Of a DNA stretch of 64,000 nucleotides, positions 1 through 64,000 are shown piece after piece. Numbering within the stretch: position 1 is the stretch's first letter; each line of letters opens with the position of its first letter. The notes below the pieces were generated by a model that saw only the letters and a program-made list of their open reading frames with translations, was not told the DNA's origin and did no database searches. The position numbers and the translations under genes are program-made. This stretch comes from Pseudomonadota bacterium (GTDB lineage Bacteria; Pseudomonadota; Alphaproteobacteria; Micropepsales; Micropepsaceae). Location: contig JAFEEQ010000003.1 in NCBI GenBank assembly GCA_018241025.1, positions 124,001-188,000 on the forward strand, written 5' to 3'.

Positions 1-396
1 ATCGAGCCGGGACTGCCGCGCCTCATCTGTGACGAGCGCGCGGTGAAGCAGGTTCTGCTGAACTTCCTTTCGAATGCCGTGAAATTCACACCGGCGGGCG
101 GAACGGTGACGACGAGTGCCAGGCGGTCTGCGGGCGGCATTGCAATTTCCGTCCGCGATACCGGCATTGGCATGAGCGCCGCGGATGTACGGGTCGCACT
201 ATCGCCGTTCGGCCAGATCGATTCGAAGATTGCGCGCCAGCACAAGGGCACCGGCCTTGGCCTGCCGATCTGCAAGCAACTCGTCGAGTTGCATGGCGGC
301 ACGCTCAGTGTCGACAGCGCGCCGGGCAAAGGCACGACAATGACCGCGACGTTTCCTGCGGAGCGCGTGAGCGGACAAGCCGGCGCAGCAGGCTGA
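1..396 (+). CDS. Sensor histidine kinase, C-terminal ATPase domain (partial, 5' end outside window)
   Basis: The frame is open from the first base and ends in TGA at 394-396. The visible part is a HATPase_c domain: an N box with LSNAVKFT, a G1 box DTGIGM and a G2 box GTGLGLPI, followed by the usual short tail that closes the ATP lid. The H box and any input domain lie upstream of the window, so the signal and partner cannot be named. It converges with the leftward gene train that ends at 402, leaving only five bases between them. The assignment as the kinase domain of a two-component system is firm; anything more specific would be guesswork. Confidence 0.93.
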   Translation: MEPGLPRLICDERAVKQVLLNFLSNAVKFTPAGGTVTTSARRSAGGIAISVRDTGIGMSAADVRVALSPFGQIDSKIARQHKGTGLGLPICKQLVELHGGTLSVDSAPGKGTTMTATFPAERVSGQAGAAG

Positions 397-401
397 GCGA
401 T

Positions 402-884
402 TCAGGGACCGCGGTCGCGGAACTGGCGCAGGAACCATGAGCTGAGTTTGCGCCGCACGCGCGCAACGACCTGCGCGCGCTCGTCCGGCGAAAGCTTCGC
501 AAGACTGTCACCCATCATCGCGATCGATTCCCGCTCAAGCGCCGAATCCGCCTGCGCGACGGCATCGAGTGCCGTTGTCATCTTCGCCGGCGTGTAATCG
601 GACGACGCCAAGAGCCGGAATGCCGCCCGGCGGGCGTCAGACGACGCGACACGCAGCGCGCGCATCTTCGCCGCATGGGCATCGATGACGCTGTCGATGG
701 CCGGACGCGCCGAAGGCGCCGCAACCGCGATCATGCGCGGGGAGAGCATCCCGCCGGATCCGATACGGGTATCGATATGCGTCAGCCGGTAGATCGAGAC
801 GCCGATCAGCGCGATCAGCAGCGCATTGACGAAGAGCGAGGCGATCAGGAGCCAGGAACGGCGGCGGCGCGGTGCGGTGTCCAT
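402..884 (-). CDS. CnrX/Spy-like periplasmic sensor protein (heavy-metal resistance fold)
   Basis: This 160-residue protein starts at the ATG 882-884, one base after the stop of the upstream gene. Residues about 9-31 form one N-terminal membrane segment behind an Arg-rich cytoplasmic end, and the rest is an Ala/Arg-rich helical periplasmic domain. The LSPDERAQV motif near the C-terminus is typical of Spy/CpxP/CnrX-type helical hairpins. Its position behind an ECF sigma factor and a small membrane protein matches the Cnr-type arrangement (sigma CnrH, anti-sigma CnrY, periplasmic sensor CnrX). I infer that it tunes release of the sigma factor in response to an envelope or metal signal. No obvious His/Met metal site is visible, so the ligand is unknown. 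Confidence 0.72.
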   Translation of the reverse strand: MDTAPRRRRSWLLIASLFVNALLIALIGVSIYRLTHIDTRIGSGGMLSPRMIAVAAPSARPAIDSVIDAHAAKMRALRVASSDARRAAFRLLASSDYTPAKMTTALDAVAQADSALERESIAMMGDSLAKLSPDERAQVVARVRRKLSSWFLRQFRDRGP

Positions 885-885
885 C

Positions 886-1218
886 TCAGAAATCCTGCGG
901 CGTGAGGTCGGGCTGACCGTCGAAGGCAAAGGCGGTCTGATCCGGTGCGGCGGCTTCCACCGGCGCCAGTGTGGCGATGCCGGCGCCGAGCATCAGCGCC
1001 AGCGCCAGGGCACAGGCCGGCTGCCACAAGGGCGCGTCGGGCCAGACGGCATCGGCGAGCCTGCGGAGGCTGCGCAGAAGCGAGGGACGCGCCGCGATGC
1101 GGTCGAAGTCGGCCAGGACGCGCCGTTCGAGCGCGACCGGCAGGGACGGTGCCGCTGCTCCGGCCAGGAGGCGATCCAGTTCGCCATCGGCGATTTCGTT
1201 TTCGGCTTCGGTCATCAT
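886..1218 (-). CDS. Small membrane protein, probable anti-sigma factor of the adjacent ECF sigma
   Basis: This is a 110-residue protein with an acidic N-terminus (MTEAENEIADGELDRLL), a central Arg-rich stretch, a single hydrophobic segment at about residues 68-88 and a short C-terminal tail. No zinc-binding HxxxCxxC motif of the ZAS type is present. Small one-pass proteins encoded directly after an ECF sigma gene are usually its membrane anti-sigma factor. The gap to the sigma gene is eight bases and the gap to the downstream sensor gene is one base, which supports co-expression. The anti-sigma role rests on topology and context, not on a recognised domain. Confidence 0.7.
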   Translation of the reverse strand: MMTEAENEIADGELDRLLAGAAAPSLPVALERRVLADFDRIAARPSLLRSLRRLADAVWPDAPLWQPACALALALMLGAGIATLAPVEAAAPDQTAFAFDGQPDLTPQDF

Positions 1219-1226
1219 CGGCCCCG

Positions 1227-1772
1227 TTATCGCTCTCTCAGATGGTCCAGACGCTGGCGCAGCGCCCGTCGCCCGCGTGACAGCAGCGATTCCAGGGCTT
1301 CAACGCTGACCCCCAGAATCTCCGCCGCTTCGATATTGCCGCAGCCCTGGAAATGGCAGAGCTGGATCGCGGCGCGCTGGCGTTCCGGCAGTTCGGCCAG
1401 GGCGGCCTCGATCTGGGCCGCGATCGCGGCATGCTGAAGACCGGCATCGGGACCCGGCGCGGGGTCTTCGACATCGGCGGCCTCGTCCAGCCGCGCGGTC
1501 TGGCGGCGGCGCAGGCGGTCGTAGCACTTGTTCAGGGTGACCCGGTAAAGCCAGGTCGAAAACTTCGCCCGGCCGGGCTCCCAGCGCGCGGCATGGGTCC
1601 AGAGCTGGATGAAGGCATCCTGGACCGCATCTTCGGCCTCGATGGGATCGGTGAGCATGCGCCGGGCGAGCGCGAACATGCGGGGCAGATGGCGCGTCAT
1701 CAGCGCGGCGGCGGCGGCGCGGTCGCCCTGCCCGACGCGTGCGACAAGCTCGGCGTCCGGATCAATCATCAT
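1227..1772 (-). CDS. ECF-family RNA polymerase sigma factor
   Basis: This 181-residue protein has region 2 at about residues 20-90, with the motif EAEDAVQDAFIQLW and the promoter-melting stretch FSTWLYRVTLNKCYDRLRR. Region 4 lies at about 120-175, with LPERQRAAIQL and the helix-turn-helix IAEILGVSVEALESLLSRGR-like sequence. There is no region 1.1 or 3, as is normal for the extracytoplasmic-function class. The start is one of two adjacent ATG codons (1772 or 1769). It is followed by a membrane protein and a CnrX/Spy-like sensor. Only 34 bases separate it from the preceding gene on the same strand, so it may share that gene's transcript or have a promoter inside it. Confidence 0.93.
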   Translation of the reverse strand: MMIDPDAELVARVGQGDRAAAAALMTRHLPRMFALARRMLTDPIEAEDAVQDAFIQLWTHAARWEPGRAKFSTWLYRVTLNKCYDRLRRRQTARLDEAADVEDPAPGPDAGLQHAAIAAQIEAALAELPERQRAAIQLCHFQGCGNIEAAEILGVSVEALESLLSRGRRALRQRLDHLRER

Positions 1773-1806
1773 TCCGGTCCGAGTGTCGCCGCCGCATGTC
1801 GGCAGT

Positions 1807-2082
1807 TCAACGGCGCGGCCGGCGCTTTCCGTCGCCGAGTACTGCGGCAGCTCGCAGGAGGACCTGGCGCTGCTGTGCCGCCGTGCCGGCCGGCAGGCGG
1901 GTGAAGTCGCTGCCTTCCTTCAGATCCGCGTAGATCTCGTCGCCGTGTTCGTGAAAGTGCAGGAAGCTACGGCCGCCGAGATAGAAACAGCCACGGGATT
2001 TTTCGCGCAGCGCCGCATTGTGGCGCAGCTTCACAAGCAGCGGCGCGAGCCTGTCGAGTGCGCCGGGACCGGCATGTTTCAT
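1807..2082 (-). CDS. Conserved small protein of unknown function
   Basis: This 91-residue soluble protein starts at an ATG (2080-2082) that overlaps the TGA of the upstream gene as ATGA, so the two are probably translationally coupled. A longer in-frame start at 2148 would run into that gene and is less likely. The core reads LREKSRGCFYLGGRSFLHFHEHGDEI-like, with a charged FHEH patch and an aromatic-rich beta-strand pattern. I recall similar short proteins in alphaproteobacteria, but no named domain. Its position behind the GcvT-fold gene suggests an accessory role to the redox enzymes upstream; that is inference only. Confidence 0.65.
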   Translation of the reverse strand: MKHAGPGALDRLAPLLVKLRHNAALREKSRGCFYLGGRSFLHFHEHGDEIYADLKEGSDFTRLPAGTAAQQRQVLLRAAAVLGDGKRRPRR

Positions 2083-3188
2083 GTCTCGATAGGATCGGGT
2101 GGCGCCAGAAAGGGCAAGTCCACGATCCGGGCGGCCAGAGGCGGGCACGGATTGCGCGCGGCCGGAGGCACGACATGAACGGCCGCTCCGGCGTGTGCCT
2201 TGTCTTCGTCGACCTGCGCCAGCGCGATGGCACGGCGAAGGGCGTGGGAATAGACCGCGCTCAGGGTCCGGCCAATTTGCGTTTCGCCGGCGAGGATTGC
2301 AGCAAAGGCGGAAGGGACGTCACCTTCGAAGACGATTCCGACGAGCTTGCGCCCGGGTCGCGCCGCGAGCAGGGCCGGGCGGCCGTTGAACGAGATATGC
2401 TCGGCGTCGATCAGGGATGAGAGACGCAATTCGGCGGCGAGCGGTTCAGCAGAGTTTGGACTGCTCGCGCCGTCATAGTCGCGGACGGGTCGCGGCACGC
2501 CGGACTCGATGTCGAGAATATCCATCGCCTCCGCACCGGCCGCGGTCAGCGCGAAGGGCATGCCGGCCTTCTCGACGCGATCCCAGAGCAGAAGCGCATC
2601 GTCGGCCTTGCACCACAGCTCATAGCCATTGTGCTCGCCGAAACGCGACAGGGTGATGTCGAGACCGCGCCAGGTGAAGGTACGGAATGCCAGCGGTTCG
2701 AGTGCCGGATCGAACCCCAGCGTCGCGATCAGCCGGGCGGCATAGGGGCCGATCAGGGCAAGACCGCCGGCGTCCTCGGTGACGTCGCGCGCTTCGACGC
2801 CGAACAAGGCCGCGGCGTCCGCGATCCAGCGTGCGTCTTCGCAGGCAGAGACAAGCTGGAAGGCCTGCATGTCGATCCGGGCGATGAGGCCCGCGCCGCG
2901 CACGCCGCCGCCATCGGACAGCCAGAGCGCCTTCGCGGACGTGCCCGGCTGAAGCGTGCCCGGATCGCGGGTGAAGAGACGCTGCGCGAGATCACGCACG
3001 CGCGCGCCTTCGAGCTGCATGCGCCAGCGCCAGGAAATGTCCGAAACCACCACGCGCATGCGGGCCGCCATGGCTTCGGCGGCGGCATCGCCGAAATCGG
3101 ATGCGACGGTGAAGCGGTTGCGCATGGCCCAGCGGTTGGCGCGATTGCGCTCCGCCGTGCGGGCGTGGAACGGCGTGGCGCAGATCAT
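2079..3188 (-). CDS. Aminomethyltransferase-fold (GcvT/YgfZ-like) folate-binding protein
   Basis: This is a 369-residue protein of the glycine-cleavage T / sarcosine-oxidase-alpha / YgfZ superfamily. The N-terminal half carries the DISWRWRMQLEG and LWLSDGGGVRG strands. The middle has LALIGPYAARLIATLG and the folate-site type segment FTWRGLDITLSRFGEHNGYELW, where the Gly-Tyr-Glu is characteristic of the fold. The C-terminal half is the beta-barrel domain with the RPALLAARPGRKLVG strand. The start overlaps the stop of the upstream FAD oxidoreductase by four bases. GcvT-fold proteins often handle C1 units released by FAD-dependent demethylating oxidases, so it may act with the two flavoproteins upstream. 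The substrate is unknown. Confidence 0.8.
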   Translation of the reverse strand: MICATPFHARTAERNRANRWAMRNRFTVASDFGDAAAEAMAARMRVVVSDISWRWRMQLEGARVRDLAQRLFTRDPGTLQPGTSAKALWLSDGGGVRGAGLIARIDMQAFQLVSACEDARWIADAAALFGVEARDVTEDAGGLALIGPYAARLIATLGFDPALEPLAFRTFTWRGLDITLSRFGEHNGYELWCKADDALLLWDRVEKAGMPFALTAAGAEAMDILDIESGVPRPVRDYDGASSPNSAEPLAAELRLSSLIDAEHISFNGRPALLAARPGRKLVGIVFEGDVPSAFAAILAGETQIGRTLSAVYSHALRRAIALAQVDEDKAHAGAAVHVVPPAARNPCPPLAARIVDLPFLAPPDPIET

Positions 3189-4618
3189 CCCTGCCCTCCC
3201 CGCCGCAGCCAGGCGATGGCGGCATGCGCTGCCTGCCGCGCGGCGCGGCCGCTGACGGCATCGGCCGGTTCGGCATCGCTGCCGCAGACGAAGAGACCGC
3301 GAATGGGAGTCGCAATGCGCGCCTCGGCCGAGGCCGACAGGCGTGCGATGGACGGCGTCAACGCGTCGAGGGTGAGCGCATCGCAGCTCGCGACGCCGCC
3401 TCCGAAGCCCGGGACGTGACGCTCGATCAACGTGGTAACGGCGCGTACCAGGAGGTCGCGATCGAATCCGTCGCCCAGCGGCACCGGCCAGGCGCGGACG
3501 TGAAGCTGTAGCCGGCTGGCGAGCTGCTGCGCCGATTTTTCGGCCGGCGGCAGGACGAGCTCGATTGCGGGTTCCTGCGGCATCCGGCCAAGGCGGGCCG
3601 CAGAGAGCGCCACTTCATAGGTCTCGAGTTTCTCGGCGATGACGATGCGCTTGTCGCCGAGCGACGCCGCGCCGCCGAACTCCGGCGAGCGGTTGAGCCC
3701 CATGATGAGCGAAGCGGCGCCGACATGCGGCGTCTCGGCCATCAGCGCCCGCGCCGCCGCGATCCCGATGAGGGCCGTTGGCGCGAGACTGCCGAGCGTC
3801 ACACGGCGCGAGAGTGCGGAGACCACCGCGGTGGCTTCGATCTGCTCTCCCGAAGCGAGTTCGAGGCCGCTGACCGTGTTTCCGATGGCTGCAAGACTGG
3901 CCACGGTCGCCGAGCTGCGCAGTTCGACGCCGTGCTTCTGCGCGGCCTGGGCGAGTGCCTGAAGCACGCCGCTCTGACCGCCGCGCGGAATTGCGACCGC
4001 GCCCTGAAGACCGCACATCTCCTGCGCACTGCTCCACAGCAGCGCTAGTGCCGAGCCCGGCTCGCCCGGCGCGAAGCCGCGTGTCGCCGCATCGAAGGCG
4101 AGCGCGGCTTTCAGCGCGTCCGATTCGAAATGCTCCGACAGCCACGCCGCGGCACTCGTCACCGCCAGGCGAGACAGTTGCTTGCGCTGCGCGGCTTTCA
4201 GCCCTGACGCCGTTTCATCGAGTGAGGCGCCGTCCCACCACGCAGGGCGCAACGCCTTGGACAGCGCGAACACTTCGCGGCGAAAGACGACAAACGCTGC
4301 GGCATCGGCCTGTGAGAGTCCGGCAAGCGCGCGCGCAACCGCGTGGCGGTCGCGGCCGAGCGCCAGCGGCTGGCCACCGTTGCGGATAAAGGAAAGCGCA
4401 AGGTCGCGCTGCGCGAATTTGAGGCCGCGGCGTGAGAGCCGGAGCGCTTTGACAATCTGTGGATCGAGTGCGCGGAAGGCGGCGAGACCGCTGGAGCCGA
4501 CGACGCTCTCGCCACGCTCGCACAGCACCGTGCGCAGACCGGACTTCGCCAGCAGTGCCGCAGCGGCGAGGCCGCCGACGCCGCTGCCGATGACGGCCGC
4601 ATCGAAGCGCTCGGTCAT
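3185..4618 (-). CDS. Phytoene-desaturase-like FAD/NAD(P)-binding oxidoreductase (second copy)
   Basis: This is a 477-residue flavoprotein. The Rossmann dinucleotide motif VIGSGVGGLAAAALLAKSG lies at residues 9-27, followed by the E-R-G of the second strand. The central IPRGGQSGVLQALAQAA is the segment typical of the CrtI/amine-oxidase superfamily, and the C-terminal FVCGSDAEPADAVSGRAARQAAHAAI is the second FAD-binding motif. The carotenoid-specific regions are not recognisable, so phytoene is not a safe substrate. The start overlaps the stop of the preceding paralogue by four bases, and its own stop overlaps the GcvT-fold gene. The two tandem flavoproteins may form a heterodimer or act in sequence. 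Confidence 0.85.
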   Translation of the reverse strand: MTERFDAAVIGSGVGGLAAAALLAKSGLRTVLCERGESVVGSSGLAAFRALDPQIVKALRLSRRGLKFAQRDLALSFIRNGGQPLALGRDRHAVARALAGLSQADAAAFVVFRREVFALSKALRPAWWDGASLDETASGLKAAQRKQLSRLAVTSAAAWLSEHFESDALKAALAFDAATRGFAPGEPGSALALLWSSAQEMCGLQGAVAIPRGGQSGVLQALAQAAQKHGVELRSSATVASLAAIGNTVSGLELASGEQIEATAVVSALSRRVTLGSLAPTALIGIAAARALMAETPHVGAASLIMGLNRSPEFGGAASLGDKRIVIAEKLETYEVALSAARLGRMPQEPAIELVLPPAEKSAQQLASRLQLHVRAWPVPLGDGFDRDLLVRAVTTLIERHVPGFGGGVASCDALTLDALTPSIARLSASAEARIATPIRGLFVCGSDAEPADAVSGRAARQAAHAAIAWLRRGGQG

Positions 4619-6078
4619 GGCAGGCGCCTCGCGCGATGGTCGGCAAGAAGCGCACGCGCTGCGATCGCGCCGGAGACGCCGGTGGCGAGCGGACCGGCGG
4701 CGGTCGATGGACCGGCGAGATAAAGACCGTGGATCGGCGTGCGCGGCCAGCGCGGTTCGAGGCCGGGCCGCAACGCGAACATCTGATCGGGTGCGATCTC
4801 ACCGCCATCGAGATCGCCATTGGTGGCGCCCAATGCGCCTTCGATATCCGGCGGCACCAGAAGCTGGGCATCGAGGACGGCGAGACCGGGAAAGCAATCT
4901 TCGAGCGACGCAAGGACCGTCTTGCGGAGCGCGTCGCGGCGTTCGGGTGTCCAGCCGCCGTCGAAAGGCGTGTGCGGTACGCAGCCGATGGTGACACTCA
5001 GCACTGCGGCGCCGGCCGGGGCCAGCGATGGATCGGTGGCCGATTCGACGCGCAGCACCAAGGGCAACCGCGGCGCTACGAGGCCCATGCGCCAGGCCGC
5101 GCGCGCTTCGACGAATGCGGATATGTCTGGCGCCACATAGAGCGTTCGCCGCAACGTCTCGAGCGGCGCGGGCGGCGTCGCGAGCGCGACCATCATCCGC
5201 GCCGTGCTGCCGGCCATGCGGACATGTCCGACCCGGTCGACGACCTCCTTGGGAAACCGGCTCCAGGCGAAGAGCGACAGGAAGGTGCGCTTGATGTCGA
5301 GGGTCGAGAGAATCGCGCGCGCCGCCAGATCGCTGCCGTCGGCGAGCGCGAGCGTGACGACACGATCCTTCTCGCAGCGGATATCGGAGACGTCGCGGGC
5401 GAAGGCGATCTCGGCGCCCGCCGCGCGCGCCGCCGCCGCGAGAGCCGCAGCAAGGCCCCCAAGACCGCCGCGCCAGATGCCTTGCTCGACACCGGCCAAA
5501 AGGTTGAGGGCACTGCCGGGGCTCCAGGGGTCTCCAGCGCGGCCCTCGAGCGCCACGGCAGCAAGAAGAGATGCGTCATCATGCGCCGCAAGTTCGGCGA
5601 GCGCGCGCTGCGACCAGATTTCTGCGGGCCAAGCGTCAGGTGATGGCGGCCGGAATCGATCGAGCCAGTGCGGCGGCGGCACGGGCGCGGCCGCCGCGGT
5701 GAGCGCCACGGCGCGGCGCCGTGCGGCATCCGCGAGACTGTCGATCACCAACGGAGATGCTTCGGCGATGCGCCCGCCGGAGAAGACAGCAGCCGGCGGA
5801 AGCGCCGGGGCGAGCAGCCCGCCAAAGCGGGCCAGTTCGAGATCCCAGAACAGCGACGCAGGCAATGGCGGCACGGAGCCCGCGAATGGCGAGGCGTGGA
5901 AGCCGGGATGAAACTCGCGCATCGCGAGGCGGCCACCGAGCGTGTTGCCGCGTTCGAGCACGATGGTGCGCAGGCCGGCGCGCGCAAGCAGAGCCGCGGC
6001 CACAAGGCCGTCGGCGCCCGCGCCGATAATCGCGGCGTCGTACCGCTCCGCCACTCGCACCACTCCAGCAACCGCCAA
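4615..6078 (-). CDS. Phytoene-desaturase-like FAD/NAD(P)-binding oxidoreductase (first copy)
   Basis: This 487-residue protein is the first gene of the leftward train. The FAD motif IIGAGADGLVAAALLARAG is near residues 15-33 and is followed by VLERGNTLGGRLAMRE, the GG-doublet motif of the family. The C-terminus has the second FAD motif LYLAGPSTAAGPLATGVSG. This arrangement is that of the phytoene dehydrogenase/NAD(P)-FAD oxidoreductase family, which oxidises isoprenoid or lipid-like substrates. No carotenoid genes (crtB, crtE) are visible in the window, so the substrate stays open. A promoter would have to lie in the roughly 40 bases before the terminator of speD. Confidence 0.85.
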   Translation of the reverse strand: MAVAGVVRVAERYDAAIIGAGADGLVAAALLARAGLRTIVLERGNTLGGRLAMREFHPGFHASPFAGSVPPLPASLFWDLELARFGGLLAPALPPAAVFSGGRIAEASPLVIDSLADAARRRAVALTAAAAPVPPPHWLDRFRPPSPDAWPAEIWSQRALAELAAHDDASLLAAVALEGRAGDPWSPGSALNLLAGVEQGIWRGGLGGLAAALAAAARAAGAEIAFARDVSDIRCEKDRVVTLALADGSDLAARAILSTLDIKRTFLSLFAWSRFPKEVVDRVGHVRMAGSTARMMVALATPPAPLETLRRTLYVAPDISAFVEARAAWRMGLVAPRLPLVLRVESATDPSLAPAGAAVLSVTIGCVPHTPFDGGWTPERRDALRKTVLASLEDCFPGLAVLDAQLLVPPDIEGALGATNGDLDGGEIAPDQMFALRPGLEPRWPRTPIHGLYLAGPSTAAGPLATGVSGAIAARALLADHRARRLP

Positions 6079-6120
6079 AGGCCATCAGAGCCTCCGGCTG
6101 TGACAGTAGCGAGCAAAGTT

Positions 6121-6159
6121 AAAGGGCGGAAACGACCTTTACGGTCATTTCCGCCCTTT
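6121..6159 (-). terminator. Rho-independent terminator downstream of speD
   Basis: Two 17-base arms (6121-6137 and 6143-6159) pair at 16 of 17 positions around a five-base loop. A/T-rich ends give a U-rich tail on the minus strand. It begins about 25 bases after the speD stop and precedes the next leftward gene, so it should end the speD transcript. Confidence 0.8.
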
Positions 6160-6183
6160 ATGGTTAACAGCGGTTAGGTCTTT

Positions 6184-6663
6184 TCAGACCACGCCGCGCT
6201 TGTGCTCACCGATCACGATGCGGCCCGGATTGAAGGCCGCCTTGAACACGTCCAGCGCCTTGCGCGGCTCGGCATCGCCACACATGAAGACGTCGAACGC
6301 CGCGTAACCCTTCTCCGGCCAGGTGTGGACGGAGATGTGGCTTTCGGCCAGCACCGCAACGCCGGACACGCCGCCGCCATCGGTAAAGGTGTGCAGATGG
6401 ATGTGCAGCAGCGTCGCTTTCGCGGCCGCCACGGCGTCGATCAGCGCCTGTTCGATGCGGTCGCGGTCGCCGAGGCCTTCCGCTTCCCACAGGTCGATGA
6501 TCAGGTGAGAGCCCGCAAAGGTCAAACCATTGCGGGTGATGAAGTGGTCCTTGTGCTCCTCCTGCACAGTCGGGAGGACGACGGGACGAACGGTCTTCGC
6601 GGAAGTGCGGACTCGAGGAGCCCTTGCTTCTTTGGTCGCCGCAACAAGTTCGAGTCTAGCCAT
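6184..6663 (-). CDS. speD: S-adenosylmethionine decarboxylase proenzyme
   Basis: The product decarboxylates S-adenosylmethionine to supply aminopropyl groups for spermidine. The self-processing site LAESHISVHTWPE is present: cleavage before Ser108 gives the pyruvoyl cofactor, and His109 and the later Cys of FMCGDA are the other family residues. The core from about residue 40 is the short bacterial SpeD type; the first 40 residues are an extra, basic N-terminal extension. I chose the ATG at 6661-6663 because GGTAGG lies eight bases upstream. A GTG three codons earlier has no room for a ribosome site. It diverges from speE, with which it acts directly. Confidence 0.95.
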   Translation of the reverse strand: MARLELVAATKEARAPRVRTSAKTVRPVVLPTVQEEHKDHFITRNGLTFAGSHLIIDLWEAEGLGDRDRIEQALIDAVAAAKATLLHIHLHTFTDGGGVSGVAVLAESHISVHTWPEKGYAAFDVFMCGDAEPRKALDVFKAAFNPGRIVIGEHKRGVV

Positions 6664-6739
6664 TTCGGGCACCTACCCAGTTAAGAGTTGACACCTGCGC
6701 CTTGGCCTTACGGACTTCCGGACGCTGTTCTCAAGAAGA

Positions 6740-6773
6740 AAGCGGCAAAACGGGGGGAACCCGTTTGCCGCTT
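6740..6773 (-). promoter_or_regulatory. Terminator-like hairpin in the speD leader (possible attenuator)
   Basis: The arms 6740-6754 and 6760-6773 pair over 14 bases with one bulged A and a five-base loop. Read on the minus strand the stem is followed by TTTCTTCTTG, so it looks like an intrinsic terminator about 77 bases before the speD start. No gene ends nearby that would need one. An attenuator responding to polyamine or SAM level is possible. The rest of the divergent gap 6664-6960 shows no other structure I can name. Confidence 0.45.
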
Positions 6774-6960
6774 CGTCCCCTCACGGGAACGAGACGCACT
6801 TAATGCACGCAGCCCCCTCATGCAAGAAATTTTGTCACCCAAGCGTAAAAATTCTGCTCACGCGCGCGTCACCGGCGCTCTCTCGACAGCACGTCGCACG
6901 CGCCGTAGAAGGCGCTCGCCGCATTTCGGCCACTGTCACAATTCGAGCGGGAGCATCGCG

Positions 6961-7824
6961 ATGGCGAAGAGTTTCAAGGAGCGGCTGCACAAGGGCTACG
7001 CCCAGTCGATGGAGATCGCCGGCAAGCCGCTGGCCGAGGAAAAGAGCCGCTACCAGCGCATCCGCATCTTCGACACGGTCGCCAACGGCCGCGTCATGAC
7101 GCTCGACGACATCGTCCAGATCACCACCCGTGACGAGAGCGCCTATGCGGAAATGCTCACCCATCTGCCGATGTTCGAGCACGGCAAGGCCGAGCGCGTC
7201 ATGATCGTCGGCGGCGGCGATTTCTCGATCGCCGACGAGGCGCTGAAGCACAAGGGCGTGAAGGAAGTCGTGCTGGTCGAGATCGACGACCGCGTGATCG
7301 AGCTGTGCAAGAAGCATTTCAGCGAAATCAACGCCAAGGCGTTCAAGGACAAGCGAATGAAATTCGAAGTCGCCGACGCCTTCGAATATCTCGGCCGCAA
7401 GGAGAGCAAGAACCGATTCGACCTGATCGTCGCCGATCGGCCCGATCCCGTCGGCCCCGGCAAGGCGCTGTTCGGCGAGACCTTCTACGACCGCGTGAAG
7501 GGCGCGCTGAAGCCCGGCGGCTATGCGACCTTTCAGACCGGCGTGCCGTTCTACCAGCCCTGGGAGATCACCGAGGCGCTCGAGGAGCTGGCCCAGTTCT
7601 TCCCGAGCTCGGGCCTCTATCTGAGCGTGGTGCCGACCTATATCGGCGGCTTCATGGCTCTCAGCTGGGCGTGCAAGGGCAAGAAGGCGCTCGGCACGCC
7701 GGCCGGGATCAAGAAGGCAGCAGCGGCCTACAAGAGGTCACGCATCAAGACGGACTATTACAACGGCGCGATCCACGCCGCGGCCTTCGCGCTGCCGGAA
7801 TGGATCAAGCGCCTGGTGCCTTGA
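6961..7824 (+). CDS. speE: Spermidine synthase-like aminopropyltransferase
   Basis: This 287-residue protein transfers the aminopropyl group of decarboxylated SAM to putrescine or a similar amine. The ATG at 6961 has GGGAGC upstream; earlier in-frame codons are non-coding in composition. The fold markers are present: an N-terminal beta domain, the nucleotide motif VGGGDFSIADE (84-93), VEIDDRVIELC, and DRPDPVGP (159-166). Several signature residues differ from classical SpeE: YHE is YAE (62-64), GGGDGG is GGGDFS, and DSTDP is DRPDP, although both Asp residues remain. With speD next door, polyamine synthesis is the likely role. The divergent pocket may mean a different acceptor amine. Confidence 0.88.
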   Translation: MAKSFKERLHKGYAQSMEIAGKPLAEEKSRYQRIRIFDTVANGRVMTLDDIVQITTRDESAYAEMLTHLPMFEHGKAERVMIVGGGDFSIADEALKHKGVKEVVLVEIDDRVIELCKKHFSEINAKAFKDKRMKFEVADAFEYLGRKESKNRFDLIVADRPDPVGPGKALFGETFYDRVKGALKPGGYATFQTGVPFYQPWEITEALEELAQFFPSSGLYLSVVPTYIGGFMALSWACKGKKALGTPAGIKKAAAAYKRSRIKTDYYNGAIHAAAFALPEWIKRLVP

Positions 7825-8336
7825 TCCTGCCGACGCCAGACGAACGCGAAGCCGCTCTTTACGGGCGGCTTCGTCATTTGGGCATCGCCTGGACGACCTA
7901 TGCCCATGCGCCGGTATTCACGGTGGAGGAAGCCGCGGCGCTTTATGACAGCCAGCCGGGCGGTCACACCAAGAACCTTTTTCTCAAGGACAAGAAGGGC
8001 GGTCTCTGGCTGGTGACGCTGCGCGATCACCTGAAGCTCGATCTCAACGCCCTGTCGCGAACGCTCGGCGCGCCGCGCTTCTCGTTCGGCTCTGCCGAGC
8101 TTTTGATTGCGACGCTCGGCATCGAGCCCGGTTCGGTGACGCCATTCGCGATCATGAACGACGTCGCCGCAAAGGTCACGCTGGTGCTCGACCGGGACAT
8201 GCTGGCGTTGGCGCCGCTGAACTTCCATCCCTTGCGCAACGACCGCACCACGGCGATCGCGGCCGGCGACCTGCTGCGCTTCGTACGCGCCACCGGCCAC
8301 GAACCCGTCATCGCAGAAATGACGGAGCGCGCCTGA
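7821..8336 (+). CDS. YbaK/ProX-type aminoacyl-tRNA deacylase
   Basis: This 171-residue trans-editing domain protein hydrolyses mischarged tRNA, classically Ala-tRNA(Pro). Recognisable features are the N-terminal YAHAPVFTVEEA, GGHTKNLFLKDKKGGLWLV with the conserved Lys-Asn-Leu-Phe-Leu core, and the later segment GSVTPFAIMND. This is the PrdX/ProX branch rather than E. coli YbaK. The best start is the TTG at 7821, which overlaps the TGA of speE as TTGA. The longer upstream open frame is only the shadow of speE. Coupling to speE is unusual and may just reflect compact packing. Confidence 0.85.
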   Translation: MILPTPDEREAALYGRLRHLGIAWTTYAHAPVFTVEEAAALYDSQPGGHTKNLFLKDKKGGLWLVTLRDHLKLDLNALSRTLGAPRFSFGSAELLIATLGIEPGSVTPFAIMNDVAAKVTLVLDRDMLALAPLNFHPLRNDRTTAIAAGDLLRFVRATGHEPVIAEMTERA

Positions 8337-8356
8337 CCTTCGCCAGGCGCGCTCCG
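8323..8356. terminator. Bidirectional Rho-independent terminator
   Basis: Perfect 13-base arms (8323-8335 and 8344-8356) flank an eight-base loop. The left arm overlaps the stop codon of the YbaK gene and ATTTC follows the right arm. It lies between convergent genes and can serve both. Confidence 0.85.
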
Positions 8357-8378
8357 ATTTCGGGCGTTTCCGTATTTC

Positions 8379-10574
8379 TTAGTTCAGGTTGGCGCGGACT
8401 TCGAAGCCGAAGACGCGCGGATCGCCGACGAAGCCCGTGTTGTCGTCGAAGTCGATCGCGCCCTGCAGGTTCTGCTTGTTGGTGATGTTGCGGACATAGC
8501 CGGCGATCTCCCACTTCTTGTTCGGCGTGATGTAGCCGATGCGGACACCGCCCTCGTGATTGCCGCTGCTGTGGAACTCGAGCGACTTGTAGAGGAAGAA
8601 GTTGGTGTAGCCCTGCATGTACCAGTCGGTATAGCCGTAGATCTCGGCCCCGCTCTCCAGCGGCCAGCTGTACTTCGCCGAGAAGGTGGCGATGTAGTCC
8701 GGCGCCTGCGGGAACGGATTGCCGTTCACGAAGGCGAAGCCGCCGACGACCGGGTTGGTGACGGTGCACTGCGCGCAGATGCCGACCGAGAGCGCGGAGT
8801 CGCGGATCTCGGTGTGCGTCAGCGACAGGCCGCCATTGAAGGTCCAGTGGCTGTCCGGTGCCCACTCGGCATCCGCTTCGAGACCGTAGGCGAGGCCGCC
8901 GCGGGCATTCAGCAGGATGATCGAGTTGCCGACGGATGCGCCGCCGACGGCGGAGAACTGCGGATGGGCGAGGTAGTAGAAGAACCCATCCATGTTCAGG
9001 CGCAGCGTATGATCCACGAGCTCGGTCTTGATGCCGGCTTCGTAGGACGTGACGGTCTCAGACCGCGCGACCGAATAGTTGCCCGGCGGTACGTTGAACG
9101 CGATGTTGCGGCCCTGGATCGACGGCGCGCGGAAGCCGGTGGCGATGCGCGCGTAGAGGTTGATGTCCTCATCGAGCGCATAGGCGGCGCTGACGTCCCA
9201 GCTGACATTGCTGCCGCCGGCCTTGACCGGGGCGACGATGGTGTCGAACGGACCGTCGGCGGTCATCGCCTTCACGTCGGTCGTCCAGCGGACGCCGGCG
9301 GTCAGGGTCAGGTCGTCGAACACGTGATAGCTCGCCTGGCCGAACAGCGCCCAGGAGGTGTTCGACTGCCGGACATGCGTCGGCCCGACGAAGTACGGGA
9401 AGGTGGTGTCCTGATACTTGGTCGAGAAGTAGAAGGCACCGACCTGCCAGAACAGATCGCTGGTCGTGTCGCTGGCCAGATGCAGTTCCTGGGTGAACTG
9501 GTTGAGATAGTCGAGACCGTCCTGTGACTGGGTCTGGAAGAAGATCACGCCCGGACCGGTCGGATTGCCGCCGTCGATATCGCCGCGGCTATAGCCGTGA
9601 GTCGACTCGTAGCCGCTGATCGAGGTCAGCGTCATGTCGCCGAGGTTGTAGGTGATCGTGGCGCTGCCACCGAGGCCGTCATACTTCTGCGGGTTCTCGT
9701 TGGTCGGCGTATAGAAGCCGGCGTCGAAGGCCACCTGATTGTAGACGTAGTTCGGATTGAGGTGGTTGTTGCCCGGGCCGATGATGTTGGCACGGAAGAT
9801 CGCCGCCGTGCCATCCAGCGAACGGCCATGGACGTTGACGAGGATGCTTAGATCGTCGGTCGGCGTGTAAAGGAACTGGACGCGCGCAGCACGCTCGTCA
9901 TAGCCGCCGAGAACGCCGTTGAGACCGAGATAGGTGTTGTCGATGTAGTCGTCGCGGTGCTGGAACAGGCCCGAAACGCGCATCGAGAAGGTGTCGCTCA
10001 GCGGGACCGTGACGGCGCCTTCGACATTCGACGTACCGAGATTGCCGTAGGAGGCCGAGGCATAGCCGTCGAGGTCGTGACCCGGAGCGACCGAGGTGAA
10101 CTTGATGATGCCGGCGGTGGTGTTGCGGCCGAACAGCGTGCCCTGCGGGCCGCGATCGACTTCGACGCTCTGCAGGTCGTAAAGCGGCGCGCTCTTGAGC
10201 ACGACGTTTTCCATCACCACGCCGTCTTCGATGATCGAAACCGGCTGCGAGGCGGCAAGGTCGAAGTCGGAGTTGCCGAGACCGCGGATATAGAAGCGCG
10301 GCGCGACGCGGCCGTTGGACGATTCCGCATAAAGGCTCGGAACGCGCGACGCGAGGGCGCGGATGTCCTGGCCCGAGTTGAAGATCGAGGACAACTGGTC
10401 GCCACTCAGCGTGGCGACGGATTCCGGGACCTTCTGGAGGTCTTCGGCGTGGCGTTCGACGGTCACGACGACGGTTTCGATCGCCTCTGCGCTGGCCGCG
10501 GCCGGCATCAGGATCGACAGCGCACCCGCAGCGAGAGCGGCGCGCCGAAGCATTTTCAGGCGGTAGGACGGCAT
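8379..10574 (-). CDS. TonB-dependent outer-membrane receptor
   Basis: This 731-residue precursor starts at ATG 10574, behind AAGGGGAAAAT; an ATG eight codons upstream would swallow that ribosome site. Residues 1 to about 30 are a signal peptide. The mature end begins with the TonB-box-like ETVVVTVER, then the plug motif EDLQKVPESVATLSGDQL, with RGPQGTLFGRNTTAGIIKF closing the plug. The rest is a 22-strand barrel that ends RVFGFEVRANLN, close to a standard terminal strand. It is of the size and type abundant in Caulobacter and sphingomonads for uptake of siderophores, sugars or aromatics. No adjacent gene names the ligand. Confidence 0.93.
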   Translation of the reverse strand: MPSYRLKMLRRAALAAGALSILMPAAASAEAIETVVVTVERHAEDLQKVPESVATLSGDQLSSIFNSGQDIRALASRVPSLYAESSNGRVAPRFYIRGLGNSDFDLAASQPVSIIEDGVVMENVVLKSAPLYDLQSVEVDRGPQGTLFGRNTTAGIIKFTSVAPGHDLDGYASASYGNLGTSNVEGAVTVPLSDTFSMRVSGLFQHRDDYIDNTYLGLNGVLGGYDERAARVQFLYTPTDDLSILVNVHGRSLDGTAAIFRANIIGPGNNHLNPNYVYNQVAFDAGFYTPTNENPQKYDGLGGSATITYNLGDMTLTSISGYESTHGYSRGDIDGGNPTGPGVIFFQTQSQDGLDYLNQFTQELHLASDTTSDLFWQVGAFYFSTKYQDTTFPYFVGPTHVRQSNTSWALFGQASYHVFDDLTLTAGVRWTTDVKAMTADGPFDTIVAPVKAGGSNVSWDVSAAYALDEDINLYARIATGFRAPSIQGRNIAFNVPPGNYSVARSETVTSYEAGIKTELVDHTLRLNMDGFFYYLAHPQFSAVGGASVGNSIILLNARGGLAYGLEADAEWAPDSHWTFNGGLSLTHTEIRDSALSVGICAQCTVTNPVVGGFAFVNGNPFPQAPDYIATFSAKYSWPLESGAEIYGYTDWYMQGYTNFFLYKSLEFHSSGNHEGGVRIGYITPNKKWEIAGYVRNITNKQNLQGAIDFDDNTGFVGDPRVFGFEVRANLN

Positions 10575-10850
10575 ATTTTCCCCTTCTTCAACGGCCAAGG
10601 TCGTGGCCGCAATGAAATTGCGCGCCCGTTCCCGACGTTCCCCGTATCCTAATATATTTGTAAGTACCGTGACGCTGGCGTCGACTCTTTGTCAACAAAA
10701 TCAGGCCCTATGAGGCGATTGGGCGACAGAGTGTTGCCCGCTGCACACGTATCCCCAGAGTTATGCACAGCCGGTATTCCCTGTCGCCTCTACTCAAGAG
10801 ACGTGCCGGGCAGGGAAGCTGCGCACGCAACGGACTGTTCAGGTCAGTCG

Positions 10851-11444
10851 ATGTCGCCGGTTGAATCGCTTGGGCCCTGCAATTTGCGTGGCCGCTTTAT
10901 CGCTCTGGAGCCGCTCGAAGCCCGCCATCACGACGGCCTTGTGGCGGCGGCCGAAGATGCCTCGCTCTTTGCCTATATGCCGTTCGATGTCTCGCGCGGC
11001 TTTGCATCCCGACTCGACGCCTTCACCGACGAACACGGCAGCGGCCGGATGCATGTCTATGTCGTGCGCCGGCTGGCCGACGACGCGATCGTCGGCAGTA
11101 CGGCCTATCTGAATATCGCTCCGAATGACGCCAAGGTCGAAATCGGCTCGACGTGGTATCGACGCGACGTCCAGGCCGGGTTCGTCAATCCCGAGGCGAA
11201 ATATCTGCTGCTGGCCAACGCCTTTGCGCGGGGATGGAATCGGGTCGAGTTCAAGACGGACTCGAAGAACGCACGTTCGCGTGCCGCGCTGAAGAAGCTG
11301 GGCGCGACGGAGGAAGGAATCCTGCGGGCGCATATGTGGATGCCACAGGGCTATTTCCGGGATTCCGTCTACTTCTCGATCCTCGCGGGCGAATGGCCCC
11401 GGGTGAAGGCGGGATTGGAAGCACGGCTCGCCGCCTTCGCCTGA
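10851..11444 (+). CDS. GNAT-family N-acetyltransferase (RimJ/RimL-like)
   Basis: This 197-residue protein contains the LRGRFIALEPLEARHHDGL opening typical of the RimJ/RimL/YhhY branch. The acetyl-CoA-binding half has FVNPEAKYLLLANAFARGWNRVEFKTDSKN and SRAALKKLGATEEGILR. The substrate may be a protein N-terminus or a small amine, and cannot be told from sequence. I place the start at ATG 10851, where family similarity begins; the upstream extension to 10689 is not protein-like. The 276 bases between it and the divergent TonB receptor contain AT-rich stretches but no site I can name. Confidence 0.85.
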   Translation: MSPVESLGPCNLRGRFIALEPLEARHHDGLVAAAEDASLFAYMPFDVSRGFASRLDAFTDEHGSGRMHVYVVRRLADDAIVGSTAYLNIAPNDAKVEIGSTWYRRDVQAGFVNPEAKYLLLANAFARGWNRVEFKTDSKNARSRAALKKLGATEEGILRAHMWMPQGYFRDSVYFSILAGEWPRVKAGLEARLAAFA

Positions 11445-11446
11445 CG

Positions 11447-13012
11447 TCAGGCGCGCAGCCAATCGGGGCGATGCAGGCCGAAATGGCGTTGGAGCATCGC
11501 CTCCGCGCGTTCGAGCGCGCCTTCGACCCAGCCCTGTGACGTCGAATAAGCCTCGCCGCAGACGAAGAGATCACGTTCCGGTATCGGTTTCAGCATCGCG
11601 GCGGAATCGGCGAGACCATCGTGACCGAGGGCGTAGTAATGCCAGCCGCCGCCGAAGGGTGAGGCGCTCCAGTCCTGGAAGCGGGCGGCGATGGGTTTGA
11701 GAGCGGTCTTGCCGAGGACCAGCGTGGATTCGCGATGAACTTCGCGTGCAAGGACGGAGTCGCCGGCGAGCGACACAAACCCTGCATCGGCGTTGCCTGC
11801 GAGCCTGCGCCAGGTCGCGACCGACTTCATATCGCAATAGGCCATCAGCACACCGTAGCCGTTGGTGTCTTCCGACGGCAGGCGCGTGGTCTCCGAACCG
11901 AGGCAATAAAATTGTCGTGCCGGCAGATCGGTGACGCTGCGTCCTTCGAGGATGCCGTGATCGCGCCACCACGGGCGCTTGTAGAGCAGCAGGCTCTTGC
12001 AGGCCGGGATCGGCCTAACGGATGCGATGAGGCTGGCAAAGCGCGCATTGGTTTTCGCATCTGGGAAATTCGCAATGCCTTCTATGCCGCGCCGGGGCAG
12101 CGCGAGAACGACTCGCGCCGCGGAAACCTCCGACTGACGGCCGGAAGCGTCGCGCAGGGCTAGCCGGAAGCGGCCAGGTTCGGCGACGAGGCTGACGAGA
12201 CGGGTGTGCAGCGAGATCGACGCACCGTTGCGCTGCGCCTGCGCGGCCAGTGTCAGCGGAAGGCGCTGATAGCCGCCGGCAAGAGTGTAGAAGGGCTTGC
12301 TCTCGTCGTCGTGGACGAAGAAGTAGTCCATCTCGTCGAGACCGGTCTCGCCTTCGATCCAGTCGTCGTAGCCGGAACTATCTTCGGCCAAAGCGAGTTC
12401 TTCGGCGCTCATGCCGGCAGCGCGCAGAAGGTCGCGGTTCTTCCAGTCGGCGAGGCGCCTGCCCTTGAAACGGTATCCGCCGCGCAGCTTGCGCCAATCG
12501 GCAGGTCCCATATGTGTCGCACCCGGCAGAATGTTCTCGATCGCGCGACCGAAATAGTCGGCGTCGGCGGACTGATCCTTGTCCGGCACACGATAGGGAA
12601 AACGGGCGCGGCCCGCATAGACATCCTTGCGGCTGAAATTACGGCCGCGGAGCATCACACGGTTGGCGTCGCGGTCGATGGGATAGAGACGCTTGGGCAG
12701 CAACAGATTCTCGACCAGCCCGAAGACATGCGCATGGGCCTCGAGGAAGCGCATGCCGCCGATTTCGGCGACAAGATGAGGAGCCTCCGGAAACGCAATC
12801 GAATGCAGGCGGCCGCCGATGCGCTCCGACGCTTCGAACAAATGAATGCGCAGATGGGGCTTTTCCTGCCGCAGGCGCCACGCGGCATAGGCACCGGATA
12901 CGCCACCACCGATGATCGCCACGTCGAGATCGGGCGGTGCGGCGCGGGCCAGGGACGGCGCCAGCGCGAACGCCGCACCGCCGGCAAGAACCTGTCTGCG
13001 GGAAAGCTTCAT
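11447..13012 (-). CDS. Tat-exported flavin monoamine oxidase family protein
   Basis: This 521-codon protein begins with a twin-arginine signal, SRRQVLAGGAAFALAPSLARA (RR at residues 5-6), so it should be folded with FAD before export to the periplasm. The Rossmann motif DVAIIGGGVSGAYAAWRL and the GG-doublet FEASERIGGRLHS follow. The C-terminal GWVEGALERAEAMLQRHFG carries the second FAD segment of amine oxidases. The start ATG (13010-13012) overlaps the stop of the upstream gene as ATGA; the longer frame to 13066 lies inside that gene and would displace the Tat signal. The substrate is probably an L-amino acid or amine. Confidence 0.88.
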   Translation of the reverse strand: MKLSRRQVLAGGAAFALAPSLARAAPPDLDVAIIGGGVSGAYAAWRLRQEKPHLRIHLFEASERIGGRLHSIAFPEAPHLVAEIGGMRFLEAHAHVFGLVENLLLPKRLYPIDRDANRVMLRGRNFSRKDVYAGRARFPYRVPDKDQSADADYFGRAIENILPGATHMGPADWRKLRGGYRFKGRRLADWKNRDLLRAAGMSAEELALAEDSSGYDDWIEGETGLDEMDYFFVHDDESKPFYTLAGGYQRLPLTLAAQAQRNGASISLHTRLVSLVAEPGRFRLALRDASGRQSEVSAARVVLALPRRGIEGIANFPDAKTNARFASLIASVRPIPACKSLLLYKRPWWRDHGILEGRSVTDLPARQFYCLGSETTRLPSEDTNGYGVLMAYCDMKSVATWRRLAGNADAGFVSLAGDSVLAREVHRESTLVLGKTALKPIAARFQDWSASPFGGGWHYYALGHDGLADSAAMLKPIPERDLFVCGEAYSTSQGWVEGALERAEAMLQRHFGLHRPDWLRA

Positions 13013-13968
13013 AACGCCGGCTTGGTCAGAGTGGTAAGGCGATTGCGGTAAGCCTTGATCAGGCAACCCGTGACGTCGGCTGCGTGGCCGCAGGACGCGT
13101 TGCGCGCGGCAATGAAGGCGCGCTGTCCGTTGCGGAGTTTCGTCTTCTCGCTGTCTTCATAGGCATTGAAGAGCTGGATGGCATAGGTTTCCGCTACCTG
13201 GCGGTCGAGGCGGGCAAGCGCGAAGTCGGCGCAGATCGCGTGCTCGATCGCCGTTGCGGCCTTGTGGCAGTCGAAGGACGGCGCAGGCGCGCGCCAGTCG
13301 GGACGCAGGACGTCCTTGAGCTTGGCGAGCGGGATGAAGACCTCCTGCGGGCCGGCGGCATAGGCTGCGACCTGATATGGCGGAAACAGGATATGCAGCC
13401 GGTCGGCAAGCAAGACGAAGTGCTTGAAGTTATCGGCCAGCGGCGCTGCGCCCCTCCGGATCGAATCGGCGTCGCTGAGCGAATCCGGGCCAGTGGCGAT
13501 AGCGCGGATCAGGCCGGCTACGGCGAGCTTGCTGACGCGATCGATACCGGCCGAGCCATCGACGATTTCGGGCAGGAAGACTTCCGCGCCGCTCGGAACG
13601 GAGAAGTTGAAGGTCTTGTAGTCGCTGTTCGGATGGGCGCCGCCGGTGTCGAGATATTCCGAAAACACCACGGCGAAGATTTTTCCGTCGTTGCGTTCGA
13701 TCTCATACGTGGTGTCCAGGGAATACGCGCGCTCATCGGGCAGCCGGTCGGCACCGTAGCCGCGGAAATCGGCGATGCTCCGAGCGACAAATGCCCTGAT
13801 CGTGCCGTCGATGGCCTTGTTGCCGGTGAGGGGATAGGCGATCGAGATATCGAAATCGCGGCTTTTCAGCTTGTCGACCTTCTTGGTCACCGGCAGGCCG
13901 GCCGCCGAAGCGAGCGCGGGAAGGAACAGCGCCAAGGCTGCGGCGAGGAAGCGGAAAAAAGGGGGCAT
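13009..13968 (-). CDS. Secreted DUF3298-like protein with C-terminal LprI/DUF1311 motif
   Basis: This 319-residue precursor starts at ATG 13968 with a clean signal peptide (FRFLAAALALFLPALASA). The central part, with YSLDTTYEIERNDGKIFAVVFSEY, GGAHPNSDYKTFNF and LADRLHILFPPYQVAAYAAGP, matches the DUF4163/DUF3298 (RsiV-type) extracytoplasmic fold. The C-terminal 90 residues have paired cysteines and the pattern FDCHKAATAIEHAICADFALARLD. That pattern is the lysozyme-inhibitor LprI/DUF1311 signature. Its stop overlaps the Tat amine-oxidase start, so the two periplasmic proteins are probably made together. RsiV-type domains bind lysozyme in Firmicutes; whether that applies here is unknown. Confidence 0.82.
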   Translation of the reverse strand: MPPFFRFLAAALALFLPALASAAGLPVTKKVDKLKSRDFDISIAYPLTGNKAIDGTIRAFVARSIADFRGYGADRLPDERAYSLDTTYEIERNDGKIFAVVFSEYLDTGGAHPNSDYKTFNFSVPSGAEVFLPEIVDGSAGIDRVSKLAVAGLIRAIATGPDSLSDADSIRRGAAPLADNFKHFVLLADRLHILFPPYQVAAYAAGPQEVFIPLAKLKDVLRPDWRAPAPSFDCHKAATAIEHAICADFALARLDRQVAETYAIQLFNAYEDSEKTKLRNGQRAFIAARNASCGHAADVTGCLIKAYRNRLTTLTKPAL

Positions 13969-14093
13969 TGGAGGGCTCTCGGGTCGAACGGGGCCATGGT
14001 GACGGCGGCGTTTGGCGGCTTCAAGTCCATGGTCTTTTCTTTCGCGCCCGGTGCTACCATGTTGCGAGCGATGAACATTCAGGAAGCAGCCCC

Positions 14094-15017
14094 ATGGCGA
14101 TGATCGGAACCGGCGACAAGGCCGCACCCAGCCCGCACATCAAGGACAGCAGCACGGCGACCTTCCAGGCGGACGTGCTCGAGGCCTCGCGCGAGGTGCC
14201 GGTGATCGTCGATTTCTGGGCGCCGTGGTGCGGGCCGTGCAAGCAGCTCGGGCCGGTGCTGGAGAAGGTCGTCGCCGAGGCGAACGGCGCGGTAAAGCTG
14301 GTCAAGATCAACAGCGACGAGAACCAGATGCTGGCGCAGCAGCTCCAGATCCGCTCGATCCCGACGGTCTATGCCTTCAAGAACGGGCAGCCGGTCGACG
14401 GCTTCATGGGTGCCCTGCCCGAGAGCCAGGTACGCGCCTTCGTCGCGCAACTCGCGGGTGCCGCAGGTGACGGCCATGGCGGCCACGACCATACCGAAGA
14501 AGTGCTCGCCATCGCGCAGGAAGCCTTCGACGCCGGCGATATCGGCCAGGCGGCGCAGGCCTTCGCGCATGTGCTGCAGGACGAGCCCGGCCAGCCCAAG
14601 GCCGTCGCGGGTCTCGCCAAATGCTATCTGAAGAGCGGCGATCTGGAGCGCGCCAAAACGACCTTGCAGCTCGTCCGGCCCGACGGTGCCAACGACGAGG
14701 CGATTGTGGCGGTTCAGGCAGAGCTCAAGCTGCGCGAGCAGTCGGCCGAGGCGGCAAAAGGGCTGGATGCGGCCAAGGCGAAAGTTGCCGCGGACCCGAA
14801 GGACCTGCAGGCGCGTTACGATTATGCGCTGGCGCTGGACGGCGCGGGCGACCGCGAGGCGGCACTGACGGAGCTGTTGGAGATCGTCCGGCGCGACCGC
14901 AAGTGGAACGACGAGGCGGCACGCAAGCAGCTCGTCACGCTGTTCGAGGCGATGGGTCCGACCGATCCGATGACGATCGATGCGCGGCGCCGCTTGTCCT
15001 CGATACTTTTTTCCTGA
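14094..15017 (+). CDS. cnoX: CnoX/YbbN-type chaperedoxin (thioredoxin + TPR)
   Basis: This is a 307-residue protein. A thioredoxin domain occupies about residues 20-125 with an intact active site WCGPC (Cys46, Cys49) and the cis-Pro in RSIPTVYAF. From about 135 to the end there are TPR-like helices (LAIAQEAFDAGDIGQAAQAFAHVL and similar). The E. coli homologue lacks the full CxxC, so this one should retain redox activity as well as holdase activity. It starts at the ATG preceded by AGGAAGCAGCCCC. It heads a tight rightward cluster with LON-domain, Trm112 and DUF971 genes, an arrangement seen in many alphaproteobacteria and consistent with protein quality control. Confidence 0.93.
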   Translation: MAMIGTGDKAAPSPHIKDSSTATFQADVLEASREVPVIVDFWAPWCGPCKQLGPVLEKVVAEANGAVKLVKINSDENQMLAQQLQIRSIPTVYAFKNGQPVDGFMGALPESQVRAFVAQLAGAAGDGHGGHDHTEEVLAIAQEAFDAGDIGQAAQAFAHVLQDEPGQPKAVAGLAKCYLKSGDLERAKTTLQLVRPDGANDEAIVAVQAELKLREQSAEAAKGLDAAKAKVAADPKDLQARYDYALALDGAGDREAALTELLEIVRRDRKWNDEAARKQLVTLFEAMGPTDPMTIDARRRLSSILFS

Positions 15018-15023
15018 GGTGGC

Positions 15024-15674
15024 ATGCCCGGCCGTTATCATGTGATCGAAGACCTGCCGCGAACGATCGGCATTTTTCCGCTAAGCGGTGTTCTTCTCCT
15101 GCCGCGCGGACAGCTGCCGCTCAACGTGTTCGAGCCGCGCTATCTGTCGCTGGTCGATGCGGCGATGTCCGGCGACCGGATCATCGGCATGATCCAGCCG
15201 CAGGACCCCGAGGACCAGACGCTGAAGCCCAGGCTGAGCAGCGTGGGCTGCGTCGGACGGGTGACCGCCTATCGCGAGACGGAAGACAATCGCTATCTCA
15301 TCACGCTGTCGGGAATCTGCCGGTTCCGAGTCGAGACCGAGGTCGCGGTGGCGACGCCGTTCCGCCAGGTGGCGGCAGACTATGCGCCCTTCGCCGGCGA
15401 CCTCGCCGAGGGCGACGACGAGACTTTCCCGCGCGAGCAGATGCTGGAAGCGCTCAACGCCTATCTCAAGCGGCGTGAGCTGAAGGCCGATTGGCGCAGC
15501 GTGATGAATGCGCCGGCGGAAACGCTGGTGAATGCGCTCGCGATGCTGTGCCCGTTCGAGCCGAGCGAGAAACAGGCGCTGCTCGAGGCCCCAAGCTGGG
15601 GCGAACGCGTGTCGACCCTGCTCGCCTTGCTCGAGATGTCCGGCGCGGCGAACGGCCCACACAGCATGAACTGA
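15024..15674 (+). CDS. LON N-terminal (substrate-binding) domain protein
   Basis: This 216-residue protein has only the N-terminal domain of Lon protease. The signature is [34 protein letters not shown] near the start, followed by GCVGRVTAY and [13 protein letters not shown]. No AAA+ or protease domain follows. Stand-alone proteins of this kind are common next to the chaperedoxin gene in alphaproteobacteria and may act as substrate adaptors; the biochemical role is not established. It is six bases after the chaperedoxin stop. Confidence 0.92.
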
Positions 15675-15678
15675 GACC

Positions 15679-15870
15679 ATGCAAACCGATCCCAAACTGC
15701 TCGAAATCCTTGTCTGCCCCGTCACCAAGGGCACGCTCCGCTACGACCGCGAGAAGGCAGAGTTGATCAGCCGGCAGGCGGGACTCGCCTATCCGATCCG
15801 CGCCGGGGTGCCGATCATGCTGGAGGGCGAGGCGCGGAAACTGACCGATGCCGAGCGCGACGCGACATGA
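15679..15870 (+). CDS. Trm112-family protein
   Basis: This 63-residue protein has the Trm112 pattern [18 protein letters not shown], then [21 protein letters not shown] with the Ile-Pro-Ile-Met-Leu ending. In other organisms Trm112 is a zinc-ribbon activator of methyltransferases; here only one cysteine of the ribbon remains, as is usual in bacterial copies. It starts four bases after the LON-domain gene and its stop overlaps the next start. Confidence 0.9.
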
Positions 15871-16205
15871 GCGCGCCCTGGCCGACGGAATTGCGCCTCA
15901 ATGCGGCGAAGAACCAGCTCACCGTGGAATTCGACGGCGGAGAGCGTTTCGTCCTGCCGGCAGAATATCTGCGCGTCGAGTCGCCCAGCGCGGAAGTGCA
16001 GGGCCACGGGGTGGATCAGAAGCAGATCGTCACGGGCAAGAGCGGCGTCACGATCCGGGCGCTGGAGCCCGTGGGCAACTATGCCGTGCGGATCGTGTTC
16101 GACGACGGGCATGACAGCGGGCTCTATTCCTGGACCTATCTCCATGAGCTCGGCCGCGAGCAGCGCGCCAAATGGGCGGCTTATCTCAAAGCGAGCCGGC
16201 AATAG
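15867..16205 (+). CDS. DUF971 (gamma-butyrobetaine hydroxylase-like N-terminal) domain protein
   Basis: This 112-residue protein overlaps the Trm112 gene by four bases (ATGA). The sequence contains the DUF971 hallmarks: [36 protein letters not shown] and the ending [23 protein letters not shown]. In larger enzymes this fold is the zinc-bound N-terminal domain of carnitine-pathway hydroxylases. The stand-alone form has been tied to iron-sulfur protein assembly and cofactor handling, but its exact role is uncertain. Confidence 0.92.
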
Positions 16206-16267
16206 AGGCTCCTGCCGACCGCGCAGCTAAGCTATCCTGAGCGGCGCGAGTCAGCGGGACGGCAGGG

Positions 16268-17176
16268 GTGAGCAGCGAGCGCGACAAGAAAGGGCCGCCG
16301 ACGGCCAGTGCGCTGGTGCAGGCACGGCGCGGCCAGCGCGTCGCCATCGTCCGGGGCCAGGACCAGAGCCGCTATACCGATATCTATCATGCGGTGCTGA
16401 ACGCGCCGTGGTGGGTGTTCTTTCTGGGGCTCGCGGTTTTCTTTGCGTTGATCAATGCGGTCTTCGCCCTGCTCTATATCGCCGACCCGCAGGCGCTGGC
16501 GCATGCGCGGCACGGCAATTTCTGGGACGCCTATCTGTTCAGCGTCGAGACCATCGGCTCGGTCAACTACACGGTGTTCGTGCCGCAGACGACGTTTGCC
16601 AATGTCATAGTGTCGATCGAGGCGTTCTTCGGCATCCTGACCATCGCGCTGTTCACCGGCATCATCTTCGCGCGCTTCTCGCGGCCTTTCGCCCGGATCG
16701 TGTTCTCGCGGGTCGCCGTCATAACGCCGTTCGACGGCGTGCCGACGTTGATGTTCCGGGCCGCGAACCAGCGCGGCAACCAGATCCTGGATGCGGAAAT
16801 CAGGCTCTCCATGGCCTGCCAGAAGACGACGCGCGAAGGTATCACGATGCGGCGCTTCGAGGATCTGAAGCCCTCGCGCGAGCGAACCTCGCTGTTCGCG
16901 CTGTCCTGGACGATTATGCACCGCATCGACCGCCACAGCCCGCTCTACGGCATGACCTTCGAGCAGATGCTGGATCAGCAGGTCGAGATCATCGCGATGC
17001 TGAGCGGCACGGACGAGACCCTGGCGGACCGCGTCTATGCCCGCCATTCCTACCGGCCCGATTGCATCCAGTGGAACCGGCATTTCGTGGACGTCATCTC
17101 GGTCTCGCCGCGCGGCCTTCGCGTGGTCGATCTGACGCGGTTCCACGACACCGAAGAGATCACGCCCGCCCCTTAG
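16268..17176 (+). CDS. KirBac-type inward-rectifier channel homologue with an altered selectivity filter
   Basis: This 302-residue protein starts at a GTG directly behind GGCAGGG. In order it has a slide helix, TM1 (WWVFFLGLAVFFALINAVFA), a pore helix, TM2 (IEAFFGILTIALFTGIIFA), then FARFSRPFARIVFSRVAVITPFDG-like linker. The C-terminal cytoplasmic Kir domain has LMFRAANQRGNQILDAEIRL and DETLADRVYARHSY. That layout is the whole KirBac architecture. The filter is not normal: after SVET (91-95) comes IGSVNYTVF (96-104), so the TVGYG signature reads S98-V99-N100-Y101-T102. Both filter glycines are lost while flanking residues (SVET, PQT) are conserved. It may be a non-selective or sodium-permeable channel, or a non-conducting sensor. 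Confidence 0.9.
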   Translation: MSSERDKKGPPTASALVQARRGQRVAIVRGQDQSRYTDIYHAVLNAPWWVFFLGLAVFFALINAVFALLYIADPQALAHARHGNFWDAYLFSVETIGSVNYTVFVPQTTFANVIVSIEAFFGILTIALFTGIIFARFSRPFARIVFSRVAVITPFDGVPTLMFRAANQRGNQILDAEIRLSMACQKTTREGITMRRFEDLKPSRERTSLFALSWTIMHRIDRHSPLYGMTFEQMLDQQVEIIAMLSGTDETLADRVYARHSYRPDCIQWNRHFVDVISVSPRGLRVVDLTRFHDTEEITPAP

Positions 17177-17252
17177 CGCGCTGGGATAGGGCGGCTTTTC
17201 GGGGCAAATCCGGCTTGTGAGGGGAGAGAGGCGTCGTTATGGTCGCCGTCCC

Positions 17253-17858
17253 ATGGAACCGTTCAAGAAGCTCGAAGGCGTCGCGGCGCCCCTGCCCATG
17301 ATCAATGTCGACACCGACATGATCATCCCCAAGCAATTCCTGAAAACGATCAAGCGGACCGGGCTCGGCAGCGCGCTTTTCCACGAGATGCGGACGCGCG
17401 AAGATGGGAGCGAGAACCCGGATTTCGTGCTCAACAAGCCGGCCTATAAGGGCGCGCAGATCCTGGTCGCGGGGGCGAATTTCGGCTGCGGCTCGAGCCG
17501 CGAGCATGCGCCCTGGGCGCTGCTCGACTTCGGCATACGCTGCGTGATCTCCACCAGCTTTGCCGACATCTTCTACAACAACTGCTTCAAGAACGGGATT
17601 TTGCCGATCGTCGTATCGCAGGAGACGCTCGACAAGCTGATGGACGATGCCGAACGCGGCGCGAACGCGCGCATCTCGGTCGATCTGGAAGCGCAGGAGA
17701 TCCGCGGCCCCGATGGCGGCTGCGTGAAATTCGAGGTCGATCCGTTCCGCAAGCAATGCCTGCTCAACGGCTGGGACGACATCGGGCTGACGCTGCGCAA
17801 GGAAGACAAAATCTCCGACTTCGAGGCGAAGCGGCAGCGCGAGATGCCCTGGGCCTGA
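17253..17858 (+). CDS. leuD: 3-isopropylmalate dehydratase small subunit
   Basis: This 201-residue subunit pairs with LeuC to isomerise 2- and 3-isopropylmalate in leucine synthesis. The signature is [25 protein letters not shown], with [15 protein letters not shown] at the N-terminus and [11 protein letters not shown] in the middle. The start is ATG 17253. leuC is not in the window. leuB lies about 1 kb downstream on the same strand, with an enoyl-CoA hydratase relative and an inverted repeat between them. Confidence 0.96.
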
Positions 17859-17946
17859 AGGCCCGCCAGCGCGACAATCCGGACCTTTCGCAAGGGGGTG
17901 CGCTTTCCCGTATGGTGCGCGCCGGCCGCCGGAACGGGAGAATGCC

Positions 17947-18687
17947 ATGAGCGAAGTCTTGCTGCGCGAACACAAGGACGGGCTGTTGACGCTGACGCTC
18001 AACCGGCCGGACAAGCTGAATGCGCTGTCCTTCGAGAGCTTCAAGGCGCTGGCGGCGGCGGTGGACTATGCGGCGGCGAATGTGGCGACGGTCGGCTGCG
18101 TGCTGATCAAGGGCGCGGGGCGGAGCTTCTGCGCCGGCAACGATCTCGGCGATCTCGGCGGCGTGTTCAACGACGGCGACAATTCGCGCTTCCGCAGCGA
18201 CACGGTGGAGCGGCTCGCCAGCCTGCCGATGCCGGTGGTGGCGCAGGTGCATGGCCATTGCATGACCGGCGGTCTGGAACTGGCGCTCGCCGCCGACATC
18301 ATCATCGCGGGCGAGAGCGCGCGCTTCGCCGACACGCATGGCAAGTGGGACCTCGTGCCGGTGTGGGGGCTTTCGCAGCGCCTGCCGCGGCGGATCGGAC
18401 GGGCGAAGGCGCTGGAGATGTCATTCAGCGGGCGGCTCTATAACGGACAGCACGCGGCGGAGATGGGGCTGGCGAATTTCTGTGTCGCCGATGCGGAGCT
18501 GGACGCGGCGGTTGCGGCCTTTGTGCACGATGTGCTGGGGAATTCCTGGCGCTCCTCGCGCGCGATCAAGAAGCTGGTCGACGAGACCGATGGGATGGCG
18601 CTGAAGGCGGGCCTTGCGCACGAAGTGCATCGCTCGGAAGGGCGCGGGCCGGAGACGGCGGAACGGCTCGCGAGGATGCGGAAGTAA
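17947..18687 (+). CDS. Enoyl-CoA hydratase/isomerase family protein with altered active site
   Basis: This 246-residue crotonase-fold protein starts at an ATG preceded by GGGAGAATGCC. The CoA and oxyanion segments are present: GRSFCAGNDLGDLGG and VAQVHGHCMTGGLELALAADI, where the first catalytic-position Glu is kept. The second, in the FxxPExxLG motif of hydratases, reads FADTHGKWDLVP, so His sits at the Glu position. Similar FADTH-type members exist in actinobacteria. They are not safely called hydratases, and may be isomerases or hydrolases. It sits between leuD and leuB, but nothing in its sequence ties it to leucine synthesis. Confidence 0.85.
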   Translation: MSEVLLREHKDGLLTLTLNRPDKLNALSFESFKALAAAVDYAAANVATVGCVLIKGAGRSFCAGNDLGDLGGVFNDGDNSRFRSDTVERLASLPMPVVAQVHGHCMTGGLELALAADIIIAGESARFADTHGKWDLVPVWGLSQRLPRRIGRAKALEMSFSGRLYNGQHAAEMGLANFCVADAELDAAVAAFVHDVLGNSWRSSRAIKKLVDETDGMALKAGLAHEVHRSEGRGPETAERLARMRK

Positions 18688-18715
18688 CGCCGTCGTTACG
18701 CTGACGCTAACGACC

Positions 18716-18807
18716 CTTCGAGGGCCGCTTCGCGGCCACCTCAGGGTGACGATAAGTTAGGGCTCCACTCTCGTCATGCTGAGGTGCGAGCGAAGCGGGC
18801 CTCGAAG
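18716..18807. repeat. Imperfect 37-bp palindromic intergenic repeat
   Basis: The arms 18716-18752 and 18771-18807 are reverse complements at 31 of 37 positions with an 18-base loop. They carry the elements CTTCGAGG, CGCTTCGC and CCTCAG. The whole unit lies in the 150-base gap before leuB. Such units are dispersed in many alphaproteobacterial genomes and fold into long hairpins in RNA. Confidence 0.8.
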
Positions 18808-18837
18808 AACGCACGACAATCAGACAGGATGACCCCC

Positions 18838-19941
18838 ATGACCTACAAGCTACTTCTCACACCGGGCGACGGCATCGGGCCGGAGGTGATCGAGGACACC
18901 AAGCGCGTGCTCGGCTGGTTCGCGAAGAACCGCAACATGGCGTTCGAGACCGAGGAAGCGGCGATCGGTGGTATCGCCTATGAGACGCTGGGCACGCCGG
19001 AGCCGGATGCGACGATCGAAAAGGCGAAGAAGGCCGACGCAGTGCTGTTCGGCGCCGTTGGCGGGCCGCAATGGGACAAGCTGCCGTTCGACAAGAAGCC
19101 GGAGCGCGGACTTTTGCGTTTGCGCAAGGACCTTGGGTTGTTCGCCAATCTGCGTCCGGCGATCTGCTTCGATGCGCTGAAAGATGCGTCGAGCCTGAAG
19201 CCGGAGCTGGTATCGGGGCTCGACATCCTGATCGTGCGCGAGTTGACCGGCGGCGTCTATTTCGGCGAGCCGAAGGAGATCACGACGCTGGCCGACGGAC
19301 AGCAACGCGCGGTCGACACGCAGGTCTATACGACGAGCGAGATCGAGCGCATCGCGCGCGTCGCTTTCGAGTTGGCCCGTGTGCGGGGCAACAAGGTGTG
19401 CTCGGCCGAGAAGAACAACGTGATGGTCTCGGGGGTGCTGTGGAAGCAGGTGGTGCAGAAGGTGCACGACGCGGAATATCCCGACGTCGCGCTCTCGCAC
19501 ATGCTGGCGGACGCGATGGCGATGCAGCTGGTGCGCGCGCCCAAGCAGTTCGACGTGATCGTGACCGACAACCTGTTCGGCGATATCCTGTCGGACGAGG
19601 CTGCACAGCTCACCGGTTCGCTCGGCATGCTGCCAAGCGCCTCGCTGGGCGCGAAGGATGCGGACGGCAAGCAGCTTGCGCTCTACGAGCCGATCCACGG
19701 CTCGGCGCCGGACATTGCCGGCAAGGGCGTGGCCAATCCGATCGCGTGCATTCTGTCGTTCGCGATGTGCCTGCGCTATTCGCTGGGCCGCGGGGAAGAC
19801 GCGACGCTGCTGGAGAAGGCCGTGGAACGCGCGCTGGCGGAAGGCTATCGCACGCCGGACATCATGCAGGACGGCATGACGAAGGTCGGAACGGCGGAGA
19901 TGACGGCGCAGATCATGAAGGCGCTGGATAAGTCCACCTGA
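18838..19941 (+). CDS. leuB: 3-isopropylmalate dehydrogenase
   Basis: This 367-residue enzyme oxidises and decarboxylates 3-isopropylmalate. Motifs are [13 protein letters not shown] at the start, the substrate-binding run [18 protein letters not shown], the Tyr/Lys regions [11 protein letters not shown] and CSAEKNNVM, and the metal and NAD segment [20 protein letters not shown]. The ATG 18838 is chosen because AGGA lies eight bases before it; the ATG nine bases earlier is too close. The palindromic repeat just upstream may affect read-through from leuD. Confidence 0.96.
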
Positions 19942-19951
19942 AGCATTCCCA

Positions 19952-19982
19952 AAAATGGAAATTGTCCTTCCATTTTATGGAA
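19952..19982. promoter_or_regulatory. Probable HigA operator: three ATGGAA half-sites
   Basis: AAAATGGAA (19952-19960) and TTCCATTTT (19968-19976) form a perfect 9-base inverted repeat with a 7-base spacer. A third half-site overlaps it: TTCCAT-TTT-ATGGAA spans 19968-19982. The cluster lies 20-50 bases before the toxin start, where autoregulation by a HigA antitoxin is expected. Confidence 0.7.
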
Positions 19983-20002
19983 AGCCCTGATACGATCACT
20001 GC

Positions 20003-20314
20003 ATGATCGTCGTCGGCACCGACCTGGCCGAGCAATATTTTGCCAGGCATGCCGGTGCTCGCGGCATCAAGGCAGCGCGGGCGCAATACGAGGCATGGCT
20101 CGCGATCGCGCAGGCCGCCGACTGGAAGATGCCCGCCGATGTGAAGCGATCCCATCCGAAGGCCAGCATTCTGAAAGGCAGCCGGGTCGTGTTCAACATT
20201 AAGGCCAACGACTACCGGCTCATTGCACTGGTGCAGTATCGCGACGGGGTTCTGATGATCCGGTTCTTCGGCACGCATGCGGAGTATGACGGAATAGACG
20301 CGGAGACGGTGTGA
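20003..20314 (+). CDS. higB: HigB-family toxin (type II mRNA interferase)
   Basis: This 103-residue basic protein has the HigB_toxin pattern: ARAQYEAWLAIAQAADWKMPADVKRSHPKASILKGSRVVFNIKANDYRLIALVQYRDGVLMIRFFGTHAEYD (only family-type segments noted). KGSRVVFNIKANDYRLI and FFGTHAEYD are the diagnostic strands of this RelE-like fold. Homologues cleave mRNA at the ribosome. The TGA overlaps the antitoxin start, so the order is toxin first, antitoxin second, as in other hig loci. A palindromic operator precedes it. Confidence 0.92.
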   Translation: MIVVGTDLAEQYFARHAGARGIKAARAQYEAWLAIAQAADWKMPADVKRSHPKASILKGSRVVFNIKANDYRLIALVQYRDGVLMIRFFGTHAEYDGIDAETV

Positions 20315-20688
20315 TGAAAGTGACTTTGGTCGTCGTACAGAACGATGCGGATCATCGCGAGGCAATGACGCTGATCGGAAAGCTCATGGCGTCCGATGCG
20401 CCGGCGGATCGCGCCCGGATGCGTGCGCAGGCGCAACTCGTCGAAGCCTATGAGAAGGCCCGTTGGCCGCGCCGGGCACCGAGCCTGCCCGAGCTGCTGT
20501 TCTATCTGATGGATCAGCACGGATTGACGCGTACCGACCTGGCTCCACTGCTCGGAACGCCCAGCCGGGTGAGCGAAGTGCTGAGCGGCAAGCGCGAATT
20601 GAGCATGAGCATGGTGCGGCGGCTGCGCGAAAGATTTCACGTTTCCGCCGACTTGCTGATCGCTGCAGGGGCGCCGGCGGCGGCTTAA
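20314..20688 (+). CDS. higA: HigA-family antitoxin with XRE helix-turn-helix
   Basis: This 124-residue protein starts at ATG 20314 inside the toxin stop (TGATG); a GTG at 20311 is also possible. The N-terminal half is the toxin-binding part (DADHREAMTLIGKLMASD and following). The C-terminal half is a helix-turn-helix: LTRTDLAPLLGTPSRVSEVLSGKRELSMSMVRRL-type pattern. It should neutralise the toxin and repress the operon at the ATGGAA palindromes. Its last codons overlap the end of the convergent PhyH gene by four bases. Confidence 0.92.
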   Translation: MKVTLVVVQNDADHREAMTLIGKLMASDAPADRARMRAQAQLVEAYEKARWPRRAPSLPELLFYLMDQHGLTRTDLAPLLGTPSRVSEVLSGKRELSMSMVRRLRERFHVSADLLIAAGAPAAA

Positions 20689-21383
20689 GCGGAAGCCCAA
20701 GACAGTTCTGGCGGCAGCAGGCCGGCGGGCGCGTATTCGAGATGGATCACGCGGCGGTGGCGCGGAGACTTCGCGGCCGATGAGGCGTGCAGCAGGAGCG
20801 GCTTGAAGGCAAGGACCGAGCCTATGGGTGCGATGCAGGCCTGTTCGGAGATTTCAGCGCGCAACGCCGTGAGCTGCGTGGCTTTGATGCGGCCCATTCG
20901 GTGCGTGCCGGGCAGCACGCGGAGCGGGCCGTTGTCGGCGTCGCTGTCGTCGAGCTGGATGCGCAGCGTGGCCATGCGCTCGAGAATGTCCGACGGTGGC
21001 TGAACGTGATGCACGCCGGCTTTTAGCGACCACGCGGTCCAGCCTTCGATCTCGACGCGCTCGGCAACGGCAAGCGTGAGGTCTTGATGCCAGGCGACCG
21101 GCCAGTTGGCGCTCGGCGTCTTGTCAAAGAAAAGGCCACGTACGGCGCGAGCGTTCGGGCCGATAATGCTTTCGACAAGATCGAACAGACGTGGTTCGTT
21201 GGCGAGCGAGGCGATGTCGAGCGTGGCGAGGATGTTGCGCCCACCGAACACCGCTTCGCCGCGCTTGGATCGGAAGAAGCCAGCGTTGTCGACGATGTTG
21301 ATGAGACCGGCGACCTCGGATGGCGCGATCATATCGGGGATGATCGCAAAGCCGTCGCTGGCGATGTCAGGTGATAACGGCAC
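20685..21383 (-). CDS. PhyH-family Fe(II)/2-oxoglutarate dioxygenase
   Basis: This 232-residue protein has the metal-binding HxD in VAWHQDLTLAV (His and Asp) and the distal His in LLLHASSAAKSPRHRRVIH, where the following Arg would bind 2-oxoglutarate. DGFAIIPDMI at the N-terminus is the usual opening strand of the phytanoyl-CoA dioxygenase family. The start is a GTG. The substrate is unknown; family members hydroxylate lipids, amino acids or small metabolites. It ends against higA and is not part of that operon. Confidence 0.85.
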   Translation of the reverse strand: MPLSPDIASDGFAIIPDMIAPSEVAGLINIVDNAGFFRSKRGEAVFGGRNILATLDIASLANEPRLFDLVESIIGPNARAVRGLFFDKTPSANWPVAWHQDLTLAVAERVEIEGWTAWSLKAGVHHVQPPSDILERMATLRIQLDDSDADNGPLRVLPGTHRMGRIKATQLTALRAEISEQACIAPIGSVLAFKPLLLHASSAAKSPRHRRVIHLEYAPAGLLPPELSWASA

Positions 21384-21408
21384 AGATCATTCCCGTCGTA
21401 GCGCCTGG

Positions 21409-21445
21409 ATCCCCTTCCCTCGCCGCTTTGCGGCTCGCCGGGGAT
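21409..21445. repeat. Short intergenic palindromic repeat
   Basis: The inner arms GCCGC (21422-21426) and GCGGC (21430-21434) enclose TTT, and the outer arms ATCCCC (21409-21414) and GGGGAT (21440-21445) extend it. It lies in the gap between two leftward genes and resembles a dispersed alphaproteobacterial repeat. Confidence 0.6.
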
Positions 21446-21459
21446 GACATGGGAGTTTG

Positions 21460-22428
21460 TTACGGCTCGATCACCACTTTGCCGATGACTTCGCGGGTTT
21501 CCAGCGTGCGCATCGCGTCCACCGCCTGCGCGAGCGGGTAGCGGGCGTGGATGTGGGGATGGATCTTGCCTTCAGCGAGGAGCTTGGTGATCGCGAACAT
21601 GTTCTGGCGGCCTTTCTCCGGAAATTTGCGGCCGTATTCGCCGGCGCGGACGCCCATGATGGAATAGCCCTTGATCAGCGGCATGTTCACGCCGATGGAG
21701 GGGATGCGGCCGCTCGTGAAGCCGATGATCGTGATGCGGCCGTCGAAGGCGATGCATCGCGTCGATTCGTCGAAGACGTCGCCGCCGACGGGATCGTAGA
21801 TCACGTTGGCGCCTTCGCCGCCGGTCGCTTCTTTCACCGCTTCGCGGAAGCCGGATGAGGGCAGGACGAGATCGGCACCGTATTGCTTCAGGAATGCGCG
21901 CTTGGTGTCGCTCGACGCCGTAGCGATGACCTTCGCGCCGATGTGTTTTCCGAGATCAACCGCGGCGAGGCCGACGCCGCCGGCGGCGCCGTGGACGAGG
22001 AGCCACTCGCCGGGCTGCAACTGGGCGCGGCGCACCAGCGCGACGTAGGCGGTGAGATAGGCGACGGTGAAGCTGGCCGCTTCGGCATAGCCGACGCCGT
22101 TCGGGATCATGCGCAAGCCGATGGCAGGGACCTGCATCTCTTCGGCGTAGCAGCCGAGGCCGCCGGCGATCACCCGGTCGCCGATCTTCACATTGGTCAC
22201 GCCGTCGCCGATGGCGATGACATCGCCGGCGGCTTCGGTGCCCGGCGTGAAGGGCAGCGGCGGCTTGTGCTGGTACTTGCCCTGCACCGTCAGGATGTCG
22301 GGGAAGTTCACCGCTGCGGCCCGGATGCGGATGCGGGCTTCGTTCGGCTTCAGCGGCGGAAGCGTGACGTCTTCAAGCCTCAGCGTACCGATGTCGTCGG
22401 CGATTTTGCGGCAGACGATGGCTTTCAT
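21460..22428 (-). CDS. Zinc-independent NAD(P)H:quinone oxidoreductase (MDR superfamily)
   Basis: This 322-residue protein is of the QOR branch of medium-chain dehydrogenases. The GroES-like N-terminus has PFTPGTEAAGDVIAIGDGV, and the nucleotide-binding half has VHGAAGGVGLAAVDLGKHIGA. No structural or catalytic zinc cysteine clusters are visible. It probably reduces quinones or enones with NADPH. It is followed by a PhyH gene and preceded by a TetR regulator on the same strand, which might control it. Confidence 0.9.
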   Translation of the reverse strand: MKAIVCRKIADDIGTLRLEDVTLPPLKPNEARIRIRAAAVNFPDILTVQGKYQHKPPLPFTPGTEAAGDVIAIGDGVTNVKIGDRVIAGGLGCYAEEMQVPAIGLRMIPNGVGYAEAASFTVAYLTAYVALVRRAQLQPGEWLLVHGAAGGVGLAAVDLGKHIGAKVIATASSDTKRAFLKQYGADLVLPSSGFREAVKEATGGEGANVIYDPVGGDVFDESTRCIAFDGRITIIGFTSGRIPSIGVNMPLIKGYSIMGVRAGEYGRKFPEKGRQNMFAITKLLAEGKIHPHIHARYPLAQAVDAMRTLETREVIGKVVIEP

Positions 22429-22462
22429 GAGATTGTCTCTTCAATCATCGCAGGGCTGCCAT

Positions 22463-22521
22463 CCTTCGACTGGCTCAGGATGAGGTCAAAGCTCAATTCG
22501 CACCCTGAGCCAGTCGAACGG
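22463..22521. repeat. Inverted repeat of the TTCGACTGGCTCAGG type
   Basis: The arms 22463-22482 and 22501-22521 both contain TTCGACTGGCTCAGG or its complement, with one inserted base and one mismatch, around an 18-base loop. It lies between the TetR gene and the quinone oxidoreductase and is similar in layout to the unit at 18716-18807. Confidence 0.8.
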
Positions 22522-22535
22522 TGAACTTGTCCAAG

Positions 22536-23195
22536 CTACGCCGTGCCCGCGGTTAGCGGCGCGGCGACGGGGAGCGTGCGGATGCCGCCGAGGAAGAGCG
22601 CGGTGGCGAAGGCTGCTGCGGCGGCGGGATCGTGATCGGGGCGATGGGCGATGCGCTCGGCGATCTCGAAGGCGACGCCGACGATGGCGGCCATCAGGTA
22701 ATCGGCATCGACGGGCGGGAAGAGTCCGGCGGCGATGGCCTTCTCGATATCCTCGCGCAGCTCGGCGAAGCCGGCGATGGTTTCGGGCGTATCGACGCGG
22801 AAGCGCGAAGTATCGGCGCTGTGGCGCATGGTCTGGAAGTTCACCCGGTCCTCCGAGACGAACTCGAAGAAGGTGCGGAAGGTGGAGGAGATGAACTCCT
22901 CGACCGATTTGGCGTTCAGCCGCTCTTCGCGCAGGCGCGGGCGGATGGCGAGGGCGACATCGTCCTGGATCGCCTGGTAAATCTCCTCCTTCGACTTGAA
23001 GTAGTTGTAGAAGGTGCCCGAGGCGAGCGGGGTGGCGCGGATGATGTCGCGCACGGTGGTGGCACCGAAGCCGAGCTCGGCGAAGACCTGGCGGGCGGCA
23101 TCGAGGATCAGTTCGCGATTCTGGGCTTTGGTCTGTTCGCGCTTGCCGAGCGAGGCCGTGCGGACGGGCGCAGCCTTTGGCAGGGGGGTATCCAT
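22536..23195 (-). CDS. TetR/AcrR-family transcriptional regulator
   Basis: This is a 219-residue protein. The DNA-binding domain is at residues 20-70: NRELILDAARQVFAELGF, ATTVRDIIRATPLASGTFYNYFKSKEEIY. The rest is an all-helical ligand-binding domain. The ATG at 23195 is used because the extra 21 residues of the longer frame are not family-like. It diverges from two thioesterase genes and precedes the quinone oxidoreductase; a role in lipid or acyl-CoA sensing is plausible from context only. Confidence 0.92.
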   Translation of the reverse strand: MDTPLPKAAPVRTASLGKREQTKAQNRELILDAARQVFAELGFGATTVRDIIRATPLASGTFYNYFKSKEEIYQAIQDDVALAIRPRLREERLNAKSVEEFISSTFRTFFEFVSEDRVNFQTMRHSADTSRFRVDTPETIAGFAELREDIEKAIAAGLFPPVDADYLMAAIVGVAFEIAERIAHRPDHDPAAAAAFATALFLGGIRTLPVAAPLTAGTA

Positions 23196-23492
23196 GAGGG
23201 GTGTTCGAATCCGGAGATGTGACGGTTCGGATTCTAGCGGTCCGTGACACGTCGTCAACTTTCCGCTCGATGAGGCCTAATGGAAGAATACTACATATAG
23301 TATGTCAAGACATCGAGAACACATCGTATTGTTTTCGAGTCCCGCGAAGCTGGGGACGATCCTTTGCACAGCGCGCGCAAATGGGTCCCGGCGAACCAAG
23401 TCGCAAGGCCTTGGCCGAGATTTGGGGTCGGGGAGGAGGTTCTTCAAGGGGCGGTTTGACAGCGCGCAGCGGCAACCCGCTAGGGTGAACAC

Positions 23493-23948
23493 ATGAGTGA
23501 GATCGATCCCGAAGCGCTCCAGCGCATGATGATGGCGCAGGGCGGCGCACCGTTCTTTCAGGCGGTCGGCGGGCAAATCGTCGAGTCTGAGCCGGGCCGG
23601 AGCCTGATGCGCCTGCCCTATTCGCCCTTCATCGTCGGCAATCCCGACACCGGCGTCGTCCATGGCGGCGTGATCACCGGGATGCTCGATCACGCCTGCG
23701 GCATGGCGGTGGGGTCGCAGTTGGGCGCCCTGTCGGCAACGCCGGGCGCCATGCGTTCGATCGCGACGCTGGACCTCAGGATCGACTACATGAAGGCGGC
23801 CAAGCCCGACGCCGACATCTTCATCGTCGGCGAATGCGTGAAGGTCACGCGCCAGATCGTCTTCGCGCGCGGACGCGCCTATCAGGACGAGGACGATACT
23901 GTGGCGACGGCCACCGCGGCGTTCATAATCACCGACATGAAGAGCTGA
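23493..23948 (+). CDS. Hotdog-fold PaaI-type thioesterase (first of pair)
   Basis: This 151-residue protein has the single hotdog domain. The helix motif NPDTGVVHGGVITGMLDHACGMAV carries the His-Gly-Gly core, and IATLDLRIDYMKAAKPDADIFIVGE gives the long beta strands. PaaI-type enzymes hydrolyse acyl-CoA, often phenylacetyl- or medium-chain substrates. It is followed after two bases by a second hotdog gene, which suggests a heteromer or complementary specificities. The 297-base gap to the TetR gene upstream is AT-richer but shows no site I can name. Confidence 0.9.
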   Translation: MSEIDPEALQRMMMAQGGAPFFQAVGGQIVESEPGRSLMRLPYSPFIVGNPDTGVVHGGVITGMLDHACGMAVGSQLGALSATPGAMRSIATLDLRIDYMKAAKPDADIFIVGECVKVTRQIVFARGRAYQDEDDTVATATAAFIITDMKS

Positions 23949-23950
23949 GC

Positions 23951-24385
23951 ATGGAATTGCTGGCGCGCGCGGCGCGGGAAGGCCGGACGCTCGAAATCGC
24001 CGAACTGCTGGAGGCGGTGCCCTATTGCGCCTGGCTCGGCCTCAAGGGACGGGTCGACGGGGACAGCGTGGTGCTGGAGATGCCGTTCGAGCAGAAGCTG
24101 ATCGGCAATCCGATCCTGCCGGCGATTCATGGCGGCGTGATCGGATCGCTGCTGGAGACGGCGGCGATCGTGCAGACGATCTGGACGACGAAGGCGACGC
24201 GGTTTCCCAAGCCGGTCGACATCACCATCGACTATCTGCGCAGCGGCAGGGCGGTGACGAGCTATGCCGGCGCGCGCCTGGCGCGGCAGGGACGCCGCGT
24301 CGTCAGCGTCCATGCGCAGATGTGGCAGGACGACGAGAACAAACCGATCGCCGCGCTGCGCGGGCACTTCCTGCTGGCGGAGTGA
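23951..24385 (+). CDS. Hotdog-fold PaaI-type thioesterase (second of pair)
   Basis: This 144-residue protein has the core NPILPAIHGGVIGSLLETAAIVQTIW, with His-Gly-Gly again, and PVDITIDYLRSGRAVTSYAGARL. It is clearly related to the preceding gene but not a recent duplicate. Family members are dimers or tetramers of the hotdog fold, so a mixed oligomer is possible. The start is ATG 23951; the longer frame into the first gene is a shadow. Confidence 0.9.
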   Translation: MELLARAAREGRTLEIAELLEAVPYCAWLGLKGRVDGDSVVLEMPFEQKLIGNPILPAIHGGVIGSLLETAAIVQTIWTTKATRFPKPVDITIDYLRSGRAVTSYAGARLARQGRRVVSVHAQMWQDDENKPIAALRGHFLLAE

Positions 24386-24448
24386 CGCCGGTCCGGGGCT
24401 GTCTGCAACAGACTTCCCCTCACCGGATTTTCGCTTCGCAAAAAACTT

Positions 24449-24471
24449 CCTCTCCCGCTTTGCGGGAGAGG
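24449..24471. terminator. Hairpin between convergent genes (terminator-like repeat)
   Basis: The arms CCTCTCCCGC (24449-24458) and GCGGGAGAGG (24462-24471) are perfect, with a TTT loop. It lies between convergent genes. No strong T-tract follows, so it may be a dispersed repeat used as a terminator. Confidence 0.55.
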
Positions 24472-24476
24472 ACATC

Positions 24477-24872
24477 TCAGTTCCAGTTGCCGCCGATGTT
24501 CAGGCCGAGACGGCCGGCGCCGAGCAGGGCAACGGCGAGACCGCCGGCGAGATAGAAGGTCTCCAGCTCCAGCGCGTAGCCGCCCATCGCATCGAGCATC
24601 ATCAGGCGGCCAAGCCCCGCGAGCGCCACGGCGGCCAGCATGTTGATGACGATGAGGATGCCGCCGATGCGGCTGAACAATCCGAGGATGACGAGGATCG
24701 GTCCGACGATCTCGCCGAGATAGACGCCATAGGCGATGAGGTCGGGCATATGCGCGGCGACGACCATCGCCTTGATCGGCGCGATGCCGGTCAAAAGCTT
24801 GTGCACGCCGTGCAGCAGCAGCAGGCCGCCGGCGCTGAGCCGCACGACGAGCTTTCCGAGATCTTCCTGCAT
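24477..24872 (-). CDS. DoxX-family membrane protein
   Basis: This 131-residue protein has four predicted membrane helices: RLSAGGLLLLHGVHKLL, LIAYGVYLGEIVGPILVILGL, IGGILIVINMLAAVALAG and ETFYLAGGLAVALLG. The DoxX marker GxHGxxK (LLLHGVHKLLTGI) is at residues 17-29. Members associate with respiratory or oxidative-stress functions, but the biochemical role is unclear. The ATG 24872 follows AGGGGGAAAATC. The frame upstream of it belongs to another gene. Confidence 0.9.
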   Translation of the reverse strand: MQEDLGKLVVRLSAGGLLLLHGVHKLLTGIAPIKAMVVAAHMPDLIAYGVYLGEIVGPILVILGLFSRIGGILIVINMLAAVALAGLGRLMMLDAMGGYALELETFYLAGGLAVALLGAGRLGLNIGGNWN

Positions 24873-24898
24873 GATTTTCCCCCTGTTTATAGGGAGAA

Positions 24899-25363
24899 CT
24901 ATACCGCTTCCTGCAACGCGAGGGCAGACGTTGCCGCATTTTCGGGCAGCGCTGCGAAGCTCGCGAAATCGAGCTGCGGATGGCGGCGGATTTTGGGCCG
25001 CGGGCTGCTGAATTGGCGGGGTACCATGGTTAAGGCCTTGGGACGGCGCGCAGTTGCTGCCGGTGCGCGCGCGGCGAAGCCCGTCGAAAAATTCCTGGGC
25101 TGTTGCGCCGGTGCAAGGCTGGCCATTTCCTGCGGTGCGGCTGCGGGCGCGGCGAGGACCGGTGCCTCCGGTGCGGTGCGCAGGTTGCGCCAGATCGCGA
25201 GCAGGCTCGTGCGCAAGCCCTCGATCGCCATCACGATGACGAAAACACCAAGCGTCACAAGCATGATCGCGACGAACGGCTCCTGCCGCGCGACGATGCT
25301 CATCGCCAAATTCCAGACATCCAACCAGCCGGCCGCATGCATCGCCGTAAGCCCCAACGCCAC
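24899..25363 (-). CDS. Hypothetical single-pass membrane protein
   Basis: This 154-residue protein has a membrane segment at about residues 30-50 (PFVAIMLVTLGVFVIVMAIEGL). A Pro/Ala-rich cytoplasmic tail of about 90 residues ends with a more ordered LDFASFAALPENAATSALALQEA. I recognise no domain. The start is a GTG at 25363 with AAGGGG immediately before it; an ATG at 25342 is an alternative. Base composition is in line with its neighbours. It lies just before DoxX on the same strand, 27 bases away, so the two may be co-transcribed. Confidence 0.6.
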   Translation of the reverse strand: MALGLTAMHAAGWLDVWNLAMSIVARQEPFVAIMLVTLGVFVIVMAIEGLRTSLLAIWRNLRTAPEAPVLAAPAAAPQEMASLAPAQQPRNFSTGFAARAPAATARRPKALTMVPRQFSSPRPKIRRHPQLDFASFAALPENAATSALALQEAV

Positions 25364-25490
25364 CCCTTATGCCGAACAGTGTGCATGAAACGCGTGCGCT
25401 GCGCCATGCGCGAAGGCGCGGCGAAGCGCGCAAAATCACGACATGCTGAATGCTCAAAGCGCGTGCAGGCCGCTTCAATTCTGTGCGCGA

Positions 25491-26504
25491 TCAACGCGGC
25501 GTTGCGTCGGCATCCATGCATTCGAGAAGCTCGCGCTTGATGCGCGCGACAAGGCCCGGGCCTTCATAGGCGAGCGCGGAATAGAGCTGGACCAGCGTGG
25601 CGCCGGCCTTGAGCTTGGCATGGGCGTCGGCGCCGCTGGCGATGCCGCCAACACCGATCAAAGGCAGCGTCGTCCGTGCGCGCATCTCGCGCAGGATCTG
25701 TGTCGAGGGTTCGAAGAGCGGCGCGCCGGACAGACCGCCCTGCTCTTTCGCAAGCGGACTCCTGAGCGTCGGCGGCCGCGCGATGGTGGTGTTGGAGACG
25801 ATGATGCCGTCCATCCCGGTCGCCGCGGTTACCGAAGCGATGTCGTCGAGCGCGGCGAGATCGAGATCGGGCGCGATCTTGAGCAGGACCGGCATGCGGC
25901 GCGGCTCCCTTGCGCGCGCCTCGGCCAGCGAGGACAGCAGCGCAGAAAGCTCGTCCTTGTTCTGCAGGCCGCGCAGGCCTGGCGTGTTGGGCGAGGAGAC
26001 GTTGACGGTGACGTAGTCGGCGAGCGGCGCGAGGCGCGCGAAGGCGATGCGGTAATCGGCGATGCGATCTTCGGAGTCCTTGTTGGCGCCGATATTGATG
26101 CCGACGATGCCGTTGCGTTTGCGCGCGGCGAGACGCGCGGCAGCCGCCTCCATGCCTTCGTTGTTGAAGCCCATGCGGTTGATGACCGCGCGATCCTCCG
26201 TGAGACGAAAGAGGCGCGGCCGCGGATTGCCGGCCTGGGGACGCGGCGTGACCGTGCCGCATTCGACGAAGCCGAAGCCGAACTTCGCCATCGCAGCCGG
26301 GACTTCGGCGTTCTTGTCGAAGCCGGCGGCAAGGCCGACGGGATTGGGAAAGCGCAGGCCGAAGGCCTCGACGGCGAGACGCGGATCGTCCGCCGGCGCC
26401 GCGGGCAGCAAAGGTGAGGCGGCTTTCGTCAGTGCAATGGTGGTCCGATGCGCGGTTTCGGCAGGGAATGCGCGCAAAAGGGCCGTCGCGGCCGCCAGGA
26501 TCAT
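25491..26504 (-). CDS. pyrD: Dihydroorotate dehydrogenase (quinone), class 2
   Basis: This 337-residue membrane-associated flavoenzyme carries out step four of pyrimidine synthesis. Motifs are [19 protein letters not shown] and [23 protein letters not shown] at the FMN site, and [14 protein letters not shown] with the catalytic-Ser region. [11 protein letters not shown] precedes the FMN-phosphate loop [27 protein letters not shown]. The N-terminal helices are the quinone-binding extension of class 2. No accessory pyr genes are adjacent. Confidence 0.96.
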
Positions 26505-26611
26505 GACAGTTCGCCTCTGGACCGGTTGCCGTCCGCAGTGGTAATTCCTACTGTAAGCATAATCTAGGAAGAATTACCCCGCCTCGGACCAGCTTCTTAC
26601 GGATACGCCGC

Positions 26612-27250
26612 ATGCTGACCCACTCCCAAATCTGGCATGCCATCGACGCTCACGCGGCGCGGCATGGTCTGTCTGCCTCCGGCCTTGCCAAAGCGGCCGG
26701 ACTCGACCCGACGACTTTTAACAAGAGCAAGCGCGGCGGCGCCAATGGAAAGCTGCGCTGGCCGTCGACCGAAAGCATCGCGAAGATTCTCGCGGCGACG
26801 AACGCGACACTCGACGAATTCATCGCGCTGATCGGGCGCGACGGCGCGGCGATGCGCTCGTTCAGCCGCAGCGTGCCGCTGATCGGCATGGCGCAGGCCG
26901 GCGCCAACGGCTTCTTCGACGATGCGGGATTTCCGTCCGGCGTGGGCTGGGACGAGATCCCGTTTCCCGAGGTCGCCGACGAGCATGCTTACGCGCTCGA
27001 AATCGCCGGCGAGTCGATGCTGCCGGTCTATCGCGACGGCGACCGCATCGTGGTCTCGCCGGGCGCGAGCATAAGGCGCGGCGACCGCGTCGTGGTGAAG
27101 ACGCAGGACGGCGAAGTGATGGCGAAACAGCTGGCACGCCAGACGGCGCAGCGGATCGAGCTGAAATCGCTCAATCCCGCATTCGAAGAGCGCAGTTTCG
27201 CGCTGTCAGAGATCGTGTTCATGCACCGGATCATCTGGGCGAGCCAGTAG
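26612..27250 (+). CDS. XRE-type repressor with S24 (LexA-like) peptidase domain
   Basis: This 212-residue protein has a helix-turn-helix at residues 5-60 (ASGLAKAAGLDPTTFNKSKRG). The C-terminal S24 domain carries the serine of GESMLPVYRDGDRIVV and the lysine of VVVKTQDGEVMAKQL. An Ala-Gly pair in AQAGANGFF before the domain is a candidate self-cleavage site. It resembles phage C2/CI-like or LexA-like stress repressors, but no phage genes are nearby and it is not the canonical LexA. Targets are unknown; it sits divergently from pyrD. Confidence 0.88.
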   Translation: MLTHSQIWHAIDAHAARHGLSASGLAKAAGLDPTTFNKSKRGGANGKLRWPSTESIAKILAATNATLDEFIALIGRDGAAMRSFSRSVPLIGMAQAGANGFFDDAGFPSGVGWDEIPFPEVADEHAYALEIAGESMLPVYRDGDRIVVSPGASIRRGDRVVVKTQDGEVMAKQLARQTAQRIELKSLNPAFEERSFALSEIVFMHRIIWASQ

Positions 27251-27265
27251 GGCCGGACCCCTCCA

Positions 27266-27312
27266 CCGCCGCTGCGCGGCGGCCCCCCCCTCCCCCGTTA
27301 CAACGGGAGAGG
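27266..27312. repeat. Intergenic hairpin pair between convergent genes
   Basis: The first hairpin has arms CCGCCGC and GCGGCGG (27266-27282). The second, CTCCCCCGTTACAACGGGAGAGG (read only as a short imperfect palindrome), spans about 27290-27312 and resembles the unit at 24449-24471. It lies in the 74-base gap between convergent genes and may terminate both. Confidence 0.5.
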
Positions 27313-27324
27313 AACTACACAGCG

Positions 27325-28944
27325 TTACGCCGCCTTCACCAACTCGCCCGCCAGCGCGCGGCGGATCAGTGCGGCGGTTTCCCTGCAGCCATAGAGCGCG
27401 GCAAACGAGCCGAAGCGCGGGCCGGCGCTCTGGCCGAACAGCACTTCGTAGAGTGCGGCGAACCATGCGCGCAGGGGATCGAATTTGTAAGCCTTGCCGA
27501 TCTCGTAGACGACGTCCTGCACCGTCTTCGGGTCGCGCTCGTCGCCGAGGGCTTCGAAGCGCGTGGCGAGTTCTTCCATCGCGGCACGCTCGACATCGGT
27601 CGCGGCGCGGTACCTCTTCGCCGGCTTCACGAAATCCTCGAAGTAGCGGATCGCGAAATCCGCGAGCTTCGCGAGGCCGGGATTGGCTTCCGGCGAGGCG
27701 TGCGGCGCGTAGGCGCGGATGAAGCCCCAGAGGACTTCGTGATTGTGCGCGTTGGACGCGGTGACGAGCGTGAGCAACAGCGCGAAGGAGACCGGATAGC
27801 GCTCCACCGGCGGATTGCCATTATGGATATGCCAGATCGGACTCTCGAGACGCTGCGCCTCGCTCATCTCGTTCGAATGATAGGCCTCGAGCAGGTCGAT
27901 GTAGTCGTCGACCGCCTTGGGGATCACGTCGAAATAGAGACGCTTGGCGACGCGCGGCTTCTGGAACATGTAGAGCGCGAGGCTTTCGCGCGGGGCGTAG
28001 CGCAGCCACTCGTCGATGGTCAGGCCGTTGCCCTTGGACTTGGAAATCTTCTGGCCGTTTTCGTCGAGGAAGAGTTCGTAGACCAGATGCTCCGGCGGGC
28101 GGCCGCCGGCGATGCGGCAGATCTCGTCGTAGAGCGGCTGCGACGGCAAATGATCCTTGCCGTACATCTCGTAGTCTATGCCGAGCGCGGCCCAGCGCAT
28201 GCCGAAATCGGGCTTCCATTGCAGCTTGCAATGGCCGCCGGTGACGGGGACGGTCTCTTCGCTGCCGTCCTCTTCTATATATGTGATCGTGCCCTTGTTC
28301 GTGTCGTAGGACACGACCTTGGCCAGCAGCACCTTGCCGGAGCGCGGGCTGACGGGGAGGAACGGCGAATAGGTCTGCTGGCGCTCCTCGCCGAGCGTCG
28401 GGAGCATGACCTTCATCACCTCCTCGTAGCGCGACAGGACGTTGAGCAGGGCGCGGTCATAGGCGCCGGACTTGTACATGTCGGTGGCGCTGCGGAACTC
28501 GTACTCGAACTCGAAGGTGTCGAGGAAGGCGCGCAGCCGCGCGTTCATGTTGTGGCCGTAGCTGTCATGCGTGCCGAAGGGATCGGGGATCGATGTCAGC
28601 GGCTTGCCGAGATTGGCTTCGAGCATCGCCTGGTTCGGCAAATTGTCAGGCACCTTGCGCAGACCGTCCATGTCATCGGAGATCGCGATTAATCGGGTCT
28701 TAATGTCCGACATCGCATTGAAGGCATGACGGACCCAGGTCGTGCGCGCGACTTCGCCGAATGTTCCGATATGCGGCAGGCCGGACGGGCCGTATCCGGT
28801 CTCGAACACAATCTCAACCACATTTTCCCCGGCCGCGCGGCGCTTCTCCACGCGTGCCATCAATTTGCGCGCTTCCTCGAACGGCCAGGCGCGTGCGCCC
28901 GCAGCAAGATCGGAGCGAACAATCGGCGACGTGCCGGACGACAT
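27325..28944 (-). CDS. lysS: Lysyl-tRNA synthetase, class I
   Basis: This 539-residue class I LysRS (LysK type) charges tRNA-Lys. The HIGH motif appears as PHIGTF within [17 protein letters not shown], and KMSKS appears as KISKSKG. These and the zinc-site style sequence [30 protein letters not shown] identify the archaeal/alphaproteobacterial class I enzyme, not the class II form of E. coli. It lies back to back with a kinase gene 66 bases away. It is an essential housekeeping gene and a useful taxonomic marker for the class. Confidence 0.96.
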
Positions 28945-29010
28945 GGCAGTTACTCACGCTTAATCGTTGGGAAAGGGCGCCGAAGCTAGGCTTCCCGTGG
29001 GAAGGCGTCA

Positions 29011-31131
29011 ATGACCGGGACAGCAGAGGCGTCGCGCGACAGGAGTGCGGTTTTCGCAGGCCGCATCGATATCCTGTACGCGCTTGGCCGACATTATCTG
29101 TCGCTGCCGTTCGCAGCACTTTGCATTCCCGCGACCATGTTCGCGGGACACCCGCCCGGCTGGCTGCCGCTGATGCCGCTGCTGATCCAGATCGCCGTGG
29201 TGATCTCGGCCGAGCAACTCACCACCGCCTACAAGAACCGCGACCGGCGCGACGATCCGCGTTTCTGGGCGTGGCGCTATACCTTTGTATCGGCCATTGC
29301 CGGCGCGAGCTGGGGCGTGGGCGTGATGTTCTGGTTCATGCCGGAATCGTTTCCGGCGCAGGCCTATCTCGTGCTTGCCTTCCTCGGCATGACGGCGACC
29401 GAGTTCATCGCGCGCTCGGCCTATCGTCCCGCCTATATGGTGCATGCGCTGTTCTCTCTGGGGCCCCTGGCGCTCAAGCTCCTCCTGGTGGGCGGGCTCT
29501 ACCAGTCTTTGACCGCGATCCTGGTGGTGCTGTTCGGCGGCGTGCTCTTCACCTACTGCAAGGGTATGGGAAGGCTGCTCGACGAGAGCATCTTCCTGAA
29601 GCTCGAGAATGTCGGCCTGGTGAAGCGGCTGTGCCGCGAGAAGACGGAGCTCGAGGAAGCGCGCGATGCCTTGCAGCAGAGCTCGCGGGTCAAGACGAAC
29701 TTCATCGCCAATATCAGTCACGAGCTGCGGACGCCATTGAACGCGTTGCTCGGCATGACGCAGCTGCTGGATCGCGCCGAACTCGACAAGCCGCACCGCG
29801 ATCATGTGAAGGTGATGCTCGAGGCCGGCAAGGGCCTGCAGATGCTGCTCGACGACGTCATCGCGCTGTCGCGCGACGGCACCGACGAGATCGTCGGCGA
29901 GGACAGCGATCCGGTACTGGCGGCCCGCGCGGTCGGGCGCCTGCTGCAACCGCGCGCGTGGGAAAAGCGTCTGCGCCTGACGGTGACGGTACAGGGCAAC
30001 CTGCCGCATGTCGCGATCGACGGCCGCCGCCTGCGTCAGGCGCTTCTGAAGCTGGTCGACAACGCGCTCAAGTTTACCGAGCGCGGCGGCGTCGAAATCC
30101 GCGCCGAGGCCGAGCGCGACGCGGTGCGGTTCTCGGTGATCGATACCGGCATGGGGGTACCGAAAGAAGCCGCGGCGATGCTGTTCAAGCCATTCACGCT
30201 CGGCGACGCGACCTATGCGCGGCGCCAGCAGGGCATGGGAATCGGGCTTGCGGTCGTGAAGCGCATCATCGACGGCGCCGGCGGCGAAATCGGATTCGAA
30301 AGCGCGCCCGGCGAAGGCACCACGGTCTGGTTTTCCGTGCCGCTGTCTGGCGCGAAGGAAGCACCGCCACCGGGCGGCGAGCGCCTTCCGGCGGACAGCG
30401 CCGTGCCGCCCTCGAAGCAGAATTTCCTCGTCTTTACGCGCGAACCTAAGAACGACGAGCAGATCGCGAGCGTGCTCGAATCCTTCGGCAACCACGTCCA
30501 GATCGCGGCGAGCCTGTCGGACGCGGTTGCAAAATCGGTGCGGACGCCGTTCAACGCCGTGATCGTGAGCGCGCGCGATGCCGACAACTGGGCTGCGGTT
30601 CCCGGCGCCGCGGCGCCTCTGCTTGCGCTGGTCGGCCGCGGTGAGCGCGCGCCGGCAACGGCGAGCGAAGTGCTGCGCTGGCCGGCGGCCCCGCAGGATC
30701 TGTTCCAGGTTCTGCACACACTGCACGAGCGGACCAATCGGCAGGAAGAGCCCGAGGTAGACACGGAGCCGGAAGAGCTTGCGCCGATCGATGCGGTCGC
30801 CTTCGCGTCGCTGGAGAAATCCGTCGGCTTGAGTGCCCTGCTCTCGATCCTGCAATCCTACATCGAGAACGCCGAGCTTCTGTGCAACGCGCTGACCGAA
30901 GCCTGCGCGTCGGAAAAGTGGGATGACGCAAGCCGGCTGGCGCAGGATATCGCCGGCGCGGCAGGCGGGCTCGGGCTGATCGCGGTGACCACGGCGGCGC
31001 GCGGCTTCACGCAGAAATCGCGCAGCGGCGGCAGCGAGAGCGAGTTGCGCGACGCGGCGCAGAGCGTCGTGTGCGAACAACAGCGCGCGCGCAAGGCACT
31101 CGGCAGCCTCTATCCCGATCTGGCGGCCTGA
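29011..31131 (+). CDS. Membrane hybrid histidine kinase with degenerate receiver and Hpt domains
   Basis: This is a 706-residue protein. Residues about 30-185 hold five or six membrane helices without a recognised sensor domain. The H box NISHELRTPLNALLGM (His237), N box LVDNALKFTERGG, G1 DTGMGVP and G2 GMGIGLAVVKR form a normal HisKA/HATPase core. After about residue 455 a receiver-like region follows (NFLVFTREPKNDEQIASVLESF, NAVIVSARDADNW) without the phospho-accepting Asp in its usual setting. A terminal Hpt-like four-helix region has RLAQDIAGAAGGLG where AHxLKGxAxxLG is expected, so the His is Gln. The C-terminal half is probably regulatory, not a relay. Confidence 0.85.
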   Translation: MTGTAEASRDRSAVFAGRIDILYALGRHYLSLPFAALCIPATMFAGHPPGWLPLMPLLIQIAVVISAEQLTTAYKNRDRRDDPRFWAWRYTFVSAIAGASWGVGVMFWFMPESFPAQAYLVLAFLGMTATEFIARSAYRPAYMVHALFSLGPLALKLLLVGGLYQSLTAILVVLFGGVLFTYCKGMGRLLDESIFLKLENVGLVKRLCREKTELEEARDALQQSSRVKTNFIANISHELRTPLNALLGMTQLLDRAELDKPHRDHVKVMLEAGKGLQMLLDDVIALSRDGTDEIVGEDSDPVLAARAVGRLLQPRAWEKRLRLTVTVQGNLPHVAIDGRRLRQALLKLVDNALKFTERGGVEIRAEAERDAVRFSVIDTGMGVPKEAAAMLFKPFTLGDATYARRQQGMGIGLAVVKRIIDGAGGEIGFESAPGEGTTVWFSVPLSGAKEAPPPGGERLPADSAVPPSKQNFLVFTREPKNDEQIASVLESFGNHVQIAASLSDAVAKSVRTPFNAVIVSARDADNWAAVPGAAAPLLALVGRGERAPATASEVLRWPAAPQDLFQVLHTLHERTNRQEEPEVDTEPEELAPIDAVAFASLEKSVGLSALLSILQSYIENAELLCNALTEACASEKWDDASRLAQDIAGAAGGLGLIAVTTAARGFTQKSRSGGSESELRDAAQSVVCEQQRARKALGSLYPDLAA

Positions 31132-31134
31132 GCC

Positions 31135-32505
31135 CTACTCGGCAACGCCGAGGCGGCGGGCGACGAAGGGCGTGAGCGGCGGCGCGATCACCAGTGTCAG
31201 CAGGATCACCCACATACCGATCTCGACAAGCCCGTTCACCGGTCCGACCATCCGGGACACCGCAGTCACCAGCAGGACGGCGGGAATTGCACCCGTCTCG
31301 CGCACGAAGGAAATGAAGAGCAACTCGCGAACGCTGAGGCCGCGCGGGCTGTTGGGGAAGAGCGTGAAGATGCCGAGCATGGCGAACACCATCGCCGGGC
31401 GCAGCACGAACATGAAGATCAGCGCCGTGGCGATGCCGATCGGCGCATAGGCGATCAGCGAATTGACGTCGACCAGCGCGCCGACGAGAAGAAAGATCAC
31501 CGGCTTCGCGATGCCGTCGACCATCTGATAGAAAAAGCGCTCGATCGCCACCATGTGGCCCTCGGTCTTGAACAGCAGGCCGGCAATGAATGCCGCGAGG
31601 AATCCGCTGCCGCCGAATGCGGTGGCGCCGGCAAAGGCGATCAGCGGCGTCGACAGGAAATAGATCTGGTCGGCGCCGTAATGCGTCGTCAGCGTCTTCT
31701 TGACCCGCGACAGCAGCCAGAGAAAGCCGAGACCGGCGATACCGAAGACGAGGCCGTAGCCGGCCTGGGTGCCAAGGAAGGTGAAGGTTTCGGGCGTGTT
31801 GAGTGCGGTATAGGCCGCGGCAACCGTCATGCCTGCCAGCGGCAGACCGAGAAACACCGTGGTCAAAAGCGCGCCGACGACGTCGTTGAGCGCGCTTTCG
31901 GCAACCACCAGATCCTTCGTCGCGCGACGCTTGAAATTCACATTCTCCAGCACCGGGATGATCGCCGCCGGATCGGTCGAGGCCAGGACCGCGCCGAGCA
32001 CGATCACCACGCCGGGTGCGAGCGCATATCCGAGCGCCGTACCCAAGCCGCCCACGACGGAAGACAGGGCAAAGCCCGTGATCAGGACACCGGGCACCGC
32101 CAGCAACACGATCTTCACCAGCAATCGGAGGAAATCGCGCAGCGGCATTTCGAGGCCGCCGCCAAACAGGATCACCGCGGCGCTTCCCGTCACCAGCGAC
32201 GCGAGTGCCAGGGGATTCTGGACGATCGGCGCGAACAGTTCATGCCCGGCGACGCCCAGCGCGATGGAAACGACGAATGAGGGAAGCGGCGTGTCGCGCG
32301 TGGCGTAATTGCCGGCGAAGCTGCACAGCGCGAAAAGCGAGAGGGCTGCAAGTACCGGGGCGGCTGGCGATTCTTCGATCTCCGCAAGGCGGTGCAGGAT
32401 CAGCGCGCCGAAATTGTGCGAGATGGCGTAGAGCGCGGCAACCGCAAGCACGAGCCAGATATAAGGCATGCGCGCCGACGCGAATTGCTTGGTGGACTCG
32501 GACAT
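31135..32505 (-). CDS. CPA-type Na+/H+ (cation:proton) antiporter
   Basis: This 456-residue membrane protein has about twelve hydrophobic segments. The transport-site motifs are VLASTDPAAIIPVLENVNF and DLVVAESALNDVVGALL, whose Asp and Glu/Asn-Asp residues are the ion-binding pattern of the CPA1 group. The TGAIPAVLL segment in the last third is also typical. It should exchange Na+ or K+ for protons at the inner membrane. The gene converges with the hybrid kinase, with three bases between the stops, so the two are not an operon. Confidence 0.9.
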   Translation of the reverse strand: MSESTKQFASARMPYIWLVLAVAALYAISHNFGALILHRLAEIEESPAAPVLAALSLFALCSFAGNYATRDTPLPSFVVSIALGVAGHELFAPIVQNPLALASLVTGSAAVILFGGGLEMPLRDFLRLLVKIVLLAVPGVLITGFALSSVVGGLGTALGYALAPGVVIVLGAVLASTDPAAIIPVLENVNFKRRATKDLVVAESALNDVVGALLTTVFLGLPLAGMTVAAAYTALNTPETFTFLGTQAGYGLVFGIAGLGFLWLLSRVKKTLTTHYGADQIYFLSTPLIAFAGATAFGGSGFLAAFIAGLLFKTEGHMVAIERFFYQMVDGIAKPVIFLLVGALVDVNSLIAYAPIGIATALIFMFVLRPAMVFAMLGIFTLFPNSPRGLSVRELLFISFVRETGAIPAVLLVTAVSRMVGPVNGLVEIGMWVILLTLVIAPPLTPFVARRLGVAE

Positions 32506-32671
32506 GGCGACAATCTCCGGCGTTGACAGCAGCTTCTCATGCGGCCGGAGCGCCGGTCGGGCACGCCACGCATGTACGAATTTTCACAAATCTTAGCGAT
32601 TCAGGCAGTGCCGATAAAGCCAAATCGGCCGGGTTTGCGTATGCTTACGCAGCGCGCCGGGAGGTAACGTT

Positions 32672-33556
32672 ATGAATCTAGAACATCTTTCCGCACAAAC
32701 CACGGCGGACGAAATCAAGGCCTGCCTGACCCGCGACGGCGCGGTGATCGTCGACAATGTGCTGACGCGCGGCGAGATGGATGCGGTCGCCGACGAATTG
32801 AAGCCTTGGATCGATGCAACGGCGTTCGGGCAGGACGAATTCTCCGGCAAGCGGACCAAGCGCACCGGCGGGCTGGTGGCGCGCTCGCAGAAGTGCCGCG
32901 ATCTGGTGATGCATCCGCTGATCCTCGGCACGGCAGACAGGCTGCTCGGCCATGCGACGAGCTATCAGCTTCATCTCACGCAGGTGATCAAGATCGGCCC
33001 GGGCGAGCCGGCGCAGGCGATCCATCGCGACCAGTGGGCGTTCGATTTCTTTCCGTTCCCGAACGGATACGAGGTCCAGTGCAATACGATCTGGGCGATG
33101 ACCGATTTCACCGAAGAGAACGGTGCGACGCGTGTGGTGCCGGGCAGCAATCACCTCGCCGACAAGCTGAAATTCAAGCTGGAAGACTCGATCCCGGCGG
33201 AGATGGAGAAGGGCTCCGTGCTGATCTACAGCGGCAGCGTCTATCATGCCGGCGGCGCCAACCGCTCGAACGCAGCACGGGCGGGAATCAACATCACCTA
33301 TAACCTTTCGTGGCTGCGGCAGGAGGAGAACCAGTATCTCGCCGTGCCGCCCGACGTCGCGCGCACGCTGCCGGTCGAATTGCTCAAGCTGATCGGTTAT
33401 CGCCGCGGCGCCTATTCGCTCGGCTATGTCGACGATCTGCGCGATCCGATCGAAGTGCTGCGTCCGGATCTGGCGAAGGGCGGGCTCGGTGACGAGCCGA
33501 CATTGCGCGGCGCGCAGGAGAAGATGCGCGAGGCGGCCGGCAGCGATGCCGGCTAA
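32672..33556 (+). CDS. PhyH-family Fe(II)/2-oxoglutarate dioxygenase (second in window)
   Basis: This 294-residue enzyme has the metal motif AIHRDQWAFDF (His and Asp), the distal metal His in SVYHAGGANRS and a candidate 2-oxoglutarate Arg in AARAGINITYNL. DGAVIVDNVLTRGEMDAVADEL is the family opening. It starts behind GGGAGGTAACGTT and overlaps the next gene by 11 bases, so the two are coupled. The substrate may be an amino acid, lipid or secondary metabolite that the adjacent sulfotransferase then modifies; that is inference. Confidence 0.9.
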   Translation: MNLEHLSAQTTADEIKACLTRDGAVIVDNVLTRGEMDAVADELKPWIDATAFGQDEFSGKRTKRTGGLVARSQKCRDLVMHPLILGTADRLLGHATSYQLHLTQVIKIGPGEPAQAIHRDQWAFDFFPFPNGYEVQCNTIWAMTDFTEENGATRVVPGSNHLADKLKFKLEDSIPAEMEKGSVLIYSGSVYHAGGANRSNAARAGINITYNLSWLRQEENQYLAVPPDVARTLPVELLKLIGYRRGAYSLGYVDDLRDPIEVLRPDLAKGGLGDEPTLRGAQEKMREAAGSDAG

Positions 33557-35036
33557 CGAACGGCGCGACCCGATCCAGCTTTGTAGGGATGCGGACGCCG
33601 CAATGCGGCAAGGCCGCTTCGCGGAGGCCGAGCAGCTGTTCGCCGAGGGTGTCGCTCTTGCACCCGACTTCCGCGAAGCGCGCGGACGCTATGCGCTGCT
33701 GTTGCTCGACCGGCTCGACAAGCCGGCGCCTGCGCTCGAGCAGATCGAAATCCTGATCCAGCAGGACCCGGGGCATCCGGGCTATCTTTCCGTGCGCGCG
33801 GCGATCCTCGGACTCATCGGCGATTACGACGGCGCGATTGCGCAATATGAGGACGTGCTGGCACGACAGCCGCGAGATCATCGCAGCTTGCTGCGCTATG
33901 GCCATATGCTGAAGACCGTCGATCGCGTCGCCGATGCGGTCGCGGCTTATCGCCGGGCGATAGCGCTTCAGCCGGGAAACGGCGAGGCCTATTGGAGCAT
34001 CGCCGATCTGAAGACGGTGCGTCTGTCGTCGACGGATCGCGATGCGATCCGCGAAGCGCTGCATTGGCGGGACATGCCGGGCGAGAACCGGACGCTTCTG
34101 CACTTTGCGCTCGGCAAGGCACTCGAAGATGACGGCGCATTCGGTGAGGCTTTCGCACAATATGAAAAGGCGAATGCACTGCGCCGTGCAAGCCTGCGCT
34201 ACGATCCGGGCGAGATGACCGCCTGCGTCCGCGCGGCGAAAGACGTGTTCACGCCGGCGTTCTTCGCGGAACGCGCGGGCCGTGGCGCAGAGGACCCGGC
34301 ACCGATCTTCGTCGTCGGCCTGCCGCGTTCCGGTTCGACCCTGGTGGAGCAGATTCTGGCCAGCCATCCCGAAATCGAAGGCACGATGGAATTGCCCGAT
34401 CTAGTCGCGGTGTCGCGACGGGTGAGCGTGAACGCCGCCGGATTTCCGGCCGGACTTGCCGCGTTCCCGGTGGAGCAGTTCGGTGCGCTCGGTGACGAAT
34501 ATCTCGAACGGACGTCGATATTCCGGCGGCTGGGACGCCGATTTTTCATCGACAAGCTGGCGAGCAATTTCGTCCTGACACCGCTGATCCATCTGGCCCT
34601 GCCGCAGGCGAAGATCATCGACGTCAGGCGCCATCCGATGGCGTGCTGTTTCTCGGCGTACAAACAGTATTTCGCCGGCGGCCAGAGCCACACCTACGGG
34701 CTTGGCGACCTCGGGCAGTTCTATGCCGAATATGTCGAGCTGATGGCGCACTATGACAGTGTGCTGCCCGGACGGGTGCATCGCGTGATCTACGAAGACC
34801 TTGTCGCCGATCCGGAGCGCGAAATTCGCAGGCTGCTCGACTATTGCGGCGTGCCGTTCGACGAACGCTGCCTGCGTTTCCATGAAACCGCACGCGCGGT
34901 GCGGACATCGAGCGCGCAACAGGTGCGCCGCCCGATCAGTGCGGATGGGCTGGAACAGTGGCGGAAATTCGAGCTCCATCTCGGGCCGCTGAAAGAAGCG
35001 CTCGGCGCGGCGCTGGAAAACTATCGCGGCGCGTGA
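33546..35036 (+). CDS. TPR-repeat protein with C-terminal sulfotransferase domain
   Basis: This is a 496-residue fusion. Residues about 10-200 are tetratricopeptide repeats (ADAAMRQGRFAEAEQLFAEGVALAPDF, YDGAIAQYEDVLARQPRD and following). The sulfotransferase half begins with the PAPS 5'-phosphosulfate loop FVVGLPRSGSTLVEQILASHPEI, and the 3'-phosphate motif is DVRRHPMACCFSAYKQYF. The domain order matches the TPR-sulfotransferases widespread in alphaproteobacteria, whose acceptors are mostly unknown. The ATG 33546 lies inside the end of the PhyH gene; the longer frame further upstream is a shadow. Confidence 0.92.
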   Translation: MPANERRDPIQLCRDADAAMRQGRFAEAEQLFAEGVALAPDFREARGRYALLLLDRLDKPAPALEQIEILIQQDPGHPGYLSVRAAILGLIGDYDGAIAQYEDVLARQPRDHRSLLRYGHMLKTVDRVADAVAAYRRAIALQPGNGEAYWSIADLKTVRLSSTDRDAIREALHWRDMPGENRTLLHFALGKALEDDGAFGEAFAQYEKANALRRASLRYDPGEMTACVRAAKDVFTPAFFAERAGRGAEDPAPIFVVGLPRSGSTLVEQILASHPEIEGTMELPDLVAVSRRVSVNAAGFPAGLAAFPVEQFGALGDEYLERTSIFRRLGRRFFIDKLASNFVLTPLIHLALPQAKIIDVRRHPMACCFSAYKQYFAGGQSHTYGLGDLGQFYAEYVELMAHYDSVLPGRVHRVIYEDLVADPEREIRRLLDYCGVPFDERCLRFHETARAVRTSSAQQVRRPISADGLEQWRKFELHLGPLKEALGAALENYRGA

Positions 35037-35068
35037 AGCGCCCTCGCGTTTTCCGCTAGACTGCGCCG

Positions 35069-37798
35069 ATGACCTCCACGTCGATTCTCCTTCGCGACTT
35101 GCCCGCGCTCGTGCCTGCGCCGGGCGGAGCGGTGGTGTGCGACGGGGAGTGCCGCCGGGTCGGGATGGACGAGGCGCGGCGGCTGTTCCGCTCGGGCGCA
35201 GTGCTGGTGGCGCACGCAGCCTTCGTTTCGGGACGGCTGAAGACGCCGCCGGCGGCGGCACTGTTCGATGTTATGGAGCTGTTCGCTTTCGTGCGACCGG
35301 GCATGCCGTGCATTCCGAGCACGCTGGGGCTGGCGCGGGCGATGGGGCAACCGCTGCCGCAGACGCTCGAGGATCAGGCGCGGAGCCTGCATGAGAGCGC
35401 GCAGGGGCTGATCGATCTCTTGCATCACGCGCCGGAAGACGCGCGCGGGCCGATGCGGATGCTGGCGGCGTCGCTGAAGCGCGCGGGCTGGCGCTGGTCG
35501 AACATCATCCTCGATGTCCTCGGTGAGCCAACGGAGAAGCTGTCGCCGATCAGCGGCTTCGAAAGCTGGCGCGGCCTGCCGGAATGGGAAGACGATGCGG
35601 CACCGGACAAGCCGGGTTCGCTGCCGGTGAGTGCCGAAGATGCACGCGCAAGGCTGTCACAGCTTGTCCATCGCATGGGAGAGGGTCGGCCCGAGCAAGC
35701 GGACTATGCGGAAGCCGCGGCGTTCGCGTTTGGGCCGCGAGATGCGGCGGGCACGCCGCGGGTCGCGCTGGTGGAGGCGGGAACCGGTGTCGGCAAGACG
35801 CTCGGCTATCTGGCGCCGGCGAGCGTGTGGTCGGAGAAAAACGGGCCGGGGCTCTGGATCTCGACCTATACCCGCAATCTCCAGCGCCAGATCGTGCAGG
35901 AACTCGGGCACCTTTATCCCGATCCGGAGGAGCGCGCCGAAAAGGCGGTGGTGCGCAAGGGGCGCGAGAATTATCTCTGTGTACTGAACTTCGAGGAAGC
36001 GGCGAAGCGCCAGGCGTTGGCGCCGGGACAGCGTACCGTCGCCATCGGATTGATCGCGCGCTGGGTCGCGGTGACGAGCGATGGCGATGTCTCGGGCGCG
36101 GGGTTTCCGGCGTTTCTGGGCGCATCGATGCCGCTGAGCGAGATCACCGACCGGCGCGGCGAGTGCGTCTATGCCGCCTGCCCGCATTATCGCACCTGCT
36201 TCATCGAGCGCGCGATCCGGCGCGCGCGCCATGCACCTATCGTGGTGGCGAACCATGCGCTCGTCATCGCGCAAGCATCGCAGGACTGGATCGGGGTCGA
36301 CGAGACCGACGATGCGCCGTTCGAACGCCGTGTGCGCTATGTCTTCGACGAAGGTCATCATCTGTTCGATGCCGCCGATAGCGGATTCGCGCCGCTGCTG
36401 TCGGGGACCGAGATGCAGGATCTGCGACGCTGGATCCGCGGGCCGGAGGGACGGGCGCGCTCGCGAATGCGGGGCCTGCAGGAGCGCTTGAGCGATCTGA
36501 CGCAGGACGATCCGGAGGCGCAGTCTGCGCTGGGCGAGTGTTTGAACGCTTCGGGCGTGCTGAGCGCGGAGGGCTGGCTGTCGCGCCTGCATGGCGGCGG
36601 GCCACGCGGGCCGGCGGAAGTTTTTCTGGCCGCCGCGTACCAGCACGTGCGTGCGCGCAGTGCCGATGCCGACAGCTTCTATACTTTGGAGGCCGAGGTT
36701 GAACCGCTGGGCGAGGACCTGCTCGCGGCAGCGCGGGATCTGTCGCGCGGGCTGAAGCGGCTCGCCGCGCCGCTGATCCGGCTGGCGGCGGCACTGCGCA
36801 ATCAGATGGATGCGAAGAGCGAGGAACTGGAAAGCTACTCGCGGGCGCGGATCGAGGCGGCGGCGCGCGGGCTGACCTGGCGCGGGAAATATGTCGTGCC
36901 GACCTGGATCCAGATGCTCGACAATCTCGAAGGCGAGCGCGATCCGGAATTCACCGACTGGTTCGAGATCGCGCGCGAGGACGGCCGCGACGTCGATGTC
37001 GGGCTTGAGCGGCATTGGGTCGACCCGACGATCCCCTTGGCGCGCGACGTGATCGGGCCGGCGCATGGCGCGCTCATCACCTCGGCGACCTTGCGCGATT
37101 GGGGCGAAGGCATCGACGAATGGCAGAGCGCCGAGGTGCGCACCGGCGCCAACCATCTGCCCGAGCCGGCGCGGCGCGCGAGCTTCGGCTCGCCTTTTAA
37201 ATATGGCGAGCAGGCGCGCATCTTCGTGGTGAAGGATGTGAACCGGCGCGATGCCGAGCAAGTGGCTGCGGCGTTTCGCGAACTCTTTCTGGCGAGTGGC
37301 GGCGGCGGACTCGGGCTGTTCACGGCCGTGCGGACGCTGCGCGCGGTCGAGCAGCGCATCGCGGCGCCGCTGGCCGAGGCGGGGCTGTCGCTCTATGCCC
37401 AGCATGTCGACAAGCTGGACACCGGCGCGCTGGTCGATCTGTTCCGGGCGGAGGAGAATGCCTGCCTGCTCGGGACCGATGCGCTGCGCGACGGCGTGGA
37501 CGTGCCGGGGCGCTCGCTGCGGCTCGTTGTGTTCGACAAGGTGCCGTGGCCGAAACCGACCATCCTGCACAAGGCGCGGCGGGCACGCTTCGGCAAGAGC
37601 TATGACGACCTTCTGACCCGGTTCCGGCTCAAGCAGGCGTTTGGGCGCCTGATCCGCGGGCGCGAGGACAAGGGCTGTTTCGTGATCCTGGAACCGGCGA
37701 CGCCGACACGGCTGCTGACCGCGTTTCCACCGGAGGCGCCGGTGATGCGGTGCGGGTTGGCCGAAACCCTGGCCGGGATTCGGGAGTTTCTGGGCTGA
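35069..37798 (+). CDS. DinG/XPD-type iron-sulfur ATP-dependent DNA helicase with degenerate exonuclease domain
   Basis: This is a 909-residue protein. Walker A is EAGTGVGKTLGYLAPA and the DEAH-type motif II is FDEGHHLFDAADS. Four cysteines (ENYLC, then GECVYAACPHYRTC) form the Fe-S cluster site between motifs Ia and II, as in DinG and XPD. Near the C-terminus, RFRLKQAFGRLIRGREDKG is motif VI. The first 150 residues look like a DnaQ/DEDD exonuclease (VLVAHAAFVSGRL, ALFDVMELFAFVRPG, LHESAQGLIDLLHH) with the acidic catalytic residues lost. It should unwind DNA 5' to 3' in repair or R-loop removal. Confidence 0.92.
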   Translation: MTSTSILLRDLPALVPAPGGAVVCDGECRRVGMDEARRLFRSGAVLVAHAAFVSGRLKTPPAAALFDVMELFAFVRPGMPCIPSTLGLARAMGQPLPQTLEDQARSLHESAQGLIDLLHHAPEDARGPMRMLAASLKRAGWRWSNIILDVLGEPTEKLSPISGFESWRGLPEWEDDAAPDKPGSLPVSAEDARARLSQLVHRMGEGRPEQADYAEAAAFAFGPRDAAGTPRVALVEAGTGVGKTLGYLAPASVWSEKNGPGLWISTYTRNLQRQIVQELGHLYPDPEERAEKAVVRKGRENYLCVLNFEEAAKRQALAPGQRTVAIGLIARWVAVTSDGDVSGAGFPAFLGASMPLSEITDRRGECVYAACPHYRTCFIERAIRRARHAPIVVANHALVIAQASQDWIGVDETDDAPFERRVRYVFDEGHHLFDAADSGFAPLLSGTEMQDLRRWIRGPEGRARSRMRGLQERLSDLTQDDPEAQSALGECLNASGVLSAEGWLSRLHGGGPRGPAEVFLAAAYQHVRARSADADSFYTLEAEVEPLGEDLLAAARDLSRGLKRLAAPLIRLAAALRNQMDAKSEELESYSRARIEAAARGLTWRGKYVVPTWIQMLDNLEGERDPEFTDWFEIAREDGRDVDVGLERHWVDPTIPLARDVIGPAHGALITSATLRDWGEGIDEWQSAEVRTGANHLPEPARRASFGSPFKYGEQARIFVVKDVNRRDAEQVAAAFRELFLASGGGGLGLFTAVRTLRAVEQRIAAPLAEAGLSLYAQHVDKLDTGALVDLFRAEENACLLGTDALRDGVDVPGRSLRLVVFDKVPWPKPTILHKARRARFGKSYDDLLTRFRLKQAFGRLIRGREDKGCFVILEPATPTRLLTAFPPEAPVMRCGLAETLAGIREFLG

Positions 37799-37868
37799 CG
37801 CGGCGCGGCGGCTGGGGATATCCCGGTGGGCGCAGGCAGCGGGGCGGAATCGCCTTTATAGTCGGGGC

Positions 37869-39002
37869 ATGAGCCAGGCCGACGACACGTTGCTGAGCGA
37901 CGATTCCTATGGGCGCCATTCCACCGGCATCCTGCCCAGCCATGTGCTGCGGCGGCTGATCGGCGCGGGACGCGAAGTGCCTGCCAGCGAGCCTTTCGAA
38001 GATGGGCAGGTTCAGCCCGCCAGCATCGATCTGCGGCTGGGGCCGGTCGCCTATCGGGTGCGGGCGAGTTTCCTGCCGGGACCGAATGCGACGGTGGAGG
38101 ACCGCCTCGCCTCGGTCTTCATGCACGAGATCGACCTGACCAAGGGCGCGGTGCTGGAGACGGGCTGTGTTTATATCGTGCCGCTGCTCGAGAGCGCGGA
38201 TTTCTCGCGGCGGATTTCGGGCACGGCGAATCCGAAGAGTTCAACCGGCCGCATCGACGTGTTCACCCGGCTGATCACCGACCGGGCGCAGGCCTTCGAC
38301 CGGATCGAGACCGGCTATCGCGGGCCGCTCTATGCCGAGATCAGTCCCCAGACCTTTCCGGTGCTGGTGCGCAAGGGCTCGAAGCTGAACCAGTTGCGGC
38401 TGCGGCGCGGCACGCCGCAGTTCAGCGACACCCAGCTGCGCCGCCTGCATGAGACGAGCCCCCTGACCAGCGGCCATGTCGACATCGACAACGGGCTCGC
38501 CTTCTCCATCGGGCTCAAGGGCGAGAAGGGCGAACGCATCGGCTGGCGGGCCAAGCGGCATACCGGGGTGATCGATGTCGATCGCCGCGATGTCCTCAAC
38601 CCTTATGATTTCTGGGAACCGATCGAGGCCAACCCGGCCGGTACGCTCGTGCTCGATCCCGACGAGTTCTACATCCTCGTCAGCCAGGAGGCCGTCGCGA
38701 TCCCGCCGGATCACGCCGCCGAGATGGTTCCGTTCAATCCGCTGGTCGGCGAGTTCCGCGTGCATTACGCCGGCTTCTTCGATCCGGGCTTCGGTTACGA
38801 GGCCGGCCAGGCGCCATCGGCCCGCGGCGTGCTCGAGGTGCGCTCGCGCGAGGTGCCCTTCATCCTGGAGCACGGGCAGATCGTCGGACGTCTCGTATTC
38901 GAGAGGCTTACCGATCCGCCGCCATCCGTCTACGGACAAGGGATCGGGTCCAACTACCAGCGACAGGGTTTACGCCTCTCAAAGCATTTCAAGCTGCCCT
39001 GA
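37869..39002 (+). CDS. dcd: 2'-deoxycytidine 5'-triphosphate deaminase (long alphaproteobacterial form)
   Basis: This 377-residue protein is about twice the length of E. coli Dcd and belongs to the Dcd-related family of alphaproteobacteria. It contains two related beta-barrel halves: the N-terminal one has QVQPASIDLRLGPVAYRV and ANPKSSTGRIDVFTRLI, and the C-terminal one has AGTLVLDPDEFYILVSQEAVAIPPDHAAEMV and AGFFDPGFGYEAG. The SSTGR and DPGF motifs are those of the dCTP deaminase/dUTPase fold. It makes dUTP for thymidylate synthesis. Confidence 0.93.
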   Translation: MSQADDTLLSDDSYGRHSTGILPSHVLRRLIGAGREVPASEPFEDGQVQPASIDLRLGPVAYRVRASFLPGPNATVEDRLASVFMHEIDLTKGAVLETGCVYIVPLLESADFSRRISGTANPKSSTGRIDVFTRLITDRAQAFDRIETGYRGPLYAEISPQTFPVLVRKGSKLNQLRLRRGTPQFSDTQLRRLHETSPLTSGHVDIDNGLAFSIGLKGEKGERIGWRAKRHTGVIDVDRRDVLNPYDFWEPIEANPAGTLVLDPDEFYILVSQEAVAIPPDHAAEMVPFNPLVGEFRVHYAGFFDPGFGYEAGQAPSARGVLEVRSREVPFILEHGQIVGRLVFERLTDPPPSVYGQGIGSNYQRQGLRLSKHFKLP

Positions 39003-39326
39003 AAAAGCGCAACGCCATGTCTCGGTGACTGTTCCGTCACTGAAATCTGTTGCGTCAAATCAACAGACGAATTTTAAGCGTAAGCGAAACGCAGATGACC
39101 GTTGCGTCATGCGCATGCGTCGGCACAGTAGCGATGCCGCGGGTCCGAACGGCTTGGGGGCTTAAGCCTCGCGGTTTTAGGGTCCGCATTGAAGGGGGCA
39201 GCGTGAGGCGGCTACGGCGCGTAATGGCGCCGGCCGCCTCATGATTTTGCGGCGTGCCAATCTGCGCTAGACTCCCGATGCGCTGTGCCTGGTCGCAGCC
39301 CCGCAATCCTCCTGTGAAAGTTCCGT
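39003..39326. other. 324-base intergenic region without a gene
   Basis: The first 160 bases after dcd contain several short GTCA/TGACG-type words and low-GC patches but no open frame with coding character. The terminator-like hairpin at 39204-39241 lies in the second half. I see no clear promoter motif. Confidence 0.6.
39204..39241 (+). terminator. Strong hairpin, likely Rho-independent terminator
   Basis: Outer arms of 9 bases (39204-39212 and 39233-39241) and inner arms of 6 bases (39215-39220 and 39227-39232) form one long stem around a six-base loop, with two unpaired bases on the left. TGATTTT follows. It could end the dcd transcript. Confidence 0.7.
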
Positions 39327-39803
39327 ATGCGGCGTGTTCTGGCATGTGTTTGCACTGTCATCGTACTGGCGATCGGGGCCGATGCCCGTTCGCTGCTCAA
39401 TCCGCAATGGGGGACGATCTTTCAGCCGGTGCAGGCGCTGCAGCTGACACATCAATGTTCGCGGTCGTCGCCCGGACCGATATCGGCCGTGTGGCAGCCG
39501 ACCTTTGCGCAGATCGCGGCCATGGAGCCGAAACTCTCGGATCTGCTGAGCGCGCAACTGAAGCCCTATTCCAAGGACCGGCTCTCGGCGGCGGATTTCT
39601 ATCGCCAATATGGCGGGCTGGTCGTGAACGGGCGGCAGGTCATCTACGTGAACGGCTTCTATCGCGGCCTGCTGCCGACGGCCGGACAGAACTGGCTGAC
39701 CCGGCCGGTGCTGATCTGCGACGGTGGGGTCATCGCCTTCGGCGTCGAGTACGATCCGGCGACGGGAAGCTTCAGCAACTTCGCCTTCAACGGACATCTG
39801 TGA
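39327..39803 (+). CDS. Secreted protein of unknown function
   Basis: This 158-residue precursor starts with a signal peptide (VLACVCTVIVLAIGADA). The mature part has FQPVQALQLTHQCSR, a YRQYGGLVVNGRQVIYVNGFYR core and LICDGGVIAFGVEYDPATGSFSNFAFNG at the end. I know no domain name for it. Two cysteines (about residues 44 and 131) could form a disulfide. Its stop overlaps the start of a GNAT gene as GTGA, suggesting translational coupling. Confidence 0.75.
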   Translation: MRRVLACVCTVIVLAIGADARSLLNPQWGTIFQPVQALQLTHQCSRSSPGPISAVWQPTFAQIAAMEPKLSDLLSAQLKPYSKDRLSAADFYRQYGGLVVNGRQVIYVNGFYRGLLPTAGQNWLTRPVLICDGGVIAFGVEYDPATGSFSNFAFNGHL

Positions 39804-40327
39804 ACCTTCAGACTCCGCGTCTGCATCTGCGGCCGGTCCGGCCCAACGACGCTGCCGACCTGTTCATCGCGCGCGGCGATGCGGAGGTGATGCGCTGGTG
39901 GGACCGGCCGCCGCAGAATTCCGTCGACGAGGTGCGCAGCATCATCGCCAACCATGCCGCCGAAATCGATGCCGGCACGGTGCAGTGGTGGGCGGTCGCA
40001 CTGACTCCGCGCGGCCCGGCGATCGGCGAAGTCGATCTTTCGGAGATCGACGCCCACCATCGGCGCGCCGAGGTGGGCTATCTCTTCCGCCGCGAGGCCT
40101 GGGGCAAGGGCTATGCCTTCGAAGCCATGACACGGGTCCTCCGCTATGGCGCGGAGGAACTCGGAATCGAACGCTTCGCGGCAAGGCTGCACGACGGCAA
40201 CGACGCCTCGCGCCGTCTGATCGAGCGGCTGGGCTTCAGTTATGAAGGCCGCCTGCGCGGGCATGTGCGGCGCGACGGGGCGCGCCGCGACTGCCTGCTC
40301 TACGGCCGTCAGGGCGCGTCGTCGTAA
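39800..40327 (+). CDS. GNAT-family N-acetyltransferase (RimJ-like)
   Basis: This 175-residue protein begins at a GTG overlapping the previous stop. LQTPRLHLRPVRPNDAADLF is the RimJ/RimL start, and VGYLFRREAWGKGYAFEAMTRVLRYGAEELGIERFAARLHDGNDASRRLIERLGF contains the acetyl-CoA loop and terminal helices of the fold (shown only as short anchors: REAWGKGYAFEAM, NDASRRLIERLGF). The target is unknown. The 3' end overlaps the end of the convergent gene by 19 bases. Confidence 0.9.
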   Translation: MNLQTPRLHLRPVRPNDAADLFIARGDAEVMRWWDRPPQNSVDEVRSIIANHAAEIDAGTVQWWAVALTPRGPAIGEVDLSEIDAHHRRAEVGYLFRREAWGKGYAFEAMTRVLRYGAEELGIERFAARLHDGNDASRRLIERLGFSYEGRLRGHVRRDGARRDCLLYGRQGASS

Positions 40328-40680
40328 CCGTCGTCGTCGTCGTCGCCGCGGTCGGCGTCCGGCGGCGGCGGGCCACGGTCGTCGTCATAGGCACCGGGGC
40401 CGCCGCGATCGTCGTAATACCCATCACCACGGTCGCCGCCAGGCGGAGGCGGCGGCGGAGCATAGGCGCGATCGTGATATTCGTGCTCATGGGCGTTCTC
40501 GGCGGCGATGATGCCGAGCGCAAGAATGCCAAGACCGATGCCGATCGCCGCGCCGTCGCCGCGGCCGTAGTGATAGCCGTGACGGCCGCCACCATGGTAG
40601 CCGCCGTGCCAGCCATGGGCCGATGCGGCCGTGCCGGTAAGCAGGGTGAGCGCGAGCGCGGTGCCGAGAATGCGTTTCAT
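40309..40680 (-). CDS. Small secreted Gly/His-rich protein with acidic Pro/Asp-rich tail
   Basis: This 123-residue precursor starts at ATG 40680 with the signal peptide RILGTALALTLLTGTAASA. It is followed by a Gly/His/Tyr-rich stretch (HGWHGGYHGGGRHGYHYGRG) and a hydrophobic segment DGAAIGIGLGILALGIIAAENA. A tail of prolines and aspartates follows, ending in a run of five Asp. The His-rich and acidic parts could bind metal, but that is a guess. Similar Gly/His-rich small envelope proteins with a glycine-zipper-like helix occur in many alphaproteobacteria. Confidence 0.75.
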   Translation of the reverse strand: MKRILGTALALTLLTGTAASAHGWHGGYHGGGRHGYHYGRGDGAAIGIGLGILALGIIAAENAHEHEYHDRAYAPPPPPPGGDRGDGYYDDRGGPGAYDDDRGPPPPDADRGDDDDDGYDDAP

Positions 40681-40777
40681 GTCCGTCCTTCCAATGCGCG
40701 TGCATCGCGCTTGAGGGACAAGATGGCCGGGCCAACATGAACCCGGCCTGAACGCCAACTTACCGGTACAAAGGCAA

Positions 40778-40805
40778 AGGGCGCGCCCGATGCCGGACGC
40801 GCCCT
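40778..40805 (-). terminator. Terminator after the leftward DUF1036 gene
   Basis: The arms AGGGCGCG (40778-40785) and CGCGCCCT (40798-40805) are perfect. On the minus strand the stem is followed by TTTGCCTTTG. It lies 25 bases beyond the stop of the DUF1036 gene. Confidence 0.72.
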
Positions 40806-40829
40806 CTCCATTCGCCGATGGGCGAAAAC

Positions 40830-41276
40830 TTACGGGTTCAGATTCCAGACGTAGACCGGACGGCCATCGGAGTGGAAGGTCGTGAACTCGGCCGGCTCGC
40901 TGTCACCGGGGCAGGTCGTGTCTTCCGAAGCCGTATAGAAGTCATACGGGCCGGGATACTGAACGCACTGCTTGATGTCGCTGCCCCAGTAGGAATCCGG
41001 ATCATCCTTCACCTCGGCGCGAGCGTAAAAGATGCGGTTCGCAGTCTGGAAAATGTCTTTGCAGTCGCCGGCGCCGACGCGGGTCCAGCCCTTGTTGCGC
41101 CAATCGGAACCGCCGATCGGAATGTAGCTGGAGGCCACCATGACCGGATCGCCGGTATGATTGCAGGCACGCAGCGTGACCACGCCACCGCGGGCTTGGG
41201 CCTGACCGGACAGCGCCACGGCCACGAGACCGGCGAAGCCGAGCCCGATGGCAAGCTTCTTGGTAATCGACAACAT
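40830..41276 (-). CDS. Secreted DUF1036-type protein (paralogue A)
   Basis: This 148-residue precursor has a signal peptide (KKLAIGLGFAGLVAVALSGQAQA). The mature part starts VTLRACNHTGDPVMVASSYIP, then SDWRNKGWTRVGAGDCKDIF and IFYARAEVKDDPDSYWGSDIKQCV. These match the DUF1036 pattern of a beta-rich domain with four or more cysteines. Members are secreted, and the function is unknown. A paralogue of nearly the same length lies divergently 308 bases away. Confidence 0.82.
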   Translation of the reverse strand: MLSITKKLAIGLGFAGLVAVALSGQAQARGGVVTLRACNHTGDPVMVASSYIPIGGSDWRNKGWTRVGAGDCKDIFQTANRIFYARAEVKDDPDSYWGSDIKQCVQYPGPYDFYTASEDTTCPGDSEPAEFTTFHSDGRPVYVWNLNP

Positions 41277-41584
41277 TCGGAAACCCCCTAGAAATTGACC
41301 GGCTGGTCGTGAGGCCCAGCAGGTGACAAAAAGTTTAGTTCATCGACAAGCGGGACGCTAGGTCTGTTTTGGGGCCGGATTGGGGCGAAAACGCGGGGCG
41401 AGAACGGCAATATATTCAGCATTGTAACGATGGTTGTCGGCCCGCGGACGCCTTCCGGCGCGTTCGGTTCCGGTCAGGCTGATCCAACCCAAGGATGTCT
41501 GGCAACAATGTAAGCGCCGTAATAGCCTTAAACGGCTCGATCGCATGCTGACGGTGGCAAGGCGGCGTTATCCTGGGGGAGGCC
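41277..41584. other. 308-base divergent gap between DUF1036 paralogues
   Basis: No open frame with coding character is present. The middle holds an AT-rich patch (around 41410-41425, with ATATATT-like sequence) that could contain the two divergent promoters. A good ribosome site, GGGGGAGGCC, precedes the rightward gene. Confidence 0.55.
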
Positions 41585-42028
41585 ATGACCGGCTTGGTTG
41601 CTCGCACGGTGCTCGCTTGCGGCCTGCTGACCTCGGGCGCCCTGGCGTTGCCATCGACAGCTTCGGCACAGACCGTGACGTTTCGGGCCTGCAACCATAC
41701 AGACGATATTGCGATGGTGGCGTCTTCCTACATTCCGCTGGGCGGTTCCGATTGGCGCAACATGGGCTGGACGTCGGTCGATCCCGGCCAGTGCAAGGAC
41801 ATATTCGAAACTGCAAACGGCATCTTCTACGCGCGCGCCGAAGTGAAAGACGACCCCGACTCCTTCTGGGGCAGCGACATCAACCAATGTGTCGAATACC
41901 CCGGACCGTACGACTTCTATACGACGTCGGAGCAGACCGACTGCCCCGAAGGCGAAGCTGCGATGTTCACGGAATTTCATTCCAACGGCAGCCCGGTGTT
42001 CGTGTGGAATTTGAATCCGTCGGATTGA
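41585..42028 (+). CDS. Secreted DUF1036-type protein (paralogue B)
   Basis: This 147-residue precursor has a signal peptide (ARTVLACGLLTSGALALPSTASA). The mature protein, from VTFRACNHTDDIAMVASSYIP, aligns almost without gaps to its divergent neighbour. Shared blocks are SDWRN.GWT, CKDIF.TAN, FYARAEVKDDPDS.WGSDI and YPGPYDFYT. The same cysteines are conserved. Divergently placed secreted duplicates suggest differently regulated versions of one function. Family members have been reported near surface or stress genes, but no activity is established. Confidence 0.82.
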   Translation: MTGLVARTVLACGLLTSGALALPSTASAQTVTFRACNHTDDIAMVASSYIPLGGSDWRNMGWTSVDPGQCKDIFETANGIFYARAEVKDDPDSFWGSDINQCVEYPGPYDFYTTSEQTDCPEGEAAMFTEFHSNGSPVFVWNLNPSD

Positions 42029-42105
42029 GGGCGTGTCTGCAGATGCGGAGGATTTGGTTCCCGCCCCTACTCTCGCTGTCGCTGCCATGCTAACCAGTGC
42101 CGAGC

Positions 42106-42179
42106 GCGGGCGTAGTTCAATGGTAGAACGGAAGCTTCCCAAGCTTCATACGAGGGTTCGATTCCCTTCGCCCGCTCCA
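42106..42179 (+). tRNA. tRNA-Gly (anticodon CCC)
   Basis: A full cloverleaf is visible. The acceptor stem GCGGGCG pairs with CGCCCGC (42169-42175), the D arm is GTTC/GAAC, and the anticodon loop TTCCCAA puts CCC at 42138-42140. The T arm is GAGGGTTCGATTCCCTT, and CCA is encoded at 42177-42179. It reads GGG codons. Confidence 0.97.
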
Positions 42180-42382
42180 AAGCAAGGCTTTCGTTCGCAC
42201 TTGCTCCCCCTGAGACCGACATCAAAAAGCGCTGACGGCCGCGCCGGTGCAACGCGCGGCGGGCGATGCATTCCGCCTTCTTCACGGTGCAGACGATCCC
42301 GCGTGTGAGCGCGCGTGCGGCCAGCGCGATATTGAAAATTATCTATTAAGCGTTTCTGGACGCTCGACCTAGCATGATCGGA

Positions 42383-42411
42383 GAAGGCGCCGGATCGGAT
42401 TCGGCGCCTTC
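42383..42411 (+). promoter_or_regulatory. Perfect 10-bp hairpin before the glycosyltransferase gene
   Basis: GAAGGCGCCG (42383-42392) and CGGCGCCTTC (42402-42411) pair perfectly around a nine-base loop. No T-tract follows. It may be a leader hairpin of the GT39 gene or a late terminator for the tRNA. The rest of the 299-base gap between tRNA and gene has no coding character. Confidence 0.5.
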
Positions 42412-42478
42412 GGAGCGCACGGGGGCGTGCTGCTCGATCGAGCCTGTCAGCCGTCCGAGAACTACGAGCCCCCGTTTG

Positions 42479-44113
42479 ATGAACACGATCGACAAGACCG
42501 CGCAGAGCGACGCCGTTCGCTTCGGCCAATCCTCCAGCCTTTCAAATTTCATCCCTCAAATGCTCAGGCCTGCCCTGCAGTACGCTCGTGAGCCGGCTGC
42601 GGCGACCCTTGTCCTGATTGCCGGCACCACCGTCCTTCGGCTGGCTTTTGGGACGTTCACCGGCCTCGGCGTCGATGAGAGTTACATGGTCGCCGCAGGG
42701 CGGCAGCTGCAGCTGAGCTATTTCGATCATCCCCCGATCGCCTGGTGGCTGACCTGGTGTGCGAGCCATCTCTTGGGAAGCGAAGGCCATCTGGCCGTGC
42801 GTCTTCCGTTCATTCTCCTGTTCGCGACGTCGACCTGGCTGCTCTTTCGAATAGCCACGACGATCTACGGACCCCATTCCGGGTTCTGGTCTGCCGTCAT
42901 ATTGAACATCATCCCGGTGTTCGGTGTGACGACGGCCTCGTGGGTACTTCCGGACGGACCACTCGACTGTGCGCTCTTGCTGGCAACCTTGTGCCTCCTT
43001 CGCGCCCTGAAAACGGGCAGTACGCGATATTGGCTCGGTGCGGGCGCCGCATTCGGCATCGCGTTGCTGTCCAAGTACACCGCCATACTGACAGGCGCCG
43101 GTGCCCTGATCTACCTCGCGACACAGCCCTGGGACCGGCGCTGGCTTGCGCGCCCCATCTCCTATGTTGCGGCACTTGGGGCCCTCGTTCTCTTCGCGCC
43201 CGTCATCATCTGGAACGCGGACAATGGCTGGCAGTCTTTCGCATTTCAGGGCGCACGAGCCGGGGGGATTCAAATCCATCCTGTTGCGCCATTGGTTGGC
43301 CTGGCGGGCGAAGCGCTATTCCTGCTCCCATGGATCTGGTTCATGCTGATGAGACAGGGCGTCAGAGCCTTGCGGCAAGGACCTTCTGAGACCAACACCT
43401 GGCTTCTCTGCTGTCTCGGCCTGACGCCGGTCGCGGTCTTTACCGCCATAAGCCTGTTCGCATCGCAGCCGATCATGTTCCACTGGGCAGCTCCGGGATA
43501 TCTTCTCCTCATCCCCCTACTCGGTCACAGTGTTGCGTGTAGCGCTCTTCGCGGACACAAGGCGCTGGTGAGTGTCGTCTGGGGAAGCGCCCTCTTCCTG
43601 GTTGCCGCATTGGCGATCGGGACCAGCGAGATTCGCTGGAACTGGCTTCCAGACATTGGCGAGCACTTCGCGATGGGGCGAGATCCGGATCTCAACGGTC
43701 TCGATTGGTCGTCGCTGCGCACACAGCTCGACAGCCGCGCGCGCGCGCTGGGCCTGCACGATACGGTCATTGCCGGCGTGAATTGGCACGACACGGGAAA
43801 ACTGAGCTACGCGCTCGGACCGGACAGCAAGGTGATATGTCTTTGCTCCGATGCACGGGAGTTCGGAATTCTGGGAAGAGATCGCGTACCGGCGGGTTTC
43901 CGAGCCCTGATCGTCCTGCCAGGCAAATCGTCCGGCGAGATTGCCCGGCTACTCGCCTCCGAACATATTGCGGCCACCGAGTTGGAGCCGCTCTACCTGA
44001 TGCATGACGGTGAGCGGGCAATGCGCATTCCGCTCTACCTTCAGCGTGCGGAACAACGAACAGGCACTGAAGCATCACCGCAGCGGCATCGAACGCTTTC
44101 TACGACCGGCTGA
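42479..44113 (+). CDS. GT39/ArnT-type membrane glycosyltransferase
   Basis: This protein of about 544 residues has roughly ten membrane helices. TFTGLGVDESYMVAAGRQLQLSYFDHPPIAWWL contains the acidic catalytic Asp after TM1 and the DHPP motif of the dolichyl-phosphate-mannose/ArnT family (anchors GVDESY and FDHPP). The C-terminal periplasmic domain is about 100 residues. It should move a sugar from a polyprenyl carrier to lipid A, a protein or a glycan outside the membrane. The start at ATG 42479 is tentative; ATG 42560 is an alternative. The coding sequence looks less GC-rich than its neighbours, a possible sign of transfer. Confidence 0.85.
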   Translation: MNTIDKTAQSDAVRFGQSSSLSNFIPQMLRPALQYAREPAAATLVLIAGTTVLRLAFGTFTGLGVDESYMVAAGRQLQLSYFDHPPIAWWLTWCASHLLGSEGHLAVRLPFILLFATSTWLLFRIATTIYGPHSGFWSAVILNIIPVFGVTTASWVLPDGPLDCALLLATLCLLRALKTGSTRYWLGAGAAFGIALLSKYTAILTGAGALIYLATQPWDRRWLARPISYVAALGALVLFAPVIIWNADNGWQSFAFQGARAGGIQIHPVAPLVGLAGEALFLLPWIWFMLMRQGVRALRQGPSETNTWLLCCLGLTPVAVFTAISLFASQPIMFHWAAPGYLLLIPLLGHSVACSALRGHKALVSVVWGSALFLVAALAIGTSEIRWNWLPDIGEHFAMGRDPDLNGLDWSSLRTQLDSRARALGLHDTVIAGVNWHDTGKLSYALGPDSKVICLCSDAREFGILGRDRVPAGFRALIVLPGKSSGEIARLLASEHIAATELEPLYLMHDGERAMRIPLYLQRAEQRTGTEASPQRHRTLSTTG

Positions 44114-44116
44114 CAT

Positions 44117-44554
44117 TCACTGGGCAGGCTTCGGCGGCGCAACGTCCGGGCCGGCGGTGCAGCTGATCGAGCCGATCGTATTGTTGCCGTAGTCGACAAG
44201 ATTGCTGTCGACGACAGGCTGACGCTTCACCCGGACCGGCAGATAGATGTAGCAGACGCGTCCGTCGATCGGATCACGCCAGCGCTGGATCACCGTGTCT
44301 TCCAGCGGGCCGCCATAGATCGCCTCCAGCTTCATGTGCGGGAAAACCGGTTTGGGTTTGGCCGGCGGAGCCGCGGCATCGGCCGCATCCGTCGATCCGG
44401 CCGTCGACGGCGCATCCGCATCGCCATCGGAAACCGGACGGCTCAACAGATAGATCGCGATGACCGCAAGGATAAGTCCAAGGCCAATACCGGCCACGGC
44501 CCGCAGCAACGACGTGCGACTGATCGTGAAGGTGACGGACTTGTCGTTGGCCAT
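44117..44554 (-). CDS. Single-pass inner-membrane protein encoded behind the autotransporter
   Basis: This 145-residue protein has a short cytoplasmic end (ANDKSVTFTISRTSLLR) and a membrane helix AVAGIGLGLILAVIAIYLL. An Ala/Asp-rich linker leads to a folded periplasmic domain, YGGPLEDTVIQRWRDPIDGRVCYIYLPV, with two cysteines. I recognise no domain. It begins 17 bases after the stop of the trimeric autotransporter on the same strand, so it is almost certainly co-transcribed. Other trimeric autotransporters have small cotranscribed periplasmic or lipoprotein helpers (SadB, TpgA type). A helper role here is inference. Confidence 0.75.
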   Translation of the reverse strand: MANDKSVTFTISRTSLLRAVAGIGLGLILAVIAIYLLSRPVSDGDADAPSTAGSTDAADAAAPPAKPKPVFPHMKLEAIYGGPLEDTVIQRWRDPIDGRVCYIYLPVRVKRQPVVDSNLVDYGNNTIGSISCTAGPDVAPPKPAQ

Positions 44555-44571
44555 GCCTGAACTCCAGTACC

Positions 44572-47500
44572 CTACCAGGAATAACGCACACCGGCGCGCG
44601 CACCAACGGCGCCACGCTGCACGCCCGCCGCTATACCGGCGTTCAGCGAAAAGCTGTTGTCGACGCGCGCCGCCATGCCAAGGGCAAGGCCGTTCTCGCC
44701 TTCGAAATAGCCCCAATTGCCTGAGATCGCGAAGTTTTCGCCTGGATAGAGGTCCGTGCCGCCGGCCATCGCCATCGACATTGCCACGCCTTCGTTCGCG
44801 CGATTGAGGCTGCGGTTGATGCCGATCAGCTTGGTGTTCACGTCATCCTGGAAGGCGGTGAGCTGGCCGACATTGACGGCATCGGTGGGATCGACTCCGG
44901 CCGCCACGTTGGTGACGCGCCGCTCGTTGCCGGGTGCGCCGACAGAGACCACGCCATCGGCGGTGGCAACGGAATTGGCGCCGAGTGCGACGCTGTTCGC
45001 GCCGGTGGCGACGGCGTTGTCGCCCAGCGCCGTACCGCCATTCGAAGCCTGCGTCGCGACGCCGACCGCGACGGAGCCCGTGGCACTGGCGCCGCGGCCG
45101 ATGGCGACGGCGCCGGCGCCGGTCGAGGACGCACCGGAGCCGACCGCGATGCTGCCGTATTCGGTCGCGCCGGCATTGTAGCCGAGCGCAACGGATTCCT
45201 GGCCGCTCGCCGTCGCGCCATTGGCGCCGGCGAAGGAATTGTCGCCCGATGCGGTGGCGCCCGGTCCGGCGGCGACCGCGTCCTGTCCGGTGGCGACCGA
45301 TGCAGGACCGGTCGAATTGACGGCGTAGTAGAGCGACGCCGCGCCGCCCTGGAGATTCACGATCGAGTTCGTGAGGGCGTCGATCTGGAGGTTCGTGGCG
45401 TAGAGCTGGCTGCCGTTCACCGCATCGGTGCTGGCCGAGGAGAGATCGCCATCGGCGACATTCACCACCCGGCGCTCGCTGCCGGCGGCGCCGACCGACA
45501 CGGTGTATGCCTGATCGGCAACAGAGCCGGTGCCGATAGCGACGGAGTAGTCTCCCGAAGCGGTCGCGTCGGCGCCTGCGACGACCGATTCAAGTCCGGA
45601 GGCCACCGCGTCTGCGCCGTTCGAGTTGACGGCATAGAAGCGGATCGCGGCGGAGTTGTTGATGGTCGCGATGTCGGAGGTGTTCTGCGCGATGTTGGTC
45701 GTATTGGTGGCGATGTTCGTGGTGTTGGCGGCAACGAGCTGGTTCACGGCATAGAGCTGGCCGCCGTTGATCGCGTCGGTGCTGCCGGATGCGACCGTGC
45801 CGTCCGCGACGTTGACGATGCGGCGCTCGCTGCCCGCGGCGCCGACCGACACCGTGTAATCTTCGTCGGCGACGGAGCCATAGCCGATGGCGACCGAATA
45901 ATTGCCGCTCGCGCTGGTCGAAGAACCGGCGGCGACAGCTTCGAGGCCGGTTGCTGCCGCGACGGGACCGGTCGAGTTCACCTGATAATAGGCCGTACCG
46001 GTACCGGCGCTGATGCTGGTAACGACCGAATTGAGGTTGCTGATGTCGGTTGTGTTCTGCGCGACGTTGAGATTGGTCGCGTAGAGCTGGCTGCCGTTCA
46101 CCGCATCGGTGCTCGTCGCCGTCAGATTGCCGGCGGCGACGTTGACGATGCGCCGCTCGTTTCCGGCCGAGCCGACGGAGAAGGTGTAGTCCTCGTCGGC
46201 GACCGAGCCCGCACCGATGGCGACCGAGTAATCGCCGCTCGCGGTGGTATCGGGACCGGCAGCGAGCGCTTCGAGGCCGGTTGCGACCGCATCGGCACCG
46301 CTCGAATTCGCGGCATAGTACCGGATGCCGGCGGAGTTGTTGATGGTGGCGATGTCGGACGTATTGGTGGAGACGTCGCCCTGCAGGGTCGCGATGTTGG
46401 TCGTATTGGTCGCTATGTTCGTGGTGTTGGTCGACACATCGGTCTGAAGCGCGCCGATGTTCGCGGTGTTGGTGGCGATGTCCGCAGTGTTCGTCGACAC
46501 ATCGGTCTGAAGATTCGAGATGTCGGTCGTGTTGGTCGCGACGTCCGTCTGCAGGTTGCCGATATCGGTTGTGTTGGTCGCTACATCACCCTGAAGCGTT
46601 GAGATGGCCGACGCATTGGTCGAGACGTTGGCGTTGGTGGCGTAGAGCTGGCCGCCATTGACGGCATCGGTGCTGCCCGAGGCGATGGTGCCGTCGGCGA
46701 CGTTGACCAGCCGACGCTCGTTGCCGGCAGAGCCGAACGATACCGTGTCGGAGGTATCGGCAACCGAGTTGGCGCCGATGGCGACGGCGTTGCCGGCGCC
46801 GGAGGAGACGCTGGCGCCGGTGCCGATAGCGAGGCTGTAATCGGCGTCGACCGCGCTGCCCGAACCGATGGCGATGTCGCCGTCGCCGGCCGCATAGGCG
46901 CCCGATCCGCTGCCACCGCCGAGTGCGATCGAGCCGGTTCCGGCCGCTTCGGCATTGGCGCCGCCGGCGATGGAATAGTCGCCCGAAGCCGAGGTGCCGC
47001 CGCCCATCGCGATCGCCTCGCTGCCGGTCGCGCCGGCCGCCGGACCGGTCGAGTTGGCGGCAAAGTATTGCGTGGCGGTGCCGACCGAGGTCGCGACATA
47101 GCTGTAGAGCTGACCGCCGTTGATGGCATCGGTGCTGCCGGAGGCGACGGTGCCGTCGGCGACATTGAGCAGCTTGCGCTCGCTGCCGGGCGATCCGAAG
47201 GAAACGGTATTGGCGGTATCGGCGACCGAGTTCGAGCCGATGGCCACGGCGTTCGTCGCGCCGGATGCGACGGTCGCGCCGGTGCCAATCGCAAGACTGT
47301 AATCGGCGTCGACGGCTGCCGATGAGCCCAGCGCAATGTCGCCCGGGCCTGCCGCATGGGCGCCGCTGCCAAGGGCGACAGAGCCATCACCCTGCGCTTG
47401 TGCGTTAGAACCTCCGGCAAGCGCATTGTCACCGGACGCGGATGTGCCGGTGCCCATGGCAACGGCATCTGCACCGGGCGCGCTGGCGGCCGTTCCGGTC

Positions 47501-50500
47501 GAGTTGGCGACGAAATACTGCGTCGCACTGCTGACCGTGCCGGCGACATAGCTGTAGATCTGGCCGCCGTTGACGGCATCGGTGCTACCGGATGCGATCG
47601 TGCCGTCGGCGAGATTCACGAGCTTGCGTTCATGGCCCACCGAGCCGAACGAAACGGTGTCGGCGGTATCGGCAACCGAGTTCGCGCCGATGGCAACTGC
47701 ATTGCTGGCGCCGGACGACACCGAGGCCCCATAGCCGAACGCCGCACCATAGCCGCCGACCGCCTGGCTGCCATAGCCGATAGCGGTGTCGTATGTCTGT
47801 CCGGAATAGGATCCGCTTCCGCCGTCGACGCCGGCAATGCTGGCCGTGCCGATTGCGATATCGCCGGTGTTGAAGGCCTCTGCACCATCAATGGCGGCGC
47901 CGACACCGCTGCCATTGCCGCCGCCCAACGCAAGACTGTAGTCGCCGGTCGCGGTGGTAATGTCACCGAACGCGCTGCTGTGTTCTCCCACGGCCCAGGC
48001 ACCCGGCCCGACAGCGAGGGCGCCGGTGTTGTCCGCGAAGGCCTTGACGCCGATGGCCGTCGAGCCCAAGCCATCGGCTACCGCTTCGGTTCCAAGCGCC
48101 GTGCTGAGGCCGCCGGTCGCCTCGGCGGCATGGCCGACTGCGGTGTCCTCGTCTTCTCCATTGTAGGTGCCCGAGGAACTATCGACGCCGGCGATGCTCT
48201 TGGTGCCGATGGCGACATCGCCGTAGTTGTATGTCAGAGCGGCATCGTCGGCATTGTCGGCGCCGCCGATAGCGACAGAGTTGTCTCCGTGGGCGGTGCT
48301 GAAGGCGCCACCGGCAAAACTGAAATCGGCGGTTGCGAGGCTCGAGTCGCCGACCGCCGTGCTGCTGATCCCGTCGGCTTCGCTGTAGTCACCCAGTGCC
48401 GTGGCGAAATCTGCATTGGCGAGGCTGGTATCGCCCAACGCCACGCTGCTTTCACCAAAGGCATTGGCGCCCGGACCGAAAGCCGAGGCGGCGTAGTTGT
48501 TCGCCCAACTGCCGGCGCCGAACGCCGTGGCGACATAGTCGTCGGCAATCGCGCCGACGCCCACAGCCGTGCTGAGACCACCGGTGGCATGGCTGTCGAA
48601 GCCGAGCGCGGTGTCGGGATCGAGGCCCGTTTCGCCGCTAAAGCCGGATGTGCTGTTGGTACCGATAGCGATGTCGCCGGGACCGTAGGAGACCGAAGCA
48701 TCGAAGCCACCACCAGTGCCGACGACGTCGCCGCCACCGATCGCGATGCCGTTATATCCACCGACCGACGCATTCTGGCCGAAGGCAGCCGACCCGCCCG
48801 CGGATGCGTCCGCGACCGCGCCCGTACCGAAGAGCGATACACCCTCAGCACCGTTGTCGATCGCACCCGCACCGAAGACCAACGAGTTCGCTGCCGACAC
48901 AGCGCCCGTGCCGAAGGCGATGGCGTTGTCGCCATCGGCCTCGGAATCCACGCCGAACGCCATGCTATTGTCGCCGTTGGCCGCCGCGAAATATCCGGCC
49001 GCGATGCTGTTCGCGCCGAAAGCACCGGCGAGATTGTTGCCCATGCCGTCGTTGTTGAAGCCGGTGCCAAGCGACATGGCATTGATGCCCGTGCTCGTCG
49101 CGCCCGTGCCAATCGCGATCTGTCCGCCATTGCTGCCGCCGGAAACACCCGCCTGCGCACCGGCGCCAATGGCAACGGCCTCGTCTTCGAGCGCTTGGGC
49201 ATAGTTGTCCGGATTGCCGCCGATGGCGATGGCTGAATCACCCTCGGCGTCGGCATAGGAACCACCGGCGAAACTGTTCTCGCCAAGCGCCGTCGCAGCC
49301 TCGCCGATGGCCGTGCTGCCGAATCCGCCGCCGACCGCATGGGACCCGATTGCGACGGCGTAGTCGCTCTGCGCGCTGGCCGCATAGCCGGGCGTCGCAT
49401 CGCCGCCGATGGCGATGGCGAATTTGCCATCGACATTCGCATTGTAGCCGATGGCCGTGGCGTTGTCGGACAACCCCGAGACATTGGCGGCCGTGCCATA
49501 GACCGCCGCGCCGGTCGCGCCATTGTCGGTTGCGCCGCCGCCCATGACGATGGAGTTCGCGGCGGAGAATGCGCCGGCACCGAGAGCGATGGCATTGCTG
49601 CCGACGGCCTCTGCGCCCTGCCCGCCTGCGAAGGTGTTGCCGCCCTGTGCGATGCTGTCGTAGCCGATGGCCGTGTTGCCATCGTCGCCGGCCGTGCCGG
49701 AGCCGGCGCTGCTGTTGCCACCGATGGCGATATCGCCCGTACCCTGGGCGGATGCGGCGTTGACCGTCGAATTGTCGCCGCCGCCGATCGCGATCGCACT
49801 GGCGCCCGAAGCGTCGGCGCGCGCACCGGCCGCGAAGCCGAAATCGCCGGCGGCGGCGCTGTAAGTGCCCAAGGCCGTCGCGGCCAAGCCGCGCGCGTCG
49901 GCCGATGCACCGAAGCTGGCTGCACTGTCGGTGTCGGCACGGCTCTCGGTGCCGACCGCAGTGCTTGCCAGACCGTGCGCCCCCGCCGCTTCGCCAACCG
50001 CGGTCGCGCGCATGGCGTTGGCGGCGCTGTTGGAGCCGAGCGCCGTGGTGAGACCACTGAACGCGCCGGCCGCACTGCCGACAGCGGTATTGTAGAGATT
50101 GGTCGGATCGGTCGGATTGCCAGCCACACTGTTGTTGCCCAGTGCGGTATCGCCGACGCCATAAGCGCTCGCCGATACGCCGCCGGCAAGCGCACCGATC
50201 GCGCCGGCGATCGAACTGCCACCGAGCGCCACAGCGCGATCTGCATCCGCAATCGCCCCACCGCCAAGCGCCATGGCGCCGTCGCCGGACGAATTGGCAT
50301 TGTGACCAAGCGATATCGCCTCGAGGCCACTGGCCGTCGCATGGGCGCCGATGGCCACGGCCGGCGACTCGCTGTCGGCGGCGTTTACCTGCGCGCTTGC
50401 ACCCTGGCCGAGAGCGATGTCGCCATCGTCGCCGGAAAGTCCGGAACCGGCGATCGAATTGGTGCCGATGGCGATGCCGCCGATGCCGCGCGACAGTGCC

Positions 50501-53500
50501 GCGAAATCGCTGGCGTTGTCGCCGCCGCCGATGGCAATCCCGTTCGCGGCTGCGGTGCTGGCGTTGAATCCGATCGCGGTGGAATCGAAGGCCGTCGCCG
50601 CGGTGCTTGCGCCAGTGCCGAAGATCGACACGCCCGTGGCGCCGTTGTCGGTGGCGTCGGTGCCGGTGACGACGGAATTCGCCGCCGATATCGTATTGAT
50701 GCCTATGGCAATGGCGTTGGTGCCCGATGCCGACGCCCCGGCGCCGATCGCGAGCGCATCGGTGCCGGTCGACACCGGCGTGCCGCTGGTGGCCGTGGTG
50801 GCGATACTCGTGCTGCCGCTGCTGCCCGCAATGTTCTGGATCGCCGCGTAGACATCGCCGCCGTTCACGCCGTCGGTGCTGCCCGACGCAATCGTGCCGC
50901 TGGCGACATTGACCAGTTTGCGCTCGTTGCCGACGGAACCGAAGGAAACCGTCCCGGCCGTGTCGGCAAGCGAACCTGCGCCGAGGGCGATGGAATTGTC
51001 TGCGGACGCGCTGGCGCCATAGCCGAGGGCCAGAGACGAGCCGCCGGTCGCCTTCGCCCCATAGCCAAGCGCCGTGTCGAAAGCGGCTGTTCCACTGCCG
51101 TTCACACCGGCGACACTGGCGGTCCCGATGGCGATATCGCCGTCGTTGTAGGAAACTGCAGCGCTGCCGCCGGCACTGTCGTCGCCGCCGATCGCAATGG
51201 CGCCGGAAGCTTCGCTATCCGCGAGCACTCCGACGGAGATGCTTCCGCTACCCGACGCCAAGGCACCCGCACCCAATGCGGTCGCCCCCATGCCGCCGGC
51301 ATAGCTTTGATAACCGAAGGCCGACGCCTGCGTGTCGCCTGCGCTGCTTCCGTAGCCGACGACCGTGGCCGCATTGTAAACGGCGCTGGCGGTCGAACCG
51401 ATCGCGACGGTTTGCCGATTGCTGGCCGCGGCGCCCTGACCGATGGCGATATTGTCTTCGTCGCTGTCGGATGCGCCGGCGACACTGTCCTGGCCAATCG
51501 CGATGTCGGCGCGGCCGGCGGCACGCGCGCCATCCACCGATCCGCCGTCGCCGCCGCCCAGCGCGACGGAGCCATCCCCGTTTGCGAGCGCATAAGCGCC
51601 GCCGGCAAAGGACCCGGTGCCGTTCGCGACCGAGAGCTGGCCCACCGCAATCGCCTGACCGTTATGCGCGATACTTCCGGCCCCCAGCGCCAGACTGCCG
51701 TTGAATTCCGCATCTGCGCCGGCGCCCAGCGCGACGGCATTGTCATCGTTGGCAAGGCTGTTCGCGCCCAGGGCGATCGAATTGTCGTACAGGGCCGACG
51801 CGTCAAACCCGATTGCCGCGCTTTGGAGACCTGTCGCTATAGCGCCCGAGCCTGCGGCGACGCTGTTGCCGCTATCCGCATCGGCGCCATAGCCGATGGC
51901 GATGTTGCCTCCACCGCCGCTGCCCGCAATGCTGTTGGCACCCAGCGCTATCGTGTTGGTGCCAGCCGCAAAGGCGCCGTCGGCGGACGATCCATCGGCG
52001 CCGCCAATGGCAATCGCGTTGGCGCCCGCTGCGTTCGCAAAGGCGCCGCCGGCAAAGCTCGTACCGCCCTGAGCCAGAGCACCGTAGCCGAAGGCGGTGT
52101 CGTATTGCTGGCCGACATAGGCCGCATCCGTGGGATCGAGACCGGCGATGCTGTTCGCGCCGATTGCGATATCGCCGTTGTTGAAGCTGGCTGCGCCGCT
52201 TACGGAGCCGCCGTTCGCCGCGTCGCCGCTGCCAAGCGCGATCGCAGACGAGCCGGCCGCATAGGCGTTATCGCCAGTCGCAATGCTGTAGTCGCCTTCC
52301 GCGTCGCCGCCCTGCAGCGCGAGGCTGTTGAGGCCATAGGCCCGCGTGTAGTTGTCGCTCGTCGCTCCCAGCGCCGTCGCGCCTTCGGCCCCGGCCAGCG
52401 CGTCGGCACCGACGGCGACGCCATGATCCGCGAGAGCGGCGCTGCTGTCGCCGATCGCCACACTGCTTTGGCCATCCGCCTGGGAATAGTCGCCGAGCGC
52501 GACCGAATAGTCGGCGGCCGCACGGCTGAAGACACCGAGCGCCGCAGAGCTTTCGCCATCGGCCTCGGAACTGTCTCCGATCGCGACACTGCTAAGGCCA
52601 GATGCGTTGCTGGCATTGCCGAGAGCGACGGCATAGTCGTCTCCCGCCTTGCTGCTGTCGCCGAGCGCGACAGCGCCGAAGCCATCGACCTCGCTGTAAT
52701 GTCCGATGGCGATGCCGTCGTCGCTCGTGGCCAGTGCCGAGTTGCCGATTGCGAGGCCGTTCGAGCCGTCGGCTTCCGCTGCATTCCCGATCGCGACCGC
52801 GCTGTCGTTTCCCGCATTCGAATCGGTGCCTAGAGCGATTGCGTTGTTACCCGCCGCATTGGCGCGATAGCCGCTGGCGAAGGCGCTGAAGTTGCTTGCC
52901 ACCGACAGATTGCCGAGCGCGATCGCGTTGTCGCCGCTCGCCTCTGCCGCGTTGCCGCCGGCAAAGCTGTTGAGTCCGCCGGCCATTGCCGTGGCTCCGA
53001 GGGCGACGGCGCCGATTCCTTCAGCATCAGCGCCGGAGCCGAATGCAATCGCTTGGTAATTGTTGGAGATGCTGGACAGGCCGACGGCGATACTGCTGCC
53101 GCCGAGCGCCTGCGCGCTGTCGCCCAGCGCGGTCGCATTGTCGCCGGAGCTTTGCGTGTTGTAGCCGAGCGCGACGGCGTGCAGACCCGAACTGATCGCC
53201 AGATTGCCCGCCGCCAGGCCGTTGCCGCCCGTGGCCTCAGCGGCATAGCCGATCGCGGTGTCGTCCATGATCGTGCCGTCGCCGCTGACGCCTGCGATGC
53301 TGTAGCGGCCGATGGCGATGCCGCCGGCATCGTAGGCGTTCGCCGCGTAACCGATCGCGATGCTCTCATCGCCGAGGGCGTGCGCCGTATCACCAACGGC
53401 GGTGCTGCTGGATCCTGCGGCCTCGCTGTTGAGGCCGAACGCCGAACTGTAATCGCCCGAAGCGGCCGCGTCCTTCCCGCAGGCGGTGGCATCGGAGCCG

Positions 53501-53625
53501 GTCGCGGTCGCGCCGTTCGCTGTGCCCGAGGTTTTGTCCGTGCAGACCGTCGCCGCACGTGCCGGCGTGACCAGCAGACAGCCCGCAACTGCAACCGCCG
53601 CGCGAAGGCGCGCCTTTCCAGCCAT
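44572..53625 (-). CDS. Giant YadA-type trimeric autotransporter adhesin
   Basis: This 3,017-residue precursor starts at ATG 53625 behind GGTGGGGATTG, with signal peptide AGKARLRAAVAVAGCLLVTPARA. Most of the passenger is made of YadA-like head repeats (patterns such as SxAxGxxAxAxGxxSxAiG), which build a left-handed trimeric beta-roll. Eight neck motifs of the form ER(K/R)xxNVAxGtxxxxSTDxVNG occur, near 50915, 47620, 47170, 46705, 46155, 45820, 45465 and 44915. The main coiled-coil stalk lies at about 46340-46640. The last 70 residues are the YadA anchor, ending GAVGARAGVRYSW with the terminal aromatic Trp. The composition is very poor in Lys and rich in Ala, Gly, Ser, Asp. Trimers should extend far from the outer membrane for adhesion or biofilm formation. 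Confidence 0.96.
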   Translation of the reverse strand: MAGKARLRAAVAVAGCLLVTPARAATVCTDKTSGTANGATATGSDATACGKDAAASGDYSSAFGLNSEAAGSSSTAVGDTAHALGDESIAIGYAANAYDAGGIAIGRYSIAGVSGDGTIMDDTAIGYAAEATGGNGLAAGNLAISSGLHAVALGYNTQSSGDNATALGDSAQALGGSSIAVGLSSISNNYQAIAFGSGADAEGIGAVALGATAMAGGLNSFAGGNAAEASGDNAIALGNLSVASNFSAFASGYRANAAGNNAIALGTDSNAGNDSAVAIGNAAEADGSNGLAIGNSALATSDDGIAIGHYSEVDGFGAVALGDSSKAGDDYAVALGNASNASGLSSVAIGDSSEADGESSAALGVFSRAAADYSVALGDYSQADGQSSVAIGDSSAALADHGVAVGADALAGAEGATALGATSDNYTRAYGLNSLALQGGDAEGDYSIATGDNAYAAGSSAIALGSGDAANGGSVSGAASFNNGDIAIGANSIAGLDPTDAAYVGQQYDTAFGYGALAQGGTSFAGGAFANAAGANAIAIGGADGSSADGAFAAGTNTIALGANSIAGSGGGGNIAIGYGADADSGNSVAAGSGAIATGLQSAAIGFDASALYDNSIALGANSLANDDNAVALGAGADAEFNGSLALGAGSIAHNGQAIAVGQLSVANGTGSFAGGAYALANGDGSVALGGGDGGSVDGARAAGRADIAIGQDSVAGASDSDEDNIAIGQGAAASNRQTVAIGSTASAVYNAATVVGYGSSAGDTQASAFGYQSYAGGMGATALGAGALASGSGSISVGVLADSEASGAIAIGGDDSAGGSAAVSYNDGDIAIGTASVAGVNGSGTAAFDTALGYGAKATGGSSLALGYGASASADNSIALGAGSLADTAGTVSFGSVGNERKLVNVASGTIASGSTDGVNGGDVYAAIQNIAGSSGSTSIATTATSGTPVSTGTDALAIGAGASASGTNAIAIGINTISAANSVVTGTDATDNGATGVSIFGTGASTAATAFDSTAIGFNASTAAANGIAIGGGDNASDFAALSRGIGGIAIGTNSIAGSGLSGDDGDIALGQGASAQVNAADSESPAVAIGAHATASGLEAISLGHNANSSGDGAMALGGGAIADADRAVALGGSSIAGAIGALAGGVSASAYGVGDTALGNNSVAGNPTDPTNLYNTAVGSAAGAFSGLTTALGSNSAANAMRATAVGEAAGAHGLASTAVGTESRADTDSAASFGASADARGLAATALGTYSAAAGDFGFAAGARADASGASAIAIGGGDNSTVNAASAQGTGDIAIGGNSSAGSGTAGDDGNTAIGYDSIAQGGNTFAGGQGAEAVGSNAIALGAGAFSAANSIVMGGGATDNGATGAAVYGTAANVSGLSDNATAIGYNANVDGKFAIAIGGDATPGYAASAQSDYAVAIGSHAVGGGFGSTAIGEAATALGENSFAGGSYADAEGDSAIAIGGNPDNYAQALEDEAVAIGAGAQAGVSGGSNGGQIAIGTGATSTGINAMSLGTGFNNDGMGNNLAGAFGANSIAAGYFAAANGDNSMAFGVDSEADGDNAIAFGTGAVSAANSLVFGAGAIDNGAEGVSLFGTGAVADASAGGSAAFGQNASVGGYNGIAIGGGDVVGTGGGFDASVSYGPGDIAIGTNSTSGFSGETGLDPDTALGFDSHATGGLSTAVGVGAIADDYVATAFGAGSWANNYAASAFGPGANAFGESSVALGDTSLANADFATALGDYSEADGISSTAVGDSSLATADFSFAGGAFSTAHGDNSVAIGGADNADDAALTYNYGDVAIGTKSIAGVDSSSGTYNGEDEDTAVGHAAEATGGLSTALGTEAVADGLGSTAIGVKAFADNTGALAVGPGAWAVGEHSSAFGDITTATGDYSLALGGGNGSGVGAAIDGAEAFNTGDIAIGTASIAGVDGGSGSYSGQTYDTAIGYGSQAVGGYGAAFGYGASVSSGASNAVAIGANSVADTADTVSFGSVGHERKLVNLADGTIASGSTDAVNGGQIYSYVAGTVSSATQYFVANSTGTAASAPGADAVAMGTGTSASGDNALAGGSNAQAQGDGSVALGSGAHAAGPGDIALGSSAAVDADYSLAIGTGATVASGATNAVAIGSNSVADTANTVSFGSPGSERKLLNVADGTVASGSTDAINGGQLYSYVATSVGTATQYFAANSTGPAAGATGSEAIAMGGGTSASGDYSIAGGANAEAAGTGSIALGGGSGSGAYAAGDGDIAIGSGSAVDADYSLAIGTGASVSSGAGNAVAIGANSVADTSDTVSFGSAGNERRLVNVADGTIASGSTDAVNGGQLYATNANVSTNASAISTLQGDVATNTTDIGNLQTDVATNTTDISNLQTDVSTNTADIATNTANIGALQTDVSTNTTNIATNTTNIATLQGDVSTNTSDIATINNSAGIRYYAANSSGADAVATGLEALAAGPDTTASGDYSVAIGAGSVADEDYTFSVGSAGNERRIVNVAAGNLTATSTDAVNGSQLYATNLNVAQNTTDISNLNSVVTSISAGTGTAYYQVNSTGPVAAATGLEAVAAGSSTSASGNYSVAIGYGSVADEDYTVSVGAAGSERRIVNVADGTVASGSTDAINGGQLYAVNQLVAANTTNIATNTTNIAQNTSDIATINNSAAIRFYAVNSNGADAVASGLESVVAGADATASGDYSVAIGTGSVADQAYTVSVGAAGSERRVVNVADGDLSSASTDAVNGSQLYATNLQIDALTNSIVNLQGGAASLYYAVNSTGPASVATGQDAVAAGPGATASGDNSFAGANGATASGQESVALGYNAGATEYGSIAVGSGASSTGAGAVAIGRGASATGSVAVGVATQASNGGTALGDNAVATGANSVALGANSVATADGVVSVGAPGNERRVTNVAAGVDPTDAVNVGQLTAFQDDVNTKLIGINRSLNRANEGVAMSMAMAGGTDLYPGENFAISGNWGYFEGENGLALGMAARVDNSFSLNAGIAAGVQRGAVGARAGVRYSW
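46338..46640 (-). repeat. Heptad/14-mer stalk repeats inside the autotransporter gene
   Basis: The encoded segment repeats LQTDVATNTTDI-like units of 14 residues, twice extended to 21, so all are multiples of seven. I-x-x-N-T and V-x-x-N-T place Asn at heptad position d, the known N@d layer of trimeric autotransporter stalks. At the DNA level it is a tandem repeat of about 42 bases. Confidence 0.8.
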
Positions 53626-53733
53626 CAATCCCCACCCCGACGGCCGTCCGGCCGCCGCCCTGACTGCCCGGGGTTCAGACGGCGCCTGCCGCAAAACCCA
53701 TATCGGGCACGGGTTCCATCAAACTGCGAAAAT

Positions 53734-53759
53734 AAAATTTGTTCAACTACAAAATTTGT
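53734..53759. promoter_or_regulatory. Direct repeat AAAATTTGT in the autotransporter/TetR divergent gap
   Basis: AAAATTTGT occurs at 53734-53742 and 53751-53759, 17 bases apart, in an AT-rich patch inside an otherwise GC-rich 178-base divergent gap. The second copy lies in the near-palindrome ACAAAATTTGT. It is a candidate TetR operator and/or promoter for both genes. Confidence 0.5.
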
Positions 53760-53803
53760 CTCTAATAGTTATTTCCAGCTGGGGAGCCTAATACGACCAT
53801 CCC

Positions 53804-54454
53804 ATGACGCTCTTCACCCCCAACAAACGCCTTCGCGCGCCGCAGCAACGGGCGGAATTAACCAAATCACGTCTGCTGGACGCGGCGACGAAGGCCTTTG
53901 CGCTGGCCGGCTTCAAGGCAACACCGGCGCTGGCGCTGGAGAAGGCTGCCAAAGTGAAGCGCGGCCTGCTCGTCTATCATTTCGGATCGAAGGAAGGCCT
54001 GTGGCGGGCGGTCGCCGATCGCCTCGCCGCGCGAGTCGAAGCGTCGATGCTGCGTGTCGCGGAAAGCGACAACGGAAAATCCGATCCGGTCGAGCTTGTG
54101 GTACGGGCTTTCATCATCGCAAATACCGAGACCCCGGAATTCCTGCGCATGACGATGATCGAGAGCCAGCGCGGCCCTTCGCCGGTCGACTATACAATCG
54201 ACATATACATCCGCCGCTTCATCGCGGGCGTTGAATTGATGACGGGCCGCACCATGACCGTCCACGACTATTATGCGCTTCTTGGCGCCTGCTCTTTCTT
54301 CTTCATGTCGCCGCGCGAAGCGATCCACATCTGGGGAGTCGATCCCGCTTCGGAGGAATTCATCGCCGGGCATACGAAAGTGATCGCCGACATGCTGCGG
54401 CCGCTCTGGCGCGTCGAACGCCCGACGGACGCGCCGATCGGAACAGCGATCTAG
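53804..54454 (+). CDS. TetR/AcrR-family regulator divergent to the autotransporter
   Basis: This is a 216-residue protein. The DNA-binding domain is at residues 17-65: LTKSRLLDAATKAFALAGFKAT, LEKAAKVKRGLLVYHFGSKEGLW. The C-terminal region, with FLRMTMIESQRGPSPVDYTIDIYIRRFIAG and a PREAIHIWG turn, is all-helical. Its divergent position 178 bases from the autotransporter and the repeats between them make it the best candidate for that gene's regulator. The ligand is unknown. Confidence 0.9.
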   Translation: MTLFTPNKRLRAPQQRAELTKSRLLDAATKAFALAGFKATPALALEKAAKVKRGLLVYHFGSKEGLWRAVADRLAARVEASMLRVAESDNGKSDPVELVVRAFIIANTETPEFLRMTMIESQRGPSPVDYTIDIYIRRFIAGVELMTGRTMTVHDYYALLGACSFFFMSPREAIHIWGVDPASEEFIAGHTKVIADMLRPLWRVERPTDAPIGTAI

Positions 54455-54621
54455 TCTGCACACGTAACACTTGCTGTTCGACTCCAGCGCGTGTTGACAC
54501 GTGCATCACGCGAAATGGCGCCGCAAACATGCGGTTTACACTGCCATTCACCTCGCACATTCGCTTCTCGTTAAGCCGCCTTTGCCAATTTCGACCGCGA
54601 ACGACGCAGTGGAGCGCAGTC

Positions 54622-55974
54622 GTGCAAAAGGTGAATTCGCACATCGCCAGAAAAGTACCGTTTGCTGCCGGTCGGACTATCCGGCGCTTCTTCCGGGCGC
54701 GAAGCGGCAACGTGGCGATGATGTTCGCGCTGTCTCTCGTTCCGGTCTGCATCGCTGCCGGCGCCGGACTGGATCTGGCGCGCGCGATGATCGTGCGCTC
54801 GCAGCTCGCGGAAGCGCTCGACTCCGCAGGCATCGCGGCGGGATCGAGCAAAGGCCTCTCGCAGAGCCAAATCCAGGCGCTCGCGCAGAACTATTTCAAC
54901 GCGAACTACAAGCTCAATTCATCTTACGGAACCCCATCGCCGGTGAACGTAACCATCGACGACAACAAGATCAAAGTGTCCAGTTCGGTCGATGTACCCG
55001 CGACGCTGTTGAATGTGATCGGCAAGAGGACGCTGCCGGTAAGTTTCGAATCGACGGTGGTCTGGGGCCAGACGAAGCTCTGGGTCGCGCTGGTGCTCGA
55101 CAACACCGGTTCCATGCTCGAGTCCGACCATGGAACCAGCAAACTCGATTCACTGAAATCCGCGGCTCACAAACTGCTGGAAATCCTGCAGAATGCCTCG
55201 GCGAATGCCGGCGATGTAAAAGTCTCCATCGTGCCCTTCAACAAGGACGTCAATGCCGGCGCTTCGTTCTACCGCGCAGACTGGATCGACTGGTCCGACT
55301 GGGACAGCCAGAATACGACGACGGTGACGGTGTCGTGCGGCGGCAATGGCCACCATGGCAGCCACAATCACAACAATTGCACTCAGACGGTTCCGAAGAA
55401 CCACAACAGCTGGAACGGCTGCATTACCGATCGCGACCAGGACTACGACACCGACAACACCACGCCGGTCGCTTCGCGCGGCTCGACCCTGTTTCCGGCG
55501 GAGCAATATGGTTCTTGCCCCCTGCAGCTGCTGCCTTTGACCGACGATTGGTCCACGCTGAGCGACAAGATCGACGCCATGTATGCCGTGGGAAATACCA
55601 ACCAGACGATCGGTCTCGCCTGGGGCTGGCAGACATTGACCGACGGCGATCCGATGAATGCCGGTGCCCTGCCCGAGAACACGACGCGCGTGATCATCCT
55701 TTTGAGCGACGGCCTCAACACCGAGAACCGCTGGTCGACCTGGCAATCGAGCATCGATGCACGCGAGACCAAGGCCTGCGACGCCGCAAAGGCCGCCGGC
55801 GCGATCATCTATACGGTGTTCGTGGACATCAACGGCACTTCGGGCAATTCCGCCGTGCTGCAGAGTTGCGCCTCAGACAGTGCCAAGGCCTTCGATCTGA
55901 CCAAATCGAGCGAGATCACGTCAACCTTCGTATCGATCGGCGAAGACATCACCAATCTCCGCGTCGCCAAGTGA
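54622..55974 (+). CDS. TadG-like secreted/pilus-associated protein with vWA domain
   Basis: The protein has about 450 residues. GGAG sits seven bases before the GTG at 54622, and codon use upstream of it (to an ATG at 54529) is unlike coding sequence, so I prefer the GTG. The N-terminus RARSGNVAMMFALSLVPVCIAAGAGLDLARAM is the TadE/TadG signature with a membrane helix. The MIDAS motif LVLDNTGSML (DxTxS type) begins a von Willebrand A domain, with ILLSDGLNTEN as another MIDAS strand. A His/Asn-rich insert (GNGHHGSHNHNN) lies in the middle. No tad/flp cluster is present, so it is an orphan that may serve surface attachment. Confidence 0.85.
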   Translation: MQKVNSHIARKVPFAAGRTIRRFFRARSGNVAMMFALSLVPVCIAAGAGLDLARAMIVRSQLAEALDSAGIAAGSSKGLSQSQIQALAQNYFNANYKLNSSYGTPSPVNVTIDDNKIKVSSSVDVPATLLNVIGKRTLPVSFESTVVWGQTKLWVALVLDNTGSMLESDHGTSKLDSLKSAAHKLLEILQNASANAGDVKVSIVPFNKDVNAGASFYRADWIDWSDWDSQNTTTVTVSCGGNGHHGSHNHNNCTQTVPKNHNSWNGCITDRDQDYDTDNTTPVASRGSTLFPAEQYGSCPLQLLPLTDDWSTLSDKIDAMYAVGNTNQTIGLAWGWQTLTDGDPMNAGALPENTTRVIILLSDGLNTENRWSTWQSSIDARETKACDAAKAAGAIIYTVFVDINGTSGNSAVLQSCASDSAKAFDLTKSSEITSTFVSIGEDITNLRVAK

Positions 55975-55987
55975 GCCCAAAAGCAAA

Positions 55988-56014
55988 ATGGGAGGGACAG
56001 AACGTCCCTCCCAT
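55988..56014. terminator. Bidirectional terminator between vWA gene and pstS
   Basis: Perfect 11-base arms (55988-55998 and 56004-56014) with a five-base loop lie between convergent genes. CAAAA precedes the left arm, giving a short U-run on the minus strand. Confidence 0.82.
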
Positions 56015-56043
56015 CTGCTGCTCGCCCCCAGGCTATGCAGGTA

Positions 56044-57063
56044 TTACGGGGTGACCTTGAGCGTCGTGCCCCATGAGGCTTCGATCTGCTTGACCACGCT
56101 TTCCGGGAAAGGAACGTAGTCGAGCTTCTCGGCGTCGCCCTGACCGTTCTTCAGCGCCCAATCGAGGAACTTCAGAACGTTCTTGTTGCGGTCGGCGGCG
56201 TAGTCCGAGCGCATCAGCATGTAGGTCGCAGCCGTGATCGGCCAGCTCTTGGCGCCCGGCTGGTTGGTGAGGATCAGGTAGAAGTCCTGCACCTTCGAGA
56301 AGTCGGCGTTGGAAGCGGCCGACTGGAAGGCCTCCATGGTCGGCTGCACGCGCTGACCGGCGGCGTTGACCATGTCGGTGTGAACCAGATGGTTCTGGAT
56401 CGCGTAGGCGTATTCAACGTAGCCGATCGAACCGACCGTCTGCTGGACCGTACCGGCGACGCCGGCATTGCCCTTGCCACCCACGCCGACCGGCCAGTCG
56501 ATCGAGGTGTCGGCGCCGACGCGGCTCTTCCACTCCGGGCTGACCTTGCTGAGGTAGTCGGCAAAGTTGAAGGTGGTGCCCGATCCGTCCGAACGGTGGA
56601 CGACGAGAACCGCCATGTTCGGCAGCGCGACCTTCGGGTTCAGCGCCTTGATCGCCGGGTCGTTCCACCTGGTGATCTTGCCGAGGTAGATGTCGGCGAG
56701 GGTCTTGCCGTCGAGCACGAGCTGACCGGCGCCGATGCCGGGCAGATGCACGACCGGAACGATCGAAATGACGACCTGCGGGAACTGGACCAGATTGTTG
56801 GCCACCAGCTCTTCATGCTTGAGCGGCTTGTCGGAGTTCGCGAAGTCGACCGTGCGCGCCTTGATCTGCGCAATGCCGCCGCCCGAACCGATCGGCTGAT
56901 AGTTCACCTGATCGCCCGTGGCACCGTGATACTTCTGCGCCCAGACCGAGAGCACCGGATAGATCGCCGTGCCGCCGGCGCCGTTGAGGTTCCCGGCAAG
57001 GGCCGGCGCGGCGAGTGTGAGCGAAGCGAGAAGACCGAGAGCGGCCTTGGTCAGATAGTTCAT
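56044..57063 (-). CDS. pstS: Phosphate ABC transporter substrate-binding protein
   Basis: This 339-residue precursor has a signal peptide (KAALGLLASLTLAAPALA) and an ATG behind AAGGAAGG. Phosphate-site motifs are GAGGTAIYPVLSVWAQKY near the start, YQPIGSGGGIAQIKARTVDFANSDKPL with Ser and Asp ligands, and VVHRSDGSGTTFNFADYLSKV in the second lobe. It is the high-affinity periplasmic phosphate binder for PstCAB. Those genes are not in the window. It lies 58 bases behind an OprP-like porin gene on the same strand, so porin and PstS form one uptake unit. Confidence 0.96.
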   Translation of the reverse strand: MNYLTKAALGLLASLTLAAPALAGNLNGAGGTAIYPVLSVWAQKYHGATGDQVNYQPIGSGGGIAQIKARTVDFANSDKPLKHEELVANNLVQFPQVVISIVPVVHLPGIGAGQLVLDGKTLADIYLGKITRWNDPAIKALNPKVALPNMAVLVVHRSDGSGTTFNFADYLSKVSPEWKSRVGADTSIDWPVGVGGKGNAGVAGTVQQTVGSIGYVEYAYAIQNHLVHTDMVNAAGQRVQPTMEAFQSAASNADFSKVQDFYLILTNQPGAKSWPITAATYMLMRSDYAADRNKNVLKFLDWALKNGQGDAEKLDYVPFPESVVKQIEASWGTTLKVTP

Positions 57064-57121
57064 ACGTATCTTCCTTCCTTGTGAACGGTGAGGCCCGGCC
57101 TTGCGACCGGGCCGTTACGCG

Positions 57122-58357
57122 TTACCAGCGAACCTGGCCGAAAATGCCGATTTCGCTGTAGTTGCCGTTGGTCGAACCACCGATCGTGCCGTTCGACGTC
57201 GAGAACGAACCATGCGAAGCCTGGTCGTGCTTGTAGACGAGCGAGAAGTCGATGATCTTCGTCGGGTTCCACTCGATGCCGACGTTGTAGTAGTTGTCCG
57301 GAACCGAGCTCGGGATGAGCGCGTTGATGTGCTTCTTCGCGTAGTCGTAGCGGCCGAAGACCGTCCATTCCGGCGCGAAGTTGTAGGCGGTGAAGCCCGA
57401 AACGCCGGTGGCGTGGTCGGTCTGCGTGGTCGAGGATACGCTCAGGTAGTTGTTGGCTTCGAAGAATTCGACGCCAAGCTTGAACGGACCCGGGGTCCAC
57501 GCCGCCAGAGCGTCGAAACGCGTGGCCGAGTGGTGGATCGCGCCGCCATACTGCACGCCGAGATGGCCGATATAGCCGCCGACGGCGAGCGTGATGTCGT
57601 CGAACTTGGTCGAGATGCGGCCTTCCATGTCCGGACCGTTGGTGCGGAACACGCCAGCCTTCTTGTAGCCCGCGCCGTTCACGACGGAGAACGCGTAGTT
57701 CAGCGCGCCGCCGAGAAACTTACCGGAGAAGTGAACGCCCCAGTCGGCCGAGGTGCCGTACTTCAGACGGTCGGCGAGGGTGTTTTCGACGTAACGCATG
57801 CCATAGACGTCTTCGACGAACGGGATCCACGGCAGGTCGGTCGAGCCGACGCGGATGACGAGTGCATCGTCGATCTTGGCCTGGAGATAGGCCTTCTTGA
57901 TGTAGATCTGGCTGGTGCCCGAACCGCTGTCATAGGTGAAGTCGGTGGTGACGTTGGCCGAGAACGTGTCGTTGAACTTGTGATCGATGCCGACATAGAA
58001 GCGCTTGATGTCGAAGGCGGTGCCGTTCGACGTGCCGGTGCGCGTTCCGTTGGTCTCCTGGTCGACATAGCTGACGTCCCAGTACATGCGACCGTTGACG
58101 GAGGTGTCGGACCACCAGCCGCTCGCGGCCGAACCGAGGCCCGAAAGGGCGTTGTGGTCATCGGCGGAACGCTGCTCGGCGGCCTGGAGTTCGGCCTCGA
58201 GCGCGTCGATGCGCGTGTTGAGCTGGTCGATATTGGCGTTGGCGCGATCGAGATCGGCCGCCGACGCCACGGGCGGCGCAGAACCCGCGAAGGCCGCCCC
58301 CGGGGCCAACGCAGACGCCAGCGCGACGCCGCAAAGCAGAATTGTGGAAAGTCTCAT
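57122..58357 (-). CDS. OprO/OprP-type phosphate-selective porin
   Basis: This 411-residue precursor starts at ATG 58357 with AGAGGG five bases upstream and signal peptide RLSTILLCGVALASALAPGAAFA. Residues about 38-70 form a coiled coil (ANANIDQLNTRIDALEAELQAAEQR), which trimerises this porin family at the N-terminus. The barrel shows FDIKRFYVGIDHKFNDTFSANVTTD and IYIKKAYLQAKIDDALVIRVG, typical of OprO/OprP, and ends IGIFGQVRW with the terminal aromatic residue. With pstS directly downstream, phosphate or polyphosphate uptake is the likely role. Confidence 0.92.
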   Translation of the reverse strand: MRLSTILLCGVALASALAPGAAFAGSAPPVASAADLDRANANIDQLNTRIDALEAELQAAEQRSADDHNALSGLGSAASGWWSDTSVNGRMYWDVSYVDQETNGTRTGTSNGTAFDIKRFYVGIDHKFNDTFSANVTTDFTYDSGSGTSQIYIKKAYLQAKIDDALVIRVGSTDLPWIPFVEDVYGMRYVENTLADRLKYGTSADWGVHFSGKFLGGALNYAFSVVNGAGYKKAGVFRTNGPDMEGRISTKFDDITLAVGGYIGHLGVQYGGAIHHSATRFDALAAWTPGPFKLGVEFFEANNYLSVSSTTQTDHATGVSGFTAYNFAPEWTVFGRYDYAKKHINALIPSSVPDNYYNVGIEWNPTKIIDFSLVYKHDQASHGSFSTSNGTIGGSTNGNYSEIGIFGQVRW

Positions 58358-58826
58358 GGGATCCCTCTTCATTACCGCGGACCACAACGGTCCGTGCGCC
58401 TCACGATGAAAGCGTGGCGAGTACGCTTGCTCGCGCTGCCCCCGCATTTCGGGCGTAGCGATAGGGATGAGGCGTTGGCGGTTCTATTGGGTTCGCGTTG
58501 GGATTCGTCCACCGAACGAACTAGGACATTCGACGTTCGACGATTGGATTGGACGCTCGTCTTCCGCGGCGTGCCGCCACAGGCGATTTGCATTCACCAC
58601 GCTGCGGAGAGTGGCGATGTGCAAGAAACATCTGATTTATGGGCGTTATCTCGCATTCGTGCCTGCGCTCTTTGTCGTAAGGCGAGCGGCGTCATGAAAC
58701 TGTCATTGTCACCGGTCCGTCACAAACCAAAGCGCGACAGGCATCGTTCTTTTGGTGTGACGGAATGCACACAAACCCAATGGATTGCACACCGCACGCT
58801 CGCCGACACTGCATTCGTCTTGCGGA
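58358..58826. other. 469-base gap upstream of the porin with Pho-box-like sites
   Basis: The first 330 bases have no gene with coding character and may contain a leader for the porin. The Pho-box-like array at 58689-58723 lies near the right end. Short low-GC patches (around 58620-58650) could hold promoters. Confidence 0.6.
58689..58706 (+). promoter_or_regulatory. Pho-box-like site (PhoB), overlapped by a weaker second copy
   Basis: GCGTCATGAAACTGTCAT matches the consensus CTGTCATAWAWCTGTMAY at 15 of 18 positions with the 11-base repeat spacing. A second pair of GTCAC words at 58708 and 58719, also 11 apart, extends it to 58723. Orientation faces the rightward transposase-like gene. The distance to the leftward porin start is about 330 bases. 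Confidence 0.6.
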
Positions 58827-59696
58827 GTGGCAGCCATTCAACAGCTCGAACGCAGCTTTCCGGTTTCCGACGCGCTCGCCGCCGAACCAGCGGCCGTCGC
58901 GCAGGCGGAAATCCGCGCCTTGGGCGCGGATCGCGTCTCGACATGGCGCCGCCGTCCGCTTCAGACGCACTACGTCATGGCCGCGTTCGACAGAATCGTG
59001 TTCCGGACCAGAGACGACCTCGGCACCCGCCAAGCGGAGCTGAAGTTCTGCCTGACGGTCGCGCGGGACGGATCGAAGGAAATCGCGGGCATTTGGACAT
59101 CCGAGGACTGGCACGGCCCTGTGCTTGAGCTTCGTCGGCGCGGAATGGCCGGCGCGGCCCTGCTTCACGGCGACGGGACTGGCGGGATGGCTGGAGCGCT
59201 CGACCGGATGGCGGACGGCGACCGCATCGATCATGTCGGCCGGCTAATCCGCCTTAGCGAAGAGATGGCACCGAAGCGGGTGCGGCGGAGCGTGGCATCT
59301 GCGCTCCGGCAGATTCTTCAGGCCCCCCGCCATCGGGAGGCGCTGTCTCGGCTGGAAGGCTTTGCGGCAAGCCGGGCCGGCTCCGAAGTGCCCGAAATCC
59401 TTGCGCTTTGGCGCGATCGCCTGCCCCGGCTCGACGGCTTCCTTGCGCAGTCGGCTGCGCTGAAAAGTTATCTGGCCGGGTTCGATGCAACGGAGTCGCT
59501 GAAGGAAAAGCTCTCGCGGCGTGGCCAGCGGATTCCAGCCTGTTTTGCCGACGAGGCCGATGCTCTTCAGACGATGACGGTCGTGGCGATGGGCGCTTCC
59601 CAGGGCTGGAAAGTGGCACCGAAAATCTGGGCCAGTGTTCGCTGCCAACTTCGAACGGACCCGGCCCTGAGACCCGCCATCCGCCGAGCCATGTGA
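58827..59696 (+). CDS. IS256 (Mutator)-type transposase-derived protein, possibly domesticated
   Basis: This protein has about 289 residues from a GTG at 58827 (a TTG at 58785 is an alternative). The DDE core of IS256 transposases is recognisable throughout: STWRRRPLQ before strand 1, FDRIVFRTRDD (Asp55), ARDGSKEIAGIW, LRRRGMAGAALLHGDGTGGM (Asp116), MAPKRVRR with ILQAPRHREAL, and FDATESLKEKL (Glu223). The three aligned catalytic acids remain. Active IS256 proteins have nearly 400 residues; most of the N-terminal DNA-binding region is missing, and I see no flanking inverted repeats. Coding character is intact. It sits between a phosphate porin and a two-component pair, and may be a retained host gene rather than an IS. 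Confidence 0.72.
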   Translation: MAAIQQLERSFPVSDALAAEPAAVAQAEIRALGADRVSTWRRRPLQTHYVMAAFDRIVFRTRDDLGTRQAELKFCLTVARDGSKEIAGIWTSEDWHGPVLELRRRGMAGAALLHGDGTGGMAGALDRMADGDRIDHVGRLIRLSEEMAPKRVRRSVASALRQILQAPRHREALSRLEGFAASRAGSEVPEILALWRDRLPRLDGFLAQSAALKSYLAGFDATESLKEKLSRRGQRIPACFADEADALQTMTVVAMGASQGWKVAPKIWASVRCQLRTDPALRPAIRRAM

Positions 59697-59733
59697 TTGG
59701 CCGAAGGACTACAGGTATTAGACCTTTGTACAG

Positions 59734-59751
59734 TTGTCATAAATCCTTCAC
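59734..59751 (+). promoter_or_regulatory. Pho-box-like site before the sensor kinase gene
   Basis: TTGTCATAAATCCTTCAC matches CTGTCATAWAWCTGTMAY at 15 of 18 positions, including the A/T centre. It lies about 85 bases before the start of the histidine kinase gene and in the correct orientation for it. Confidence 0.6.
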
Positions 59752-59835
59752 GCTACCGTCTTAGCTGGCAGTCGTGGACCCGGGAGGTTCACGCCAACAG
59801 GCTGATGACGCCATGCCCAGATCGAAGCGCGCCGG

Positions 59836-61023
59836 ATGACGACCGCCGGCGATATCCAGACGACCGCCGAATCGCCGGGCTGGCGCTATGCGCTGGCGCT
59901 TTCGCTGGTCGTGCTCGCGCTGGGTCTTACCCTCGTACTTCAGCAATTCGAATCGGACCGGCCGACACTCTTCCTGTTCTTTGCCGCGATCGTCGCTGCC
60001 GCTTGGTTCGGCGGCGTCGGGCCGGGCTGTCTCGCCGCCGCCGCATCGGTTCCGGCCGGCCTCTATTTCTATTCCGGGGCACTGAGCACGACGCATCTTC
60101 GGCTCGACAATTATGTGCTGTTCATCTTCTTCGTGGCCTGTGCACTCGGCGGCGGCTTCCTGAGCTCGCGGCAGCGCGATGCCGATGCGAGGCTGCTGCG
60201 CACCCATCGCGAGCTGGCGAGCAAGGCGGAACAGTTGCAGGCCGCGAACGCGGCTCTCACCGAGGAAATGGCGGAACGCCATCGTGCCGAACAGGCCCTG
60301 AACGAAACCCAGGCGCATCTCGCGCATGCCGGACGGCTGACGGCACTGGGCGAGCTCACCGCCTCCATCGCCCATGAAATAAATCAACCCCTGGGCGCGG
60401 TCGCGACGAATGCGAGCTGCTGCGTGCGCTGGCTCGAGCCCGACCATTTCAACCTCGACGAGGCGCGCGAGGCGGCGCAAAGCGTCGTGCAGGATGCCAA
60501 TCGCGCGAGCGAGGTCATCAAGCGAATCCGAAGCCTGGCAAGCCGCAATACGGCGGCCGTCGACCGCATCGATCTCAACGCCCTGTGCCGCGATGTGGAA
60601 AAGTTGCTCGCCAGCGAACTGGCGCGTCACGCCGTCATAGTCGAAACCTCGTTCGATCCGGAGCTTCCCACGATCACCGGCGACCGCATCCAGTTGCAGC
60701 AGATCCTGGTCAACCTGATTCTGAATGCCGTGGAAGCCAGCCCGCCCGCCAGCGAACGAAAGCGCATTATCACGCTCACCACGCGGCACAATGTCAGCGG
60801 CATAACGCTGACGGTTGCCGATAACGGCATCGGCTTCGAAGGCCGCGATCCCGACAGCTTCTTCGACGCCTTCGTGACCAGCAAGAGCGAGGGGCTCGGG
60901 CTCGGCTTGTCCATCTGCCGTTCCATCGTCGAGTCGCATGGCGGCCGCATCTCGGCGACCCAGCGCGTACCGCACGGCGCCGAATTCGACATCTTCCTTC
61001 CGATCGAGGGCGATCATGACTGA
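59836..61023 (+). CDS. FixL-like sensor histidine kinase with KdpD-type membrane domain
   Basis: This is a 395-residue protein. Residues about 18-110 contain four membrane helices of the DUF4118/KdpD sensor type (FLFFAAIVAAAWFGGVGPGCLAAAASV, LFIFFVACALGGGFLSSRQ). A coiled coil at about 120-160 leads to the H box LTASIAHEINQPLGAV (His180), the subtype found in FixL and related kinases. N box LILNAVEAS, G1 VADNGIGF and G2 LGLGLSICRSI complete the catalytic domain. No PAS domain is present. It overlaps the response-regulator gene by eight bases, so the two form a pair, probably induced by the Pho-box-like site upstream. Confidence 0.92.
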   Translation: MTTAGDIQTTAESPGWRYALALSLVVLALGLTLVLQQFESDRPTLFLFFAAIVAAAWFGGVGPGCLAAAASVPAGLYFYSGALSTTHLRLDNYVLFIFFVACALGGGFLSSRQRDADARLLRTHRELASKAEQLQAANAALTEEMAERHRAEQALNETQAHLAHAGRLTALGELTASIAHEINQPLGAVATNASCCVRWLEPDHFNLDEAREAAQSVVQDANRASEVIKRIRSLASRNTAAVDRIDLNALCRDVEKLLASELARHAVIVETSFDPELPTITGDRIQLQQILVNLILNAVEASPPASERKRIITLTTRHNVSGITLTVADNGIGFEGRDPDSFFDAFVTSKSEGLGLGLSICRSIVESHGGRISATQRVPHGAEFDIFLPIEGDHD

Positions 61024-61639
61024 GACCCGGGAATCCATCGTCTATGTGATCGACGACGATCCCTCGATGCGGCGGGCGCTGGCGCGCCTGATGCGGACGG
61101 TGGGGCTGCACGCGGAAGGCTTCACCCTTCCCGAAGAGTTCCTGCGCTTCCAGCGACCGGACATTCCCGGATGTCTTGTGCTCGATGTTCGCCTGCCCGG
61201 CTCGAGCGGCCTCGAATTCCAGCGCGAACTTGCGCAGGCGGGCATCGATATGCCGATCATCTTCATCACCGGCCATGGCGATATCCCGATGTCGGTGCGG
61301 GCGATGAAAGCCGGCGCCTTCGAGTTCCTGACCAAGCCATTCCGTGACCAGGATCTGCTCGACGCGATCCAGCTCGCCATCGCCAAGGACCGCGAGCTCC
61401 GGCGCGACGAAGGCGAGCTCCGGGCGCTGCGCGAGCGGCTGGCGACCCTGACGCTGCGCGAGCGGCAGGTGATGTCGATCCTCGTGACCGGCCAGCTCAA
61501 CAAGCAGATCGGCGCGGCGATCGGAACCTCGGAATCGACGGTGAAAGCCCATCGCACCCAGATCATGCGCAAGATGCAGGCGAACTCGCTGCCCGAGCTG
61601 GTGCGCATGGCGGACAAGCTGCAGCTGGAAGAGACCTGA
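61016..61639 (+). CDS. FixJ-like response regulator with LuxR-type DNA-binding domain
   Basis: This is a 207-residue protein. The receiver has acidic residues in VYVIDDDPSM, the phospho-acceptor Asp57 in LVLDVRLPGSSG, Thr in IFITGHGDIP and Lys in FLTKPFRDQDL. The DNA-binding part has LTLRERQVMSILVTGQLNKQIGAAIGTSESTVKAHRTQIMRKM (anchors LTLRERQVM and STVKAHRTQI), a LuxR/GerE helix-turn-helix. The ATG 61016 lies inside the end of the kinase gene. It is the partner of that kinase; target genes may be in the region but are not identified. Confidence 0.94.
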   Translation: MTETRESIVYVIDDDPSMRRALARLMRTVGLHAEGFTLPEEFLRFQRPDIPGCLVLDVRLPGSSGLEFQRELAQAGIDMPIIFITGHGDIPMSVRAMKAGAFEFLTKPFRDQDLLDAIQLAIAKDRELRRDEGELRALRERLATLTLRERQVMSILVTGQLNKQIGAAIGTSESTVKAHRTQIMRKMQANSLPELVRMADKLQLEET

Positions 61640-61645
61640 CGGCGC

Positions 61646-62338
61646 CTACGCGCGGCGGACGCGGTCCGCGATGTACCACGGTGCGTAGAGGATCAGGATC
61701 GACAGGAAGCCGAGCAGGACCGTGACCGGGATGTAGTAAGGCCAGGCCGGCAGGATGTCATAGAACGTCTCGTGCCCCGGCTTGGCGCGGAAGAAGCCGT
61801 AATTCACGTTTGCGATCCAGTCGAGCAATCCCGCCGCCGCGGCATAGGCGAGCGACCAGGCGATGACGCGCGGGATCGAGGCCGGAACCGGACGCATGCC
61901 GGTGCCAAAGGTCAGATAGATGACCGCCGCGATGATCGCGCCATGCCCGAGCAGGAAGACGATGAACTGCGGCTCGGGAAAGGCGAAGTTCACATCCGGC
62001 GTGACGAGTCCCTGGGTCGTGCCGGCAAGCGCCCAGAAATAGGCGAGATCATAGGCCTGCTGGTTCGGGCGTATGAGCGTGACGATGAGCGCGATGGTGG
62101 CCCAGTCACACAGGTTCATCGGAAACTCGTTTCCGGCCCCGAGCCAGTGCCGCGCGATGAAGAGCATGTACCAGGCGATCCATGTGCCTATCAAAAGCGC
62201 CGCGAAGGACCATCGAATCGGCGTGTCGCCATCCGGCCATGCGGTCCTTCGCACACCGGCGAGGACCGCCGGAACGGAAAGGGTCAGACCGATAGCGGTG
62301 AGATGCTGGTGACCGAACAGGACGAACGGTGCCGGCAT
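61646..62338 (-). CDS. TIGR02206/YwaF-family membrane protein
   Basis: This 230-residue protein has six or seven membrane helices. Family features are FVLFGHQHLTAIG at the start, FPMNLCDWATIALIVTLI and the FWALAGTTQGLVTPD loop, with NYGFFRAKPGH near the end. The family is conserved in Bacillus (YwaF) and alphaproteobacteria but has no known activity. It ends six bases from the end of the convergent response-regulator gene. No terminator is obvious between them. The gap of 260 bases to purA shows nothing I can name. Confidence 0.88.
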   Translation of the reverse strand: MPAPFVLFGHQHLTAIGLTLSVPAVLAGVRRTAWPDGDTPIRWSFAALLIGTWIAWYMLFIARHWLGAGNEFPMNLCDWATIALIVTLIRPNQQAYDLAYFWALAGTTQGLVTPDVNFAFPEPQFIVFLLGHGAIIAAVIYLTFGTGMRPVPASIPRVIAWSLAYAAAAGLLDWIANVNYGFFRAKPGHETFYDILPAWPYYIPVTVLLGFLSILILYAPWYIADRVRRA

Positions 62339-62598
62339 GAGAGCCCCTTATGCAGACGAGCCATGGAACCGGCGCAGGATGGCGGTTTCTGGGCCGAATT
62401 CCGGCCCCTCCGGACAATCTGTGCTGCGGCGGAACGCCGTTCGCGCTTCCGGGAAGGGCCAGCTATAAGTCGTCACCGGCCTTCGCTGCGACGCAGTGAC
62501 GGCTGCTGCGCCGATGCCCAATGGGGTAGCGGCCAGCGTGCTTTCCGCAGCTTCGGCCGGCTGGCCGTTTGCTCAAGACAAGGTCGGGAATTTCATTC

Positions 62599-63885
62599 AT
62601 GTCCAATGTGGCCGTGATCGGCGCCCAGTGGGGCGACGAGGGCAAAGGCAAGATCATCGACTGGCTGGCCAACCGGGCCGAGGTCGTCGTTCGCTTCCAG
62701 GGCGGCAACAATGCCGGCCATACCATCGTGGTGGGCGACAAGACCTACAAGCTGTCGCTGCTGCCCTCGGGCGTGATCCAGGGCAAACGCTCGATCATCG
62801 GCAACGGCGTGGTGGTCGATCCGTGGTCGCTGCTCGATGAGATTGGACGGGTCTGCGCCGCGGGCGTCGCAGTGACGCCGGATGTGCTGGTGCTGGCGGA
62901 GAATGCCGTGCTGGTACTGCCGATCCATCGTGAGCTGGATGCGGTGCGCGAGATGTCGAACACCTCGAAGCTGGGCACGACCAAGCGCGGTATCGGACCG
63001 GCTTATGAGGACAAGGTCGGGCGGCGGGCGATCCGCGTCGTCGATCTCAAGGATTTCGATTCGCTGCCGGCGAAGGTCGACCGTCTGCTGGCCCATCACA
63101 ATGCGCTGCGTCGCGGCGCAGGTGCCGACGAGATCGACGGCGACAAGCTTCTGGCCGAACTCAAGGAAGTCGCACCGAAAATTCTGCCCTATGTCGGATC
63201 GAGCTGGCGCGAACTGGATGCCGCGCGGCGCGCGGGCAAGCGCGTGCTGTTCGAAGGTGCGCAGGCCGTGCTGCTCGACATCGACCACGGCACTTATCCT
63301 TATGTCACCTCGTCCAACACCGTGGCGGGACAGGCGGCAGCGGGCGCCGGCATCGGGCCGAAGCAGATCGGCTATGTCCTCGGCATCACCAAGAGCTACA
63401 CCACGCGTGTCGGCGAGGGACCCTTTCCGACCGAGCAGGTCAATGCGACGGGCGAGATGCTGGGTTCGCGCGGCAACGAGTTCGGCACGGTGACGGGACG
63501 CAAGCGGCGCTGCGGCTGGTTCGACAGCGTGCTGGTGCGCCAGACCGCGATCACCGGCGGTATCGACGGCATCGCCCTGACCAAGCTCGACGTGCTCGAC
63601 ACCTTCGAGACCATCGATGTCTGCGTGGGTTACCGGTTGGGCGATCAGGTGCTCGACTATCTGCCGGCCGACGCGGTCGCGCAGGCGAAGCTGACGCCGG
63701 TCTACGAGACCATGGAAGGGTGGAACTGCTCCACCCGCGGGGCGCGGAGCTGGGCGGACCTTCCGGCAAACGCGATCAAGTATGTGCGGCGGATCGAGGA
63801 GCTGATCGGCGCGCCGGTCGCCCTGCTCTCCACCAGTCCCGACCGCGACGACACCATCATGGTGCGGGACCCGTTCCTGGGCTGA
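62599..63885 (+). CDS. purA: Adenylosuccinate synthase
   Basis: This 428-residue GTP-dependent enzyme makes adenylosuccinate from IMP and aspartate. Motifs are [17 protein letters not shown] at residues 8-24, with the catalytic Asp and phosphate loop, and [55 protein letters not shown] and the substrate loop [12 protein letters not shown] follow. The ATG 62599 is ten codons inside the longer frame and fits the usual [17 protein letters not shown] opening. Confidence 0.97.
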
Positions 63886-63900
63886 ACTTCCGTAGCGTTA

Positions 63901-63922
63901 CCGCCCCTTCCGTCCGGGGCGG
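63901..63922 (+). terminator. Hairpin after purA (weak terminator)
   Basis: CCGCCCC (63901-63907) and GGGGCGG (63916-63922) pair perfectly with an eight-base loop, 15 bases after the purA stop. No T-run follows, so termination may be partial. Confidence 0.5.
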
Positions 63923-63970
63923 ATTCGCGGCAGGCTCCCCCCAGAGATAACCAGGAAGGGGCCAAAGGCC

Positions 63971-64000
63971 ATGTTGAAGACCCGTTTCACTGAAATGTTC
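63971..64000 (+). CDS. Start of a probable nitronate monooxygenase (partial, 3' end outside window)
   Basis: Ten codons are visible, MLKTRFTEMF, behind AGGAAGGGGCCAAAGGCC, a good ribosome site. This opening is the one I know from 2-nitropropane dioxygenase/nitronate monooxygenase proteins of alphaproteobacteria, which continue into a G-x-x-x-P-I-x-Q-G-G-M motif. Only the start can be seen, so the assignment is tentative. Confidence 0.5.
   Translation, partial: MLKTRFTEMF

Follow-up and report, generated by a model that had tools for sequence, protein, structure and literature searches.

A KirBac-type channel gene of Rhizomicrobium with S-V-N-Y-T in place of the TxGYG filter, at a locus where relatives carry either GYG or NY[S/T]

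TxGYG is treated as a near-fixed signature of potassium channels, and a channel gene that lacks it raises the question of what its pore lets through and by what route the signature was lost. Such a gene lies in the 64,000-nucleotide stretch of DNA analysed here (the window). A first-pass annotation, made from the sequence alone, had described it as a Kir-family channel of complete KirBac layout, with a filter that could be aligned unambiguously and had lost both glycines. Both statements are borne out. The IRK_C match, the alignment with KirBac3.1 and the helices of an AlphaFold2 model agree on the layout, and the pore aligns with that of KirBac3.1 without a gap, S-V-N-Y-T standing opposite T-I-G-Y-G. 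The codons are given in Table 1; the range originally assigned (16541-16590) takes in the filter and its flanks.

Table 1. Features of the Kir gene and its surroundings, in window positions
Feature	Position	Strand	Basis or remark
Thioredoxin-TPR protein, conserved neighbour	14094..15017	+	Pfam, synteny; start codon chosen by us
LON substrate-binding domain protein, conserved neighbour	15024..15674	+	Pfam, synteny
GBBH-like_N (PF06155) protein, conserved upstream neighbour, synteny marker	15867..16205	+	Pfam, synteny
Kir-type channel gene, 302 aa, GTG start	16268..17176	+	Open reading frame; Pfam and KirBac3.1 alignment
First membrane helix (TM1), residues 48-71	16409..16480	+	AlphaFold2 model
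Pore helix, residues 85-97	16520..16558	+	AlphaFold2 model
Filter codons TCG GTC AAC TAC ACG (S-V-N-Y-T), residues 98-102	16559..16573	+	Replaces TxGYG
Second membrane helix (TM2), residues 109-137	16592..16678	+	AlphaFold2 model
Cytoplasmic Kir domain; IRK_C match, residues 144-299	16697..17164	+	Pfam PF17655; strands in AlphaFold2 model
Aconitase C-domain protein, neighbour in many loci	17217..17858	+	Pfam, synteny
Enoyl-CoA hydratase family protein, neighbour in some loci	17947..18687	+	Pfam, synteny
Isopropylmalate/isocitrate dehydrogenase family protein, neighbour in many loci	18784..19941	+	Pfam, synteny

The cytoplasmic domain of the Kir/KirBac structural family is recognized by Pfam (IRK_C, PF17655, E 7.5e-29, above the cut-off), and the two membrane helices, pore helix and slide helix follow from the KirBac3.1 alignment and the model. 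Ion_trans_2 is barely above its cut-off (22.6 vs 22.5 bits), and the Kir transmembrane model PF01007 remains under it (17.2 vs 22.7 bits), the gene being missed when its own genome is searched with that model. By sequence the top solved relative is KirBac3.1 of Magnetospirillum magnetotacticum (E about 1e-68), a K+-selective channel of the same architecture which differs in its TIGYG filter. The AlphaFold2 model, built on a 96-sequence alignment, has a mean pLDDT of 85.6 (about 82-85 near the filter), short helices at residues 34-37 and 39-45, and a beta-rich cytoplasmic part. With this model Foldseek likewise ranked KirBac3.1 first (E 1.8e-32), the whole-chain superposition being loose (TM-score 0.53, rmsd 10.5). 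The window gene is the sole Kir gene of its genome. Contig C18 of the same genome carries (L118, 997-2214) a canonical K+ channel with the filter TVGYG and Ion_trans and cNMP_binding domains, so the loss of the filter is not genome-wide.

Pores that descend from K+-type filters yet do not select among cations are familiar from the NaK and CNG channels, which keep the first filter glycine and have no Kir domain. A Kir channel without TxGYG is not new as a kind either, because the NirBac proteins are already known. NirBac1.1 and 1.2 (Anaeromyxobacter) and NirBac2.1 (Gemmatimonas) resemble the window protein in being KirBac-type with a Kir domain and a filter unlike TxGYG; the entire pore loop of the first two is unrelated, and the filter of the third reads TTGTD (PMC4607889). 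In the family described here the change is confined to the filter, which becomes NY[S/T], and it is found in another phylum and in many species, with GYG relatives at one locus. According to the 2015 NirBac paper, which also names NaK, NirBac1.1 and 1.2 assemble as tetramers and let several monovalent cations through in liposomes, and its authors suggest that the pore loop is an evolutionary hotspot (PMC4607889). TbIRK of Trypanosoma brucei is a Kir channel with the filter GGYVG and is K+ selective (K/Na about 7); by its authors' BLAST it is not close in sequence to anything outside the trypanosomatids (PMC5429665). It shares with the window protein the lack of TxGYG, but it is eukaryotic, and its glycine-rich alternative is not found here, there being no glycine among residues 98-102. 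The first-pass statement that no Kir family with such a filter had been described thus fails for the loss of TxGYG as such, given NirBac and TbIRK, and holds for the exact motif as far as the open-licence PMC papers go. The main text of the NirBac paper mentions neither NYT, NYS nor Rhizomicrobium, the genus to which the window gene is assigned below (PMC4607889). In the open-licence PMC literature we found neither the NY[S/T] motif, nor a Kir channel of Rhizomicrobium, nor switching of filter type at one locus; motif, lineage and the switching between GYG and non-GYG at a single locus are, within that literature, what is new here.

A protein search with the window Kir covered 5.8 billion proteins and gave 6945 relatives; among the best 120 of these, a set that includes the window's own protein, there is no GYG. 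One relative, from other sources (P0003, largest contig 545 kb), shares 89% identity and likewise reads SVNYT. The first-pass annotation had held that TVGYG throughout the close homologues would speak for a local mutation or a sequencing error, and a shared filter for a conserved subfamily. A conserved subfamily is what was found, since the closest relatives are all non-GYG; more distant congeners include both types. Two further searches were seeded with GYG-bearing relatives from Rhizomicrobium, and rows were merged at 97% identity and then, where the filter was equal, at 85% or 80%. Merging at 97% left 305 rows, 93 of them GYG-type (one GFG) and 212 non-GYG, which is not a random sample, having been collected around three queries and genome loci including cyanobacteria. 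The commonest filter cores among them were SINYS (86), SIGYG (60), SINYT (45), TIGYG (11), SVDKS (11), TVGYG (10) and TLGYG (8). The non-GYG filter is mostly SI-N-Y-[S/T], with Asn in 185, Tyr in 184 and Ser or Thr in 203 of the 212 rows; Asn, Asp or Ser occupies the first glycine position in 207. Five loci that were partial or unrelated (L021, L022, L093, L096, L097) were dropped before trees and counts.

Several filters depart further. The 11 SVDKS rows (e.g. P0092, P0097, P0099, P0111, P0114) form a sub-lineage with Asp and Lys in the filter, and one relative, P0112, has one additional residue (SVDDKS). L010, L031, P0110 and L020 have filters shortened by one residue (SVNS, SVNT, SLNS and SSNA occur), and L056 reads AGAGG inside an otherwise GYG clade.

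The Kir proteins at two loci (L108, L110) are 100% identical to those of Rhizomicrobium electricum and R. palustre, for which reason the genus is taken to be Rhizomicrobium (Micropepsaceae). Of the order, which comprises one family, 96 genomes were covered, and 42 of them have a Kir gene. Full-length copies, one per genome, occur in 40 of 69 Rhizomicrobium genomes, 29 non-GYG and 11 GYG; G005 has an extra Kir fragment of 80 residues and G438 a weak second match (25% identity) to something else. Two genomes of a sister genus are GYG. No Kir gene was found in the other 29 of the 69 genus genomes, four of which are rated 100% complete (G015, G030, G035, G427), and the gene therefore looks dispensable in the genus. 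A scan of named genomes, with patterns taken from the window's own subfamily, gave 61 loci with relatives; distant loci (L059-L083: Caulobacteraceae, cyanobacteria and others) are GYG. All 18 full-length Kir genes that the class and phylum samples yielded beyond the order are GYG, a count which excludes two genomes with partial matches. This suggests that the non-GYG Kir arose independently of NirBac.

The two filter types share one gene neighbourhood. Synteny was compared at 56 loci, representing 38 distinct Kir sequences with some species present twice. In 49 of the 56 loci (17/17 GYG, 32/39 non-GYG) or, by distinct sequence, in 12/12 GYG and 23/26 non-GYG, the marker closest to Kir on the upstream side is the PF06155 gene, at a distance from Kir that ranges from a 27-base overlap to 2630 bases. 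Wherever the stretch is long enough the LON-domain and thioredoxin-TPR genes lie upstream of it. The marker was not seen at L035/L107, where the stretch has no upstream sequence, or at L098, with 1.5 kb upstream; L100 and L104 are without it, and it is present in their longer copies L024 and L031. The neighbourhood of L041/L109 is really different, since the marker is missing over 3.1 kb. Downstream of Kir follow the aconitase C-domain gene, which we take to be leuD-like, sometimes the enoyl-CoA hydratase gene, and the dehydrogenase gene, presumably leuB-like; or else pyrD. We read the GYG and non-GYG genes as orthologues in place. A functional partner was also sought in the neighbourhood; the neighbours, ordinary metabolic and protein-quality genes, gave no lead.

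The Kir trees were built without residues 84-114, so that their shape does not depend on the filter or the residues around it. A 68-row tree comprised 94 rows less 4 distant and 22 redundant ones. The 204-row tree omits L057, L058, L079-L082, L084, L085, L087, L088, L091, L092, L094 and L095, and the 85-row tree omits these and L020. The latter set consists of genome loci, including some on contigs of <10 kb, and hand-picked proteins on contigs of at least 10 kb. For a tree of five flanking genes 35 of 47 loci were kept, namely those with both thioredoxin-TPR and LON matches and not near-identical. The filter type must change 7 times on the 85-row tree (6 forced by well-supported branches), 10 times on the 204-row tree (5 forced) and 6 times on the flanking-gene tree (5 forced). 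In two-tree AU tests with groups named by filter type, whose p-values are strong rather than exact, a single non-GYG clade is rejected on the 85-row tree (cost 143 log-likelihood units, p-AU 2.6e-6) and on the flanking-gene tree (p-AU 1.8e-46), and the latter also rejects as single clades the 11 ingroup GYG loci (p-AU 3.8e-57) and the 5 SIGYG loci (p-AU 1.6e-5). One clean non-GYG clade, against which the first tree already pointed, is thereby rejected. For the GYG group P0187, P0148, L013 and P0132 a single clade has p 0.024, or 0.007 when joined with the 11-row clade; P0148, L013 and P0132 alone are not rejected as one GYG clade (p 0.23), and the number of events is accordingly uncertain.

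These results also bear on artefact. An error of sequencing, a local mutation or a chimeric assembly might be suspected, since short metagenome contigs supply many of the homologues and the closest pair with opposite filters (L009/P0182, 82%) depends on a contig of 991 bases. However, SINYS occurs in the cultured R. electricum and R. palustre and TLGYG in 'Rhizobiales bacterium dw_265', and the switching persists both in the set of genome loci and contigs of at least 10 kb and on the flanking genes, which rules out metagenome chimeras as its source. With the non-GYG best relatives (best 120 of 6945), the trees and the cultured isolates, local mutation or error is ruled out as well, and we give artefact as a whole practically no weight.

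The direction of change was modelled with the trees rooted on GYG outgroups. A one-rate reversible model is ahead of a loss-only model (root fixed as GYG) by 12.8 log-likelihood units on the 85-row tree and 20.8 on the 204-row tree, and by a weak margin of 3.8 on the flanking-gene tree. On each of the three the reconstructed common ancestor of almost all rows from the genus is non-GYG, with P 0.99 or more; for a mixed clade of nine loci the state at its base is ambiguous on the flanking-gene tree (P(GYG) 0.40). If regain is disallowed, 13, 20 and 11 losses are needed (85-row, 204-row and flanking-gene trees, respectively), mostly to the same N-Y-[S/T]. In one possible history the filter turned to NY[S/T] at the root of the genus and GYG arose anew at this one locus on several independent occasions, the scaffold toggling between a non-selective and a K+-selective state; to this history we give slightly less than an even chance.

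Species might instead have exchanged pore-loop segments, which would switch the filter with no point changes in place and leave the function as proposed below. Around the pore loop, GYG loci generally match other GYG loci best, and residues 90 and 96 differ by filter type. In this region L033 is more similar to L112 than to L030 or its other kin, and L048 has a GYG locus as its nearest match, which does not hold for the remainder of the L048 gene; for some genes, such as these two, exchange is possible. Against it as the general route, the GYG groups have different flanks (TFGSIGYG, TIASIGYG, TLGTLGYG), and GGC TAC GGC is three bases from AAC TAC AGC, with plausible single-step intermediates among the rows (Asp or Ser at the first position; SINYG, SVNYG). 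We consider it improbable.

The filter codons are under purifying selection in 27 close non-GYG pairs (pN 0.056, pS 0.267; whole gene pN 0.143, pS 0.415); in 14 close GYG pairs the filter pN is 0. Over all 406 non-GYG pairs the identity of the filter is about equal to that of the whole gene (0.643 vs 0.620), and it is 0.788 over 66 GYG pairs. The odd filter is thus kept over short distances and drifts over long ones. Some non-GYG members tolerate Lys, Glu, Asp or one-residue deletions in the filter, and Lys, Glu, such deletions or AGAGG could mark a relaxed pore. Among the 212 non-GYG rows 187 have Leu at residue 90 (16535-16537), a position held by Phe, Arg, Gln or Tyr in most of the GYG ones; residue 96 (16553-16555) also differs between the filter types. 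Co-change of residue 90 with the filter was not significant (a mean of 3.7 of 6 independent pairs the same way, 0 opposite, p 0.125).

For the function, the first-pass annotation had offered either a changed ion selectivity or a pore turned into a membrane sensor. A membrane-anchored Kir domain that senses lipid or ligand, with a pore no longer conducting, would account for the strong conservation of that domain and for the filters with charged residues or one-residue deletions. It fits poorly with the selection on the filter codons, with the retention of the pore helix and TM2, and with intact GYG filters nested among the non-GYG ones, and we regard it as unlikely. Changed selectivity appears the better fit, since this lineage also has intact GYG filters on one and the same scaffold and locus.

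Our preferred reading, with a probability of roughly 0.58, is that of a KirBac-type channel of Rhizomicrobium at one orthologous locus that carries GYG or NY[S/T], with a likely early loss and repeated switching back, the NY[S/T] form being predicted as a weakly K+/Na+-selective, probably Kir-gated pore for monovalent cations. Loss of K+ selectivity with conduction kept is predicted from the NirBac1.1/1.2 precedent and from GIRK2, in which Ser at the first filter glycine (G154S) abolishes K+ selectivity (PMC9001731). The weaver and G154S forms of GIRK2 resemble this family in having a polar residue at that glycine, Ser occurring here too (SISYT, SVSYS); they differ in being disease mutants with the second glycine kept (PMC9001731). 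Mechanistically, the pore helix, TM2 and cytoplasmic domain would be retained while Asn mostly took the place of the first filter glycine and Ser or Thr that of the second. Such replacements would break or widen the K+-favouring sites formed by stacked backbone carbonyls, with the remaining filter still lining a cation path through which Na+ probably passes along with K+; gating would probably remain with the Kir domain. On the evolutionary side, we consider an early loss of the filter likely, followed by more than one return to GYG.

The NY[S/T] filter might, on the other hand, stay K+ selective by another route, its K+-favouring geometry kept. Asn is the non-glycine residue that best tolerates the left-handed backbone adopted at the first filter glycine, and in the non-GYG rows that position is Asn, Asp or Ser (207/212) and the Tyr is kept (184/212). 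TbIRK is a precedent for K+ selectivity without TxGYG, but its filter keeps three glycines (PMC5429665) and the window filter none; the second glycine is replaced by Ser or Thr in 203/212 rows, and the GIRK2 result speaks against selectivity as well. We judge this reading as doubtful as that of a sensor with a non-conducting pore.

With TxGYG replaced in most of its species and present at one locus in others, the genus offers natural matched comparisons, in which scaffold and gene neighbourhood are the same and the filter is opposite. These allow one to ask what changes together with the filter when selectivity is lost or regained, residues 90 and 96 of the pore helix being candidates, and which pressure would favour a leaky Kir channel. 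The NirBac theme grows with this locus from three cases to a large family.
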